From NCBI GenBank assembly GCA_947179325.1, contig CAMXAU010000001.1:62001-126000 (forward strand): a stretch of 64,000 nucleotides of DNA, in the 5' to 3' direction. The notes below the pieces were generated by a model, which saw only the letters and a program-made list of their open reading frames with translations, did no database searches and was not told where the DNA came from. Source of the stretch: an uncultured Bacteroidales bacterium. GTDB taxonomy: Bacteria > Bacteroidota > Bacteroidia > Bacteroidales > UBA932. Both the position numbers and the translations under genes were made by a program. This document shows, one piece after another, positions 1 through 64,000 of this stretch; position 1 is the first letter of the stretch, and each line of letters starts with the position of its first letter.

Positions 1-1194
1 GAAGGAGTGGAAAGCAATGAAGTGACATACGAGGCCATATCAGATGCAGCATGGAGCCTTACGCACAAGGATATAGATGAATGGCTGAAGACCTATTCCA
101 TAGCACGATACGGAAAATACACTGAAGGAATCAAGACATTCTGGGACAAGATGCTACAGTCTTCCAACAAGATATGTTCAAGCCGCGCACAATACCGCAT
201 ACAGAAAAGGCCTTTTGATATACTTGGCGGAAGATATGACACCTCCAAAGAGCATTTCGAGGCCATCGAGGCACTCATAGGATGTTCATCAGAGCTTGGG
301 GAAAACCAGGCATACAGGTACGACATAGCATACTGGGCTGGAATCTACGCTTTCGGAAAGGCAGACATACTTGCAGAGAAAATCCATACATGCTATCTGT
401 ATGGAGACACCGAAAACGCTGAAAGATACGAAGAACAGTTCCGCAAGCTCATGCTCATGGCTGATTCATTCCTGGAATCGAACCCGATGTGCCGTCTTGA
501 AAGATGGAACGGCTTTGCAAGGTCATGGGGAACCACACAGGAAGAAAGCGACAGATATGAGACAAACGCACGCCGCCTTGTGACCATCTGGGGGCCGGGA
601 AAAGGCCCTGACGGACTCAATGACTACGGCTGCAGGATATGGTCAGGACTTATCCGTGACTATTATCTGCCACGCTGGGAGAACTATTTCGCATCAAGGA
701 AGAGCGGAGAGCCATTCGACTTCAACGCATGGGAATACAAATTCGCTGAGGAGCACAAGCCGCTCTCACCGGCAACAGAATATGATGACATCTGCGCAGC
801 AGCGCATTCAATGGTCGAATATTGCGCTGAAATATCACGTGAAGAAGACTACACCATGCTCTCCGGATGCTCCAGGTTTGAATTCAAGGACGGCACTACA
901 AGACTCATATACTTTGTCACACCTGAGGCCCTGAACAGGATCAAAGGACTGAAATTCACCTATATCGAAGGAGAGGATACAGTCAACATCAAAAAGATAC
1001 AGATCAACGTTGCCGGATGGGTACGCCTCAAGAAGGATACAGACATTGTCATAGGGAAAGACAACCCTGTAGCCGAGATTGAACTTGACGTAAAGCCGGA
1101 CGGGAAAAGATATGAATTCAACTATATGCACATCTTCCTTGAGGGCACAAAGCAGCTCCAGGACTCGAACGTGGCTATAGAATGGATATTTTAG
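1..1194 (+). CDS. alpha-N-acetylglucosaminidase (NAGLU, GH89), C-terminal part, truncated by the window's left edge
   Basis: Frame is open from base 1; the protein has NAGLU C-terminal features (YRYDIAYWAG, ERWNGFARSWG, DYGCRIWSGLIRDYYLPRW). Confidence 0.85.
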   Translation, partial: EGVESNEVTYEAISDAAWSLTHKDIDEWLKTYSIARYGKYTEGIKTFWDKMLQSSNKICSSRAQYRIQKRPFDILGGRYDTSKEHFEAIEALIGCSSELGENQAYRYDIAYWAGIYAFGKADILAEKIHTCYLYGDTENAERYEEQFRKLMLMADSFLESNPMCRLERWNGFARSWGTTQEESDRYETNARRLVTIWGPGKGPDGLNDYGCRIWSGLIRDYYLPRWENYFASRKSGEPFDFNAWEYKFAEEHKPLSPATEYDDICAAAHSMVEYCAEISREEDYTMLSGCSRFEFKDGTTRLIYFVTPEALNRIKGLKFTYIEGEDTVNIKKIQINVAGWVRLKKDTDIVIGKDNPVAEIELDVKPDGKRYEFNYMHIFLEGTKQLQDSNVAIEWIF

Positions 1195-1666
1195 AGAGTT
1201 CCCGGTAAAGGTTACCGCAGGCGTCCTCAAGAAGGTCGAGCACAAGCTCGAATCCATCCTGCCCCATATAATACGGATCCGGAATATATGAATATGAATG
1301 GCCAGTGAGATAGCTGGCCATTCTTTTTATCTTATGCGTGGCCTCCACAGACGGAGCAAGACGCATAAGGTCTTCATAGTTATTGTCATCCATTGCCACG
1401 ATAAGGTCAAAGTCAAGGAAGTCGACAACACCGACAGGACGTGAGCGGTGAGTAAGCACATAGTCCCTCTTTATTGCAGCCTTCCTCATCCTGCTGTCCG
1501 GCAGCTCTCCCCTATGTCCGGAATACGTCCCGGCTGAATCCACAAAAAACTTATCTGAAGCCCCGTTACGGGCCAGAATAGCCTCAAATACGCCATGTGC
1601 AGCCGGAGAGCGGCAGATATTGCCAAGACACACGAAAAGTACCTTATATTGCCTGTTTTCTTCCAT
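1175..1666 (-). CDS. low molecular weight protein-tyrosine phosphatase
   Basis: N-terminal VLFVCLGNICRSPAAHGVF (CX5R-S P-loop) and C-terminal IPDPYYMG match LMW-PTP. Confidence 0.95.
   Translation of the reverse strand: MEENRQYKVLFVCLGNICRSPAAHGVFEAILARNGASDKFFVDSAGTYSGHRGELPDSRMRKAAIKRDYVLTHRSRPVGVVDFLDFDLIVAMDDNNYEDLMRLAPSVEATHKIKRMASYLTGHSYSYIPDPYYMGQDGFELVLDLLEDACGNLYRELSKISIL
1296..1328 (+). terminator. terminator-like hairpin for the GH89 transcript, inside the convergent LMW-PTP ORF
   Basis: GAATGGCCAG-tgagatag-CTGGCCATTC followed by TTTTT. Confidence 0.6.
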
Positions 1667-1743
1667 TATATCGATTGTTTTTCATTCACGGACGGCAAAT
1701 TTCGAAATTTATGATGAAATACAAAAGCATATTCCGTGAAAAC

Positions 1744-2244
1744 CTATTTCAATACAGCCAATGCTGAATCATAGTCCGGCTCATCTGTAATCTCATCGAC
1801 AAGCTGGCTATAGATCAACTTTCCGTCCTCATCCACAATGACAACAGCACGCGCATACAGACCTTTCAGCGGCCCGTCAATCATCTCCAGGCCATATTTA
1901 TCTGAAAAACAGCCGCATCTGAACAGAGAAAGAGGCACCACATCATCAAGCCCCTCCACTGTACAGAACCTTGACTGCGCAAAAGGAAGGTCCTTCGATA
2001 TACAGAGGACCACAGTGTTCTCCAGCGAAGAGGCCAACTGGTTGAATTTCCTGACAGAGGATGCACACACAGCAGTATCAAGGCTCGGGAATATGTTCAG
2101 CACCACTTTCCTGCCCCTATAGTCAGACAGATGTGAGACAGTAAGGTCACCCTTCACTCCCCCGAAATCAGGGGCATATACACCTTTTTCCGGAAGTTCA
2201 CCGCTCAGCTGGACAGGACTCCCCTTAAAATTTACTTTTGCCAT
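1744..2244 (-). CDS. tpx: thiol peroxidase (Tpx, peroxiredoxin family)
   Basis: KGSPVQLSGELPEKG, NIFPSLDTAVCASSVRKFN, CISKDLPFAQSRFC are Tpx-type motifs. Confidence 0.93.
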   Translation of the reverse strand: MAKVNFKGSPVQLSGELPEKGVYAPDFGGVKGDLTVSHLSDYRGRKVVLNIFPSLDTAVCASSVRKFNQLASSLENTVVLCISKDLPFAQSRFCTVEGLDDVVPLSLFRCGCFSDKYGLEMIDGPLKGLYARAVVIVDEDGKLIYSQLVDEITDEPDYDSALAVLK

Positions 2245-2271
2245 AACGTCTACTATTTAAAATGTTTACCA

Positions 2272-2279
2272 CAAAGGTA
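2272..2279 (-). promoter_or_regulatory. Bacteroidota-type -7 element (TAnnTTTG on minus strand) upstream of tpx
   Basis: Plus-strand CAAAGGTA, 28 nt upstream of the tpx ATG. Confidence 0.5.
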
Positions 2280-2430
2280 CCGGTTAAGGATACCGGGACC
2301 GCAACTATCAAAAAGCACACCTTATTCAAGAATCCGGACACAGGGAAAGAAAAAGCGACTGGAATACCAAGAAAAAAGGTGAAAGCCATACGGCCCTCAC
2401 CTTTCATAAAATTATCAGAAATAGTCCCTA

Positions 2431-4515
2431 TTAATAGAAACGTGCCCTGTTATCCTTTACATCACCGTCTTCCATCATCACAGGCATAAGCATCTGGATG
2501 CTGTACTGCGCCATCTGGGCGTTACGGTTCTTTGCATCGTCCTCAGTAAAGAAGGCACCGGTATCATGTCCAGTAACCTTGTAGACATACACTCCGATAG
2601 TTCCTGCAAGAGGCTTGCTGATCACACCCGGCTCAGCCACGGATACAGCACCGATGAACTTAGGGTCAAGTCCCTGTGAAGTAAGCGAAGCGAAAGTGAT
2701 ATTGTCCTTAGTGCTTACTGTTGTTCCAAGAGCCTCAGCAATAGCCTCCATTGTTGTAAGGCCGGCAATCTTCTCAGCTACTTCAGCAGCTTTCTTCTCA
2801 CCTGCCTTTTCAGCATAGAGGATATTCTTGATACGCGGAGCAACCTCCTCCACTGTAGCATATCCCTCTTTATGGATATCCTTGAGCGCAACGACAAAGA
2901 AATAGTTGTTGTTTACAGTTATGATATTTGAAACCTTGCCCTTCTTAGCCTCGAATGCCCATCTTGTAATTTCCTTTGTATGGTCAATTGCACCAAGGCG
3001 GTCATTGCTCTCAAGCATCTTGTTTACAGGATGTGCATAGAGGTTCTCCTCCTCGACAGCCTTCCTGAAAGACTCATATTTGCCTGCTGACTTTGTTGCA
3101 AGGACATTAGCCCTTGAATAATAGTCATTGTATGTAGCCTTTGATGCAAGGATCTCCCTTTCAAGGATAGCGACCTGCTTACGCTCTGCAATCTCCTTTG
3201 TCTCTGTAACCTTTACGATATGTGTACCGTATGCAGTCTCGACAATATAAGGTTTGTTCAGCTGTGCAGTAAGGACACTCTCCATACCAGGAATCATCAT
3301 GCTCTGTGACATCCAGCCGATGTCTCCCCTTTCAGCTACATTAGGATTCTTGTCAGCAGAATAAAGTGCAGCAAGGTTTGAGAACGACTCCCCTGAATTG
3401 AGCTGTGCAAGTATATCTGACGCCATGTCAGCATCCTCTCCCTGAAGAAGGATATGCTTCACAAACACAGACTCCGGCATTTTCTTGCTGTCAAGGATCT
3501 TCACAGCATAGAAGACATTGTCTTTCAGATAGAGAGGCGAGATGCTTCCCACACCGTTGTTTGCCACGAAGTTATCCACGTCAGAAGATATTGTGTTAAG
3601 CTCTCCAGCCTTGTACCAGTACTCCGAGAGCTGTCTGTCTGAGTTCTTCAGAAGGAAGCTCTTCATGTTGTCAGCCTTCTCGAATTCAGCATAGAGGGCA
3701 TTTGTCTGCTCTGTAGCGGCTGCTATGTCGTCTGCAGAAGGCTTAACCTCGAACACGACATATTCTATATCCCTGCTCGCCTGCTGCCTGTAGAAATCCC
3801 TGTGCTCCTTGTAATACTTACGTATTTCACTGTCTGACACTACGATTGTAGAATCCTGGACATAGCCGAAAGGCACCATCACGAACTCAACGTCTGTAGT
3901 GTTGTTGTTCTCCTCCATGCTCTTTGCAAGCATAAGCGCATTAGTGAAGTTGCTCTGTGTAAACAGGGAGCCATATTTTGCATAGAACTCCTGGGTATAG
4001 ACAGTATTCTGGAGATAGTCCCAATATGTCTTGAGCCTTCCAGAGTCGTCATTGCGGATCTGCTGTACAAACTCCACAAGCCTTTCCTTTGAGAAATTTC
4101 CGGACTCGTCAGTGAACACAGATGCAATGACAGGGGAGACCATGTCGCCTGTAGTCAAGGCAAGCAGCTCCTCCTCTCCCACTGCAATACCTGCAGCCTG
4201 TGCATTCTTGAGGAAAAGATATTTATCGACAAGTGACTGCCATGCAGCATTCCTTATCATGGCCTGCTGCTCTTCCCCCTGAACAGACCTGCCGCTTATT
4301 ATTTCGTTGATAACAGTCAGGTCTTCAACATCATTCTGGAAATCCTGGTATGAAACAGACTTTCCGTTTATCTCTCCAACATCATATTTGGAAGACATCG
4401 ACGATGATACTGACTCCAGAGTAGTCGGGTCAATGATAAATGACAGAAGGGCCAATGCAATGACCACTGTGATAAACACACCCAACTTTACGCGAATTTT
4501 TTCAAGAACCGCCAT
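2431..4515 (-). CDS. PpiD/SurA-like peptidylprolyl isomerase with N-terminal membrane anchor
   Basis: N-terminal TM segment (FITVVIALALLSFII), SurA_N-like region, rotamase domain (VKHILLQGEDADMASDILAQLNSGESFSNLAALYSADKNP...GDIGWM). Confidence 0.9.
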   Translation of the reverse strand: MAVLEKIRVKLGVFITVVIALALLSFIIDPTTLESVSSSMSSKYDVGEINGKSVSYQDFQNDVEDLTVINEIISGRSVQGEEQQAMIRNAAWQSLVDKYLFLKNAQAAGIAVGEEELLALTTGDMVSPVIASVFTDESGNFSKERLVEFVQQIRNDDSGRLKTYWDYLQNTVYTQEFYAKYGSLFTQSNFTNALMLAKSMEENNNTTDVEFVMVPFGYVQDSTIVVSDSEIRKYYKEHRDFYRQQASRDIEYVVFEVKPSADDIAAATEQTNALYAEFEKADNMKSFLLKNSDRQLSEYWYKAGELNTISSDVDNFVANNGVGSISPLYLKDNVFYAVKILDSKKMPESVFVKHILLQGEDADMASDILAQLNSGESFSNLAALYSADKNPNVAERGDIGWMSQSMMIPGMESVLTAQLNKPYIVETAYGTHIVKVTETKEIAERKQVAILEREILASKATYNDYYSRANVLATKSAGKYESFRKAVEEENLYAHPVNKMLESNDRLGAIDHTKEITRWAFEAKKGKVSNIITVNNNYFFVVALKDIHKEGYATVEEVAPRIKNILYAEKAGEKKAAEVAEKIAGLTTMEAIAEALGTTVSTKDNITFASLTSQGLDPKFIGAVSVAEPGVISKPLAGTIGVYVYKVTGHDTGAFFTEDDAKNRNAQMAQYSIQMLMPVMMEDGDVKDNRARFY

Positions 4516-4604
4516 TTTTATGAAATTTTAAATATTTTCTTACAATTGTCTAAACAAAAATGCAATAGGGCTGCGAAGATAACAAATTTTATCCAAATCC
4601 GCCA

Positions 4605-5231
4605 CTATTTCTTCAATAACGGACCGATAAAATTTACTGTATCAATAACGACCGCCGTGCTGTCCTGCTCCACAAAGAGATAATTGTTGAAAGGACGCCT
4701 TAGCTCGGATTCACGTGCCCTCTGGTCCGATTCCATGCCATATCCCTGCATGAATCCGTCAGGGGAGTACATCTTCACATAGCAGTCCGTATAGATACGT
4801 TCATTCTTCCTGTCCCAGTAAAGGGTATCAGTCTCCATGGTCTCCTGGTTGATGAAATTCCGTACCACTACATTGCCGTATGCCGCCCATGTCTCCCTTC
4901 CATCCTTGTATTTCAGATGCCTTGCCTTATCAGAGACAATCTCCGTCTCAAGCTTGCCATCCTCCGTATATCCATAGACAGCAAAACCCTCAGGGAAAAG
5001 CTCAAACGACAATGTGTCTGTCTCATATCTCTCCATAAGGGCAGCCTCCATCCTCATCTGCAGTATCCCGTTTTCGGTGCTTACGATAAACATGTCATCC
5101 ACAGTCTGCACTGGAGTCCCCTTAAGGTCAAGCTTCCCGGTCGTCTCGATCTTTCCCTTGCAGGAATAAACGATGAAAGCAACCGCCAAAGCGGTTGCAG
5201 TCATCATCACTCTATTTGATTTTCTTTTCAA
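4605..5231 (-). CDS. lptC: LPS export ABC transporter periplasmic protein LptC-like
   Basis: Lipoprotein-like N-terminus, LptC/OstA-like region (AYGNVVVRNFINQETMETDTLYWDRKNERIYTDCYVKMYSPDG). Confidence 0.8.
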   Translation of the reverse strand: MKRKSNRVMMTATALAVAFIVYSCKGKIETTGKLDLKGTPVQTVDDMFIVSTENGILQMRMEAALMERYETDTLSFELFPEGFAVYGYTEDGKLETEIVSDKARHLKYKDGRETWAAYGNVVVRNFINQETMETDTLYWDRKNERIYTDCYVKMYSPDGFMQGYGMESDQRARESELRRPFNNYLFVEQDSTAVVIDTVNFIGPLLKK

Positions 5232-5236
5232 GACAA

Positions 5237-6556
5237 TTATTTCTGTGTCCTAACAGTAGTCGTAGCCTTAAGGCCGTTACATGAAACTGTATATGACTGT
5301 CCGTCAGTAAGGTCGTACATGAATGCCTCCGCAGCCTGAGGGAAATATGCCCTGTACTGTCCAATCAGCTTGTTGCACTCCTCAGCAAGTGAAGGATCAG
5401 CCTCCTTTGCCTTTGACATGTAGTCGACAGCAACCCAATAAGGTGCCCTCATCTCAATTTCATTTCCCTTGCATACAGTTGAGCCCCATATTGTTCCGAT
5501 AAGCATATACGCCTTGCCCCTTATGCTGTTATCCGTGTCAAGCTGTGCCGCACGTGTAGCATAGTTCATTGCTGCTGCACTCTTGGCATTCTTGAAGTTG
5601 TAGGCAGCAAGTTCAAAGTACCAGTCTGCCTTCTTGTCATCATCATTCTCAGGAGATTCGATTGCCTCAAGCATGAACTTGGTTGCATTGTCGATATCGC
5701 CCCTCGAAGAATACAGCTTATAGAGGTAATATGCTGAATTTGCAGATGGCTCAAGCCTGTACATCGTATTTACAGCATTGAGGAACAAATCATTATCTGT
5801 GCAATCACCTGCTACATTAAGCATCTTGACAATATTCTTTGAAAGCTCAAGGTCCTCCGGATTCGCCTCATACCTTGGAGTGAAAAGTTCAAGAAGGCTC
5901 TCGCAGCTTGCCACCTTGCTGGTGATGAAGAGGTTCTCTATATCCCCCCTTATCTTAGTAAGGTTATCAGAAGGAGCCATCTTGTCTATCTTCTCCATTG
6001 AATCCTCATAGATATTGATGACTTCCTCGGCAGAGAGGACTCCGTCCTTATAGAGCGCAACAGCGGCGTTCATATTGAAAAGGAAGATGCTTGGAGTAGT
6101 CTTCTCTCCGTTCCTCTCAATGATCTGGGAAAATCCCTCATAGAGCCTCTTGTTGTCATTCTTCATGTAATTCATCATATCCATACCCTTGTTGTTCATG
6201 GCTGTCTCAGCGTATTTAGGGTAATACTCAGCCCTGATATCATGGATCATCATAAGGGTATCGATAAGCGCATCCCTGTAGATTACATTATTCTTGTTCT
6301 TGTTGATGAGCTGCCTTACAAGCGTGGTGCCGTTTATAAGCATGTTCTGGTTTGCCGTAGGAGGGCAGAGCTTGAAAGCCTTTCTCCAGTTCGGAGTCGC
6401 CTCATCATAGTTCTTCTGTTTGAAATACTCGTTGTAATAGGAGAGGTACTTGATACACTCAGCGCTGTCAGCACCATATTTTCCCTGCGCATGCAGAAGA
6501 TTACCGCCCATGGCCATGAGCATAGAAGTAAAAAGCAAAAGAGCAATCCTTTTCAT
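5237..6556 (-). CDS. tetratricopeptide repeat protein, exported
   Basis: Signal peptide MKRIALLLFTSMLMAMGGNLLHAQG; TPR-like helical repeats. Confidence 0.75.
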   Translation of the reverse strand: MKRIALLLFTSMLMAMGGNLLHAQGKYGADSAECIKYLSYYNEYFKQKNYDEATPNWRKAFKLCPPTANQNMLINGTTLVRQLINKNKNNVIYRDALIDTLMMIHDIRAEYYPKYAETAMNNKGMDMMNYMKNDNKRLYEGFSQIIERNGEKTTPSIFLFNMNAAVALYKDGVLSAEEVINIYEDSMEKIDKMAPSDNLTKIRGDIENLFITSKVASCESLLELFTPRYEANPEDLELSKNIVKMLNVAGDCTDNDLFLNAVNTMYRLEPSANSAYYLYKLYSSRGDIDNATKFMLEAIESPENDDDKKADWYFELAAYNFKNAKSAAAMNYATRAAQLDTDNSIRGKAYMLIGTIWGSTVCKGNEIEMRAPYWVAVDYMSKAKEADPSLAEECNKLIGQYRAYFPQAAEAFMYDLTDGQSYTVSCNGLKATTTVRTQK

Positions 6557-6587
6557 AATATCATTAATTTTTTGATTTCATTTTAGC

Positions 6588-7922
6588 TTACTCATAACGT
6601 GGTTTCTGGAACCATATGTCATGGATATTGAACCCGATGGAGAACGTCACATAGCGTTCGCGTATCAGGTCCCCCTGCATCCGTCCCCTCTGACCGAAGT
6701 CAACACCAAGGGAAATTCCGTTATAGAGCCTGAATACAGGAAGGGTAACCCCAAGGGTAATACCCATGGCATCAACATTATAGCCATTATACTTGTAGTA
6801 TTCACGGTCATAGTAGACTCCGGCACGGTAGGCACATTTCTTCAGATAATACCTGATGTCATTCCTGTTCGGCACAATCTCAAAGCCTGCACGGAATGAC
6901 TGATATACAGAAGTGCTGAAACCGTCTGTCCTGTATCCGAGAGCCTCATGGCTACCCATGGCGGTGCCTCTCCAGTCTGACCTGAGATAGTCAAATTCTA
7001 CGCTCCATTTCTCTCCTCCGCGCAACGAGACACCTACTCCAAGCTCATCTCCGAACTTAAGCCTTTCTGCATTGTTGACGACATTATGGTAAATCGTATC
7101 ACGTATGCTTGAAAGCTCCGCGTATGTATACTGGGTTGTCTGTCCCCTCATGTTGGTCTTCATCCTGTACGTTCCTCCGACCACAAGATGAAGATTCTTT
7201 CCGAGAGGCTGGTCATACTGGAGACCGAATTTTCCGGTCACGGCCCTCACAAGTATAGTCGAGCCTGCACTCTCGTCCCTTATCGAACTGTCCGTGAAGT
7301 CAGTAGTGGAGGCCTTGTCAAGCGTACCGAAATAATACATCAGCTCCGCACCGACAGAAAGCCTTTTCCAGAATGTGGCCCCTGCTCCGGCAAATAACTG
7401 ATAGACACTGCCTTCACCATAGAATTTGCTGTTATAGTTCCCTGAAATTCCAATGATGTCAGGATCTGTCCCGTAGCTTGAATAGTCATATCCGACGCTG
7501 CTGAAAGGGGCTATTCCGATCATGAATGCCGAAGAGCGGTACATAGGGAATGCCATCACAAAGTCAGAGATATTGAAAGTATTGTTTCCGGACCTGAGCT
7601 TCTGCCCGTCAAGATTCTGAGTGAAGATCTTGTTGTTCTCGGTCAGGCCGAAATCAGCCATGAATGAACATGAATCCATCGCCGTTATGGCTGCCGGATT
7701 CATATAATTGATAAACCTCCTGTTCCTGGTCGCAATCCCCACGCCTCCCATGCTCTTGTTGAAGGCTGTCCCCTCCTTATGCAGGTCACCGATTCCGAAC
7801 ACAGTATATGGAGAATATGCCCCGTATGCATTACCTGTCTGCGCATTGGCCACAGCACATACGGAAAATGCTGCCAGGATAAAGACTATTCTAGTTATTC
7901 TTTCTGTTATATTCATCAGCAA
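6588..7922 (-). CDS. outer membrane beta-barrel protein (FadL/UPF0164-like)
   Basis: Signal peptide; NAYGAYSPYTVFGIGDL...MGGVGIATR; aromatic C-terminus; alternating beta-strand pattern. Confidence 0.75.
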   Translation of the reverse strand: MLMNITERITRIVFILAAFSVCAVANAQTGNAYGAYSPYTVFGIGDLHKEGTAFNKSMGGVGIATRNRRFINYMNPAAITAMDSCSFMADFGLTENNKIFTQNLDGQKLRSGNNTFNISDFVMAFPMYRSSAFMIGIAPFSSVGYDYSSYGTDPDIIGISGNYNSKFYGEGSVYQLFAGAGATFWKRLSVGAELMYYFGTLDKASTTDFTDSSIRDESAGSTILVRAVTGKFGLQYDQPLGKNLHLVVGGTYRMKTNMRGQTTQYTYAELSSIRDTIYHNVVNNAERLKFGDELGVGVSLRGGEKWSVEFDYLRSDWRGTAMGSHEALGYRTDGFSTSVYQSFRAGFEIVPNRNDIRYYLKKCAYRAGVYYDREYYKYNGYNVDAMGITLGVTLPVFRLYNGISLGVDFGQRGRMQGDLIRERYVTFSIGFNIHDIWFQKPRYE

Positions 7923-8616
7923 TTAAGGCTAAACCCATCAATACAAGGTTACAAACTACAAAGATGGAGTTTTTCATCTGTTTTGCAAAATAAATCGCAT
8001 CTCCACCCGTGAAAACAACGATATTTTCCGGATACGAAGAGATATACCCGTTTATCTCAAACATCATCCCGCGTATGATTCCCGAGCCTACAGACGATGA
8101 GATGGAAGTCCCCATGTCCTCTATAACATCCGGAGTATCGATAAGCGGCAGAGATTTGGAGTACCTGTTTATCGCCTTGAACCTTGTACGGCAGCCAGGG
8201 GAGATGTTGCCGCCTGAATAGTTGCCTTCAGCATCAAGGAAATCTATCGTGAGGGTAGTCCCGAAATCAAACACGGTGCAGCTTCTTTTCCCGAAAAGGT
8301 ACCTTGCCGCAACCATTGACGCCGCCCTGTCCGGAGCAAGGTATGGAGGAAGCCCGTATCCGGAAAGGACTGCGGTATGCCTGCTGTCTATGACGATGAG
8401 GTTCCGGCATTCTTCTGCAAGAACGTTACGGTTGTGCTGGGAAAGCTCCCTTACGGTCGCTATGACCATGGCATCAGGCTTCATCCTTGAAGTTATTGAA
8501 AGGATAAAGTCCATTATCCTTTCCCCCTGGTAACGGAAAGTCTTTCCTAAAGTTATCCCGTCCGCCCATGCTGCCTTAAGGGCCGTGTTCCCTATATCAA
8601 TTATGAGATTTGCCAA
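7891..8616 (-). CDS. coaX: type III pantothenate kinase
   Basis: MANLIIDIGNTALKAAW, LAPDRAASMVAARYL, DFGTTLTIDFLDAEGNYSGGNISPG. Confidence 0.95.
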   Translation of the reverse strand: MANLIIDIGNTALKAAWADGITLGKTFRYQGERIMDFILSITSRMKPDAMVIATVRELSQHNRNVLAEECRNLIVIDSRHTAVLSGYGLPPYLAPDRAASMVAARYLFGKRSCTVFDFGTTLTIDFLDAEGNYSGGNISPGCRTRFKAINRYSKSLPLIDTPDVIEDMGTSISSSVGSGIIRGMMFEINGYISSYPENIVVFTGGDAIYFAKQMKNSIFVVCNLVLMGLALIADEYNRKNN

Positions 8617-8639
8617 TTCAATATGTTTATTAGAGCATG

Positions 8640-8647
8640 CAAAAATA
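8640..8647 (-). promoter_or_regulatory. Bacteroidota-type -7 element upstream of coaX
   Basis: Plus-strand CAAAAATA (TATTTTTG on the minus strand), about 24 nt upstream of the coaX start. Confidence 0.45.
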
Positions 8648-8652
8648 CAAAT

Positions 8653-11600
8653 TTATGACAATTTATTCAAAACAGAATAAGCCTTGGCTATGCTGTCCAC
8701 TTTACGGACGATTATGCGCAGCCTGTCATCGGCCTGCTTCAGCTCGAAAAGCGGGGCGTTCGCATTGATCTTGTCCAGGATTCCCTCAAACTGCTTTGAA
8801 CGGTAATATTTCGAAAGTGGATTCGAGATGAAGAATGCTATCATTATGCCGTTCTTTATTATGACTTTCTCAAACCCGAGCCTTTCAGCAAGATGCCTTA
8901 TACGCACAATGTCGAACAGCCTCTCCAGCTCTTCCGGCAATTTTCCGAAACGGTCCTCAAGCCTGCTTTTCATCTGCCCGAGCGTCCTCTCGTCCACTGC
9001 TGAGTCAAGTTCCTTGTATATCCTTATCTTCTCAGCTGTTATGTCAATATATGTATCCGGGATCAATGCAATCTGGTCAGTCTCTATCGTGCAGTCGGCA
9101 ACGAATCTGTCATTTATGTTCCTTGCTGTCATCCCGGTCTCGACACCAAGTTCCTCCATTGCCTCGGCAAGTATTTTCTGGTATGTCTCGAATCCCATGT
9201 CGGATATGAATCCGCTCTGCTCGGCACCGAGAAGATTGCCGGCACCCCTTATGTCAAGGTCCTGCATTGCTATATTGAACCCGCTTCCAAGGTCAGAAAA
9301 CGCCTCTATGGCCTTCAGCCTTCTCCTCGCATCTTCTGTAATGGAGACGAGCGGCGGCACTACGAGATAGCAGAACGCCCTTCTGTTCGACCTTCCGACA
9401 CGCCCGCGGAGCTGATGAAGGTCGCTAAGACCGATATTCTGCGCCTGGTTGATTATTATGGTATTGGCATTCGGCACATCAAGGCCGTTCTCTATGATTG
9501 TTGTGCAGAGAAGCATGTCATAGTCACCTGCCATAAAGTCAAGTATCTTGTTTTCAAGCACCTTTGCCTCCATCTGTCCATGCGCGACACAGATCTTCAT
9601 ATCCGGGACAAGACGCTGCAGGATGTCATTTATGGCCGGAAGCTCCTCCACACGGTTATGCACGAAGAACACCTGTCCTCCGCGTCCAAGCTCATAGTTG
9701 ATGATGCCGCGTATCTGCTCATCGTCAAAAAGCATTATCTCAGTCTGTACCGGTATACGGTTGGGCGGGGGAGTGCTGATGATGGAAAGGTCCCTCGCGC
9801 CCAGCAGCGAGAACTGCAGTGTCCTCGGTATCGGTGTAGCTGTCAGGGTCAATGTATCCACGGCAAGCTTCATCTGCCGAAGCTTCTCCTTCGCGCTGAC
9901 ACCGAACTTCTGCTCCTCATCTATTATAAGCAGCCCGAGGTCCTTGAACTCAAACTCCTTTCCCAGGATCTTATGCGTGCCTATCACGATATCAAGGGAG
10001 CCTTTCTTGAGCCTGTCCTTGATGCCGGATATCTCCTTGGCTGTCCTCAGACGGCTTACATAGTCTATGTTGCAAGGGAAATCCTTGAGCCTGTGCATGA
10101 ATGTATTGTAATGCTGCAGTGCAAGGATTGTCGTTGGCACCAGTACAGCAACCTGCTTGCTGTCCGCCACAGCCTTGAACGCAGCCCTGACTGCGACCTC
10201 CGTCTTCCCGAACCCGACATCACCGCAGACAAGCCTGTCCATAGGGCAGTCATCCTCCATGTCATGCTTTACAGCCTTGATGGCCTTTTCCTGGTCCGGC
10301 GTATCCTCATACATGAACGAAGACTCAAGCTCTGTCTGGAGATATGAATCAGGGGAAAAGGCAAATCCCCTGGCCGCCTTTCTCTTGGCATACAGCTGGA
10401 TAAGCTCCTTTGCGATATCCTTGACCTTGGCCTTTGCGCTGCTCTTCAGGTTTGACCACGTCCTTGAACCGAGCTTGTGTATCTTCGGCGGCTCGGAATC
10501 CTTCGACCTGTACCTCGAAATCTTATGCAGGGCATGCACGGACACAAAGACGACATCGTTGTCCTTGTAAATCAGCTTCACCACTTCATTTACCCGCCCC
10601 TTGTCATCCCTCATCTTGACAAGGCCTCCGAATATGCCTACACCATGGTTTATATGCACGATGTAATCACCTATGCAGAAAGATGCAAGGTCATTGACTG
10701 TCAGCTGCTCGCTCTTCTCGACTGTCCTCCTTATGGTCACCCTGTGGAAGCGGTCGAAAATCTCATGGTCGGAATAGCAGCATACAAGGTCTTCATTGTC
10801 TATGAATCCATTATGTATGTTCATTCCCGGGTGGAACTCAGGAATCAGCCCCCCATTGCTGGAGAGTATCGAGCGCAGCCTTTCAAGCTGTGCCTCCTTC
10901 TCACCGAATATGACAACCCTGTAGCCATTCTCGATCCTCTCCCTGATATCCTCTGTAAGAAGGTCGAAATTCTTGTTGAAGACAGGCTGCGGGGCTATGC
11001 TGAACTTTACAGGACTGATATCACCGCTTCCGAGCGGGACATCAAGGAACACCTTCCTGAAGTGCCCGAGCATATGATAGAACTCCTTCTCCTTATATAC
11101 GTCTGAAGAGTCAAGCCATAGTGTACAGTCCCCCGGAAGCAGCTCGGTCAGGGAGACCATGGGAGTCTCTTCCGTCCCGGAGACAATGTCAGGATATATC
11201 TCGACACTGCCTACCTTCTCACGCGAGAGCTGCGTATTGCAGTCAAATACATTGATCCCGTCAATCTCGTCACCGAAAAACGAGATCCTGAACGGATTGT
11301 TGAATGAATATGAGAATATGTCCACTATTCCGCCGCGCAAGGCAAACTGTCCCGGCTCGGACACAAAATCCACCTTTTCGAACCCATATCCATAGAGGGC
11401 GTCACGGAGCGTGTCGTGGCTGATTTCATCCCCGGTGGAGAGCCTCAGGAACTGCGGCTTTCCGCCACGTGTGTCCGGCACCTTTTCATCAAGGGCTTCA
11501 GGATATGTGACGACAACGAGTGGAGCGTCTCCCCACGGACACTCCGCAATCTTGCTCAAGGCAGATGTCCTCTGCACCCTGAGGGTAGCCCTGTAGTTGC

Positions 11601-11859
11601 TCCTTTCAAGTTTCTGCCCCAATTCAGGAAGAAAAAACACCCTGTCTCCGTCTATAAGGCCATAAAGATCTGCTGCACAATACTCTGCGGCCTCCTTGTC
11701 CGGAAGCACCACAACGTGCAGGCCTTTTTCTGCAACGGCAGAAAGGACAAGCCACCTTGCCGACAGGAAAAGCCCGGAACAATATATATCCCCGTCGGAA
11801 GCCAAAGCCTCCTTTATCTTTGCTGATGACTTCGAACTTATCAACATTTTACCCTCCAT
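8653..11859 (-). CDS. mfd: transcription-repair coupling factor
   Basis: Full-length 1068 aa; RNAP-interaction region (YIVHINHGVGIFGG), helicase motifs (GDVGFGKTEVAVRAAFKAV, DEEQKFGV, LTATPIPRTL). Confidence 0.97.
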   Translation of the reverse strand: MEGKMLISSKSSAKIKEALASDGDIYCSGLFLSARWLVLSAVAEKGLHVVVLPDKEAAEYCAADLYGLIDGDRVFFLPELGQKLERSNYRATLRVQRTSALSKIAECPWGDAPLVVVTYPEALDEKVPDTRGGKPQFLRLSTGDEISHDTLRDALYGYGFEKVDFVSEPGQFALRGGIVDIFSYSFNNPFRISFFGDEIDGINVFDCNTQLSREKVGSVEIYPDIVSGTEETPMVSLTELLPGDCTLWLDSSDVYKEKEFYHMLGHFRKVFLDVPLGSGDISPVKFSIAPQPVFNKNFDLLTEDIRERIENGYRVVIFGEKEAQLERLRSILSSNGGLIPEFHPGMNIHNGFIDNEDLVCCYSDHEIFDRFHRVTIRRTVEKSEQLTVNDLASFCIGDYIVHINHGVGIFGGLVKMRDDKGRVNEVVKLIYKDNDVVFVSVHALHKISRYRSKDSEPPKIHKLGSRTWSNLKSSAKAKVKDIAKELIQLYAKRKAARGFAFSPDSYLQTELESSFMYEDTPDQEKAIKAVKHDMEDDCPMDRLVCGDVGFGKTEVAVRAAFKAVADSKQVAVLVPTTILALQHYNTFMHRLKDFPCNIDYVSRLRTAKEISGIKDRLKKGSLDIVIGTHKILGKEFEFKDLGLLIIDEEQKFGVSAKEKLRQMKLAVDTLTLTATPIPRTLQFSLLGARDLSIISTPPPNRIPVQTEIMLFDDEQIRGIINYELGRGGQVFFVHNRVEELPAINDILQRLVPDMKICVAHGQMEAKVLENKILDFMAGDYDMLLCTTIIENGLDVPNANTIIINQAQNIGLSDLHQLRGRVGRSNRRAFCYLVVPPLVSITEDARRRLKAIEAFSDLGSGFNIAMQDLDIRGAGNLLGAEQSGFISDMGFETYQKILAEAMEELGVETGMTARNINDRFVADCTIETDQIALIPDTYIDITAEKIRIYKELDSAVDERTLGQMKSRLEDRFGKLPEELERLFDIVRIRHLAERLGFEKVIIKNGIMIAFFISNPLSKYYRSKQFEGILDKINANAPLFELKQADDRLRIIVRKVDSIAKAYSVLNKLS

Positions 11860-12107
11860 ACCTGTTAATAACCGTTTGAAAACCCTGTTAAAATCTTTTA
11901 AAAAGTAAATTATAATTTGACCGGAATCGTTATATACCGCGCCTCCACCGAATAAAGCAACCGTTTTATGAAAAACTTACAAATTGACTTACAATCAGGT
12001 TTTCAACGGTTATGCAACATATTAAATCATTGATAATCAGAATAGGTATTACACTTTTCAACATTTCGACAATACTATAAACAACAAGTATATATAAAAA
12101 TATAGAC

Positions 12108-12115
12108 TATATTTG
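12108..12115 (+). promoter_or_regulatory. Bacteroidota-type -7 element upstream of ruvB
   Basis: TATATTTG, 25 nt before the likely ruvB ATG (12140). Confidence 0.5.
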
Positions 12116-12139
12116 TATGTTGTTTTAATTTTGCGTGGC

Positions 12140-13159
12140 ATGGACGGAAAGTTCGATCCTCACCAGACTGAGGGCAAAGATAAGGAATTAGATGGAATAA
12201 TCAGGCCGCAGGACCTTGTGGAGTTTACCGGTCAGGACAAGATCGTAGCAAACCTCAAGGTCTTCGTGCAGGCCGCAAAGATGAGAGGGGAGTCCCTTGA
12301 CCATGTGCTGTTCCATGGCCCTCCGGGACTGGGGAAGACTACACTTGCACATATAATATCAAATGAGCTTGGCGTCAACATGAAGGTTACTTCCGGCCCG
12401 ATCCTGGACAAGCCGGGCGACCTTGCCGGGCTTCTTACTTCGCTGGAGGAGGGGGATGTCCTTTTCATAGATGAGATACATAGGCTTTCACCGGTAGTGG
12501 AGGAATACCTTTATTCCGCAATGGAGGACTATGTGATCGACATCATGATCGACAAGGGCCCCGGAGCGCGCTCTGTCCGGATTGCGCTGAACCCTTTTAC
12601 GCTTGTCGGCGCGACTACGAGGAGCGGCCTGCTGACATCGCCTCTGCGTGCCAGGTTCGGAATCAAGTGCGCGCTGGAGTACTATGACACAGACAACCTT
12701 GTATATATAGTAAACAGGAGCGCGGGCATACTTAATATAGGTATAGAGGATGATGCCGCATATGAGATTGCGCTGAGGAGCCGCGGGACACCGCGTATCG
12801 CAAATGCCCTGCTGAGGCGTGTGCGTGACTTTGCCCAGGTAATCGGGAATGGACATATAGACCTGAAGATTGCCCGGTACGCGCTTGATGCCCTCAATAT
12901 AGACAAGAGGGGGCTTGATGCCATAGACAACAAGATACTGCGGACAATCATAACTAAATTCAAGGGCGGGCCTGTCGGTGCGAACACCATAGCCACGGCC
13001 GTAGGGGAGGACCAGGGGACCCTGGAGGAGGTATATGAGCCATTCCTTATCAAGGAGGGCTTCATAATAAGGACACCTCGCGGAAGGGAGGCAACTTCGC
13101 TTGCATACAGCCATCTGGGGCTGGAACAGGGGGATACAGGTGAGAACCTGCTTTTTTAA
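12140..13159 (+). CDS. ruvB: Holliday junction branch migration DNA helicase RuvB
   Basis: [45 protein letters not shown]; start set at MDGKFDP. Confidence 0.97.
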
Positions 13160-13217
13160 TTGGTCGTTTGCCTAAAATTGCTTAAAATTGTGCCGAAATT
13201 TCATTAAACATATAAAA

Positions 13218-15164
13218 ATGGCCGATAAATTAATTTCTAAGATTCCTGAGGGGCCTTTGTCAGAGAAATGGACAAAGCACAAATCTCAGATTCGCGTTGT
13301 CAGTCCCGGCAACAAGAAGAAACTGGAGATCATCGTCATTGGAACCGGACTTGGTGGAGCGTCTGCAGCTGCTTCGCTTGGTGAACTCGGTTATAATGTA
13401 AAGGTGTTCTGCATCAGTGATTCTCCACGCCGTGCGCACTCAATCGCAGCACAGGGAGGTATCAATGCTGCAAAGAACTACCAGAATGACAATGACTCGA
13501 TCTACCGTCTTTTCTACGATACTATCAAAGGTGGTGATTATCGCAGCAGGGAAGCTAACGTATACCGTCTTGCCGAGGTCAGCAACAACATCATTGACCA
13601 GTGCGTTGCCCAGGGTGTTCCTTTCGCAAGGGAATATGGCGGACTCCTCGCCAACCGTTCTTTCGGAGGTGCGCAGGTTAGCCGTACCTTCTATGCCCGC
13701 GGACAAACCGGACAGCAGCTTCTTCTCGGGGCATATGCAGCGCTCAACCGCCAGATAGCAGCCGGTACGGTGAAGAGCTATCCGCGTTATGAGATGCTTG
13801 AGCTTGTCCTTATCAACGGAGAGGCTAAGGGTATAATTGCAAGGAATCTTGTAACAGGAGAAATTGAGAGATTCGGCGCACATGCAGTTGTTATCGCGAC
13901 AGGAGGATATGGAAACACCTATTTCCTCTCAACAAACGCGATGAACAGCAACGGCTCTGCAGCATGGCAGTGCTATAAGAAGGGAGCATTCTTCGCAAAC
14001 CCTTGCTTTGCACAGATCCATCCTACCTGTATCCCGGTACATGGCGAGCAGCAGTCCAAGCTGACCCTCATGTCAGAGTCCCTGCGTAATGACGGACGTA
14101 TCTGGGTACCTAAGAAGAAAGAGGATGTCGAGAAACTCCGCAAGCATCAGATAAAGCCTTCTGATATCGCAGAAGAGGACAGGGACTACTATCTTGAGCG
14201 CCGTTATCCGGCATTCGGAAACCTTGTGCCTCGTGACGTGGCTTCACGTGCGGCAAAGGAAAGGTGCGATGCAGGCTTCGGTGTAAACGAGACTGGACTT
14301 GCCGTATTCCTTGACTTCAAGACAGCTATCGAGAATCTCGGTGAGGACAAGATACGCGAGAGGTATGGTAACCTCTTCCAGATGTATGAGAAGATCACGG
14401 CTACCAACCCATACAAGGAGCCTATGATGATCTATCCTGCTATCCATTATACAATGGGTGGTATCTGGGTTGACTACAACCTCCAGACTACAATACCTGG
14501 TCTCTATGCCATCGGTGAGGCTAACTTCTCAGACCATGGCGGAAACCGTCTCGGTGCATCTGCGCTGATGCAGGGTCTTGCTGACGGATATTTCATTCTT
14601 CCTTATACAATCGGTGACTATCTTGCCTCCAAGTTCAAGGAGCCAAAGACAGACACTAATGCTCCAGAGTTTGCCGAGGCAGAGAAATCAGTCAAGGACA
14701 AAATCAACAAACTCCTGAGCATCAAAGGAAAGGAGTCAGTTGACTCTTTGCATAAGAGACTTGGCCACATCATGTGGGAGTATGTCGGAATGGCACGTAA
14801 CGAGGCTGGCCTTAAAGAGGGAATCGCAAAGATACAGGCCCTCCGCAAGGAATTCTGGGAGAATGTCTATGTAGCCGGCGAGAACGGTGAGTTCAACCAG
14901 GAGCTTGAAAAGGCTCTGCGCCTTGCTGACTTCCTTGAAATCGGTGAACTGATGGCACGTGACGCACTTAACAGGAACGAGTCATGCGGTGGACACTTCC
15001 GTGAGGAGTATCAGACTGAAGATGGCGAGACAAAACGTGATGATGAGAATTACATGTATGTCTCTGCATGGGAGTACAAGGGTGCTGAAGTTGAGCCGGA
15101 ACTCCATAAGGAGGCTCTCAAATATGAGAATATCAAGATAGTTACCAGAAACTATAAAGACTAA
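13218..15164 (+). CDS. frdA: succinate dehydrogenase/fumarate reductase flavoprotein subunit
   Basis: [85 protein letters not shown]. Confidence 0.96.
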
Positions 15165-15169
15165 TCGAG

Positions 15170-15949
15170 ATGGATTTGACATTGAAAGTTTGGCGCCAGA
15201 AAAACGCCAAGACAAAAGGACATTTTGAGACCTATAAGGTCAAGAACATATCTCCAGACAGCTCTTTCCTTGAGATGCTTGACATCCTTAATGAGCAGCT
15301 CATCAGCGAGGGGGCAGATCCGGTAGCTGTCGAGAAGGGATGCAAGAGCAGTGGTCCGGTATCGTTTGACCATGACTGCCGCGAGGGAATCTGCGGTGCA
15401 TGTTCACTTTACATCAACGGAAGGGCTCACGGTCCAGATGATGAGGTTACAACATGCCAGCTCCACATGCGCAAGTTCAAGGATGGAGATACAATCACTA
15501 TCGAGCCTTGGAGAAGCAAGGGATTTCCTGTAATTAAGGACCTTGTCGTTGACCGTCAGGCATTTGACAAGATTCTTCAGGCTGGAGGATATGTCTCAGT
15601 AGGTACAGGCGGAGTTCCAGATGGAAACGCTATTCCTATTTCCCACGAGAAGGCAGAGGAGAGCATGGACGGTGCTGCATGTATCGGTTGCGGTGCATGT
15701 GTCGCTACATGCAAGAACGGTTCTGCGATGCTTTTCGTTGCAGCAAGGGTAAGTTCACTTGCACTTCTTCCTCAGGGTAAGGTAGAGGGTGCTAAAAGGG
15801 CAAAGGCTATGGTAGCCAAGATGGATGAGCTTGGCTTCGGAGCCTGCACAAACACACGCGCCTGCGAAATGGAGTGCCCTAAGCACATCACAGTTTCGCA
15901 TATCGCCCGCCTGAACAGGGAGTATCTCTGCGCAAAGTTTAAAGACTAA
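15170..15949 (+). CDS. frdB: succinate dehydrogenase/fumarate reductase iron-sulfur subunit
   Basis: [42 protein letters not shown]; second cysteine cluster [13 protein letters not shown]. Confidence 0.96.
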
Positions 15950-15969
15950 TCTCTTTTATACTTAATACG

Positions 15970-16004
15970 AAAGGGGACATCTTGATTGATGCCCCCTTTT
16001 TTTG
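15970..16004 (+). terminator. rho-independent terminator after frdB
   Basis: AAAGGGGACATC-ttgatt-GATGCCCCC followed by a T7 tract. Confidence 0.75.
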
Positions 16005-16040
16005 CCTTAATCAGTCTCTTGTTTTTCTGTGCTCAGTTTC

Positions 16041-17225
16041 CTACCATAGGAAATTATCAAAAGGATAACGTCCTGCATGGATTTCCGCTACCATCTTGTA
16101 GAGGTCTCCCCGCAGTTTGTCAATTCCGGTCTTGTTTTTTGCTGAGATAAATATGCACGGAGTATTTTCCTTTGCGATCCAGCTGTTCTTGAACTCGTCC
16201 AGGGTGTAATTTTCGGGCTTTTTAGGCTCTAACGAGAACATGTCGTACTCTTCATACCTATAGGCGTCAATCTTGTTAAATACGACGAAAATAGGCTTGT
16301 CTATCGCCTTGATGTCTTTCAGTGTCTCCTCTACAACCTTTATATGCTCCTCGAAATTAGGATGCGATATGTCAACCACGTGCATGAGTATGTCAGCCTC
16401 ACGGACTTCGTCAAGTGTACTCTTGAATGCCTCCACGAGCTGTGTCGGCAGTTTCCTGATGAATCCTACTGTGTCGCTGAGAAGGAACGGGACATTTTCA
16501 ATCACCACCTTGCGTACTGTTGTGTCAAGTGTGGCGAACAGTTTGTTTTCAGCGAATACATCGCTTTTTGCAAGCAGGTTCATCAATGTACTCTTTCCGA
16601 CGTTGGTGTACCCTACGAGAGAAATCCTGACGAGTGAGCCTCTGTTGCCACGCTGTGATGCCATCTGCCTGTCCACTTTCTGCAGCTGTTCTTTCAGTTT
16701 TGAGATTTTGCCCTGTATGATACGGCGGTCGGTCTCGATCTGGGTCTCTCCTGGCCCTCTCATTCCAATACCTCCCTTCTGTCTTTCAAGGTGTGTCCAC
16801 ATTCTCGTCAGGCGCGGGAGAAGGTATTGGTACTGTGCCAGCTCTACCTGCATCTTGGCGTATGCAGTCTTGGCTCTCTGGGCAAAGATGTCCAGTATGA
16901 GGTTAGTCCTGTCAAGTATCCTTATGTTGAGCTCCCTTTCAATGTTTCTCAATTGGGTAGGGGATAGCTCATCGTCGAAAATAACGACATCAATCTCGTG
17001 CTCTGTTATATAATCCTTGATTTCCTGCAGCTTTCCGCTTCGTATATATGTTCTGCTGTCCGGCTTGTCCACCTTCTGTATGAACTTCTTTTCACCTTTA
17101 GCTCCAGCCGTTTCTGCCAGGAATTCCAGCTCGTCAAGGTATTCTATGATCTGTCTCTCGTCGTCGCCCTGCTTTATTACCCCGACAAAGACTGCCTTTT
17201 CTATGTATTTTTCTTCCTCTTTCAT
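16041..17225 (-). CDS. hflX: GTPase HflX
   Basis: GGIGMRGPGETQIETDRR, GYTNVGKSTLMN, DTVGFIRKLPTQLVEAFKSTLDEV. Confidence 0.96.
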   Translation of the reverse strand: MKEEEKYIEKAVFVGVIKQGDDERQIIEYLDELEFLAETAGAKGEKKFIQKVDKPDSRTYIRSGKLQEIKDYITEHEIDVVIFDDELSPTQLRNIERELNIRILDRTNLILDIFAQRAKTAYAKMQVELAQYQYLLPRLTRMWTHLERQKGGIGMRGPGETQIETDRRIIQGKISKLKEQLQKVDRQMASQRGNRGSLVRISLVGYTNVGKSTLMNLLAKSDVFAENKLFATLDTTVRKVVIENVPFLLSDTVGFIRKLPTQLVEAFKSTLDEVREADILMHVVDISHPNFEEHIKVVEETLKDIKAIDKPIFVVFNKIDAYRYEEYDMFSLEPKKPENYTLDEFKNSWIAKENTPCIFISAKNKTGIDKLRGDLYKMVAEIHAGRYPFDNFLW

Positions 17226-17319
17226 AATCTCGATTCTTCTTGTTTTACTGATTCTTCTTTACTGTTTATGCCTGTCCCAGGCATTTCTGATAGCTGTTCC
17301 TACATGGCGGCCGATATTT

Positions 17320-17353
17320 AAAAAGTCGGTCAAAAATTTCTTTTTGGCCGACT
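17320..17353 (-). terminator. terminator downstream of the tonB-like gene
   Basis: On the minus strand: AGTCGGCCAAAAA-gaaa-TTTTTGACCGACT followed by T's. Confidence 0.6.
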
Positions 17354-17375
17354 CTATATTATTCTTGTGATATTG

Positions 17376-18068
17376 TTATCTCAACTGGAAGATTACAGGG
17401 AAGGTGTAGGTTACCTTTACTGCGCGGTCCCTCTGCTTTCCTGGAGTCCATTTAGGTGACATTGAAACGACCCTCACGGCCTCTTTGTCAAGTGATGAGT
17501 CTACTCCGCGGAGCACCTTCACGTTAGATACGGAACCGTCGGTGTTTACAGTAAACTGCAATGTAACACGTCCCTGGACACCGTTCTCTTTTGCGATTTC
17601 AGGATACACGAGCCTTTCGTTCACCCATTTAGAGAAAGCATTTGCGTCACCTCCCATGAATGAAGGCTTGTCCTCCACGAGCTGGAAAGGAATGGCTTCC
17701 TCCTCGACAACTTCCTCTGCGACTCCTTCTACATAGTCCATAATCTCGACACCCATGTTCGAGTCGTCCTCAAGATTGATGAACATGTCATCATCGACCT
17801 GGATTTCATCATCAACGATGTCAATCTGGTCAGAAAGAACAGGTATCTGCGGTGCTGATGGTGGAGGAGGAGGGGTCTCCTGTGTGATAGGAACCATCTC
17901 TTCAACGTCTACAATCTCTGTTGTTGCCTCAAGCACTGCCACCTGCTTTTCCCTTGAACCCCATTCGAAAGCGAAGAATACTATCGCGAGGGAAATCACA
18001 AGCCCGATTTCAACAAAAAGGAGCTTCTTGTTCTCAAGGTTAGCCTTATCAGTTTTTTTAACTTCCAT
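17376..18068 (-). CDS. tonB: energy transducer TonB family protein
   Basis: N-terminal TM segment; proline-rich QETPPPPPSAPQIP; C-terminal TonB domain (GRVTLQFTVNTDGSVSNVKVLRGVDSSLDKEAVRVVSMSPKWTPGKQRDRAVKVTYTFPVIF). Confidence 0.95.
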   Translation of the reverse strand: MEVKKTDKANLENKKLLFVEIGLVISLAIVFFAFEWGSREKQVAVLEATTEIVDVEEMVPITQETPPPPPSAPQIPVLSDQIDIVDDEIQVDDDMFINLEDDSNMGVEIMDYVEGVAEEVVEEEAIPFQLVEDKPSFMGGDANAFSKWVNERLVYPEIAKENGVQGRVTLQFTVNTDGSVSNVKVLRGVDSSLDKEAVRVVSMSPKWTPGKQRDRAVKVTYTFPVIFQLR

Positions 18069-18302
18069 ATTATTAGAATATTTTTAGTATTCGCATTTGT
18101 CCGGTAAAGTTAGAAATAATAATTTTTATTTTCAAACTTTTTGTTGCAGAGTTAAGAAGCAAATGTGATTTTGCGGCCTGTGTCGCTGATAAAATCAATA
18201 TTTACAAGATATAAATGCAATCCATCACGTGTTTTTTAAAAAAAAACTTTTATACTCCGTTGGCTTATAGCATTCCGGATGACATAAATCAAATTAGTTT
18301 CT

Positions 18303-18310
18303 TATTTTTG
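18303..18310 (+). promoter_or_regulatory. Bacteroidota-type -7 element upstream of ybeY
   Basis: TATTTTTG, 20 nt before the ybeY start. Confidence 0.45.
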
Positions 18311-18329
18311 CGGAAATATTTTAAATGCT

Positions 18330-18749
18330 ATGGTTTCTTACTATTTCGAGGATACTGATTTTATATTTAAAGGTAAAGCCAGGAACAACAAGTGGCTTAG
18401 GATTGTTGCCGAGAGTGAGATAAGGAGAATCGGTGACATTTCCATAATATTCTGTTCGGACAATTATATATTGGACGTAAACCAGCGTTTTCTCGGTCAT
18501 GACTACTTTACAGATATTATAACTTTTGACTACTGCGAGGGGGACAAGCTGTCCGGCGACATTTTTATCAGTGTAGATTCTGTAAGGGAGAATGCGATTG
18601 AGTACGGGACAGAGTTCGCAGATGAACTGAACAGGGTGATTGTCCATGGTCTGCTTCATCTGATAGGCTATGATGACCATACTGAAGAGGAGATAGCAGA
18701 GATGAGGGCAAAGGAGAATTATTATCTTTCTTTCCGGGAGCTGCTGTAG
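18330..18749 (+). CDS. ybeY: rRNA maturation endoribonuclease YbeY
   Basis: LNRVIVHGLLHLIGYDDHTEEEIAEM is the YbeY metal-binding motif. Confidence 0.95.
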   Translation: MVSYYFEDTDFIFKGKARNNKWLRIVAESEIRRIGDISIIFCSDNYILDVNQRFLGHDYFTDIITFDYCEGDKLSGDIFISVDSVRENAIEYGTEFADELNRVIVHGLLHLIGYDDHTEEEIAEMRAKENYYLSFRELL

Positions 18750-18752
18750 AGT

Positions 18753-20843
18753 ATGGCCAAGATATATGATGTAATAGTAGTCGGTGGAGGTCACGCCGGA
18801 TGCGAGGCAGCCATGGCTGCTGCAAATATGGGGTCCTCTGTGCTTCTTGTCACAATGGACATGGGGCGTTTTGCACAGATGTCATGTAATCCTGCAATCG
18901 GCGGGATAGCGAAGGGGCAGATTGTCCGGGAGATTGATGCGCTGGGCGGATATACCGGAATCGTTACTGATGCCTCTACTCTCCAGTTCAGGATGCTGAA
19001 CCGCTCGAAAGGGCCGGCAATGTGGAGTCCGCGTGCACAATGCGATAAAATGCACTTTTCGCTAAATTGGCGTAAAATCATCGAAAGTAATTGTAAATTA
19101 GATATTTACCAAGATTCTGTCACTTCTTTTCTCTTTGAGAATTCAAAAATTGCGGGGGTGAGTACAACTACCGGGGCAAAATTCAATTCTCAGACAGTTG
19201 TCCTGACTGCAGGAACCTTCCTGAATGGCAAACTTTTCATAGGAAGGAATTCTTTCGAGGGAGGGAGGATCGGCGAGTTGTCTTCTTACGGCTTGACAGG
19301 GCAGCTTGCGGACATGGGGGTCCGGACTGCCAGGATGAAGACCGGTACTCCTCCGAGAATCGATATATCTTCGGTTGACACTTCTTCTCTTCCTGTCCAG
19401 ACAGGTGATGAGGCGCCTGAGAAATTTTCATATCTCCCATTCCTCTCAACGGCCCAGAACGGTACACCTCAGAAGCCATGCTATATTGTGCACACGAATT
19501 CAGAGGTCCATGATATACTGCGTTCCGGATTTTCGGAGTCGCCTCTTTTCACTGGAATGATTACTGGTATAGGTCCTCGCTATTGTCCGAGCATCGAGGA
19601 TAAGCTGCGGACTTTTGCGGACAAGGACTCTCATCAGCTTTTCCTTGAGCCGGAGGGTAGGGGGAACAATGAGTATTATCTCCAGGGGTTCTCTTCGTCT
19701 CTTCCATTGCAGGTCCAGCTTGATGCGCTGCATGCTATAAAAGGACTTGAATATGTCAAGATCTTCCGTCCTGCCTATGCAGTCGAATATGACTATTTTG
19801 ATCCGACGCAACTTGAACCGACTCTTGAGATGAAGACTATTCCTGGTCTATTCATGGCCGGCCAGGTTAATGGTACGACAGGGTATGAAGAGGCTGCGGC
19901 GCAGGGGCTGATGGCGGGAATCAACGCTCATCTGAAGTCGCATGGGCAGCCTGGTTTTGTCCTGAAGAGGGATGAAGCTTATATAGGTGTCCTTATCGAT
20001 GACCTCATCACTAAGGGGGTTGATGAGCCGTATAGGATGTTTACTTCGCGGGCTGAATATCGTATTCTTTTGCGGCAGGATAATGCCGATCTAAGATTGA
20101 CTCCACTCTCTTATGAACTTGGGCTTGCCGATAAGTTCAGGTATGATTATACCATGAGGAAATATGATTCTGTTTCCAGGTTGAATGATTTTGCTTCCGG
20201 GGTATCTTTGAAGCCGGAGCAGGTAAACAATTATCTTGCTGAAGTAGGGACTGCGACTACGGATTGCCGTAAGAGGATTGATGATCTTGTTTCTCGTCCT
20301 CAAGTTTCGATGTCTGGAATTTTGAATATAGTTCCACGTGGAACATTTGAGAAAAACAAATTTGATATTGAGTCTGTTTTCTGCAATCCTATAGCAGACT
20401 TGAATCTTAATTCAGATGGATATTATGGCTTGATTTCTTCGGTAGCAGATTCTGGTCCTCTTGATTCGGGAATATGTACTTCCTATAATAATGCAGTGCG
20501 CGTATTGAAAGGTAATACAGATTATCCTGTGGCGATGCTTGATGCGGAGAAAATGGGCTCAACTGTTAAGTCAAACTATAAACGGGAAATTGTGGAGTTG
20601 TCTGAAATCTATATAAAGTATAGAGGATATATAGACAGGGAACAGAAAATGGCTGACAAGATAATGAGACTTGAGAAATTGACTATTCCTGCGGGTTTTG
20701 ATTTTGATAGGGTGGAGAGTCTTTCTATCGAATGCCGTCAAAAGCTTAAGAGGTATTCTCCAAAGACTATTGCCCAGGCTTCGCGTATTTCCGGTGTGTC
20801 TCCTGCGGATATTTCTGTCCTGCTTGTCTATTTTGGACGATAG
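18753..20843 (+). CDS. mnmG: tRNA uridine-5-carboxymethylaminomethyl(34) synthesis enzyme MnmG (GidA)
   Basis: [81 protein letters not shown]. Confidence 0.97.
20330..20345. promoter_or_regulatory. parS-like site inside mnmG (AGTTCCACGTGGAACA)
   Basis: 14-bp perfect palindrome GTTCCACGTGGAAC at 20331-20344; matches the known chromosomal ParB-binding parS core. Confidence 0.7.
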
Positions 20844-20868
20844 AAAATAGGTCTTGATTTATATGGAT

Positions 20869-20908
20869 AAAAAAAGAAAGTGTTCCACGTGGAACACTTT
20901 CTTTTTTT
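20869..20908. terminator. bidirectional terminator-like 40-bp perfect palindrome between convergent mnmG and ruvA
   Basis: AAAAAAAGAAAGTGTTCCACGTGGAACACTTTCTTTTTTT; A-tract and T-tract flank the stem, so it reads as a hairpin plus U-tract on both strands. Confidence 0.7.
20881..20896. promoter_or_regulatory. parS-like site (TGTTCCACGTGGAACA), perfect 16-bp palindrome between mnmG and ruvA
   Basis: Exact palindrome in the convergent mnmG/ruvA intergenic space, nested in a 40-bp perfect palindrome. Confidence 0.75.
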
Positions 20909-20912
20909 TGTT

Positions 20913-21500
20913 TTAAAGTCTTTTCAGGCTCAATTTTATTATTTCTTCCAGGCTTGCCTGAGGCTTTTCTTTGATTACAGCCGCTACTGCCTTGTTTACA
21001 TTTGTCTTTGTGAATCCAAGGAGTACAAGGGCGGTTGTCGCTTCCTCTATTGCTCCATTGTCCTGTTGGCTGAATATTGCGGCAGTGTCTGAACCTCCGC
21101 CTTTGACGACTTTGTCCTTTAGCTCGAGAATCAGTCTTTGCGCACTTTTCATACCGATTCCTTTTATGCTTTTAATCCGGTTTATGTCTTCTGCTATGAT
21201 TGCGTTCCTGATTTCGTCCGAGGTGAGGGAGGAGAGCATCATTCTTGCTGTGGAGGCTCCTATTCCGGATACTCCGATAAGCAGCCTGAAGAGTTCTCGC
21301 TCGTCTTTTGAGGCAAAGCCGTAATACAGTTCTTCGTCTTCGCGAAGATAATGGTGGATGTAGATTGTCTCTTCTGACTTGCCTTCCAGCATGGAGAATG
21401 TCTGCAGGGATATGAGGATTTTATATCCTATTCCGTGGCATTCTACCACCGCGTCGGTCGGTGTCAGCTCTACTATGGAACCTTTGATGTACTCTATCAT
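20913..21500 (-). CDS. ruvA: Holliday junction branch migration protein RuvA
   Basis: MIEYIKGSIVELTPTDAVVECHGIGYKILIS; HhH motifs LLIGVSGIGASTARMML and IKGIGMKSAQRLILELKDKV. Confidence 0.96.
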   Translation of the reverse strand: MIEYIKGSIVELTPTDAVVECHGIGYKILISLQTFSMLEGKSEETIYIHHYLREDEELYYGFASKDERELFRLLIGVSGIGASTARMMLSSLTSDEIRNAIIAEDINRIKSIKGIGMKSAQRLILELKDKVVKGGGSDTAAIFSQQDNGAIEEATTALVLLGFTKTNVNKAVAAVIKEKPQASLEEIIKLSLKRL

Positions 21501-21643
21501 GTCTTTCTTGTTTTGTTGTTTTCTTCATATGTCAGGATCCATGCGGTCCTTGACAGCACAAAATTATATTAAATTATATTATAATGAGAATTAGTTTTGC
21601 TAAATTTGCGAGCTATTTTCAGTTGGATAAAATTAGGAGTGTT

Positions 21644-22867
21644 ATGCTTGTAGATGACGTAAGGAAACAGTTTCCTGCCCTGGACAGAAAAGTCTATGGC
21701 AAGGCTCTCGTTTATTTCGACAATGCAGCTACAATTCAGAGGCCTTTGGGCGTTATCGACAAATGGAATGAAATAACCTCTCGTTCCAATGCCAATATAC
21801 ATCGCGCTGTGCATAGGATGGCGGATGAGGCTACTGAAGCGTACGAGGCGTCCAGGAATATTGTTAAGGAATTCATTGGCGCGGAATCGCGCGAAGAGAT
21901 CATATTTACTTCAGGGGCTACAGCAGCAATTAACCTTGTCGCGTTTTCTTTTGGGGAAGCTTTTGTCAAGGAGGGAGATGAGGTTGTAGTGTCAGAGTCG
22001 GAACATCATTCAAATATTGTCCCGTGGCAGATGATGTGCCAGCGCAAAGGGGCGGTATTGAAGGTTCTTCATGTTGATGACAAAGGGTGTCTTGATATGG
22101 ATGAACTGGATTCTCTCCTTACAGCAAGGACCAGGATTTTAGCTGTTGCCCACATCTCGAATGTCCTCGGGATTGTCAATCCAGTCGGAGAGATTGTACG
22201 GCGTTGCCATGACAGGGGAGTGAAGGTCTTGATTGACGGTGCCCAGGGAGTTGTGCATCGGAAGGTGGATGTGAAGGAGCTTGATTGTGATTTCTATGTC
22301 TTTTCCGGACACAAGATATTTGCCGCTACAGGGACAGGAGCCTTGTATGGCAAGAAGGAATTGCTTGATGCCATGCCGCCTTATATGGGGGGAGGAGAGA
22401 TGGTCGGGACTGTGCGTTTCAGCGGTACCACGTATGCTCCGCTTCCTCTGAAGTTCGAGGCCGGCACACCGAATTTTGCAGGTGCGGCGACATTGAAGCC
22501 AGCCCTGGAGTTTGCCATGTCGCTCCGTAATGAGGAGATTTCCGCATGTGAAGATGCTGTCAAGGAATATATGTTTGAAAAGCTGTCTGGTGACAGCAGG
22601 ATAAAATTGTTCGGAACCCCTGATGACATTGGGGACAAGATTCCGTTGTTCTCGTTCTGCGTTGATGGTGTGCATCACGAGGATCTTGCCCTGATCCTTG
22701 ACAAGATGGGGATTGCTGTGCGTTCCGGACAGATGTGTGCCGAGCCGCTTATGGACAGGTTCGGAGTTACCGGGATGCTGCGAGCTTCTCTTGCGCCATA
22801 TAACACGATGCAGGAGGCGGAATATTTCATAGGCTCGCTTGACAGGGCTATAGGAATGCTTGTATGA
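21644..22867 (+). CDS. sufS: cysteine desulfurase SufS
   Basis: VYFDNAATIQRP, FTSGATAAINLVA, DGAQGVVHRKVDV, FSGHKIFAATGTGALYGK, VRSGQMCAEPLM; start set at MLVDDVRKQFP. Confidence 0.95.
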   Translation: MLVDDVRKQFPALDRKVYGKALVYFDNAATIQRPLGVIDKWNEITSRSNANIHRAVHRMADEATEAYEASRNIVKEFIGAESREEIIFTSGATAAINLVAFSFGEAFVKEGDEVVVSESEHHSNIVPWQMMCQRKGAVLKVLHVDDKGCLDMDELDSLLTARTRILAVAHISNVLGIVNPVGEIVRRCHDRGVKVLIDGAQGVVHRKVDVKELDCDFYVFSGHKIFAATGTGALYGKKELLDAMPPYMGGGEMVGTVRFSGTTYAPLPLKFEAGTPNFAGAATLKPALEFAMSLRNEEISACEDAVKEYMFEKLSGDSRIKLFGTPDDIGDKIPLFSFCVDGVHHEDLALILDKMGIAVRSGQMCAEPLMDRFGVTGMLRASLAPYNTMQEAEYFIGSLDRAIGMLV

Positions 22868-22883
22868 TTTTGAATTTTAAATT

Positions 22884-23306
22884 ATGGAATATACGAAACC
22901 TTTGGCGGAAGCCGAAAATGATGTAATCGAAGAGTTCTCTATGTTTGATGAGTGGCTTGACAAATATGAGTACCTCATTGAGCTTGGAAAACATCTTGAC
23001 GACTATCCGGAAGAGTCAAAAAATGATGATAATCTTATAAAGGGGTGTCAATCAAGGGTTTGGCTTGATTATGAGATTAGAGATGGCAGAGTGTACTTTA
23101 AAGCGGACAGCGATGCAATCATTACCAAGGGGATAATCTCATTGCTGATTGGGCTTTATTCCGGCAGGACGCCTCAGGAAATCATCAGTTCTGATTTCTC
23201 AGTGGTGGACAGGATAGGATTGAAGGAGAATCTTTCCCCAACCAGGGCTAATGGCCTGCTTTCCATGATAGACAAAATCAGGGCAATTGCTGCTGACAAT
23301 GCCTGA
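22884..23306 (+). CDS. sufE: Fe-S cluster assembly sulfur acceptor SufE
   Basis: FDEWLDKYEYLIELGKHL, LIKGCQSRVWL. Confidence 0.94.
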   Translation: MEYTKPLAEAENDVIEEFSMFDEWLDKYEYLIELGKHLDDYPEESKNDDNLIKGCQSRVWLDYEIRDGRVYFKADSDAIITKGIISLLIGLYSGRTPQEIISSDFSVVDRIGLKENLSPTRANGLLSMIDKIRAIAADNA

Positions 23307-23325
23307 ATTACCGATATAGAACGAT

Positions 23326-23742
23326 ATGGAGCTTCTGGGCCGATTGAGGAATCTGCTTGCCGGAGATGGTGGCAGGGATAATGGCGGAAATGAGTCAAGA
23401 ATAGATGTAATTGAAACTAAAAGATTGGATATCATGAGTTTGGAAAGGGATATAATTATTGCGCTAAGGCAGGTTTATGACCCTGAGATACCTGTGAATA
23501 TATATGATTTGGGACTTATATATGAACTTAAGGTGGATGAGGAGCATAATGTCTATATACAGATGACATTGACTGCCCCGAACTGTCCTATGGCGGACTA
23601 TGTCGTTGACCAGGTCAAGACTGCTGTCGAGGATGTGCCGGGTGTGGTAAGCGTAAAGATTGAGCTTGTCTTTGAGCCTGTGTGGGACAAGAGCAGGATG
23701 TCCGAGGAGGCTCTTGTAGAGCTTGGAATGGATGAGGATTAG
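23326..23742 (+). CDS. MIP18/DUF59-family Fe-S assembly protein (SufT-like)
   Basis: IIIALRQVYDPEIPVNIYDLGLIYELKVDEEHNVYIQMTLTAPNCPMADYV. Confidence 0.9.
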   Translation: MELLGRLRNLLAGDGGRDNGGNESRIDVIETKRLDIMSLERDIIIALRQVYDPEIPVNIYDLGLIYELKVDEEHNVYIQMTLTAPNCPMADYVVDQVKTAVEDVPGVVSVKIELVFEPVWDKSRMSEEALVELGMDED

Positions 23743-24272
23743 TGTCCGGTGATATGTCTTCTTCATCTGTATCCGATGTGGAAATAGAGGTTTATCTGTC
23801 TTTGGGGAGCGACATCGGGGACAGGGATGCCAATCTTAGGGGTGCCCTTGATGCTCTTGATGAGGCTTTCGGGGTGCATAGTGACCTTGTTTCAAGGTTC
23901 TATGAGACTGAGCCGTGGGGATTTGAAAGTGATACGCAGTTCCTGAATGCAGCGGTTAAATATATCCTTGCTGTTCCACGGGGAACAGACCCGGCCGGTT
24001 TCGTAAGATGGATACTGGGGATATGCAAGGGGATAGAGTCTTCCATGGGACGGACAGGAAAGCCTGAATATGACAGCAGTGGAAACAGGATATACAGGTC
24101 GCGTATCATAGACATCGACATTCTGATGGCCGGAGCTTTCCTGATTGATGAGCCGGACCTTAAGGTGCCGCATCCGCTTATGGCGCAGCGTGATTTCGTG
24201 ATGATTCCGCTGATGGACATTGCATCCCCTGAAATAAAGGGGATTTTTCCGTGGATATTCGATGCAAAGTGA
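23742..24272 (+). CDS. folK: 2-amino-4-hydroxy-6-hydroxymethyldihydropteridine diphosphokinase
   Basis: EVYLSLGSDIGDRDANLRGALDAL, SRFYETEPWGF, RSRIIDIDILM, VPHPLMAQRDFVMIPL. Confidence 0.93.
   Translation: MSGDMSSSSVSDVEIEVYLSLGSDIGDRDANLRGALDALDEAFGVHSDLVSRFYETEPWGFESDTQFLNAAVKYILAVPRGTDPAGFVRWILGICKGIESSMGRTGKPEYDSSGNRIYRSRIIDIDILMAGAFLIDEPDLKVPHPLMAQRDFVMIPLMDIASPEIKGIFPWIFDAK
23972..23987. promoter_or_regulatory. degenerate parS-like site inside folK (TGTTCCACGGGGAACA)
   Basis: One mismatch (T to G) to TGTTCCACGTGGAACA. Confidence 0.45.
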
Positions 24273-24293
24273 GATAAATTCAAAACAGTTTCT

Positions 24294-24301
24294 TAATTTT
24301 G
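24294..24301 (+). promoter_or_regulatory. Bacteroidota-type -7 element upstream of glyS
   Basis: TAATTTTG, 45 nt before the glyS start. Confidence 0.45.
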
Positions 24302-24345
24302 CGCGTTTTATATAAAATAGGGAAACTTAAAGAAAATATTATAGT

Positions 24346-25884
24346 ATGACACAGGATGAACTTTTCAAGACTCTGGTTGCACATTGCAAGGAGTATGGCT
24401 TCATTTTCCAGTCAAGTGAGATTTATGATGGTCTTGCGGCTGTATATGACTATGGCCAGATGGGATCTGAATTGAAGAACAATATCAAGAGGTACTGGTG
24501 GGAGGCGATGACAAGGCTCAATGAGAATATTGTCGGTATTGACTCATGTATCTTTATGCACCCGAGGATCTGGGAGGCTTCAGGGCATGTAGGCGCATTC
24601 AATGACCCTCTTATCGACAATAAGGATTCCAAGAAGAGATACAGGGCTGATGTGCTTATCGAGGACTATATAGCAAAGCTTGAGGAAAAGATAAGGAAGG
24701 ATGTGGAGAAAGGGCGCAAGAAGTTCGGCGAGTCATTCGATGAGGCAAAGTTTATCGAGACCAATCCTAACTGCATACGCAACAACACAAAGATTGCCGA
24801 GGTAAGGACAAGGATGGCTGATGCCCTTAATGCCAATGACCTGGCTGAGCTTCGCCAGATTATTGTTGACTGTGAGATTGTATGTCCTATTTCCGGGACA
24901 AAGAACTGGACAGATGTACGTCAGTTCAACCTCATGTTCAGCACCCAGCTCGGCAACACTTCCGATGATACCAATGTCATCTACCTGCGTCCTGAGACTG
25001 CGCAGGGTATATTCGTGAACTATCTGAATGTGCAGAAGACAGGACGCATGAAGCTTCCTTTCGGTATCGCGCAGATAGGAAAGGCGTTCAGGAATGAGAT
25101 CGTTGCACGCCAGTTCATATTCAGGATGAGGGAGTTCGAGCAGATGGAGATGCAGTTCTTCATCAAGCCTGGGACAGAGCTTGACTGGTTTGCCAAATGG
25201 AAGGAGAACAGGCTGAAATGGCATAGGGCGCTTGGTATGGGAGATGGCAACTACCGTTTCCATGACCATGACAAGCTTGCGCATTATGCAAATGCAGCCA
25301 CAGATATCGAGTTCAACTTCCCGTTTGGATTCAAGGAGCTTGAGGGAATCCATTCAAGGACTGACTTTGACCTTGGAAACCATCAGAAATTCTCAGGCAA
25401 GAAGATACAGTATTTCGATCCGGAGAGCGGTGAAAGCTATGTCCCATACGTTATCGAGACCTCTATCGGAGTTGACCGCATGGTGCTTGCCGTACTGTCT
25501 AACTCTTACAAGGAGGAGAAGCTCGAGAATGGAGAGACAAGGGTTGTGCTTAGCATTCCGGCTCCTATTGCACCTGTAAAGGTTGCTGTGCTTCCGCTTC
25601 TTAAGAAGGATGGGCTTCCTGAGCTGGCGCAGACTGTCATGGACGAGCTGAAATATGATTTCAACTGCCAGTATGACGAGAAGGACAGCATCGGAAAGAG
25701 GTATCGCCGCCAGGATGCAATCGGAACTCCGTATTGCGTGACTATAGACCACGATTCACTCAATGACCACTGTGTTACACTCCGTGACCGCGACACAATG
25801 CAGCAGGAGAGGGTGAAAATCGAGGATCTCCACGCTATCGTGAACAAGAAGGTAAGTCTTTCCAATATTCTCAGGAAACTTTAA
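24346..25884 (+). CDS. glyS: glycyl-tRNA synthetase (single-chain type)
   Basis: YGFIFQSSEIYDGLAAVYDYGQMGSELKNNIKRYWW; FNLMFSTQLG; YLRPETAQGIFVNY; GVDRMVLAVL. Confidence 0.96.
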   Translation: MTQDELFKTLVAHCKEYGFIFQSSEIYDGLAAVYDYGQMGSELKNNIKRYWWEAMTRLNENIVGIDSCIFMHPRIWEASGHVGAFNDPLIDNKDSKKRYRADVLIEDYIAKLEEKIRKDVEKGRKKFGESFDEAKFIETNPNCIRNNTKIAEVRTRMADALNANDLAELRQIIVDCEIVCPISGTKNWTDVRQFNLMFSTQLGNTSDDTNVIYLRPETAQGIFVNYLNVQKTGRMKLPFGIAQIGKAFRNEIVARQFIFRMREFEQMEMQFFIKPGTELDWFAKWKENRLKWHRALGMGDGNYRFHDHDKLAHYANAATDIEFNFPFGFKELEGIHSRTDFDLGNHQKFSGKKIQYFDPESGESYVPYVIETSIGVDRMVLAVLSNSYKEEKLENGETRVVLSIPAPIAPVKVAVLPLLKKDGLPELAQTVMDELKYDFNCQYDEKDSIGKRYRRQDAIGTPYCVTIDHDSLNDHCVTLRDRDTMQQERVKIEDLHAIVNKKVSLSNILRKL

Positions 25885-25903
25885 TTAAAGCCTTATATAA
25901 TGC

Positions 25904-25940
25904 AATGAAAGGATGGCACAGGCCATCCTTTCATTATTTT
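25904..25940. terminator. terminator between convergent glyS and GH115 genes
   Basis: AATGAAAGGATGGC-acag-GCCATCCTTTCATT (14-bp perfect stem) followed by T-rich sequence. Confidence 0.75.
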
Positions 25941-25957
25941 GGGGAACTGTCCTGAAG

Positions 25958-28930
25958 TTATTCTGCCAAGGTTGGCAGAGGGCCTGTGTATGAGCGTTTC
26001 ATTCCGCCGAAGTCAAGGACTATCTTCTGGAGTACTGTTCCGGCATCTCCGCAGAGTATCTTCAGGGTGTGCCTGCCAGGCTCATTGATGTGCAGGGTGG
26101 TCTTGTTTACACGGCAGTTCCTGAGGCAGCTTTCGTACCATATCTGGGCATATTCTATTGATGAGGTAGACGGGTTCATTACCGGGCCTTCATCGATGCA
26201 TACTCCGTACTGGGTCTCAAGATTGGTTGCCTCATGGCCTGCATATCCTCTGTCTGCATTCAGTACAAATGTCGGCAGGACATATGTGTAGACGTCTACT
26301 GAGCCTTGCTCAAATGTATAGAAATCATATTCTACAAGCGGAACATCCCTGCGTCTGGTATTCTGTTTCGGCTCTTTCGGGTCACCGAGCTGGATTGCGG
26401 CGTTCTCTATGCCGAGGTTCGGGATATCTATGATCTTTATCCTGTCGTTCTCACGCTTGCGGTGGTATCCGGCAGCATCTATGGAAATGTATCCGTCATG
26501 CTGTACATATATGCCTTTTATCTCTTCAAGTGATGGAGATGCCGGGTTGAAGACAGATACGAGTATATGCTCAGAAGCTCCGGAACTGTCTGTGACAGTT
26601 ATGTTGCCGGCTATCTTTTCCCCTTGTGGGACAGCATCCCAGTCTACAGATACTTCAATCCTTTCCTCTGTGGATGTTGTTCCTGAGTTTCTGCTGAGCT
26701 TTATCCAGCCTTTATCCGCAGATGCATTCCATGAGAGTTCACCCTTGCCTTTATTGAAAATGTCAAAATAGAGGCTGCGCCTGTGGTATCTGTTGAATGC
26801 GGGCAGCATATGATAGCTTGAGACACCGTTAAGCGAGCCTTCATTCTCGGCCATGATCCCCATTTCAGGCTTTTCCGCAAGTTCTGCTGTCCTCAGTGCG
26901 GGCATCTTGAAATATGATGAGGCAAATCCCTGTCCCATTGTCATTACATGGTCCCATTTCCCGTCCAGGAGTCTGTTGTAGCCGTCTGTGATTGTACGGA
27001 GGCTGTCGTGGCATTCCCTGGCGGATTCTGCGAGCATGTCAGTGGCGGCACGGTGCTGCAGTGAATACCATCTGTTCTTCTGTCCGTCAAGCACCATCCT
27101 GTTCAGCAGTTCGCAGGCCTTGACAGGATAGTATACAGCCTGGTAGAAGCATGCCTTGTGGCTTTCCGGCATCATTGCCATCAGTGAGTCTGTCCCAGAT
27201 GCTATTTTCCTGTATGCGGCGAGTCTCCTGTCACCCTCACGGTAGTTTGCAAATGAGAAGTCCGTGTCAGTGTTGCGTTCATTGCCATGCTTGTCCGTGG
27301 CCCATTGATAGCCCCAGCCCATGAATTCAGGCTTGCGGATGAAGGCCTGGTGGTAGAATTCATCGAATATTGACAGATATTCATCATAATGCTCCTGCCC
27401 GAGCATTCCGCCAAGCCATTCTGCACGGTAGGATGCAGCGCGGCGGTAGTCGAATGAATCTATGTCATAAGCCATTGAGAGGAAGAAATCCACTGCAAAT
27501 TCGCATGACTTGATGTCACCTGAATTGAGAAGCCAGAAGCGGTCTGCAGTGGAGTCATATGCTTTCCGCAGTTCTTCGTACATGACAGTGGGGGAGGTGG
27601 TGTTCATCCATAGGTAGTCATGCGGTCGTCCGAGATAGGAAGAATGGTAATATACGCCTGAACGGCCAGGACGCAGCTGCTCCTTTGGGCTGCTGAGGCG
27701 TTTCATATAGCCATAGTTGTCGTCAGGCCATACGATTGTGACGTCTTCCGGAAGCTCAAGCCCCCTGTTGAAGACGTCCAGCACCTCTTTGTATGGTGTG
27801 AATGCCTGCGGGATGTCATCTGCCTTTTTGCCGAGGACTTCCTCAAGTATCGCACGCTGGTTTATCAATGCCTCCTGCATTGTCTTCCTCCGTGCGTCAA
27901 GGTCGTCATTCCCGCTCATTGCCCTGTCGTGCAGGCCTCGCAAAGCAAGAGTGTAGACATTCTCGTATGGGGAGGCTTCTTCCACCCTTGCCTTCAGCAC
28001 GCTGTCGACCTTTTCCCTGTTGGTGTCATAGTTCCATTCGCCATATCTGTCCCTGAACCATTCGCTTGCTGTATTCAGGAGAAGAGGCTCGCAGTGTGAT
28101 GTGGTTATTATGACAGCGTATCTGTCTGCAATTTCCTTGTTTTCCGGAATCTGGTAGAAAGCTGTTGAGGCTTCGTGCATTGCCGGTGCAAGCATATTGG
28201 CATTCAGTCTCAGGAGAAGCTCGCATACCTTGTCGTATGTTTTCGGGCCGATGTTGCCGAGGTCTTTCTCGAAATTCCTCTTGGCCCAGCGCAGCAGTCC
28301 CCAGTCTTCGTCATTGATGAATATCCCGCGATATTTCACGGACGGTGTCCTTGAGTCGAAGTCGCTTACTGAAAGTGCAATCTGTTCCTGCTTCCCAACA
28401 GGGGCATCAAGCCACCAGTACCACGGATTAACGCCTATTTCGCGGCTTATTGACATCAGACCGTAGGCGGTGCCCCTCCGGTCGCTTCCGGCGACTACAA
28501 TCGCCTTTTTAATGCCTTTACAAGGGTTGCTGACAAGCCTGATGGAATATCTTTCCCATCCTCCCTTGATTCCGGAGACATCTATCTTCCCGTTTTCTAT
28601 CATTGAATCAATCAGTCCGGAGCCTCCTATAGTGCCGGCTATTACTGCATATTGGCTGTTTCCTGCCGTGTAGCCGCTCCCGTCTATGGCGGGTGCCTTT
28701 CCTGTCACTCTTTCTATGTCGGCAGCAAGCAATTCCGCAGCAGTCCTGACTACGGCTGCATCTCCGTTGTCATAGAATATTGAGGCTGCAGTCTTTCCTG
28801 CAAGGGGGAATATGTCTTTACCGGAGCTTTTTCCGGATAATCTGACCTGTGCATATGAGGCTATCGCCGGGATACACAGCAATAATGTAATGATAAGTCT
28901 TTTATGTGTAATTCTCATTGATATCGGCAT
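25958..28930 (-). CDS. glycoside hydrolase family 115 (alpha-glucuronidase type), exported
   Basis: Signal peptide; GTAYGLMSISREIGVNPWYWWLDAPV, KYRGIFINDEDWGLLRWA, LLLRLNANMLAPAMHEASTAFYQIPENKEIADRY. Confidence 0.9.
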   Translation of the reverse strand: MPISMRITHKRLIITLLLCIPAIASYAQVRLSGKSSGKDIFPLAGKTAASIFYDNGDAAVVRTAAELLAADIERVTGKAPAIDGSGYTAGNSQYAVIAGTIGGSGLIDSMIENGKIDVSGIKGGWERYSIRLVSNPCKGIKKAIVVAGSDRRGTAYGLMSISREIGVNPWYWWLDAPVGKQEQIALSVSDFDSRTPSVKYRGIFINDEDWGLLRWAKRNFEKDLGNIGPKTYDKVCELLLRLNANMLAPAMHEASTAFYQIPENKEIADRYAVIITTSHCEPLLLNTASEWFRDRYGEWNYDTNREKVDSVLKARVEEASPYENVYTLALRGLHDRAMSGNDDLDARRKTMQEALINQRAILEEVLGKKADDIPQAFTPYKEVLDVFNRGLELPEDVTIVWPDDNYGYMKRLSSPKEQLRPGRSGVYYHSSYLGRPHDYLWMNTTSPTVMYEELRKAYDSTADRFWLLNSGDIKSCEFAVDFFLSMAYDIDSFDYRRAASYRAEWLGGMLGQEHYDEYLSIFDEFYHQAFIRKPEFMGWGYQWATDKHGNERNTDTDFSFANYREGDRRLAAYRKIASGTDSLMAMMPESHKACFYQAVYYPVKACELLNRMVLDGQKNRWYSLQHRAATDMLAESARECHDSLRTITDGYNRLLDGKWDHVMTMGQGFASSYFKMPALRTAELAEKPEMGIMAENEGSLNGVSSYHMLPAFNRYHRRSLYFDIFNKGKGELSWNASADKGWIKLSRNSGTTSTEERIEVSVDWDAVPQGEKIAGNITVTDSSGASEHILVSVFNPASPSLEEIKGIYVQHDGYISIDAAGYHRKRENDRIKIIDIPNLGIENAAIQLGDPKEPKQNTRRRDVPLVEYDFYTFEQGSVDVYTYVLPTFVLNADRGYAGHEATNLETQYGVCIDEGPVMNPSTSSIEYAQIWYESCLRNCRVNKTTLHINEPGRHTLKILCGDAGTVLQKIVLDFGGMKRSYTGPLPTLAE

Positions 28931-29028
28931 GTCTTGTTATATTCAGTCTCTATCCATTCTATTGAAATGACCAGCCGCCTGTAAAAGACGGCTGGCCTGT
29001 CTGTTATTGCCTTGTGCAGGTCGGGATA

Positions 29029-30399
29029 TTATTCAGTATATGACTTGCATCCCATGTAAAGCTCGGCTATCTGCATGGCATTTCCTGTCCTGTCGGCATT
29101 TGCATCAGAAGGATTGTTGAAATATCCATAGCAGCGGTCTTTCTGCTTCAGGATGAACTTGATGTATCTGTACTCCTTCACATTGTCAAACAGTGCTTTC
29201 CCAGATTCCAGCGGATATACGGTTTCAGCGGTGTGGGAAGGCGTGCTCCTGGCGTTGAAACCTTCGATTCCGGTCGCTATTGTCTCCCATGCTGAATTGT
29301 CGTTGCTTCCCTGAATTTCGCTGATACGTGTGACGAATACAGCACGGTCATCGCCATGGTTGCTGATGTTGACTGTGCGGAAATAGTTTACTGCCTGGCT
29401 CTTTTTCATGTCTATGATGAAATACACTCCGTCTGTCTCCAGTGACTGGCTGTTTCCTCCGGGACGCTGGTATACAAATGCTGTCCCGTTTGATGCAGTC
29501 GGAAGCCCTGCTGAGCCAGAGGCCGCTGTACGGTTTACTATATATCTTCCGTCAAGCATCGCGTATCTGTAGCAGTTGCGCTGTACATCGCTTGAATTCC
29601 ACTGGTCTTTCTTGCTGGCGTCGTTAATCCAGCAGAACTCCGTAAGTTCCCAGCCTCCGTCCGTGTGTGGCATACCGTTCCATTGGGCGGCAGTGTTTCC
29701 CATGATCTCACGTGCCTTGCCCTCCCTGTCGCCAGGGAAACGCTCGTATTCTATCCATCTAAAGAATTTCAGATCTATTGTCGCCGGATGTACATCCGAC
29801 ACTTCTGCTGCCGCAGTGACAGTCGTTTCGCCAAGCTTATGGATTGTAAGGATGCCGTCGGAGTCAATTGTCGCGACATCTTCGTTTGAAGATGAGAACA
29901 TGACAGGCTCGTTCGCATCCTCAGTGAGGGATTCTGAACCTATGTAGAGACGTTTTTTCATGTCTACGCTTCCTGTCTCTATGTCATATTCGTTTTCTCC
30001 GGCCTTGAAGCTGAGCTGTGTAATCGATATGTATGGAGGTTTTACGACAGTTACAGGGAATTCCGCATTTATCCCGTCCATCCCTATGTAGACTGTTATT
30101 ATGCATTCACCTACTTTGAGCGCGGTAAGGATACCCTGGTCGCTTACATCTGCTACGGACGGGTCAGATGATTCATATCGCTGTGCCGTGTTGGTGGCAT
30201 CCAATGGAAGTGCAGAGATATGCTCCGGGAGTGAGACGGTGCTTCCAAGCATTACTTCAAGCCCGGAAGACAAGGTCTCGTCGAAAACAACCTGGTCGAC
30301 AGGTGCATTGTTTATGCTTCCTGTAACAGGGATATTGTCGTTGCAGCTGACCGCGATCATGGCTATGGCTGCAAGGATATATAGTGCTGTCTTTTTCAT
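29029..30399 (-). CDS. lipoprotein with bacterial Ig-like (Big2) domains and a C-terminal F5/8 type C (discoidin)-like domain; candidate surface glycan-binding protein (coordinates 29029-30399)
   Basis: MKKTALYILAAIAMIAVSCND lipobox; YESSDPSVADVSDQGILTALKVGECIITVYIG and FSSSNEDVATIDSDGILTIHKLGETTVTAAA; discoidin-like C-terminus; SusE/SGBP position next to susCD. Confidence 0.75.
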   Translation of the reverse strand: MKKTALYILAAIAMIAVSCNDNIPVTGSINNAPVDQVVFDETLSSGLEVMLGSTVSLPEHISALPLDATNTAQRYESSDPSVADVSDQGILTALKVGECIITVYIGMDGINAEFPVTVVKPPYISITQLSFKAGENEYDIETGSVDMKKRLYIGSESLTEDANEPVMFSSSNEDVATIDSDGILTIHKLGETTVTAAAEVSDVHPATIDLKFFRWIEYERFPGDREGKAREIMGNTAAQWNGMPHTDGGWELTEFCWINDASKKDQWNSSDVQRNCYRYAMLDGRYIVNRTAASGSAGLPTASNGTAFVYQRPGGNSQSLETDGVYFIIDMKKSQAVNYFRTVNISNHGDDRAVFVTRISEIQGSNDNSAWETIATGIEGFNARSTPSHTAETVYPLESGKALFDNVKEYRYIKFILKQKDRCYGYFNNPSDANADRTGNAMQIAELYMGCKSYTE

Positions 30400-30419
30400 G
30401 CTGTAAAATGATTTATATG

Positions 30420-32240
30420 TTACCATCCAGGGTTCTGCACGAGGATTCCGCCTTCGCTTCTCTTGATTTCGTCAAGAGGGATAGGATACAGGTAGTTCTT
30501 TTCCATGAATGATCTCGGGTTGAAGTTCATCCTTGTGTAGAAGCCATCCTCTTCTGTCCTGTATGTGTTCAGTTTTGTCATGTCTTTGTTGAGTATCTGC
30601 ACACCAAGCAGCCATCGGCATAGGTCGAAGTAGCGCTGTCCTTCGGTGCACAGCTCAATCCTGCTCTCACGGCGTATCGCATCACGGAGCTTTGTGTAGC
30701 TGCCTGCTATGTCAGGGTTGCATTCCTCAAGGTCAGGAATACCTGCGCGGTTACGTATCTTGTTGACATATACGAGAATGTCCGGATCAGTGCCTTTGCT
30801 CTGCTCGTTGAGCATCTCGGCATAGAGGAGGTAGAACTCTGCAAGCCTGAAGATGATGGAAGGACGGTATTTGCTTGAAACCAGCCCTGTCCCGTTTCCG
30901 AGTTTCCTGTAGTAGCGTTTGTAGACCATATGCCCGGTATTCGGCTCTCCGTCGCCTCTTCCTGCACCTGATGTCCCGCCGAATGCGAAATCTACCCTTT
31001 TCCCGCTTGAAGCCCATTTCATTCCAGTGAATGTGACGCTGCTGTAGAAGCGCGGTTCACGGTTGAGGTACATTCCATAGACGTCATATCCGTCCATCTG
31101 GCCCCATGTCTCTTCGTTGTACAGGTCTGATGCATCCATGAAGCTTTCGTCCTTGATAGGCTTTCCGTCGGAGCAGTAGAAATCATCAACAAGCTCCTGC
31201 AGCATGTCTACTCCATTGAGTCCGCCATATTCTCCTCGAGGGGTCGCATGTCCGTCGAATGTCTCCTGGCTGAGGCCTCCCCAGCTGTTGGTGGTAGTGG
31301 CCCATATAATCTCCTTGTTGTATTCCTGGAATACGTTGTAGAGGTCTTCAGCAGGGTTGTCCGTGTCAAGAAGCTCATATCTGCCTGCTTCAGCATAGTC
31401 AAGGAATTCCCTCAGGTATTTGACCGCATTTGCGACTTTTTCATCTTTTGTGCCTGCATCCGGGAACAGTTTCTTGCCGTCTTTGTTGGCCAGGTTCTGC
31501 CCGTATTCCCAGCTTCCGTTGAAGAGCGGGCTGGCTGCATATGCCCAGAGCTTTGCCCTGTATGCCATGGCTACGCCTTTTGTAGGGACACCGCGCATCA
31601 GTTCATTGTCATAGTATGACTCCTGGTACATGTCCTGCATACATTCATACAGTTCATTGTCAATCCATGCCACGACTTCATCCACAGAGTTCCTTTCGAG
31701 GTTAGGGAGGTTGTCAAGCGTGTATGACCTGTCGACAATCGGAATAGGGCCGTACATCTCGAAGAGGTAATAATGGTACATTGCACGCATGAACCTTGCA
31801 TTCGCCTTGTAGAGCCTCATCTCCTCTTCGCTGATGCTCGGTGCATCAGGGCCGCCCTCTTCTGTCAGCGGATGGGCCATCTCCAGGAATATGTTGGCCT
31901 GGCGGATTGTGCCGTACAGCCTTGTCCACCTGTGGTTATGGCTCAGGCTGGAATTCCAGTTGCTGTATTTGCCGTATTTGAGGTGCTCGCGGGTATATAC
32001 CTCGTCCGAATATCCTGTCCATGCATTTCCCATGGCGTTTGTTGCCCCCCAGACATTTGAGTAGTCAGGACGGTCAGTGTATATCTGTCCATACCATTTC
32101 TTGGTACGGTCGACATTGTTGAAGATGGTCTCGAAGCTTGAGATTCCACCAAGTTCATCGGAGACATCGAGATAGTCGCATGAAACGATTGAGCATGCGG
32201 CCAAGGCTCCTGCCAGAACTCTTTTAAATATATTTTTCAT
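30420..32240 (-). CDS. susD: RagB/SusD family nutrient-binding lipoprotein
   Basis: MKNIFKRVLAGALAACSIVSCDYLDVSDE; ARFMRAMYHYYLFEMYGPIPIV; FRLAEFYLLYAEMLNE; NPRSFMEKNYLYPIPLDEIKR. Confidence 0.95.
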   Translation of the reverse strand: MKNIFKRVLAGALAACSIVSCDYLDVSDELGGISSFETIFNNVDRTKKWYGQIYTDRPDYSNVWGATNAMGNAWTGYSDEVYTREHLKYGKYSNWNSSLSHNHRWTRLYGTIRQANIFLEMAHPLTEEGGPDAPSISEEEMRLYKANARFMRAMYHYYLFEMYGPIPIVDRSYTLDNLPNLERNSVDEVVAWIDNELYECMQDMYQESYYDNELMRGVPTKGVAMAYRAKLWAYAASPLFNGSWEYGQNLANKDGKKLFPDAGTKDEKVANAVKYLREFLDYAEAGRYELLDTDNPAEDLYNVFQEYNKEIIWATTTNSWGGLSQETFDGHATPRGEYGGLNGVDMLQELVDDFYCSDGKPIKDESFMDASDLYNEETWGQMDGYDVYGMYLNREPRFYSSVTFTGMKWASSGKRVDFAFGGTSGAGRGDGEPNTGHMVYKRYYRKLGNGTGLVSSKYRPSIIFRLAEFYLLYAEMLNEQSKGTDPDILVYVNKIRNRAGIPDLEECNPDIAGSYTKLRDAIRRESRIELCTEGQRYFDLCRWLLGVQILNKDMTKLNTYRTEEDGFYTRMNFNPRSFMEKNYLYPIPLDEIKRSEGGILVQNPGW

Positions 32241-32254
32241 ATTCAGTCTTGTCT

Positions 32255-35200
32255 TTAGAAGTTAACTTCAACTCCGATTGAGAAGGAATGCGACATAGGG
32301 TAGCTTACTCCCTTGTTCCTGTTTCCCTGCTCCGGATCCCAGAATTTGATCTTGTCGAACACTGCAAGGTTCTCACCGAGAAGGTATATGCGTACTCCGC
32401 TGAGCCTTACTGCGCGCAGTGCCTTTTCAGGAAGGATATATCCTATCTCCACGTTCTTGAGGCGAAGGAAGCTTCCGTCCCTGAGCCACCATGTGCTCGG
32501 CTCATCGTTTATGCTGTTTCCGTATCCTACGTGAAGCCTTGGTGAGAATACATCCTGGCTCGGGTTATCCTCTGTCCAGCGGTCAAGGAATGCTGTGCGG
32601 TAATTGCCTTTCTCTACTCCCCAGTTGAATGGCCAGAACGTGCTGTTGCCTGACGCCAGGAGTATAGAAGTGTTGGCTACTCCGGAGAAGAATACACTGG
32701 CATAGATTCCTTTCCATTCAGCATTGAATCCGAATCCGTAGTTTATTTCAGGTGTCTGGTATGGATGCCCGACGCCCCTTACCATGTCATTGGAGTCGAT
32801 TATGCCGTCATTGTTCATGTCCACGTACTTGATGTCTCCAGGTCCTACAAGGCCTCCGAGTGCCGGTACAGGCAGTCCCGGGCGCAATTGATAGCTGTAG
32901 GTCCCGTTGTCGTTCATGGACCTGATGAAATCATCTTCAGTATAGAGGCGTTCAGCAATGTAGAGAGTCTGCTCGTTGATACGTGTACCTGTAACTCTCT
33001 GGTATTCTTCTGTTGGCGGAAGCTCGTCTATCTCAAGCACCTTGTTGCGGGCGAATGTGAATGTTCCGCGTGCGCTGAGCTTCCAGTCACCGAACCTCTT
33101 TGTCATGTCGATGCTTGCGTCTACTCCCTGGTTAAGCACCTTTCCGTAGTTCTGCCAAGGCTTTTCATGGAATCCGGCATAGCCCGGGATGGTGTTTCTC
33201 TGGAGAAGGATGCTCGAGCGGACGTTATAGAAATAGTCTGCCTGGATCTGTATGGCCCTGTCGAAGAATGCGAGGTCAAGTCCTACGTTTGTCTTGTCCT
33301 CAATCTCCCATCCGAGGGTCTCGTTGACGAACTGGAGGTCATATATGCCGGCCCCAAGGCCGTTGCTGGCTCCGTTGCTGGCTATTCCCTGGTTGAAAGT
33401 ATGGCCGCTCTGCGAGAATGTTGCGCGGTAGAGGAAACGGCTTGTGCCTGTGTCGTCATTACCAGTGCGTCCGAATGATGCGCGTATCTTTGCCGAGCTG
33501 AGGACATCCTTTACTGACTGCGGATACCATTTCTCGTTTGAGATCACATAGCTGGCGCCGACTGCGGGGAAGAATCCGAAGCGGTTCTTCTTTGCGAATG
33601 TCTCGCTTCCTGTATATCCAAAGTTGGCTTCTATGAAGTAGCGGTTGTCATAGCCGTATGTGACACGTCCGACTATGCCCTGTTTCCTGTACTGGAGTAC
33701 TACATCGTGCTTCTGTGTCTCTTTCTGGTTGTAGAGCACCATGGCGCCCACCGCGTGCTTGCCGGCGAATACATTGTTGTACTGCAGGGCTGCTTCAATA
33801 TATATCTTGCGGTTGTAGCTGCTTCCGGTGAATTCAACCTCCTTCACATCTGGGGAGCCTGCAACTATCTGGTTGAGGATAAGTTCCCCTGTCTCCGGGT
33901 CGCGTCCCGTGGCATGGTATTTAGAAGGTCCGTAGTTGCGCAGCTTGGATGCACCGCTTTCAAGGTCAAAGCTGACAGCCGCCCTTGCGCTGAGTCCCTT
34001 GGTTATGAATTTAAGGTCCTGGTTGAGATTCACCTTCGACTGTATCTTGGTCGTGTATTCCCTCCTGTATCCCTGCTGGTAGAGCATGTAGTAAGGGTTC
34101 CTGTTGTTGGCGTCAGTCTCTTTCTCGTATGTGGACACAGATCCGTCACTATAGACCATAGGGAAGAGGTGAGGTGGAGTGTGGAGCATGAATACGAATA
34201 CGTCGTCAGGGGAGCGGTTTGCTGTCCTTCTCATTGTATACTGTCCTGCCAGGTCGATGCTGAGCTGTGTTGTCTTGCTGACCTTCAGGTCTATGTTGCT
34301 TCTGAGGTTGAAACGGTCGTATGAGAAGTTGCTGTTGTATTTAGACTCGGGGTTCTGCTTGAACACACCGTCTTTCTGCTGGTATCCTGCCGACACAAAA
34401 TATTTTGCGTTCTCTGCTCCTCCGCGGAAGTTGAGCGTATATCTCTGTCCGTGCACTGTCCTTGCTATGAGGTCTGTCCACTTGGCGTTAGGATAGAGGT
34501 CATTGTCCGCCCCCTGCTCGTACAGGCTGATCAGCTCGTCAGAATATTTCTTGTCCATGCCGTCATTGTAGCACGCCTCGTTAGCCAGCCTCATGTAGTC
34601 CCATGAATCTACGAACTGTGGAATCCTGTATGGCACTGAGAGGTTCTGCTCGATGCGCAGCTGTATCTTAGGCTTGGATATCTGGCCTCGCTTTGTTGTC
34701 ACGATGATTACACCGTTTGCGCCCTCTGCACCGTACATTGCCGTTGCTGCGGCATCCTTCAGGAGACTGAAGCTTTCTATCTCGTCGGCGTCGAGGTCAG
34801 ATATCGAACGCGGTACACCGTCGACAAGCACGAGGGGAGATGTACCTCCCTTGAAGGAGCTTACACCGCGGATCCAGAATTCCGCATCATCGCGTCCCGG
34901 CTCAGAGTTCCTCTGTACCGCGATAAGTCCTGGAAGCTGTCCCTGTATGCTGGACGTGATGTTTGTGGAGGTTACTTTCAGGTCATCGCTTGTTATTGTT
35001 GAAAGGGAGCTGACCACAGCCTGGCGTTTCTGTGCTCCATATGCCACTACCACAGCCTCTTCTGCCATAAGGGCATCAGGTGTCAGCTGTACGTTCAGCG
35101 TATTGTTCTGCCTCGGTGTCACAGTCTTCTCAAGGAAGCCTATGAAATTGAATGTCAGCTGGTCTTTAGGAGAAATGTCTATGACATACATGCCATCAAG

Positions 35201-35383
35201 GTTGGTTGTCGTACCGACCTCTGTACCTTTGATATAGACGTATGCACCCGGTAAAGGTCCACCGTTCTCGTCTGTGACGGTACCGGTTATGCGCCGTTTG
35301 CCGTCGTCCTGTGCGTATACACTGCATAGCCCTGTTGAGACAAACAGTGTAACAGACATCAGAAATCTGTAAAATCCTTTCAT
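32255..35383 (-). CDS. susC: SusC/RagA family TonB-linked outer membrane protein
   Basis: RRITGTVTDENGGPLPGAYVYIKGTEVGTTTNLDGMY; plug domain PLVLVDGVPRSISDLDADEIESFSLLKDAAATAMYGAEGANGVIIVTTKRG. Confidence 0.96.
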   Translation of the reverse strand: MKGFYRFLMSVTLFVSTGLCSVYAQDDGKRRITGTVTDENGGPLPGAYVYIKGTEVGTTTNLDGMYVIDISPKDQLTFNFIGFLEKTVTPRQNNTLNVQLTPDALMAEEAVVVAYGAQKRQAVVSSLSTITSDDLKVTSTNITSSIQGQLPGLIAVQRNSEPGRDDAEFWIRGVSSFKGGTSPLVLVDGVPRSISDLDADEIESFSLLKDAAATAMYGAEGANGVIIVTTKRGQISKPKIQLRIEQNLSVPYRIPQFVDSWDYMRLANEACYNDGMDKKYSDELISLYEQGADNDLYPNAKWTDLIARTVHGQRYTLNFRGGAENAKYFVSAGYQQKDGVFKQNPESKYNSNFSYDRFNLRSNIDLKVSKTTQLSIDLAGQYTMRRTANRSPDDVFVFMLHTPPHLFPMVYSDGSVSTYEKETDANNRNPYYMLYQQGYRREYTTKIQSKVNLNQDLKFITKGLSARAAVSFDLESGASKLRNYGPSKYHATGRDPETGELILNQIVAGSPDVKEVEFTGSSYNRKIYIEAALQYNNVFAGKHAVGAMVLYNQKETQKHDVVLQYRKQGIVGRVTYGYDNRYFIEANFGYTGSETFAKKNRFGFFPAVGASYVISNEKWYPQSVKDVLSSAKIRASFGRTGNDDTGTSRFLYRATFSQSGHTFNQGIASNGASNGLGAGIYDLQFVNETLGWEIEDKTNVGLDLAFFDRAIQIQADYFYNVRSSILLQRNTIPGYAGFHEKPWQNYGKVLNQGVDASIDMTKRFGDWKLSARGTFTFARNKVLEIDELPPTEEYQRVTGTRINEQTLYIAERLYTEDDFIRSMNDNGTYSYQLRPGLPVPALGGLVGPGDIKYVDMNNDGIIDSNDMVRGVGHPYQTPEINYGFGFNAEWKGIYASVFFSGVANTSILLASGNSTFWPFNWGVEKGNYRTAFLDRWTEDNPSQDVFSPRLHVGYGNSINDEPSTWWLRDGSFLRLKNVEIGYILPEKALRAVRLSGVRIYLLGENLAVFDKIKFWDPEQGNRNKGVSYPMSHSFSIGVEVNF

Positions 35384-35433
35384 TGGACTGTTAGTTTAGA
35401 GTTAATTATGAAATGAATGATATTGTTCCGTAG

Positions 35434-36909
35434 CTATTCCGCTTCATTTGCAATTTCAGTCAGTGCCGCTGTGCACCAGAGCATCCCGGCCTGTCCGTGC
35501 GTGTCGCCTGTGTAGCGTTTCCTGTCCCTGTAGTGCTGTTCTGTGCTGCCTGTTCCCGTCCCTTCGCATACTTCGCGGATGTCATAGTTGGGATTCAGGT
35601 AGAACATGAGTGCATTCCAGGCCTTGCGCGCAGCCTTTCCGTATGTGTCACTGTCAAGCCATCCGTTCTTTACCCCGGTGATGAATGCGTATGTGAACAT
35701 TGCGGTTCCGGAGGTCTCGGACCAGAGGCTTGTCCTGTCGATCAGCTGTGCCCACATGCCTGTCGGCTGCTGGTATTTGAGCAGTGAGGCCATCATCGTC
35801 CCGTATTCTCTCCTGAGCAATGCGGCTTCCGTGCTGTACGCCGGATTGTCTTCAATGATCTTGAGCATCTCAGGCATCCCGACTGCCATCCAGCCGTTTC
35901 CGCGCGCCCAGAAGAACTTTGCATCAGGCGAGTGCCAGTAAAGTCCGTCTGAACCCTGTATCTTCTCGATGTAGAGTGTCATTTCCCGTACAGCACGGTC
36001 AAGATACCTGTTTTCATTGTTGGCCTTTGCCGGCCACCATGGATCTGTGTTGTATGACGGGTCGTTCCTGGTTGCCAGGTATGCCTGTATCTGCAGCGCT
36101 GTGATCATGAACATGTCGTCTATCCATAGACGTGTCTGCCATGAATAGCCGCCCTTGATGTAGCTTTCCCATGTCTTCCAGTCCCCGTCGCTCATCTTGA
36201 ACAATGTGCTGGTATGGTTATACTTTGAGCTGCTGAACCTTGCGTCGAATTCTGCACGTGTTAATGGATTCCATTGATTGTCTGCGTATTGCAGACCGAA
36301 ATCCAGATATTCTTCCCTTGTCTGTCTCCATGTTACGCCTTCATAGTCCGGATTCTCCATGATGGATGCAATGTGGAGTGAGATGGCACCGAAGATATAG
36401 TAGTCGACCCTGTTGCTTTCATGTCTCCAGAGAAGGTCTGTTATGACAGGAAGCGTGTTGCCTTTTGAATCCTGATATGTTGTCTTTCCTGTGATTACGT
36501 CATTGTATTTGTCCACCATGCCCTGGATTAGGCCGATTGCCTCAGCCTTTGCGTCGGCGTCTCCTTTAAGCATGGCGTTCTCCACAGCAGCTTCAAGGAA
36601 CCAGAATGAACCGAGATAGGCACATACGTCAGGATATGTCACAAAAGAGCTTGGCTGCTTTCCTGCATCTGTGCGCCCCCAGTTTGACTGGGGGATCTCA
36701 ATGAACCGCCTTACAAGGTTCTTCCCGCATTCTATTGGCTCTGCCTTGCCTTCGAATCCTGTCAGGCTGGATTCCACTTGGCTTCCTGAAGGCTCATCCT
36801 TGCCATATCCGCCTCCGCTTAGAGGGGGATATTCCTTGCCGGTAGAGCATCCGGAGATGAAGATGCATGCAGCAAATGCTGTTGACAATATATGTATATA
36901 TCTTGCCAT
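35434..36909 (-). CDS. GH105/GH88-like unsaturated glycuronyl hydrolase, lipoprotein
   Basis: Lipobox; YSWQTRLWIDDMFMITALQIQAY, FFWARGNGWMAVGMPEML, ETSGTAMFTYAFITGVKNGWLD. Confidence 0.85.
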   Translation of the reverse strand: MARYIHILSTAFAACIFISGCSTGKEYPPLSGGGYGKDEPSGSQVESSLTGFEGKAEPIECGKNLVRRFIEIPQSNWGRTDAGKQPSSFVTYPDVCAYLGSFWFLEAAVENAMLKGDADAKAEAIGLIQGMVDKYNDVITGKTTYQDSKGNTLPVITDLLWRHESNRVDYYIFGAISLHIASIMENPDYEGVTWRQTREEYLDFGLQYADNQWNPLTRAEFDARFSSSKYNHTSTLFKMSDGDWKTWESYIKGGYSWQTRLWIDDMFMITALQIQAYLATRNDPSYNTDPWWPAKANNENRYLDRAVREMTLYIEKIQGSDGLYWHSPDAKFFWARGNGWMAVGMPEMLKIIEDNPAYSTEAALLRREYGTMMASLLKYQQPTGMWAQLIDRTSLWSETSGTAMFTYAFITGVKNGWLDSDTYGKAARKAWNALMFYLNPNYDIREVCEGTGTGSTEQHYRDRKRYTGDTHGQAGMLWCTAALTEIANEAE

Positions 36910-36919
36910 TCCTTGCCGT

Positions 36920-38083
36920 TTATTTTACCTTATATGGCTTCACATCTCCGCTCAGTGCCTGGCAGCACCATATCATTGCAGCCTGTCCATGAAGGTCGCC
37001 GGTCAGCCTCCTGCGGTTCTGGTACCAGTCGAAGCTGTTCTTTGCCCCTGTGCCCTCGCAGACATTGCGCAGCTCATCGTTCTCGTCAAGGTATGAAAGA
37101 AGCCTCATATACCCCTTGCGTGCAGCTTCACCGTAGACTTTCTTGTCAAGCCAGCCGTTCTTTACGCCGACTATGAATGCATATGTGAACATTGCGGTGC
37201 ATGAACTTTCCTTCCATGTGTTCGGGTCATCGATTATCTGGTGCCACATGCCGTCATAGTCCTGGTAGCGGAGCAGGGTCTGCATCATCAGGCGGTATGC
37301 CTGCTCTATGCGCGGCCTGTATTCGCTGTCCTTCGGCATCAGCCTGAGCATCTCAGCCATCCCGACTGCCATCCAGCCGTCACCGCGTCCCCAGAAATAC
37401 GGTGTACCCGTATGGTGCCAGAAAAGTCCGTTAGGGCGCTGTATCCTGTCAAGATAGAGGATCATCTCCCTGGCTGCCCTGTCGATGTATTTCCTGTCGC
37501 CTGTGATATGGTAGGCCTGCGCCTGGAGTTCTGTAATCATGAACATGTCGTCCACCCAAAGACGTGTCTGCCATGAATAGTCTTTTTCCTGCCATCCGCG
37601 CTGCTCGTCTGTCGGATTTGCCGGCATCACCCACTGGCCGTCTGCGTATTTCATCCCCAGGTCAAGGTATCTTTGCTCCGGGACATTCTTGTATATCTCA
37701 AGCGGAACAGCTCCGAATACGTAGAAATCCACTACGTTATGAGCTTTCGGGAACATTTCCGGCTGCAGGTTCTTCTGCTCTCCGAAGAGAGGCTCGAAAC
37801 GTTCTGTCAGCCTGTTGTACAGTTCAGTGTCACCGGTTGACTGGGCGAACCAGAGTGAGCCGAGCCAGGCACATACATCAGGGTATGTCACGAGCGTCAC
37901 CTTATGCTTTGACCTTATGTCCCCCCAATGTGAATGCGGGGTGTCAAGGTAGTGTTCAACGAGTTTCTTTCCTATTTCTTCAGGCTGGCATCCCTCGGGA
38001 AAATTCTTGAGGTCCCAGCTTTTCTGCGCTGATGCTGTGATGCAGGCTGCTGCAAGCAGTGCTATGGATAAGATTCTTTTCAT
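36920..38083 (-). CDS. GH105/GH88-like unsaturated glycuronyl hydrolase, exported
   Basis: Signal peptide; YSWQTRLWVDDMFMITELQAQAY, YFWGRGDGWMAVGMAEML, ESSCTAMFTYAFIVGVKNGWLD. Confidence 0.87.
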   Translation of the reverse strand: MKRILSIALLAAACITASAQKSWDLKNFPEGCQPEEIGKKLVEHYLDTPHSHWGDIRSKHKVTLVTYPDVCAWLGSLWFAQSTGDTELYNRLTERFEPLFGEQKNLQPEMFPKAHNVVDFYVFGAVPLEIYKNVPEQRYLDLGMKYADGQWVMPANPTDEQRGWQEKDYSWQTRLWVDDMFMITELQAQAYHITGDRKYIDRAAREMILYLDRIQRPNGLFWHHTGTPYFWGRGDGWMAVGMAEMLRLMPKDSEYRPRIEQAYRLMMQTLLRYQDYDGMWHQIIDDPNTWKESSCTAMFTYAFIVGVKNGWLDKKVYGEAARKGYMRLLSYLDENDELRNVCEGTGAKNSFDWYQNRRRLTGDLHGQAAMIWCCQALSGDVKPYKVK

Positions 38084-38144
38084 ATGATATTTTTTACATA
38101 ATGTTTATTGCCTTGATACTGTCCTGTCTTCTGTGGCTTGCCGG

Positions 38145-39623
38145 CTAAAGCGGTTCCCCTGACGGAACCTCTATCTCCTCCTGCCAGCCTACTGGCTTGC
38201 CGAAGTCCGGTGTGCCGTCTGCCTTCCATGTGAATTTCTGTATGAAGCAGTCCCTGTTGTCCCATCCGCTGTCCTTGTACCTCTTTACATGGTACACGAT
38301 CCAGTCTTCAGTGCCGTCATACGATTTGGTGAATGTGTTATGCCCGACTCCATGGACTCCTCCTATGTACATTGTGGATTCGTTCTGTGCATTGTCGGCA
38401 TTCGGATTGTCCGATTTTGCGACATTGTCGCATCTCCAGAAAGTATAGTTTGTGGACTTTTTCCAGTTGGAGGCAACCATAGGGTCATTCTTGGCCGGGT
38501 CTGTCAGGTCAAGTTCAAGCCATCCGAGACGGTATTCCTTGGTCCATGAGCCGTTTGCAGAATATACGCAGAACAGTTTGGTGCCTTCCGGATTGAAAAT
38601 CATTGCAGGTCCTTCATTTATGCTGCTGTTTGCAGTCTCCCATGCAAGTTCGGCCCTTGAGAGCTGCACCCTCGGGCAGTTGATTGTGTATGGATTGTCC
38701 ATTGTGGCTATGTACAGTCCCTGGTTGCCGTTTGTCTTGGACTGGTTCCCTGACCATACTGCATACATCTGTTCACCTATCCTGAACACGGTCATGTCAA
38801 TGGCGTATATGGTGTTGTCTGCTGTGAGCCTGTCACCGGCCTGCCAGCTCTTGAAATCCTCCTCATTGCCGGTGAAGATCATTCCCATGTCTTCCCATTT
38901 CCCTGTTGTCGGGTCTTCGTCCATGCAGCGGAGTACTCCTGTCCTCTGTGTATTGTAGCTTCCGCCGGTCTCGCTTGTAGGGCGTCCTGCTGCATAATAT
39001 ACATACCATACGCCATCAATGCGGAACAGCTCAGGCGCCCAGAGGTTTGCCCTGTTCCAGACCTTAGTCGCACCGTCTGCCGGCAGATGCCATACTTCCT
39101 TTGTGCCGCCGAGGCTTGTCAGCTTGTTTGACTTGCCGAGGTTCACTCCGTTTCCGTTGGATTTGCAGGCATAGTAGTAGACACTGTTTCCGTTTGCTTC
39201 CCTCCATACATATGGATCCGGCATAGGCTGGAATATCGGGTTCCTGAATGTCCTTGCGCCTTGCTTTACTGTTACTTTTACAGGGATTGTCCCGTCAGCG
39301 GAGAATCTTATGCTCCCGCTCCTTTCCTCGCCTGGCGTTCCGGATTCGTCCGTATAGTTGCTTTCATACTCGATGATTACATTCCTGCTGCCTTCGCCTT
39401 CTGTGACATTCGTCTTGAGCCATCCGGCCTGTGGCTGTACAGTCCATGCCGTGTTCGATGTTACATATACTTCAAATGACCCTGCCTTGTTGTTTACCAG
39501 TTTTTCACTGATGCTGATTTTCACATAAGGCTTTTCTGTATTTCCTGCCGGTTCTTTTCCGCAGCTGCAACTTGCTGCAAAGATGCAGAAGGTGATAATC
39601 AGAATGTTGTATAACCTGTTCAT
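38145..39623 (-). CDS. glycoside hydrolase family 43-like lipoprotein with N-terminal BACON-like domain
   Basis: Lipobox; BACON-like NTAWTVQPQAGWLKTNVTEGEGSRNVIIEYESN; GH43-like NPIFQPMPDPYVWREANGNSVYYYACKS..LWAPELFRIDGVWYVYYAAG. Confidence 0.85.
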   Translation of the reverse strand: MNRLYNILIITFCIFAASCSCGKEPAGNTEKPYVKISISEKLVNNKAGSFEVYVTSNTAWTVQPQAGWLKTNVTEGEGSRNVIIEYESNYTDESGTPGEERSGSIRFSADGTIPVKVTVKQGARTFRNPIFQPMPDPYVWREANGNSVYYYACKSNGNGVNLGKSNKLTSLGGTKEVWHLPADGATKVWNRANLWAPELFRIDGVWYVYYAAGRPTSETGGSYNTQRTGVLRCMDEDPTTGKWEDMGMIFTGNEEDFKSWQAGDRLTADNTIYAIDMTVFRIGEQMYAVWSGNQSKTNGNQGLYIATMDNPYTINCPRVQLSRAELAWETANSSINEGPAMIFNPEGTKLFCVYSANGSWTKEYRLGWLELDLTDPAKNDPMVASNWKKSTNYTFWRCDNVAKSDNPNADNAQNESTMYIGGVHGVGHNTFTKSYDGTEDWIVYHVKRYKDSGWDNRDCFIQKFTWKADGTPDFGKPVGWQEEIEVPSGEPL

Positions 39624-39723
39624 ATCTTGGTTGTTTTAAGTGTTGGCTGTGTCTGTTTATGTGCACATGAAATATGCTCTGGTCTTGTCTCTGCAAAGGA
39701 ACATAATGCCCCCGTGAATATTA

Positions 39724-39760
39724 TCTCAATTATGAGCAGATTTGTCTCAATTGTCTCAGA
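39724..39760. repeat. direct repeats TCTCAATT (39724, 39745) plus partial copy TCTCAGA (39754)
   Basis: Two exact octamers spaced 21 bp apart in the divergent GH43/HTCS intergenic region. Confidence 0.5.
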
Positions 39761-39786
39761 TGCTACATGATACCTTAAATTATATT

Positions 39787-39794
39787 TATATTTG
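39787..39794 (+). promoter_or_regulatory. Bacteroidota-type -7 element upstream of the HTCS gene
   Basis: TATATTTG, 23 nt before the HTCS ATG (39817). Confidence 0.5.
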
Positions 39795-39816
39795 TACAAC
39801 TCAAGGAAACAATGTC

Positions 39817-42800
39817 ATGAAAAAAGAGATAGCATCAATCGTCCTTATTTTCCTAATCGGGCTGTGTGCCCGAGCACAGGCTCTGTACTTTGAGCATATA
39901 GACATCAAGGACGGTCTTTCACAGAATACTGTAAATGAAATATTGCAGGACAGCCGCGGTTTCATGTGGTTCGGTACAAAGGATGGCCTTAACAGATATG
40001 ACGGGAAGCATTTCAAGATATTCCGGAATATCCCGTATGATACTTCCGGTCTCCGGAACAGCCAGATAAGATGTCTTGTCGAGGATATGTCGGGCAGGAT
40101 ATGGGTCGGGACCAATTCCGGGCTTTATGTCTATGATGTTGAAAAAGGACGTTTCTCGGAAATGCACGTCCGCGATGAGCATGGGGGGGGTAGTCTATAG
40201 CCCTATATTGAACATGAAATGCGGGCCTGACGGGAGGATATGGATTGCAGTGGAAGGGCATGGTGTATATTGCCATGATCCGGCCACTTCCGAGATAAAG
40301 TGCGTAATGCAGACAAGAAGTCCGCTCAGATGTCTTGAGGTTGACAGGCTTGCAGGTACAATATGGTTCTCATGGTCAGGAGGCGGCCTTTTCTATACCG
40401 ATGACGGATTCTCCAGTGTGCATCCGTTTCTTCTCGAAGGTGAAGAGAAAGTCTATCCTGAGGATATCATATCATGCATACACGTGAGTGCCTACAATAA
40501 GATATATCTTGGGCTTGAGCAGAACGGTGTCGTCGAGCTGAACAGGGCTACGGCAAAGGCCAGAAGCCTCGGGCTTTCCGGAGGTGCTTTGTTTGTGAGG
40601 GAGATTGTGCCTTATTCTGCGGAAGAACTGTGGATCGGGACGGAGTCAGGGCTGTTCATCTATAATATAAGAACCCGTTCGGTGCAGCATCTGCAGAACT
40701 CTCCATATGACATGTATTCATTGTCAGACAATGCAATATATTCTATATGCAAGGACCGCGACGGGGGAATATGGATAGGTACATTCTTCGGTGGAGTCAA
40801 CTATCTCCCGCAGAGGATACCTGATTTCGACAAATATTATTACAGCGACAGGCCGGGGGAACTGAACGGTAAAAGGGTAAGGAAAATATGCCCTGACGGT
40901 TCAGGTGGACTATGGGTGGCGACTGAGGATTCCGGGCTGTACCGTTTCGACCCTTCTACCGGAAAATTCGAATTCTTTGCCCCGAGCAGCGAATTTACAA
41001 ATATCCAGAGCCTTCTGATGGATGGTGATAACCTGTGGGTAAGCACATTCGCAAAAGGAATAAGGGTCATTGACACCAGGACATATGCGGTGAAGAAATA
41101 TGAATTTGTCAAGCAGCCCGGTCCCCGTCTTTTCAGCAACAATGTCTTTTCCATGGCCAGGACAAGCGGCGGTACGATATATATAGGGACGATGCATGGC
41201 CTTCAATACTATAGGCGGGATGTGGACGGCTTCGGGTATGTCCCGCAGATAAACGGTGGAAAGATGGTGAATGACATTATGGAGGATTCCATGGGAAACC
41301 TGTGGGTCGGCACCATCTCGAACGGACTTTTCGTGCAGGATGCAAGGAGCGGTGAGTGGAGGCAGTTCCTGCATGACAACGATGACAGGAACTCGCTTCC
41401 GGGGAATAACATCACAAGTGTATTCGAGGATTCCATGAACAGGATATGGGTGACTACATACGGCTCCGGTTTCAGCATATATGATTCTGCAGGCGACGGG
41501 TTCTGCACATATACCTCACTGGACGGGATGCCGGGCGATATCGTGTACCAGATAGTCGAGGATGATTTCGGGGACTTCTGGATATCCACCAACAATGGCC
41601 TGGTGCTGTTTGATTCAAAGAAGTGTACAGTGGAGCGTATATATACAGTGGACGATGGACTTCTATGCAATGCATTCAACTATAGCTCAAGCTATAAGGA
41701 TGATTCCGGGAAGATATATTTCGGATGCATAGAGGGGATGCTGTCGTTTTCTCCGTCAAGCCTGGCCGGGAAGAGGAGGAATGCCAAGGCTCCTGGGATA
41801 TATGTCACTGACTTTACTGTGCTGAGTGAAGATACGCGTACCGGGGAGAGTGGAGTGCTTCTTGACAAGGATATTATATGTACGGATTCGATAGTCCTCA
41901 GGCATTGGCAGAATGTGTTTACCGTTGAGCTTGCGGCCCTCGGGTTTTCTGAGGACTATACAGTCATGTACAGGCTGGAGGGAGTAGATGGCGGCTGGCG
42001 GAAATATGACGGCGGAAGGATTACATATTCCAATATCCCTTTTGGGGAATACCGTTTCAGGGCAAGGCTTTCCGATGAATATGCCGGTTCGGGTGAAAGG
42101 GAGCTCAATATAAGGATAAGGCCTCCGCTGTGGAGGTCTGCCGCGGCCAATGTCCTGTATATTCTCCTGCTGTTCGGTGTGATTCTGTCTGGTATCGGAT
42201 ACTATCACAGGATGTCTGTGCTGAAGCGCAGGAAATATATAAGGGAATATGAACGCAAGAAGGAAAGCGAGGTCTATGACACCAAGATAGCTTTCTTTAC
42301 AAATATTACGCATGAGATAAGGACTCCTCTTACCCTTATAAAGGGGCCGCTTGACAATATACTTTCAGACGGTAATATAGATCCGAAGGTGGCGAAGAAC
42401 CTTGACATAATGAGCCGTAATACAGACCGTCTTCTGGTGCTTGTGAACCAGCTGCTTGATTTTCAGAAGATAGAGAAGGAGAACCTGTCCTTGAAGCTTG
42501 CCATGGAGAACATACCTGAAATCCTTGAGTCCACATTCAGCAGGTTCAGTGCCTCCATGTCATACCGGCATAAGGTATTCAGCCTTGAGGTAAAGGACAG
42601 GGACATATGTGCAATGGTTGACAGGGAGGCCTTTACGAAGATACTGAGCAACATGTTCACCAATGCGATGAAATACTCTGACCGGAACATAACAGTTGTC
42701 CTTGAACGTGACGGCGATTCAATGAGGCTGACAGTCGGGAATGACGGGGAGGTCGTACCGGCAGACAAGAGGGAGGCCATCTTCACTCCTTTCTACCGCC

Positions 42801-43801
42801 ATACGAATACCAATGAGCAGACAGGGACAGGCATAGGGCTGTATCTGGCACGTTCACTTGCAGAGCTTCAGTACGGGACTCTTACCATGAGCACAGACCT
42901 TGGAGTCAATGAATTTGTGCTGGTGCTCCCTCTCTGCACAGATGATGTCTCCATGGAGACTGTGCCTGCAGACAACGATGTGCAGGAAACATCTCTGGAC
43001 GATGCCGAAGTCCCGGTTGTCCCTGAGACATCGCAGGAGACAATACTTGTGGTCGAGGATGATGAGGAACTGTGCGGTTTCATAAGTGATTCCATCGGAG
43101 GGAAATGGTCTGTGCTTATAGCCCATAACGGACTGGAGGCTCTGGAAATCCTGGACAGGAACAATGTAACATTGATTGTGAGCGATATAATGATGCCGGA
43201 AATGGACGGAATAGAGCTATGCCGTACAGTGAAGAGTGATTTGAGATACACGCATATTCCTCTGGTGCTGCTTACTGCGAAGACCACCCTTGAATCCAAG
43301 ATAACCGGCATGAATGCAGGTGCCGATGTATATGTGGAGAAGCCTTTCTCGCTTACATATCTGATGTCTGTCATTGCCAACCAGATAAAGAGCAGGCAGT
43401 CTCTCCGGGAGGCGTTCCTCAAGAACCCTCTCGCAACCATGAGTACTGTCAACATGTCCTCTGGCGATACGGAGTTCCTTTCGCGCCTGAGGGAGATAAT
43501 ACATGAGAATCTGAACAATTCAAAGTTCAAGATGGATGACATCGCGGAGATGATGCACATGAGCAGGGCGAATTTCTACAGGAAGATAAAGGGTGTGCTT
43601 GACATGAGCCCGAATGAGTATCTGAGGATAGAGCGTCTGAAAAGGGCTGCGCAGCTGCTTGTTGAAAATGACTATCAGGTGAGTGAAGTGTGCTACATGG
43701 TAGGTTTCAGCTCCCCGTCGTATTTCTCGAAATGCTTTTTCAGCCAGTTCGGGGTGCATCCTAAGAATTTTGTCAAGAACCAGGAAACTAAAAATCAATG
43801 A
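39817..43801 (+). CDS. hybrid two-component system sensor/regulator (HTCS): Reg_prop repeats, Y_Y_Y, HisKA, HATPase, receiver, AraC-type HTH; split into two frames by a G8 tract at 40183-40190
   Basis: N-part LYFEHIDIKDGLSQNTVNEILQDSRGFMWFGTKDGLNRYDG ends at 40200; the rest is open in the next frame to 43801 (FFTNITHEIRTPLTLIKGPLDNIL, GTGIGLYLARSLAELQYG, VVEDDEELCGFISD, AraC C-terminus). Removing one G rejoins the frames as ...VRDEHGGVVYSPILNMK... Confidence 0.9.
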
Positions 43802-43802
43802 T

Positions 43803-46511
43803 ATGGGACGTCTATTGAATATTGCTGCAGGTGCTGTGCTGGCTGTCTTGTCCAGTGCTCCTGCGTTATCCCAGGGAAGGGATTATCTGTTTTCCCTCAG
43901 GTCGGCTGAGGGGCATGGAGGTGAAACTGAGTGGATCATGAAAAAGGCCTCTGAAGTTACCGTACCTGCCGAAGAACTTTCACGGGCAGGATATGCTGAT
44001 GACGGGTGGATGCCTGCAATTGTGCCCGGTACTGTGCTGAATTCATTGGTGCACAACGGTGTCTATCCTGAACCTTATTTCGGATTGAACAACAAGATTA
44101 CATCCGGGCTGATTCCGGACCTCAGCACTGCCGGAAGGGATTTCTATACATACTGGTTTCGCTCTGAATTCGATGCTGTAGCCATCGGGAAGGATGAACG
44201 TCTGTGGATGCAGATAGACGGGATAAACTACAGGGCGGAATTCTGGCTTAACGGAAAGATGGTGTATTTCCTGTCGGGGATGTTCCGCCAGGAATCTGTG
44301 GATGTTACCGACTATGTCTCCAAGGACGGCAGGAATGTGCTTGCAGTGAAGGTATATCCGATAGATGAGCCTGGAGGGCCACGGAAGGGGGAATCGAAGT
44401 CGTGGGGAGCGGCAGGTGAGTTCCGCAACGGCGGCAACGGTGAGATAGGGAAGAATGTGACCATGCTGATGAATGTCGGATGGGACTTTACTTTCCTTGA
44501 CGGAATCCGTGACCGTAACACCGGCATATGGCGTGACATAAGATTCTACAGGACAGGGAAAGTCGCTCTCGGGCATCCTTTTGTGAAGAGCGAGCTTGAG
44601 AAGCCGGGATATGGCAGGGCATCTGAGACAATAAGCGTTGAGGTCACCAATCCAGGTTTCGGGACGCAGAAAGTCAAGGTTTCGGGAGAGATTCTCGGCG
44701 AGGGTATCAGGTTCGAGAAAGATGTCACAGTGCTGCGTGGCATGACAGGGACTGTAGAGTTTGACCCTGCTGAATTTCCTCAGCTCATCATTGAAAATCC
44801 GCGTCTGTGGTGGCCTGTCAACAAAGGACGGCAGGAACTGTATACGCTTTCTCTCAAGGTCGAGCAGGGAGGTGCGGTGCAGGACTCCATAGGTGTACGT
44901 TTCGGTATAAGGGAGATTGTCTCCGATACAGATACTCCGGACAGGTCGCGTACATTCTATGTCAACGGGAAGCCCATATTCATCAAGGGCACAAACTGGA
45001 TACCGGAGAATATGCTTCGCAACTCAGATGAACGTACATATGCAGAGCTGCGCTATACAGCCCAGTCAGGTGTCAACCTTATCCGCCAGTGGGGAGGCGG
45101 GATAACCGAGTCCGACAAATTCTATGACATGTGTGATGAACTCGGGATAATGGTGTGGACCGAATTCTGGATGACAGGCGATACAAAGCATCCAGTGGAC
45201 CGCGGGCTGCATCTCCAGAATGTAGAATCAACGGTGAAACGTATCCGTAACCATCCTTCACAGGCATATTATGTATGCTCGAATGAATCGACAGAGATGA
45301 CGGGTATCAGGGAACTCATAGACAGGCTTGACGGGACGAGGGGATACCAGATGCAGTCAGAATGCGGCGGAATCCATGACGGAAGTCCATATAAGACAGT
45401 CAACCCTATGCGCCATTATGAAAATACCGCTTCTGATAGGGGCAGCCGCGTGGATGGATTCAATCCTGAATATGGCGCACCTTGCCTTCCTACTGTGGAG
45501 TGTCTACGTGAAATGATGCCTGAGAAGGACCTGTGGCCTATAAACAGGGAAGTGTGGGACTATAGCGACGGCAATGGCTTCCATCAGATGTCAACCCTCT
45601 ATGCCGACCTTGTAGACAAGTATGGGAAATCATCCGGAATAGATGAATTCGCAATGAAGGCACAGTTTGTCGGTGCGATGAATTACAGGAGCATCTGGGA
45701 AGTATGGAACTACAACAAGTTCAACTATGGTGACCGCTACACGTCAGGCTTCCTCTACTGGTATCATAACTCAGCTGTCCGACAGGTCTGCGGCAGGATG
45801 TGGGACTGGTCGCTTGAGCCTACAGCAGCACTCTATACCGCTGCAAATGCGTGTGAGCCTCTCCATCCTCAGTTCGACTATCTCAAGAATACCGTCTCTG
45901 TTGTCAATGACTACTACATGGGCTTTAAGGGATATAAGGTCATAGCAGAAGTCTGGGATATAGATTCAAGGAAAGTGTGGACCCGGTCTGCTGCCGTTGA
46001 CATTCCTGAGGACGGTGTAGTGAATGATGTGTTCAAGGTAGAGTTCCCGGCAGGACTGTCCCAGGTGCATTTCATAAAGCTTCGTCTGCTTGACGTGGCT
46101 GGAAATCAGGTAGGTAGCAGTTTCTACTGGAGGTCGGGTGATGCCTATGAGGGTCCGAAGACGCTTACAGGCCCGGCTACTTCAGGGTTTGAGTCTCTTT
46201 CAGGCCTCGGTGCGGCAAAGGTCTCCATGAAATACAATACGCGTGTAGAGGACGGCAGGCATTTCATTGACATAGAACTCAGGAACAGCCGTCATGCCAT
46301 AGCTTTCTTCACCCAGCTGCAATGGCTTGACCCTGACGGGAAGCCGGTGCGCCCGTCTTTCTATACGGACAATTTCTTCAGCATGATGCCTGGCGAGGTC
46401 CGCAAGGTGACAATAGAGACATCCCTTGCCGATATGCCGGACGGACAATGCTCTCTCGTTCTCAAAGGCTTCAATGTCGCCAGAAAAGAGATTGTAGTGC
46501 GCAGGATGTAA
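43803..46511 (+). CDS. glycoside hydrolase family 2 (beta-mannosidase/exo-beta-glucosaminidase-like), exported
   Basis: LWMQIDGINYRAEFWLNGKMV, NPRLWWPVNKGRQELYTL, FIKGTNWIPENML, NLIRQWGGGITESDKFYDMCDELGIMVWTEFWMTGD, VCSNES. Confidence 0.85.
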   Translation: MGRLLNIAAGAVLAVLSSAPALSQGRDYLFSLRSAEGHGGETEWIMKKASEVTVPAEELSRAGYADDGWMPAIVPGTVLNSLVHNGVYPEPYFGLNNKITSGLIPDLSTAGRDFYTYWFRSEFDAVAIGKDERLWMQIDGINYRAEFWLNGKMVYFLSGMFRQESVDVTDYVSKDGRNVLAVKVYPIDEPGGPRKGESKSWGAAGEFRNGGNGEIGKNVTMLMNVGWDFTFLDGIRDRNTGIWRDIRFYRTGKVALGHPFVKSELEKPGYGRASETISVEVTNPGFGTQKVKVSGEILGEGIRFEKDVTVLRGMTGTVEFDPAEFPQLIIENPRLWWPVNKGRQELYTLSLKVEQGGAVQDSIGVRFGIREIVSDTDTPDRSRTFYVNGKPIFIKGTNWIPENMLRNSDERTYAELRYTAQSGVNLIRQWGGGITESDKFYDMCDELGIMVWTEFWMTGDTKHPVDRGLHLQNVESTVKRIRNHPSQAYYVCSNESTEMTGIRELIDRLDGTRGYQMQSECGGIHDGSPYKTVNPMRHYENTASDRGSRVDGFNPEYGAPCLPTVECLREMMPEKDLWPINREVWDYSDGNGFHQMSTLYADLVDKYGKSSGIDEFAMKAQFVGAMNYRSIWEVWNYNKFNYGDRYTSGFLYWYHNSAVRQVCGRMWDWSLEPTAALYTAANACEPLHPQFDYLKNTVSVVNDYYMGFKGYKVIAEVWDIDSRKVWTRSAAVDIPEDGVVNDVFKVEFPAGLSQVHFIKLRLLDVAGNQVGSSFYWRSGDAYEGPKTLTGPATSGFESLSGLGAAKVSMKYNTRVEDGRHFIDIELRNSRHAIAFFTQLQWLDPDGKPVRPSFYTDNFFSMMPGEVRKVTIETSLADMPDGQCSLVLKGFNVARKEIVVRRM

Positions 46512-46530
46512 GTTGCATATATTCACTGGT

Positions 46531-46576
46531 TTACGCAAAGACGGGTGCCGAAATTTCGGCACCCGTCTTTGCGTAA
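46531..46576. repeat. 46-bp perfect palindrome 20 nt downstream of the GH2 stop
   Basis: TTACGCAAAGACGGGTGCCGAAA/TTTCGGCACCCGTCTTTGCGTAA read directly; possible terminator or mRNA-end hairpin without a clear T-tract. Confidence 0.8.
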
Positions 46577-46734
46577 TATGCTTGTGGATAAGGAGTTGTA
46601 TTTTATGTACTCCATAAGAAAGCTCTGTTACGTTTTTTGTTTTGATATATACCATTATGTCATTAATGTGGACAAATCTTTTAATTTATTTTATTTCCTT
46701 TGCAGTGTATATTAATGGCATTAAAACATCTTAA

Positions 46735-49644
46735 ATGAAAAATACATTAAGGCATCTGTTGCTCTCACTTATGGCCTTGCTCCCGGTGGCAGGCCTGTAT
46801 GCAAAAGAATATGATGTGGTGATAGTCGGAGGGACTCCCGGTGGAATCACGGCTGCCATCGCTGCTGCAAGGGAAGGCAAGGACTGTGTACTGCTTGAGC
46901 GCACAGGGCATGTCGGAGGCCTTCCTGTCAACGGGCTTGGGGCGACAGATATAGGCACACGCGGAGCGACTGCTGGGCTTTTCATGCAGTTCGTAGAACT
47001 GAACAAGGCGTATTATGTGGAGAGATACGGGCAGTCTTCAGCCCAGGTCAGGGATTGCAGTGACGGATATCATTTTGAACCCCATGTGGCTGCTGAGAGT
47101 TTCAGCAGGATGATTGCGGATGCGGGGCCAGGAAATGTGGATGTCCTTACTATGCGCCAGTTCGATTCATCCGTGGACAATATTGTGATGGAGGACGGCA
47201 GGATTGTGGCAATATATATTCTTGACAGGACAACAGGGCAACGTGAAAAGTATGCAGGTAAAGTCTTTATCGATGCGACATATGAAGGTGACCTCGGGGC
47301 TGCGGCCGGTGTCCCGTTCCGGACAGGGCGTGAAGGGCGTGAGGAGTTTTCAGAGCCTTGCGCAGGCAGGATATACCGCTGGTGGAAGCACGGGCCTGAC
47401 GGGGAGGGGACAACGTATCAGGGGGATGATGCGGTCCAGGCATATAATTACCGAGTGTGCCTGACAACGGACAAGGAGAATTCCGTACCTGTCCCGAAGC
47501 CGGAGAATTACAACCGTGAGGAATATGTGTCCCTTGTGGAAGATGTCTACACGGGACGGAATACAGATATCCGTTTCAGGGATGTGACTGCCGGTCAGAT
47601 GGAGGAGAACCGCAGGAGAATACTTGACGGCGGCAGGACTGCTGTCCCTGGAGATCCCTGGGGGATGTCAAAGGTGACAAACATGGTGTCTCTCCCCAAT
47701 ATGAAGACTGATGCCAACAATCAGCACCTTGCATTGATTTCAACAGATCTCCCTGAGGAGAATTATCCATGGCCTACCGCTTCATGGGAATGGCGTGATG
47801 CTTTTGCTGAAAGGCTCCGTGACTATACATTGGGACTTTTCTGGTTTGCGCAGCACGATGAGGCTCTTCCGGAGCAGTTCCGCAAGGCATGTCTCAGATA
47901 TGGCCTTGCAGCCGATGAATATACTGATAACGGGAATTTCCCGCGCCAGGTATATGTCCGTGAGGGAAGAAGGCTTGAGGGCACATATCTCTTTACGGCC
48001 AATGACGTGCTTCCTGAGACATCTGGAGGACGTCCGCGTGTCCTGGAGCAGTCGATTACGGCAAGCCATTATGCGCTGGATTCGCATGCGACACGCAAGC
48101 GTGAGGAGGGAAGGGTCCATCTTGAAGGCTTCTTCAGCCATCCTGCAGCCGTCTATACGGTTCCGTATGGAGTCATGGTGCCTAAGAATGTGGAAAATCT
48201 GCTTTTCCCGGTCCCGGTGTCAGGAAGCCATGTGGGATTCTCCACTTTAAGGATGGAGCCTTGCTGGATGGCCATGGGCGAGGCGGCAGGCACGGCGGCT
48301 GCGCTTGCGATAGACGGATCAGGGGATGTAAGGGAGATATCTGTTCCGGACCTGCAGGGCAGATTGCTTGAAAACGGTGCAATACTGATATACTTCAGGG
48401 ACCTGAAACCATCAGACCCTGATTTCACGCAGGTGCAGATGCTTGCCCTTAAAGGATATTTCCCTGAATGGAATGCAGACCTTGACAAGCCTCTTGACCA
48501 GAAGACGGCAGAGCTTTGGAGCAGGTTGTCCGGTCTTAGGATAAGCTGCGACGGGGGAACGCGCAGGGATTTTCTGCGTATGCTTGAGGGAAATGATTTC
48601 AATGACACGTTCCCGGACTGGGCATGGACGGGCTTCAGGCGTCCGGAAGGTGTCAATCCTGTGATCTCTCCGGACAGTACAACGCTTTTCAATTGCCCGA
48701 TGCAGGGAAAACCTGTTCCATGGGAGGGAAATGACACCTTTAATCCGGCAGCTGCTGTATATAGAGGAAAGATTGTAGTGATGTATCGCGCGGAGGACAA
48801 TTACGGGGTAGGGATAGGGAAGAGGACATCCCGTCTCGGCTATGCCTCGTCCAGGGACGGGATGCGTTTCAGGAGGCTCGGCAAGCCTGTATTCTTCCCT
48901 GCGGATGACAGCCAGAAGGAGCTTGAATGGCCGGGAGGCTGCGAGGACCCACGCATAGCCGTTACAGAGGACGGGCTTTATGTGATGATGTACACACAGT
49001 GGAACAGGAAAGTCGCGAGACTGGCTGTGGCCACATCCCGTAACCTCAAGGACTGGGATAAGCATGGGCCAGCCTTTGCCGAGGCATATGGAGGACGTTT
49101 CTACAACATGTTCTGCAAGTCCGGCTCAATTGTTACAAAAGTCGTTGACGGCAGGCAGGTGATAGCAAAGGTAAATGGGAAATATCTGATGTACTGGGGA
49201 GAACGTTTCGTGAACCTCGCCACTTCAGATGATCTCGTGAACTGGACACCGATGCTTGACAAGGATGGCGAACTGCTTAAGATTGTCCGTCCGAGGAACG
49301 GATATTTTGACAGCGACTTGACTGAGTGCGGCCCGCCTGCAGTGATTACTGACAAAGGCATATTGCTGATGTACAATGGAAAGAATAAAGGCGGGAAAGA
49401 CCGTGACAGGAGATATACTGCGAACTCATATTGCGCCGGCCAGCTATTGTTTGACATGGATGATCCATGCAGGCTGACCGGACGTCTTGATGAGCCGTTC
49501 TTTGTTCCGGAGGCATCATTCGAGAAGAGCGGACAGTACCCGGCCGGTACTGTGTTCATCGAAGGTCTGGTGCTGTACAGGGGCAGATGGTATCTCTACT
49601 ACGGATGCGCGGATTCACGTGTGGGGGTTGCAATATCGGACTGA
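46735..49644 (+). CDS. FAD-dependent oxidoreductase (FAD_oxidored/PF12831-like) fused to a C-terminal GH130-like five-bladed propeller domain
   Basis: Signal peptide; YDVVIVGGTPGGITAAIAAAREGKDCVLLERTGHVGG; C-terminal NPVISPDSTTLFNCP..FNPAAAVYRGKIVVMYRAED..PGGCEDPRIAVTEDGLYVMMYTQWN..FIEGLVLYRGRWYLYYGCADSRVGVA. Confidence 0.82.
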   Translation: MKNTLRHLLLSLMALLPVAGLYAKEYDVVIVGGTPGGITAAIAAAREGKDCVLLERTGHVGGLPVNGLGATDIGTRGATAGLFMQFVELNKAYYVERYGQSSAQVRDCSDGYHFEPHVAAESFSRMIADAGPGNVDVLTMRQFDSSVDNIVMEDGRIVAIYILDRTTGQREKYAGKVFIDATYEGDLGAAAGVPFRTGREGREEFSEPCAGRIYRWWKHGPDGEGTTYQGDDAVQAYNYRVCLTTDKENSVPVPKPENYNREEYVSLVEDVYTGRNTDIRFRDVTAGQMEENRRRILDGGRTAVPGDPWGMSKVTNMVSLPNMKTDANNQHLALISTDLPEENYPWPTASWEWRDAFAERLRDYTLGLFWFAQHDEALPEQFRKACLRYGLAADEYTDNGNFPRQVYVREGRRLEGTYLFTANDVLPETSGGRPRVLEQSITASHYALDSHATRKREEGRVHLEGFFSHPAAVYTVPYGVMVPKNVENLLFPVPVSGSHVGFSTLRMEPCWMAMGEAAGTAAALAIDGSGDVREISVPDLQGRLLENGAILIYFRDLKPSDPDFTQVQMLALKGYFPEWNADLDKPLDQKTAELWSRLSGLRISCDGGTRRDFLRMLEGNDFNDTFPDWAWTGFRRPEGVNPVISPDSTTLFNCPMQGKPVPWEGNDTFNPAAAVYRGKIVVMYRAEDNYGVGIGKRTSRLGYASSRDGMRFRRLGKPVFFPADDSQKELEWPGGCEDPRIAVTEDGLYVMMYTQWNRKVARLAVATSRNLKDWDKHGPAFAEAYGGRFYNMFCKSGSIVTKVVDGRQVIAKVNGKYLMYWGERFVNLATSDDLVNWTPMLDKDGELLKIVRPRNGYFDSDLTECGPPAVITDKGILLMYNGKNKGGKDRDRRYTANSYCAGQLLFDMDDPCRLTGRLDEPFFVPEASFEKSGQYPAGTVFIEGLVLYRGRWYLYYGCADSRVGVAISD

Positions 49645-49648
49645 TGCT

Positions 49649-50263
49649 CTATTCTTTCCGTTTTACAGCAAATCCGATATTCATGCCGTCATACTGGCTT
49701 GCTATCGAGGAGATGCTCTTCAGTGTGGCATTGCTTGATGAAGAGGAGATTTTCCCGATGAATTCAAGGAGCTTATCTGCCTTGAACATTATGTCTGTCT
49801 GGGTTCCGGTGACTTCAATTGTCGCAGTCATCTTCATCAGGTTCAGTGTCTTGCTGTAATTGAATGTAAGTCTCTTCCCGTCAGGGGAGAGGGAATAGGT
49901 CCCGCTGAAAGGCTTGCCCTTGAATGATGTGGTGAATGTGCTGTCTGCATTGAAAGTATAGCTGAAAGCACCTTCTTTCAGGCCTATTTTCTCTGTGTAT
50001 GTGTTCAGCTTTTTCTCTATTTCAGTGGCAGCCAGTGTGGCAGTCGCGTTCTTGAGGACATTGTCTCCTTCAAATTTCACGGCAGTGCCGGTATAATCCC
50101 ATGTGCCGGTGATGTCGGTAGGCAATGTGATGCCTGTCATGGATGACACGGCATCCTTTACCACGGATGAATTCAATATGTCCTTCAGTGACTGTGCAGA
50201 AATTGTCATGTTTCCGGAAATGCACAGGATAGCTATTGCAGCAGTAATGATGTTTTTCTTCAT
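49649..50263 (-). CDS. DUF4923-like lipocalin-type exported protein
   Basis: Signal peptide MKKNIITAAIAILCISGNMTISAQ; GTWDYTGTAVKFEGDNVLKNATATLAATEIEKKLNTYTEKIGLKEGAFSYTFNADSTFTTSFKGK. Confidence 0.75.
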   Translation of the reverse strand: MKKNIITAAIAILCISGNMTISAQSLKDILNSSVVKDAVSSMTGITLPTDITGTWDYTGTAVKFEGDNVLKNATATLAATEIEKKLNTYTEKIGLKEGAFSYTFNADSTFTTSFKGKPFSGTYSLSPDGKRLTFNYSKTLNLMKMTATIEVTGTQTDIMFKADKLLEFIGKISSSSSNATLKSISSIASQYDGMNIGFAVKRKE

Positions 50264-50286
50264 TTCTATAATGTCTTGTGTCTTGA

Positions 50287-51294
50287 TTATTCTTTCCATC
50301 CCTGCGACCTGAGTGGCAGCTCCACTCCGTCAGGTGTTACAATTACAGCCCCGACCTCAGGCTTGGCAAGATGGCCGATTATGTCGAATGTCTGGAAATC
50401 ATGCCTGAACTTGTCATGGCTGCCGATAGGTATGGTATAGAGCAGCCTGTAGTCATCCCCTCCGTTCATTGCTGCGGAGATCGGGTCTATCCCCATTTCT
50501 TTTCCGAGGTCGAATGTCTTTCCAGCAAAAGGGATCTTGTCTGCATAGACCTTGGCACCGAGTCCGCTGTCGCGGACAAGCCTCTTTACTGCATCTGAAA
50601 GTCCTTTAGTGACGAAATATCCGTATGAAGGTATGATTCCAGCCTCTTCCAGCTGTGCTGCAGTTGTGCTGTTAAGCTCAGGCTTGAGATATGCCCCGAC
50701 AAGATGCCTGTATTCTTCCAGTTTCGGCTGTTTCCTTTCATCTCCGGCCCTGTTGAACTGCTCTTTCTCCTTTTCAAGTACCATCTGCCCGAAATATGCT
50801 GCCCCGAGATTGTCGGAGACGCATATAAGGTCCATGCTCTTTGCTGCGGGACGCCGTTTCCCGGTTAGCAGGGAGGTCTCCCCGGTTGCGGATACAGCTA
50901 TGCAAAGCCCGTTACGTGAAGGGACAAGGTCAAGTGCCACTTTGGAGTATCCGTGTTCCCTTGCCGCTGTGACAGCCCCGCTCCAAAGTTCCCTTATATG
51001 GGAAAAGTCAAGCTTTGCAGAGATGCCGAGAGTCAATGAAAGTGTACGCGGATGCGCCATTACTGCGTAAAGCTCTCCTGTAACGGCAATTATGCTCTTG
51101 TATCCAAGGTGCTTCAACGGGAAATAGGTGAGGTCGAAGTCTATCCCTTCGAGAAGCACTTTAGTGTATCCGCACGGATAGGCCTTCCCTTCTGTCTCGA
51201 ACCAGCAGTCTTCAAATGGCTTGTAGCCTGTGCCTTCATATAGTTTCGCTATAGCCTCGACTCTCCCGAGGTCTGAAAAATGTTCATCTTGCAT
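50287..51294 (-). CDS. AIR synthase/ThiL-like kinase (thiamine-phosphate kinase family)
   Basis: GIDFDLTYFPLKHLGYKSIIAVTGELYAVMAHPRTLSLTLGIS; VSATGETSLLTGKR; FVTKGLSDAVKRLVRDSGLGAKVY; NGGDDYRLLYTIP. Confidence 0.75.
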   Translation of the reverse strand: MQDEHFSDLGRVEAIAKLYEGTGYKPFEDCWFETEGKAYPCGYTKVLLEGIDFDLTYFPLKHLGYKSIIAVTGELYAVMAHPRTLSLTLGISAKLDFSHIRELWSGAVTAAREHGYSKVALDLVPSRNGLCIAVSATGETSLLTGKRRPAAKSMDLICVSDNLGAAYFGQMVLEKEKEQFNRAGDERKQPKLEEYRHLVGAYLKPELNSTTAAQLEEAGIIPSYGYFVTKGLSDAVKRLVRDSGLGAKVYADKIPFAGKTFDLGKEMGIDPISAAMNGGDDYRLLYTIPIGSHDKFRHDFQTFDIIGHLAKPEVGAVIVTPDGVELPLRSQGWKE

Positions 51295-51317
51295 ATATGT
51301 ATGTTTTTATGGTGCTG

Positions 51318-51325
51318 CAAAGATA
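51318..51325 (-). promoter_or_regulatory. Bacteroidota-type -7 element for the ThiL-like gene
   Basis: Plus-strand CAAAGATA, 24 nt upstream of the start. Confidence 0.45.
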
Positions 51326-51358
51326 CTTAAATCAAAACACTTTCTTGACAATAATTCC

Positions 51359-51366
51359 TATCTTTG
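51359..51366 (+). promoter_or_regulatory. Bacteroidota-type -7 element for the DUF4492-cydAB cluster
   Basis: TATCTTTG, 23 nt before the ORF start at 51389. Confidence 0.5.
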
Positions 51367-51388
51367 AAGCCATCAATATGAATGGTCT

Positions 51389-51628
51389 ATGCTTTGTATA
51401 GGTGAAAAATTGAAGTCCATATGGCATTTTTATGCAGATGGTTTCAGGAACATGACCTGGGGGCGTTCCCTATGGGTCCTCATAATCCTGAAGCTCTTCT
51501 TCCTGTTTGCTGTATTGCGGCTGTTCTTCTTCAGGCCTGTCCTGTCAGGGAAATCAGACGGGGAGAAGAGCGATTTTGTAGGGACGTCGCTTATTGAACG
51601 TACCGAGCAGGTGATTGACGGAAAATAG
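51389..51628 (+). CDS. DUF4492-like small protein associated with cytochrome bd
   Basis: 79 aa, FYADGFRNMTWGRSLWVLIILKLFFLFAVLRLFFF, directly upstream of cydA. Confidence 0.85.
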   Translation: MLCIGEKLKSIWHFYADGFRNMTWGRSLWVLIILKLFFLFAVLRLFFFRPVLSGKSDGEKSDFVGTSLIERTEQVIDGK

Positions 51629-51676
51629 CCCAGTGGATGTAAGGCTACAGGGCGGAATATATAATACTTTAGCACT

Positions 51677-53167
51677 ATGGTGGAGACAACTTTAATTGAC
51701 TGGTCAAGGGCGCAGTTCGCACTCACGGCCTGCTATCATTGGGTCTTTGTGCCGCTTACTCTCGGGCTTGCAGTCATAATGGCGGTAATGGAGACAATCT
51801 ATGTCGTCAGGAAAGATGAATTCTGGAAAAAGGCCTCGCAGTTCTGGATGAAGATCTTTGGAATAAATTTCGCGGTCGGGATTGCGACAGGGCTTATCCT
51901 TGAATTCGAGTTCGGGACCAACTGGAGCAATTATTCATGGTTTGTGGGTGACATTTTCGGGGCGCCTCTTGCAATCGAGGGCATAATTGCCTTTTTTATG
52001 GAAGCCACGTTCGTCGCGGTGATGTTTTTCGGATGGGACAAGGTCAGCAGGAAATTCCATCTTGCATCCACATGGCTGACAGGTATCGGCGCGACAATAT
52101 CAGCATTCTGGATTCTTGTTGCGAACGGATGGATGCAGCATCCTGTCGGTATGGAGTTCAATCCGGATACAGTGCGTAACGAAATGGTGGATTTCTGGGC
52201 CGTAGTCACTAATCCTGTGGCAGTCACCAAGTTCTTCCATTCTGTATTGAGCGGATGGATGACAGGGGCCATTGTCGTGATCGGCATATCATGCTGGTAT
52301 CTGCTGCGCAAGAGAGAGACCAGGTTTGCCCTGGCGAGCATCAGGGTAGCAGCTGCTGTCGGAATCATCGGGACATTCGCAGTGATGTTTACAGGCGACA
52401 GGTCCGGAGTGCATGTGGCCAGATATCAGCCTATGAAGCTTGCTGCGGCAGAGGGTCTTATGGACGGAGGCCGGAGGGCGCCGTTCTCCATAGTGCCAGG
52501 CATTGAGATTCCCGGTATGCTCTCAATCCTTGCAACGCATGACATTGACGGATATGTGCCTGGAATCAATGACCTGCTTGACGGCTATACGGATCCTGAC
52601 GGCAATGAACATCTCTCCGCAGAGGCAAAGATGTATAAGGGCGAGACTGCCCTGAGGGCATTCCGGGTCTACAGGAAGATAAAGGACAAGGCTCCGAAGG
52701 CTGCGGCTGAAGTAAAGAAGGTGCTTGACGGGAATATGGAATATTTCGGATACGGGTATATCAAGGACCGAAATGAACTTGTCCCCAACATATGGCTTGT
52801 CTACTGGCCTTTCAGGATAATGGTAGGGCTTGGGGGATTCCTGCTTCTCTTTATGGTGACGGTGCTTTTCTTTGAGCGCAGGGGAAAGATAGCGGACATG
52901 AAATGGCTTCAGCGGGTGGCCTTGCTGTCCATCCCCCTTGTCTATCTTGCCGGGCAGGCCGGATGGGTTGTCGCGGAGGTCGGGAGGCAGCCTTGGGCGA
53001 TACAGGACCTGCTTCCGGTAAATGCCGCGATATCAAGCCTCAGCGCAGGTGCCGTAAAGACCACATTCTTCATATTTGTCGCAGTGTTCACGCTTTTCCT
53101 TGCCATAGAGCTGAACATCATGTTCAAGGCAATCAGGAAAGGACCTGGAGTTGATGAGGGACAATGA
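51677..53167 (+). CDS. cydA: cytochrome bd ubiquinol oxidase subunit I
   Basis: LIDWSRAQFALTACYHWVFVPLTLGLAVIMAVMET; GRQPWAIQDLLPV. Confidence 0.97.
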   Translation: MVETTLIDWSRAQFALTACYHWVFVPLTLGLAVIMAVMETIYVVRKDEFWKKASQFWMKIFGINFAVGIATGLILEFEFGTNWSNYSWFVGDIFGAPLAIEGIIAFFMEATFVAVMFFGWDKVSRKFHLASTWLTGIGATISAFWILVANGWMQHPVGMEFNPDTVRNEMVDFWAVVTNPVAVTKFFHSVLSGWMTGAIVVIGISCWYLLRKRETRFALASIRVAAAVGIIGTFAVMFTGDRSGVHVARYQPMKLAAAEGLMDGGRRAPFSIVPGIEIPGMLSILATHDIDGYVPGINDLLDGYTDPDGNEHLSAEAKMYKGETALRAFRVYRKIKDKAPKAAAEVKKVLDGNMEYFGYGYIKDRNELVPNIWLVYWPFRIMVGLGGFLLLFMVTVLFFERRGKIADMKWLQRVALLSIPLVYLAGQAGWVVAEVGRQPWAIQDLLPVNAAISSLSAGAVKTTFFIFVAVFTLFLAIELNIMFKAIRKGPGVDEGQ

Positions 53168-53198
53168 ATTATATAGATGACTAAAACAGGAGAATATT

Positions 53199-54344
53199 AT
53201 GTTTACATATGAATTTCTACAGAACTACTGGTGGTTCATTGTAGCCCTTCTCGGAGGGCTTCTGGTATTCCTGCTTTTTGTGCAGGGGGCAAATGCCATG
53301 ATCCTGCTCATGGGGGCAGATGAGAGGGAAAAGCAGCTCATGGTGAACTCCACAGGCCGCAAATGGGAGTTCACATTCACGACTCTCGTCACTTTCGGAG
53401 GGGCATTCTTCGCTTCGTTCCCTCTGTTCTACAGCACCAGCTTCGGCGGTGCATACTGGGTGTGGGTCCTGATTCTCGTGACATTTGTGCTCCAGGCTGT
53501 TTCGTATGAGTTCCAGAACCGTACAGGAAATATCATCGGCAGGACAGCCTTCCGTGTCTTCCTTGCTCTGAACGGCTTCCTTGCGCCTCTTCTGATAGGT
53601 ACAGCAGTCGGTACATTCTTTACCGGGTCGGACTTTACAGTCAACAAGGCGGCTGCAGGTGACAGCCTGATGCCTGTCATCAGTTCATGGGGAAATGGCT
53701 GGCATGGCCTTGAGGCCGTAGCCAACCTGTGGAATGTAAGCTTCGGGCTTATGGTCGTGGGTCTTGCTGTCTGCCTCGGGCTTATGTATATGATAAACAA
53801 TATTGACGATGAGGCACTTGTGCAGAAGATGCGCAGGCGTCTTGTGGTGTCCGGTGTCGTATTCCTTGTGTTTTTCCTTAATACAGCAGCCGGTCTTCTG
53901 ACCATGGACGGCTTTGCTGTGGCTGAGGACGGTACAGTCTATATGGAGAGATATAAATATCTCCATAATTTCCTCCAGATGCCGGCTGTCCTTGCCGTTT
54001 TCCTGGCTGGTACCGTGCTTGTCCTCTGGGGACTTGCCGGGACAGTTGCCTGCAGGAACTTCAGGAGGGGGATATGGCCAGCAGGGGCAGGTACAGTCCT
54101 GGTCGTCATGGCTGTGCTGATGGTGGCCGGGTATAACGGCACAGCATATTATCCGTCTACAGCAGACCTCCAGAGTTCATTGACAATCGCCAACAGCTGC
54201 TCAAGTGAATTTACTCTCAGGACTATGGCGTATGTGTCATTCGTCATCCCTTTTGTACTTGCCTACATTGTCTTTGCATGGCGTGCAATGGACCGCAGGC
54301 CTCTTACATCTGAAGAGCTGGAGAACACAGAGCATAAATATTGA
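53199..54344 (+). CDS. cydB: cytochrome bd ubiquinol oxidase subunit II
   Basis: YEFLQNYWWFIVALLGGLLVFLLFVQGANAM; multi-TM; follows cydA. Confidence 0.95.
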   Translation: MFTYEFLQNYWWFIVALLGGLLVFLLFVQGANAMILLMGADEREKQLMVNSTGRKWEFTFTTLVTFGGAFFASFPLFYSTSFGGAYWVWVLILVTFVLQAVSYEFQNRTGNIIGRTAFRVFLALNGFLAPLLIGTAVGTFFTGSDFTVNKAAAGDSLMPVISSWGNGWHGLEAVANLWNVSFGLMVVGLAVCLGLMYMINNIDDEALVQKMRRRLVVSGVVFLVFFLNTAAGLLTMDGFAVAEDGTVYMERYKYLHNFLQMPAVLAVFLAGTVLVLWGLAGTVACRNFRRGIWPAGAGTVLVVMAVLMVAGYNGTAYYPSTADLQSSLTIANSCSSEFTLRTMAYVSFVIPFVLAYIVFAWRAMDRRPLTSEELENTEHKY

Positions 54345-54347
54345 TTC

Positions 54348-57300
54348 CTATTTCCGCAGGACTGAATATTTGATGTTCATCCTGTTGATGTCATTTATGA
54401 ATTCCGCATTGACCCCGACCTGGAATTTCTTTGACAGGAATTCCAGCTTGTACTGGGTCTTCGGGTCATATAGGAACATGGTGAGAGGTACTCCACCCTT
54501 GTGTTTCCTGATGACATTCACGAGATTCTCCCTGAACTCGCTGTTGAGCTGCGGGGTAGTTATATTGAGCGCGAATCCCTTTATATATGAATCCGTAACA
54601 TTGCCAAGCATCATGATCTTCTTGATACGGAAAGTATATGGAGGGTCGCCTTTTTCCTTGCGGTCTTCCGGTTTCCTGAAGAACATCTCGTCAATCTTGC
54701 CCTCAATGAATATTGCCGTATTCTCTTGGATATAAGGCTTGAACTGGTCTATGTCCTTTCCGTTGAGCTTCAGTTCATAGCTGCCGCTGAAATCCTCTAT
54801 CAAGGCTCTCATGAACGGTTTCCCGAATCTGTTGCTGCCCTGTTCGACAGATGTAACGAATCCTCCGATGCTCACCTCCTTAGGGGTCTTGGCCGTGTCG
54901 CATGCCGAAATCTCATTGCTGAGCATGGTTATCTGGCATGAGGCGAAATTCTCAAGCTCGAATGCATATTTCTCGAGAGGATGTGATGAAAGGTACATTC
55001 CAACCAGGTCTTTCTCCTTGTGAAGGATTTCCAGGTTGTCCTTTTCGTTGTCCTCTGGCCTCATGTCTGGCATTACAGGACGTACAGGCTTGATCTCCTC
55101 GGCGTCACCGAAGAGAGATACTGCGGCATCCATTGTGTCTTTCCTGTAGAGGTCTGCGTATTTGAGCAATGCGTCCATGAACACATCGCCTGACTGGCAT
55201 GTGATGCTGTACTGTTGTCTCGGATATCCGAAGCTGTCGAATGCACCGGAATACAGAAGTGACTCGAAAGCCTTTCTGTTGACAGTGCCAGCCATTCTTT
55301 CAGCAAAGTCGAATATGTCCATGAACTCTCCATTTTCCTCCCTGTCCTTGATTATGGCGCTCACTACGTTGTCTCCGAACCCCTTGATTCCTCCAAGCCC
55401 GAAACGGATGTTGCCGTCCCTGTTTACCGTAAACCTGGCTCCACTCTCGTTGATATCAGGGTTGAGGACCTTGATTCCTGCTTTCTTGCAGTCATCCATG
55501 ATGCTCTTGATCTCATCCTGGTTTGAGAGATTTTTGCTGAGGTTGGCAGCCTGGAATTCAGCCGGGTAGTGCGCCTTTAGCCATCCTGTCTGGTAGCTGA
55601 CCCATGCGTAGCAGGTAGCATGCGACTTGTTGAAGGCGTATTGCGCGAATTTTCTCCAGTCAGTCCAGATCTTGTTGAGGACTTTCTCAGGATGTCCATG
55701 CTCGATACCTCCCTTGATGAATTTGTCCTTAAGGGACTCAAGCACATCGAGCATCTTCTTTCCCATTGCCTTACGCAGCTTGTCGGCCTCACCTTTCGTG
55801 AATCCGGCGAGCTTCTGGCTGAGAAGCATGACCTGCTCCTGGTATACAGTGACTCCGTAGGTGTCATGAAGGTATTCCTCCATGTCCGGAAGGTCATATT
55901 CTATCGGCTCCTGGCCCTGCTTACGTGCAACGAACGAAGGAATGTAGTCCAATGGGCCGGGACGGTAGAGGGCGTTCATAGCGATAAGGTCCTCGAACCT
56001 TGTAGGCTGCAGCTTCTGGAGCCATTCCTTCATTCCGTCGGACTCGAACTGGAACACGCTCTTTGTGTCTCCACGGCTGTACAGCTCATATGTCTCCTTG
56101 TCATCGATAGGTATCTTCTCTATGTCGATGTCATGTCCGAAACGGCTCTTGACAAGGGAGAGGCATTCCTTGATGATGGAGAGTGTCCTCAGACCGAGGA
56201 AGTCCATCTTCAGCATTCCGACCTCCTCGATATAGTGGCCGTCGTATTGTGATGTCCACACGTCAAGGCCGGTCGCCTTGTCGACGGCAAGTGTGATCGG
56301 GATGTAGTCCGTGAGGTCTCCGCGTCCGATGATCATCGCGCAGGCATGTACTCCTGTCTGCCTGATGCTTCCCTCAAGCTTCAGGGCGAATTTAAGTACA
56401 TCCTTGACCTGGTCCGTGCCGTTTTCAAGCTCGTTTTTCAGCTCCGGTACGTATTTATAGCAGTTCTTCAGGTTCGGCTTGTATTCTACATCTGTAGGGC
56501 CTTTCTTGAAGCGTTTTGTTATCTTTATCTTTTCCCCCGGATTATTCGGGTCGTCTTTCTCCTCTTCCTTAAGGATAAGCTCGAATCCCTTCTCCAGCTC
56601 TTCTCCCTCCTCCATGAGGGTCTCCTTGATTTCCTTGACCTTGATAGGCTTGTCCGGAATCATCTTGGTAAGCCTGTTGGAGTCTTCTATGGAGAGGCGG
56701 CTGATACGCGCCACATCCTTGATTGCACTCTTCGCCGCCATGGTTCCGAATGTAATCACATGCGACACATGGTCTTTCCCGTATGTCTCCTCAATGTATT
56801 TGAATGCACCGTAGCGTCCCTCGTCATCGAAGTCGATATCGATATCCGGCATGGAGATACGGTCCGGATTGAGGAAACGCTCAAACAGGAGGTCGTACTT
56901 GATAGGGTCGAGGTTGGTGATCTTCAGACAGTATGCAACAACAGAACCTGCTGCCGAGCCACGGCCTGGGCCGACTGATGTGCCGACTGCACGCGCTGCG
57001 GCAATGAAGTCCTGCACAATGAGGAAGTAGTCTGGGAATCCCATTCGGGATATTGTCTTCAGCTCGAAGTCTATACGCTCCGCCTGGACCTCGTTCAGCG
57101 TCTCGCCGTAGCGTATCTTTGCACCTTCATAGCAGAGGTGGCACAGGTATGCCACAGACCATCTGAACTCCTCTCCACGGTCATTGCCGGACTTGTCGCA
57201 CCGTCCGACGTCTATGACATCCTTGTATTTCTCAAGGTACATCTCTTTCTGTGCAAGGAACTCCGGGTCGATGGTGAACTTGGGCAGGACGTGCCCCCTG

Positions 57301-58157
57301 TCTATCTCGTACCTGTCAATCTTGTTGAACACCTCCATGGTATTCTCGATCACCTCAGGATGTCCCGGGAACAATGCCGCCATCTCCTCCTCGCTCTTGA
57401 GATACTCCTGCTGTGTATAGTGCATACGGTCAGGGTCATCTATATAGGAGTTTGTGGTGAGACATATCAGCCTGTCGTGCGCAGGGCCGTCATCCTTGTT
57501 CACGAAATGGACGTCATTTGTCGCGACAACCTTTGTCCCCGTGATCTCCGCAAGCTCGAATATCCCGCAGTTGACCTTGTCCTGCATCTCATAAAGCTCG
57601 AGTGACTGTCCCGGGATCTCTGTCTTGTGCAGCTGGACCTCAAGATAGTAGTCGTCACCGAAGACTTCCTTGTACCACCTTATCGACTGCTCGGCACCGT
57701 CCATGTCGCCAGCAAGTATCTTTCTCGGGATTTCTCCGGCAAGACAGGCGGAGCAGCATATTATGTTGCGGCCATATTTCTTCAGGACCTCATGCGATAC
57801 CCTCGGCTTGTAATACATGCCCTCTACATGTCCTGTCGAGACAATCTTCATCAGGTTCTTGTAGCCGTCATAGTTCTTTGCCAGGAGGATGAGGTGATAA
57901 TATTCCCTGTGCTCCCTGTCTTTCAGGGTGTGGTCATAATGCTTTGTGAGGTAGACCTCGCAGCCCACGATCGGCTTGACCTTGGGATGCTTCTTCGCGA
58001 ACTTGTAGAACTCCTTGATTCCATACATGTTGCCGTGGTCTGTGATCGCAACTCCAGGCATACCCAGCTCCTCGGCCCTTGTGAAAAGGGCATCCATAGA
58101 TGAAAGTCCGTCAAGGATAGAGTATTGCGTGTGAACATGCAGGTGAACAAAGGCCAT
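54348..58157 (-). CDS. dnaE: DNA polymerase III subunit alpha
   Basis: FVHLHVHTQYSILDGLSSMDALF; GPGRGSAAGSVVAYCL; DIDIDFDDEGR; YRPGPLDYIPSFVARKQG. Confidence 0.97.
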   Translation of the reverse strand: MAFVHLHVHTQYSILDGLSSMDALFTRAEELGMPGVAITDHGNMYGIKEFYKFAKKHPKVKPIVGCEVYLTKHYDHTLKDREHREYYHLILLAKNYDGYKNLMKIVSTGHVEGMYYKPRVSHEVLKKYGRNIICCSACLAGEIPRKILAGDMDGAEQSIRWYKEVFGDDYYLEVQLHKTEIPGQSLELYEMQDKVNCGIFELAEITGTKVVATNDVHFVNKDDGPAHDRLICLTTNSYIDDPDRMHYTQQEYLKSEEEMAALFPGHPEVIENTMEVFNKIDRYEIDRGHVLPKFTIDPEFLAQKEMYLEKYKDVIDVGRCDKSGNDRGEEFRWSVAYLCHLCYEGAKIRYGETLNEVQAERIDFELKTISRMGFPDYFLIVQDFIAAARAVGTSVGPGRGSAAGSVVAYCLKITNLDPIKYDLLFERFLNPDRISMPDIDIDFDDEGRYGAFKYIEETYGKDHVSHVITFGTMAAKSAIKDVARISRLSIEDSNRLTKMIPDKPIKVKEIKETLMEEGEELEKGFELILKEEEKDDPNNPGEKIKITKRFKKGPTDVEYKPNLKNCYKYVPELKNELENGTDQVKDVLKFALKLEGSIRQTGVHACAMIIGRGDLTDYIPITLAVDKATGLDVWTSQYDGHYIEEVGMLKMDFLGLRTLSIIKECLSLVKSRFGHDIDIEKIPIDDKETYELYSRGDTKSVFQFESDGMKEWLQKLQPTRFEDLIAMNALYRPGPLDYIPSFVARKQGQEPIEYDLPDMEEYLHDTYGVTVYQEQVMLLSQKLAGFTKGEADKLRKAMGKKMLDVLESLKDKFIKGGIEHGHPEKVLNKIWTDWRKFAQYAFNKSHATCYAWVSYQTGWLKAHYPAEFQAANLSKNLSNQDEIKSIMDDCKKAGIKVLNPDINESGARFTVNRDGNIRFGLGGIKGFGDNVVSAIIKDREENGEFMDIFDFAERMAGTVNRKAFESLLYSGAFDSFGYPRQQYSITCQSGDVFMDALLKYADLYRKDTMDAAVSLFGDAEEIKPVRPVMPDMRPEDNEKDNLEILHKEKDLVGMYLSSHPLEKYAFELENFASCQITMLSNEISACDTAKTPKEVSIGGFVTSVEQGSNRFGKPFMRALIEDFSGSYELKLNGKDIDQFKPYIQENTAIFIEGKIDEMFFRKPEDRKEKGDPPYTFRIKKIMMLGNVTDSYIKGFALNITTPQLNSEFRENLVNVIRKHKGGVPLTMFLYDPKTQYKLEFLSKKFQVGVNAEFINDINRMNIKYSVLRK

Positions 58158-58191
58158 ATTGTAGTCCGTTTTATAAAGTGAAAAAGGAACG

Positions 58192-58199
58192 CAAAGTTA
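58192..58199 (-). promoter_or_regulatory. Bacteroidota-type -7 element upstream of dnaE
   Basis: Plus-strand CAAAGTTA, 35 nt upstream of the start. Confidence 0.4.
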
Positions 58200-58237
58200 T
58201 ACAAAAAACAGCCTATGTCAAAGTGAAATTTCAAGTG

Positions 58238-61200
58238 TCACCTTGTCTCCCTCAGCAAAACCTTGAATACCACTTTTCTGTCTTCCGGGATGTCTGCTGT
58301 GAAACCGGCCCTGCATGTACCGGGGTTGGGGGCATCATAGCTGTGTGGAGGGTTGTCTGGCAAAATCCGCATCTCCACAGGTATCCTGGACTTTACAGAA
58401 AGCTTCATCCTGACTCCGTTGCAGGAGATAACTATGCTTCTCTTGCCTGCTATCTCGGCAGAATCCACAGTGGTCATGTTCCATTGCACCCCGGTCCCTT
58501 TGTCTCCGGACTCGATCCTGTCCTTGATGTGCAGGAATCCCTTCCTGTCCACATATGCTGTCCTGGCCGCCTTTCTGACGAGGTCTTTCCCGAGAATGGA
58601 CGTCAGGTCAACCGAGGCACCTGTCCTTTTCTTGCCGGAAAAGGTCTCAGTGATGTCTGCATATCCGTCAACCATATGGTGTCTGCCGTCCAGGGTAATT
58701 GTCGAATGTGAGGCGTTGTCAATCCTGAAGACATCCCACCTGCCGCTTGTCTGCTTCTGGCCCCACAGGTCCACGCCTTTGCTCTCAAGCGAGAAATAGT
58801 TCTGTGAACCAAGGTCTATTGACCATCTGACGCCTTTGTATTCATATACAAACGATCCGGCATCCATATGTGCATGGGATGTTGACGGGGAACCTCCCTT
58901 GATTGCAAAATATCCGTCATCGGGGCTTTCCCAGCCTTCTCTCCAGATAAATACCGGAGTCTCTCCCTTGCAGTGCCATACATTGGCACATGGGACAGAA
59001 GGTCCGTGGACTCCCATCCGGGATGCAAAGACCGGCAGCATGGGGAGCAGCCTCGCCTCTGCAAACCACCTGTCCGGATTCCCATGGAAATCGGCGGGGA
59101 GATCCCTTATGCGCTGAATCTCATTCCACATCAGTGAACTGTCGCCTGATCTCCATGCGAACCATGGCATCATCACATTGCCGGTCATTATGTCGCTGAC
59201 ATCGGAATAGTTATATCCTCGGCCACCAGGAGCTGACATGAACTGCATGAAATGTGCGGATTCCATGAAGCCGACAGCATCGCCCAGGCCTGAATCTGAG
59301 CCTAATGCTCCTGCAAGTGCCTCATTCATCATCACCTGGAAAGATGTGCCATATCCCCAGTATCCGAAACCCTCAGGATATCCCCCGTCCGGTGCATAGC
59401 TTTTCAGGGCCTTCAGGATGGATGCCGTGCTTTTCTCTATGACTGATATCGCCTTGCCGGGGAAATGCCCGAATGTTGCCAGTGCCGCGCAGACCATGCC
59501 AGCATTGCATACCTGGTTCCAGTTGTTGCCAGCATTGTAGAACCATGCAAGCTTTTTGTCTTCCGCTGGCTGGAACAGAAGCCTGTCAACGGCTGCAGCA
59601 ATCATTTCCCTGTCTTCTCCGCTTAGGATTCCATACAGCCAGTCATATCCTATCGCCACGGCCATCCCCATTTCACCGGTGTCAAGGAAGTGCGACGGAT
59701 TCCAGTCCTCAAATGCGCAGACAGCCTTCATTTCCATGACAGCCCTGTCTGCATAGCATGTGTCTCCGGTCATCCTGAAGGCATATGAAAGCCATGATAT
59801 TCTTTTCAGTGCCTCCCTCGATACAGCCAGCATACGCTTCCCTGTCTTTATGCGCTCCACAGGCGGGACAGCGGAGATACTGTCGCAGAAGGCGATTATC
59901 CCTTCATGTATTTTCCTGAAATCCTTGTCCCTGGAAATCAGTTCCCTGACATTCTCCTCTTCACCGTCCTTCATTATCAGGCGTGGATGTCCGGCAATGT
60001 CTCCATAATCGAATCTCAATGTCTCTGGAGCCGGACTGGACATGGGAGGCAAAGACTGCACTGTCTTTCTTCCTCCGGAGATGATATATATGGACGGGTC
60101 AAGTACGCTGATGGACTCTCCGCCGACAACGTATTCTCCCGGGACATGGAATATGGCGCATACGCTCTCTCCGTAAGAGATTGCCTGGCAGGCCGCATCA
60201 TTCCGTATGACCTTGACGCCTGGGTTTTCCGCAAATTCCTTTGTCTGCCCTGCATCCATGCCTGGCAGCAGGCAATAGGCATAGCTGCCTTTGCTTGAGG
60301 AAGGGTCATGCTCCAGATAGCATTTGAACACTCTGCCTTCTGCCTCCTTGTCCTTATAGAAAGGGTCAATGAGGTCCCATTTCCCTTTCTGGACCTCTGT
60401 ACTGACTATAAGCTCCTGTCCGTCTATGCTTGCATATCCTCTCCCGTCATGGTGCGCCCAGCATCTTCCGGACTTGACTTCCGAGACAAGGTGTGTCTGG
60501 TCAAGGGAAGTGGTTATACGGCTGATTTCAGGATTTGAAGCCCTTATGTCAGCTCCAAGGGAGACAACAATGTCGCTGAAGAAGAAATTGCTTTTCAGCG
60601 CATGGAGCCCGTCGCGTTCAAGCTCCATCGTAGTGCACATTATGCTGTCCTTTGCCAGTCCTCCTACATGACGGCTCCTGTTCTTCTTGTCCTCATCGCT
60701 GAAGGGGCACTTTATCGGTTTCCCGTCTTCATATGCAGTTGTCCCCGGGATCTTCCTCCAGTCCCAGTGCGCGAATATGTTCTCGTATTCACGCCCATGC
60801 TGCATGAGCAGGAGGGCACCGTCTGCCGAGAAGTTTGCAAGCAGATTCTCATTGTTGGTGTATTCGAACCCTATTGTCCTCTCCGAATGCATCCTGATTG
60901 AGGCATACCAGTCCCTGGCCCGGTATATCCCGCAGTCAGAACGCCAGAAGTATACAGGGCCACGAAGCCTGTCAGGACAAGACTGCGGTATAAGCATGTT
61001 GAGGGCTATGTCGTTGAACATCTGAGATGACTCCCCGGCGAGAGAAGCCATGTTCTGTGCTGCTACAGACAATGAAAACGCCTTTCCGCGGCCGCTGTCA
61101 ATGAATACCTGCCTTCCGCAGAAGCTCGGGTCCATCACACCGTTCCATACGCTCTGGCAGATTCCTTTCAGTATCATGTTCTCCAGGATCTTGCGCTGGG

Positions 61201-62083
61201 AGTCAGTGAACATGTATGGAGTACCGTCGAGGACCCTGAACCAGAAAGACAGCCCCTCAGCATATGCAAGGCCATAGTTCCCGAACTGGATCTGCGGGCC
61301 ATGCTGGTGGAATGACCAGTCTTTCTGTATGCCCTCGTCATCTGTTATTATTATTTCTTCGGCAAGCTGGTCCCTTGCCTTCACTACCAGTTCCTCATCG
61401 CCTATGAGCAGGCCCTTCATGAGATTGTTGCCTGCAAGCCATGCCTTGTTCTGTCCGGTACGTCCGAACTTTGAGCGTTCAAGGACATTCAGCCCGGTTG
61501 CAATCTCTTCATCGGACAGTTCGTCGTATATCATAAGTAGCACGGCAGTCAGTTTCTTTGGTGCACCGATGTCATTGTGCCACCAGTTCGGGCAATACGG
61601 CTTCTTTTCTCCCCACCATGCGATTCCTTTGTGGATCACGTTGTGCAGCTCTCCATTCCTGTACCATGCCGATGACGGGTCTGCATAATGCTTGGCCAGT
61701 GCGTACATCCTTGTAAGGTGCAGTGTCGGCTGCCATCTTCCGCGTGTCTTGTCATCATAGTCGATGTCTGTCCAGAAGCCTCGGTCGCAGAACAGCCCTA
61801 TAAGTCTCCTCACCTCGTTGTCCGGCAGCTTGACAGACATGTACAGCTGCAGGAGCAGGACATCATTGGCCCGTCCATAATCAGAAAACCTGATGAATTC
61901 CTCTGTAATCTCCTCTGCCGGGGAATACGAGGCTGCCGCGGTGCGTACGAATGATCTCCGCGCGGCCTCGATGCCTGCGCAGGACGTGGTATCTCCGGCA
62001 GAGCATATGATGGATATCATCTGCAGGGCAATGATGAAAAAGCCCGCTCTGGTCCTGTCAAAAAAAATCTTCTTCAGTTTCAT
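58238..62083 (-). CDS. large two-module lyase: N-terminal PL8-like (chondroitin/hyaluronate/xanthan lyase type) and C-terminal heparinase II/III-like module
   Basis: PL8-like: CPNWWHNDIGAPKKLTAVLLM, DWSFHQHGPQIQFGNYGLAYAEG, FIDSGRGKAFSL; heparinase II/III-like: WFYNAGNNWNQVCNAGM, FAIKGGSPSTSHAHMDAGSFVYEYKGVRWSIDLGSQNY; junction near 60.02 kb. Confidence 0.85.
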   Translation of the reverse strand: MKLKKIFFDRTRAGFFIIALQMISIICSAGDTTSCAGIEAARRSFVRTAAASYSPAEEITEEFIRFSDYGRANDVLLLQLYMSVKLPDNEVRRLIGLFCDRGFWTDIDYDDKTRGRWQPTLHLTRMYALAKHYADPSSAWYRNGELHNVIHKGIAWWGEKKPYCPNWWHNDIGAPKKLTAVLLMIYDELSDEEIATGLNVLERSKFGRTGQNKAWLAGNNLMKGLLIGDEELVVKARDQLAEEIIITDDEGIQKDWSFHQHGPQIQFGNYGLAYAEGLSFWFRVLDGTPYMFTDSQRKILENMILKGICQSVWNGVMDPSFCGRQVFIDSGRGKAFSLSVAAQNMASLAGESSQMFNDIALNMLIPQSCPDRLRGPVYFWRSDCGIYRARDWYASIRMHSERTIGFEYTNNENLLANFSADGALLLMQHGREYENIFAHWDWRKIPGTTAYEDGKPIKCPFSDEDKKNRSRHVGGLAKDSIMCTTMELERDGLHALKSNFFFSDIVVSLGADIRASNPEISRITTSLDQTHLVSEVKSGRCWAHHDGRGYASIDGQELIVSTEVQKGKWDLIDPFYKDKEAEGRVFKCYLEHDPSSSKGSYAYCLLPGMDAGQTKEFAENPGVKVIRNDAACQAISYGESVCAIFHVPGEYVVGGESISVLDPSIYIISGGRKTVQSLPPMSSPAPETLRFDYGDIAGHPRLIMKDGEEENVRELISRDKDFRKIHEGIIAFCDSISAVPPVERIKTGKRMLAVSREALKRISWLSYAFRMTGDTCYADRAVMEMKAVCAFEDWNPSHFLDTGEMGMAVAIGYDWLYGILSGEDREMIAAAVDRLLFQPAEDKKLAWFYNAGNNWNQVCNAGMVCAALATFGHFPGKAISVIEKSTASILKALKSYAPDGGYPEGFGYWGYGTSFQVMMNEALAGALGSDSGLGDAVGFMESAHFMQFMSAPGGRGYNYSDVSDIMTGNVMMPWFAWRSGDSSLMWNEIQRIRDLPADFHGNPDRWFAEARLLPMLPVFASRMGVHGPSVPCANVWHCKGETPVFIWREGWESPDDGYFAIKGGSPSTSHAHMDAGSFVYEYKGVRWSIDLGSQNYFSLESKGVDLWGQKQTSGRWDVFRIDNASHSTITLDGRHHMVDGYADITETFSGKKRTGASVDLTSILGKDLVRKAARTAYVDRKGFLHIKDRIESGDKGTGVQWNMTTVDSAEIAGKRSIVISCNGVRMKLSVKSRIPVEMRILPDNPPHSYDAPNPGTCRAGFTADIPEDRKVVFKVLLRETR

Positions 62084-62253
62084 TCCTGTAAAATTTGTCC
62101 GATATGGAATCCATGAACAAATATATAACTTTTAAGGTGAGCAGGTGCAGATGTTTTCAGTCCGCAAACAGTTTCAGCGGCTTCCTGCGTGCATAATACC
62201 GGATTGTATTATTCTTACACCGGATATTTTCATTCCGTTGGGGCGACTCATGA

Positions 62254-62261
62254 TAATTTTG
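62254..62261 (+). promoter_or_regulatory. Bacteroidota-type -7 element upstream of GH88
   Basis: TAATTTTG, 21 nt before the GH88 ATG. Confidence 0.45.
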
Positions 62262-62281
62262 CTTTCACAAAAACATGGAAA

Positions 62282-63466
62282 ATGAAAAGGTGTATCTACA
62301 TTTTACTGGCAATGCTGTCCCTGGCCGGCTGTTCCCGTCAGGAACCTATGGATGTCCTTGCGGACAGGGTCTTTTCTGCAGCAAGGGAACAATGCCTGCA
62401 GATGGACGGCAGATTGACTGACCAGACACTGCCGAGGACAATCGGGAAGAACGGTGAATTCGTCAGCTCGAATATCAACTGGTGGTGCAGCGGATTCTTC
62501 CCCGGGACATTATGGTATGTATATGAATATACCGGGGACAGCTCGATAAAAGAACTGGCAGTGGCCAACACGCTCAAGCTGGAGCCTCTGCAATACAGGG
62601 CCAAGGACCATGACCTCGGTTTCCAGATGAACTGCAGCTACGGAAACGCCTACAGGATTACAGGGGAACAGAGATTCCTTGCACCTATATACACTTCCGC
62701 ACTCGCCCTGGCCGGGCGTTTCTCCCCGGCAACCGGTACAATCCGTAGCTGGGATTTCGTCCGTGCAGGACGTGACTGGAGATATCCTGTCATAATAGAC
62801 AACATGATGAACCTGGAGCACCTGCTGAATGCGGCGGACCTGTTCCGGGACAATTCCCTCAGGGATATGGCAATCGCACATGCAAATACAACCATGTGCA
62901 ACCACTTCAGGGAGGATTTCAGCTGCTGGCACCTGGTTGACTATGATCCGGAGACCGGGGCTGTGCGCAGCAGGGAGACCGTGCAGGGGTATGCCGACGG
63001 TTCATCATGGGCTCGCGGCCAGGCCTGGGCCCTCTATGGATACACAATGATGTTCCGCTTTACCGGATATGAATGCTATCTGAGACAGGCCGAGAACATT
63101 GCAGACATGATTGTGGACCGTCTTCCTGCTGACGGAATCCCGTATTGGGACTTTGATGCACCGGATATTCCAGACGCACCGAAAGACGCCTCTGCCGCCG
63201 CCGTGATGGCATCTGCCTTTGCAGACCTGGGCACATTGACCACTTCCGACTGCAACAGCAGGAAATATTCAGGAATGGCAGAAAGGCAGCTTAGGACTCT
63301 TGCTTCGGACATATATCTCGCAAAGCCTGGGGAGAACTGCAATTTCATATTGAAACACAGTGTAGGGAATCTGCCTGGCGACAGCGAGGTTGATGTACCC
63401 CTTTCATATGCAGACTACTATTTCCTTGAAGCCCTGATAAAGTACATAACACATAATAATAACTGA
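62282..63466 (+). CDS. GH88 unsaturated glucuronyl hydrolase lipoprotein
   Basis: Lipobox LSLAGCS; NWWCSGFFPGTLWYVYEYTGD, DLGFQMNCSYGNAYRITG, IIDNMMNLEHLLNAADL, DGSSWARGQAWALYGYTMMFRFTG. Confidence 0.93.
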   Translation: MKRCIYILLAMLSLAGCSRQEPMDVLADRVFSAAREQCLQMDGRLTDQTLPRTIGKNGEFVSSNINWWCSGFFPGTLWYVYEYTGDSSIKELAVANTLKLEPLQYRAKDHDLGFQMNCSYGNAYRITGEQRFLAPIYTSALALAGRFSPATGTIRSWDFVRAGRDWRYPVIIDNMMNLEHLLNAADLFRDNSLRDMAIAHANTTMCNHFREDFSCWHLVDYDPETGAVRSRETVQGYADGSSWARGQAWALYGYTMMFRFTGYECYLRQAENIADMIVDRLPADGIPYWDFDAPDIPDAPKDASAAAVMASAFADLGTLTTSDCNSRKYSGMAERQLRTLASDIYLAKPGENCNFILKHSVGNLPGDSEVDVPLSYADYYFLEALIKYITHNNN

Positions 63467-63468
63467 AC

Positions 63469-64000
63469 ATGAAACGATTGTCATTGATATTGGCATCTGT
63501 CGCGGCGATGGCCCTGTCCATCTCCATTTATGCGGAGCCAATCAAGATTAAGGGAAAGATTACCGGGACTGACGGCCATCCCGTGATCGGAGCATTTGTA
63601 ACTGTTTCCGGGGATACCTCAAATGGTTCTGTCTCCGATGTGGAAGGATTCTATGAAATAACGGCCGACAGCGGCGGGAGCCTTGATTTTTCATGCATGG
63701 GCTATGAAGGCATGACAGAAAAGATCCAGGGCCGCAATGTCATCAACGTCGTGATGAGGGAAGACTCGCAGCTGCTTGATGAAATTGTCGTTGTCGGCTA
63801 CGGAACACAGAAAAAGGCAAATGTTACCGGTGCCGTGACATCAATTGACTTTGCAGACAGGGCGGAGGGCCGTCCGGTGCTGAGCACATCGGCAGCCCTT
63901 GCCGGAATGGCTCCTGGAATGTCTGTCCTGCAGGGGTCCGGCCAGCCGGGAAGCGAAAGCGCGACAATCCGCATAAGGGGAACCGGCTCATTCACATCGG
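63469..64000 (+). CDS. susC: SusC/RagA-type TonB-dependent receptor, N-terminal part (truncated by the window's right edge; absent from the ORF track because no stop is in the window)
   Basis: Manual translation: MKRLSLILASVAAMALSISIYAEPIKIKGKITGTDGHPVIGAFVTVSG...LLDEIVVVGYGTQKKANVTGAVTSID. Confidence 0.93.
   Translation, partial: MKRLSLILASVAAMALSISIYAEPIKIKGKITGTDGHPVIGAFVTVSGDTSNGSVSDVEGFYEITADSGGSLDFSCMGYEGMTEKIQGRNVINVVMREDSQLLDEIVVVGYGTQKKANVTGAVTSIDFADRAEGRPVLSTSAALAGMAPGMSVLQGSGQPGSESATIRIRGTGSFTS

Follow-up and report, generated by a model that had tools for sequence, protein, structure and literature searches.

A perfect 40-bp palindrome at positions 20869-20908 of the window, the 64,000-nucleotide stretch of DNA analysed here, very probably carries two selected layers, a predicted parS site at its centre and a two-way terminator serving the genes mnmG and ruvA on either side. 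The palindrome, AAAAAAAGAAAGTGTTCCACGTGGAACACTTTCTTTTTTT, was recognised by inspection of the sequence and has 20 nt per arm and no spacer. It is housed in a gap of 69 bp between mnmG (gidA; 18753-20843, plus strand; TIGR00136, E = 8e-234) and ruvA (20913-21500, minus strand, stop at 20913; TIGR00084, E = 6.5e-59), both of which converge on it. Direct reading of the sequence bore out the earlier note, which had described this perfect palindrome between the two convergent genes and its parS-like centre. The central 16-mer, TGTTCCACGTGGAACA (20881-20896), was identified by motif match. As the parS 14-mer supplies 7 nt per arm and each added symmetric base has a probability of ~0.3, the 13 further bases present place the arm extension beyond chance. 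The left arm, AAAAAAAGAAAG (20869-20880), is the predicted U-tract of the minus-strand (ruvA) transcript, and the right arm with one additional T, CTTTCTTTTTTTT (20897-20909), is that of the plus-strand (mnmG) transcript, as judged by the sequence and the polarity of the arms. Neither the palindrome nor its parts are assigned a strand.

The core at 20881-20896 differs from the classical parS, TGTTTCACGTGAAACA, at two of 16 positions, both being changes to the C/G form of parS, and the 14-mer within TGTTCCACGTGGAACA is an exact match to the parS palindrome GTTYCACGTGRAAC. Three sites with at most three mismatches to parS were found in the window, as compared with 0.26 expected from shuffles. 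The 3.13-Mb assembly (69 contigs) includes two exact copies of GTTYCACGTGRAAC and one copy that differs at a single base; the three share a contig and lie within 3.7 kb. The exact copies are that in the gap, at 20881, which alone is armed, and a second, AGTTCCACGTGGAACA (20330-20345, no strand assigned), inside mnmG, which has no extended arms and served as an internal control. The single-mismatch site lies inside folK (23972-23987, likewise without strand). The cumulative GC-skew minimum was located at ~75-80 kb of contig C1, of which 166 kb were examined, and the parS sites are at 82-86 kb. The dnaA gene is on a different contig, and the clustering of a few copies near the origin is thus seen at the contig level only; Hi-C of gut bacteria has placed parS clusters at the origin, where dnaA need not be found (PMC10197239).

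The genome encodes one parAB pair, consisting of parB (TIGR00180, E = 5e-54) and an adjoining ORF for a ParA-type ATPase on contig C16. Alignment of this ParB with solved structures revealed GK-x-R and -VGH-, corresponding to R173 and G201 in Caulobacter numbering, whereas Noc has Q and R; the positions that discriminate ParB from Noc are described in PMC7383237. The segment at 20881-20896 is a predicted chromosomal ParB-loading site. Near-parS sequences were also observed in relatives (described below), with one mismatch in 53 of 54 sites; one group carries them in folK, at about residue 75, and others have them in sufS, at about residue 342. The folK and mnmG sites of the window both encode VPRGT, which can be read either as a weak ParB site or as a common peptide.

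RNA from either strand of the palindrome is predicted to form an 18-bp stem with a 4-nt loop (z -5.0 for the plus and -7.0 for the minus strand), and none of 200 shuffles was equally stable. The end of the hairpin reads TTTCTTTTTTTT on one strand and TTTCTTTTTTT on the opposite strand, giving the arrangement of a bidirectional terminator, in which two converging genes end at a stable hairpin that has a U-tract behind it on either strand. In a scan of the 17 kb from 13 to 30 kb, the palindrome ranked first of 15 terminator-like sites; the number of sites overall was no higher than in shuffles, so the scan alone proves little. The transcripts of mnmG and ruvA would both end at the palindrome.

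Comparison of the mnmG-ruvA gap in related genomes, which the earlier note had set as a test beforehand, gave a fixed core with covarying stem arms, and a core varying by compensatory change was not seen among these relatives. The set comprised 80 named relatives, making 81 loci with the window, the closest by RuvA being Bacteroidales MAGs and Ca. Cryptobacteroides species. The genome belongs to the Bacteroidales, near Ca. Cryptobacteroides. The gene order hflX-tonB-mnmG> <ruvA-sufS-sufE-sufT-folK-glyS was kept in nearly all of the 80 with long enough contigs. A parS-like site, defined by at most one mismatch in the 14-mer, was present in the gap of 70 of the 81 loci, 59 of them with the exact 14-mer. 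After removal of one duplicate, 33 elements were perfect palindromes with arms of at least 13 nt (13-25), whereas chance extension from the 14-mer to an arm of 13 would be found at about 1 in 1000 sites.

Half-positions 1-7 of these long-armed elements, which make up the parS 14-mer GTTCCACGTGGAAC, were identical in 33/33, with no both-sided changes. At half-positions 8-22, at least 78 both-sided changes that left the arms complementary were counted on a protein tree (RuvA, MnmG, SufS, GlyS and HflX), and 57 of the 78 lie beyond half-positions 8-13, where selection by arm length of at least 13 builds in perfect pairing. A pair counter gave 93% paired cells, as compared with 77% in shuffles, and 79 both-sided changes as compared with 20, with none of 500 shuffles as high; every slid register scored much lower than the true arm pairing. 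The arms changed in concert, and one-sided intermediates were almost absent from the 33 elements. Termination on two strands would disfavour one-sided changes, because what is a G-U pair in the transcript of one strand becomes an A-C mismatch in that of the opposite strand.

The 9 nt following the G+C core of the 33 elements contain a mean of 6.6 T for one strand and 6.8 T for the opposite strand, with poor U-tracts in some arms (L047 and L106, 4 T in 9). Among the 33, 17 have a palindrome that extends into the mnmG or ruvA stop codon, and in three it extends into both. In these three (L036, L046 and L051), the stop codons of both converging genes are inside the palindrome, and the stem thus pairs one stop with the other. 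Purines predominate in the left arm of every one of the 33 elements, and the arm pairs consist of 242 A-T, 71 G-C, 34 T-A and 7 C-G. Given that a U-tract on both transcripts demands such polarity, and that a cruciform or a mutational artefact has none, the arms look terminator-like and not merely palindromic.

Long stem-loops with an A-rich left and a T-rich right arm are a common style in the lineage, seen after tonB, hflX and glyS in loci L035-L114. These neighbouring hairpins have cores unrelated to that of the mnmG-ruvA element, and none of the 79 terminator-like hairpins after tonB, hflX and glyS contains parS. Stems were perfect in 0/31 cases after tonB, 11/24 after hflX and 8/24 after glyS versus 28/32 after mnmG, a difference that would follow from a need for the mnmG-ruvA element to act on both strands. 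Perfect palindromic stem-loops free of parS were found in these genomes too (35 inverted repeats over 952 kb), and the window includes a parS-free inverted repeat at 25904-25935, in the convergent glyS gap. It also includes a perfect 46-bp palindrome with 23-bp arms and no parS at 46531-46576, 20 bp past the end of an ORF, which folds at -42 kcal/mol and in which a clear T-tract is absent.

The two parts of the element were also found separately. The mnmG-internal parS is shared by this genome and 75 of the 80 relatives (76 sites), mostly with flanks that are not symmetric, and the gap parS is bare (arms of 7-8) in several clades, amounting to many relatives. Conversely, the L044 gap retains a polar stem, GAAAGGAG...CTCCTTTC, from which parS was lost, and the exact 14-mer is still found inside mnmG in this locus. 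Hence, neither part needs the other.

These observations bear on two simpler accounts of the element. That it is a plain bidirectional intrinsic terminator, in which the parS likeness of the core is due to coincidence or common descent, is highly improbable. Perfect palindromes without parS do occur in the same genomes, including those at 25904-25935 and 46531-46576. However, the core of the mnmG-ruvA element is invariant across species while the arms turn over, the hairpins after the three neighbouring genes lack parS, bare parS persists where the arms are missing, and the only exact parS-type sites of the genome are here, beside the skew minimum. A coincidental likeness was rejected on the fixed core, the clustering of the sites and the persistence of bare sites. 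The opposite account, a plain parS with functionless arms that arose by template switching around a short palindrome (quasi-palindrome correction), is unlikely. It would fit the concerted arm changes with almost no one-sided intermediates, as well as the long parS palindromes that occasionally occur in non-convergent places, but mutation has no reason to place A on the left, and the polarity is strong in the mnmG-ruvA gap (242 A-T versus 34 T-A) and weak in sites elsewhere (37 versus 25; Fisher p = 1e-6). Further, the polarity matches that of the ordinary terminators nearby, and the polar stem of L044 survives the loss of parS. The missing one-sided changes had been considered as proof of template switching, and this argument was dropped; long-arm selection and two-strand termination explain them equally well.

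The earlier note had also assigned a purpose to the arrangement, namely that termination spares the centromere from read-through transcription. Protection of the ParB-loading site from elongating RNA polymerase would be an addition to the two-layer reading and not an alternative to it, and is unlikely. The placement between convergent genes is in keeping with such a role, as are published reports of lowered expression near parS sites (reviewed in PMC7022226). However, the sister parS inside mnmG must be transcribed, both here and in the 75 relatives that share it, bare sites in the gap are frequent, and ParB condensates were seen to coexist with RNA polymerase in single-molecule work in vitro (PMC10681803). 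Thus, the shielding purpose is unsupported, whereas the other part of that reading, parS nested in a two-way terminator, is supported by the fixed core and the compensatory, polar arms. There is next to no likelihood that the palindrome is a repeated or mobile element (REP/BIME-like) or an uptake sequence. Its inverted-repeat form between convergent genes resembles inverted uptake sequences (PMC1590033), but there are only two exact cores genome-wide, both at mnmG and one of them armed, and the position is conserved across species. The candidate was rejected by copy number, the many copies of such an element not being found in the assembly.

Beyond the closer relatives, sampling of the order gave the parS motif in 126 of 148 genomes, and sampling of the phylum in 112 of 119. 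In the loci from these wider samples (L115-L144 and L151-L177), which come from other families and classes, mnmG lies at most 3 kb from parS in 51 of 57, in most cases with parS immediately next to the 5' or 3' end of the gene; the linkage of parS and mnmG appears to be phylum-wide. Several of the genomes have two parS sites ~1.9 kb apart, which would bracket mnmG. Arms of at least 13 were found in 2/16 convergent gaps, 5/55 co-directional gaps and 3/58 ORF sites, where gene context in other families is rough, being taken from simple six-frame ORF calls. Long parS palindromes in non-convergent positions (8 of 113 sites elsewhere in the phylum) are less frequent and have weak polarity. Perfect palindromes with arms of 15-25 surround parS between co-directional genes in other Bacteroidota (L165, L140, L118, L141 and L163), and that of L165 has a T/A core, GTTTCACGTGAAAC. 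Palindromes around parS may tend to grow in general, a tendency that this lineage would have put to use as a terminator, and part of the arm extension may reflect the way palindromes mutate and not any selection for termination.

Taking together the sequence pattern, its conservation, the polarity of the arms and the presence of ParA and ParB, the two-layer reading would work as follows. ParB would load near the replication origin on the inner 14-16 bp, the chromosomal parS. The same inner palindrome, when transcribed from either side, would form the G+C-rich part of an RNA hairpin, and the outer arms, A/G-rich on the left and T/C-rich on the right of each strand, would give a U-tract after the hairpin on both strands, such that the mnmG and ruvA transcripts could both be ended by one element. 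The core would be fixed by ParB recognition, and the arms would need only complementarity and purine-to-pyrimidine polarity. Of the two parts, parS probably came first, and the arms would be a later outgrowth from it. What the arrangement chiefly offers is probably a saving of sequence where the gap is only a few tens of bases long, and not shielding of the centromere; we infer this with reserve, as long gaps also hold some of the long-armed elements (L042, L081 and L083). A tentative extension is that ParB occupancy of the core alters termination of mnmG and ruvA, or the reverse, which would link the state of segregation to expression on the origin side. Alongside this, palindromes seeded by parS might grow and stay perfect by template switching at the DNA level and then be shaped by selection into a terminator.

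The element offers a natural case in which a short palindrome would be read both as a double-stranded, predicted ParB-loading site and as a transcribed terminator hairpin, and comparative data separate the two constraints base by base. The armed, bare and stem-only variants among species form a ready set with which to ask if transcription close to a bacterial centromere is of consequence. Caution is advisable with terminator-like palindromes in the vicinity of mnmG in Bacteroidota, as they may be centromere sites.

Like chromosomal parS of ParABS systems, the site described here is a 14-16-bp palindrome, GTTCCACGTGGAAC, present in few, clustered copies near the skew minimum of a genome with parAB, but here one copy lies at the centre of a longer, perfectly palindromic element that has the features of a terminator. 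The bidirectional intrinsic terminators that lie between convergent genes and have paired A- and T-tracts (PMC1590033) share with it the G+C-rich stem, the 4-nt loop, the A-tract before and T-tract after the stem on both strands, and the position adjoining both stops. The stem core here is a fixed, predicted protein-binding site, whereas ordinary terminators in the same genomes have unrelated cores. The inverted uptake sequences of Haemophilus and Pasteurella that form stem-loops (PMC1590033) similarly reuse a fixed recognition motif as a hairpin, but occur in hundreds of copies and are not ParB sites, in contrast to the single origin-region element seen here. The intergenic parS3 and parS4 of Pseudomonas aeruginosa, at ParB-repressed promoters (PMC5521831), also place parS in a gene-regulatory position; ParB acts at promoters in that case, whereas here the parS DNA itself encodes a hairpin at gene ends. 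No earlier description of a parS nested in a terminator was found in the open-access literature searched, most subscription journals being outside it. Whereas parS and the two-way terminator are each of a known kind, a nesting of the two, with constraints that are separable base by base, was not encountered in that literature.
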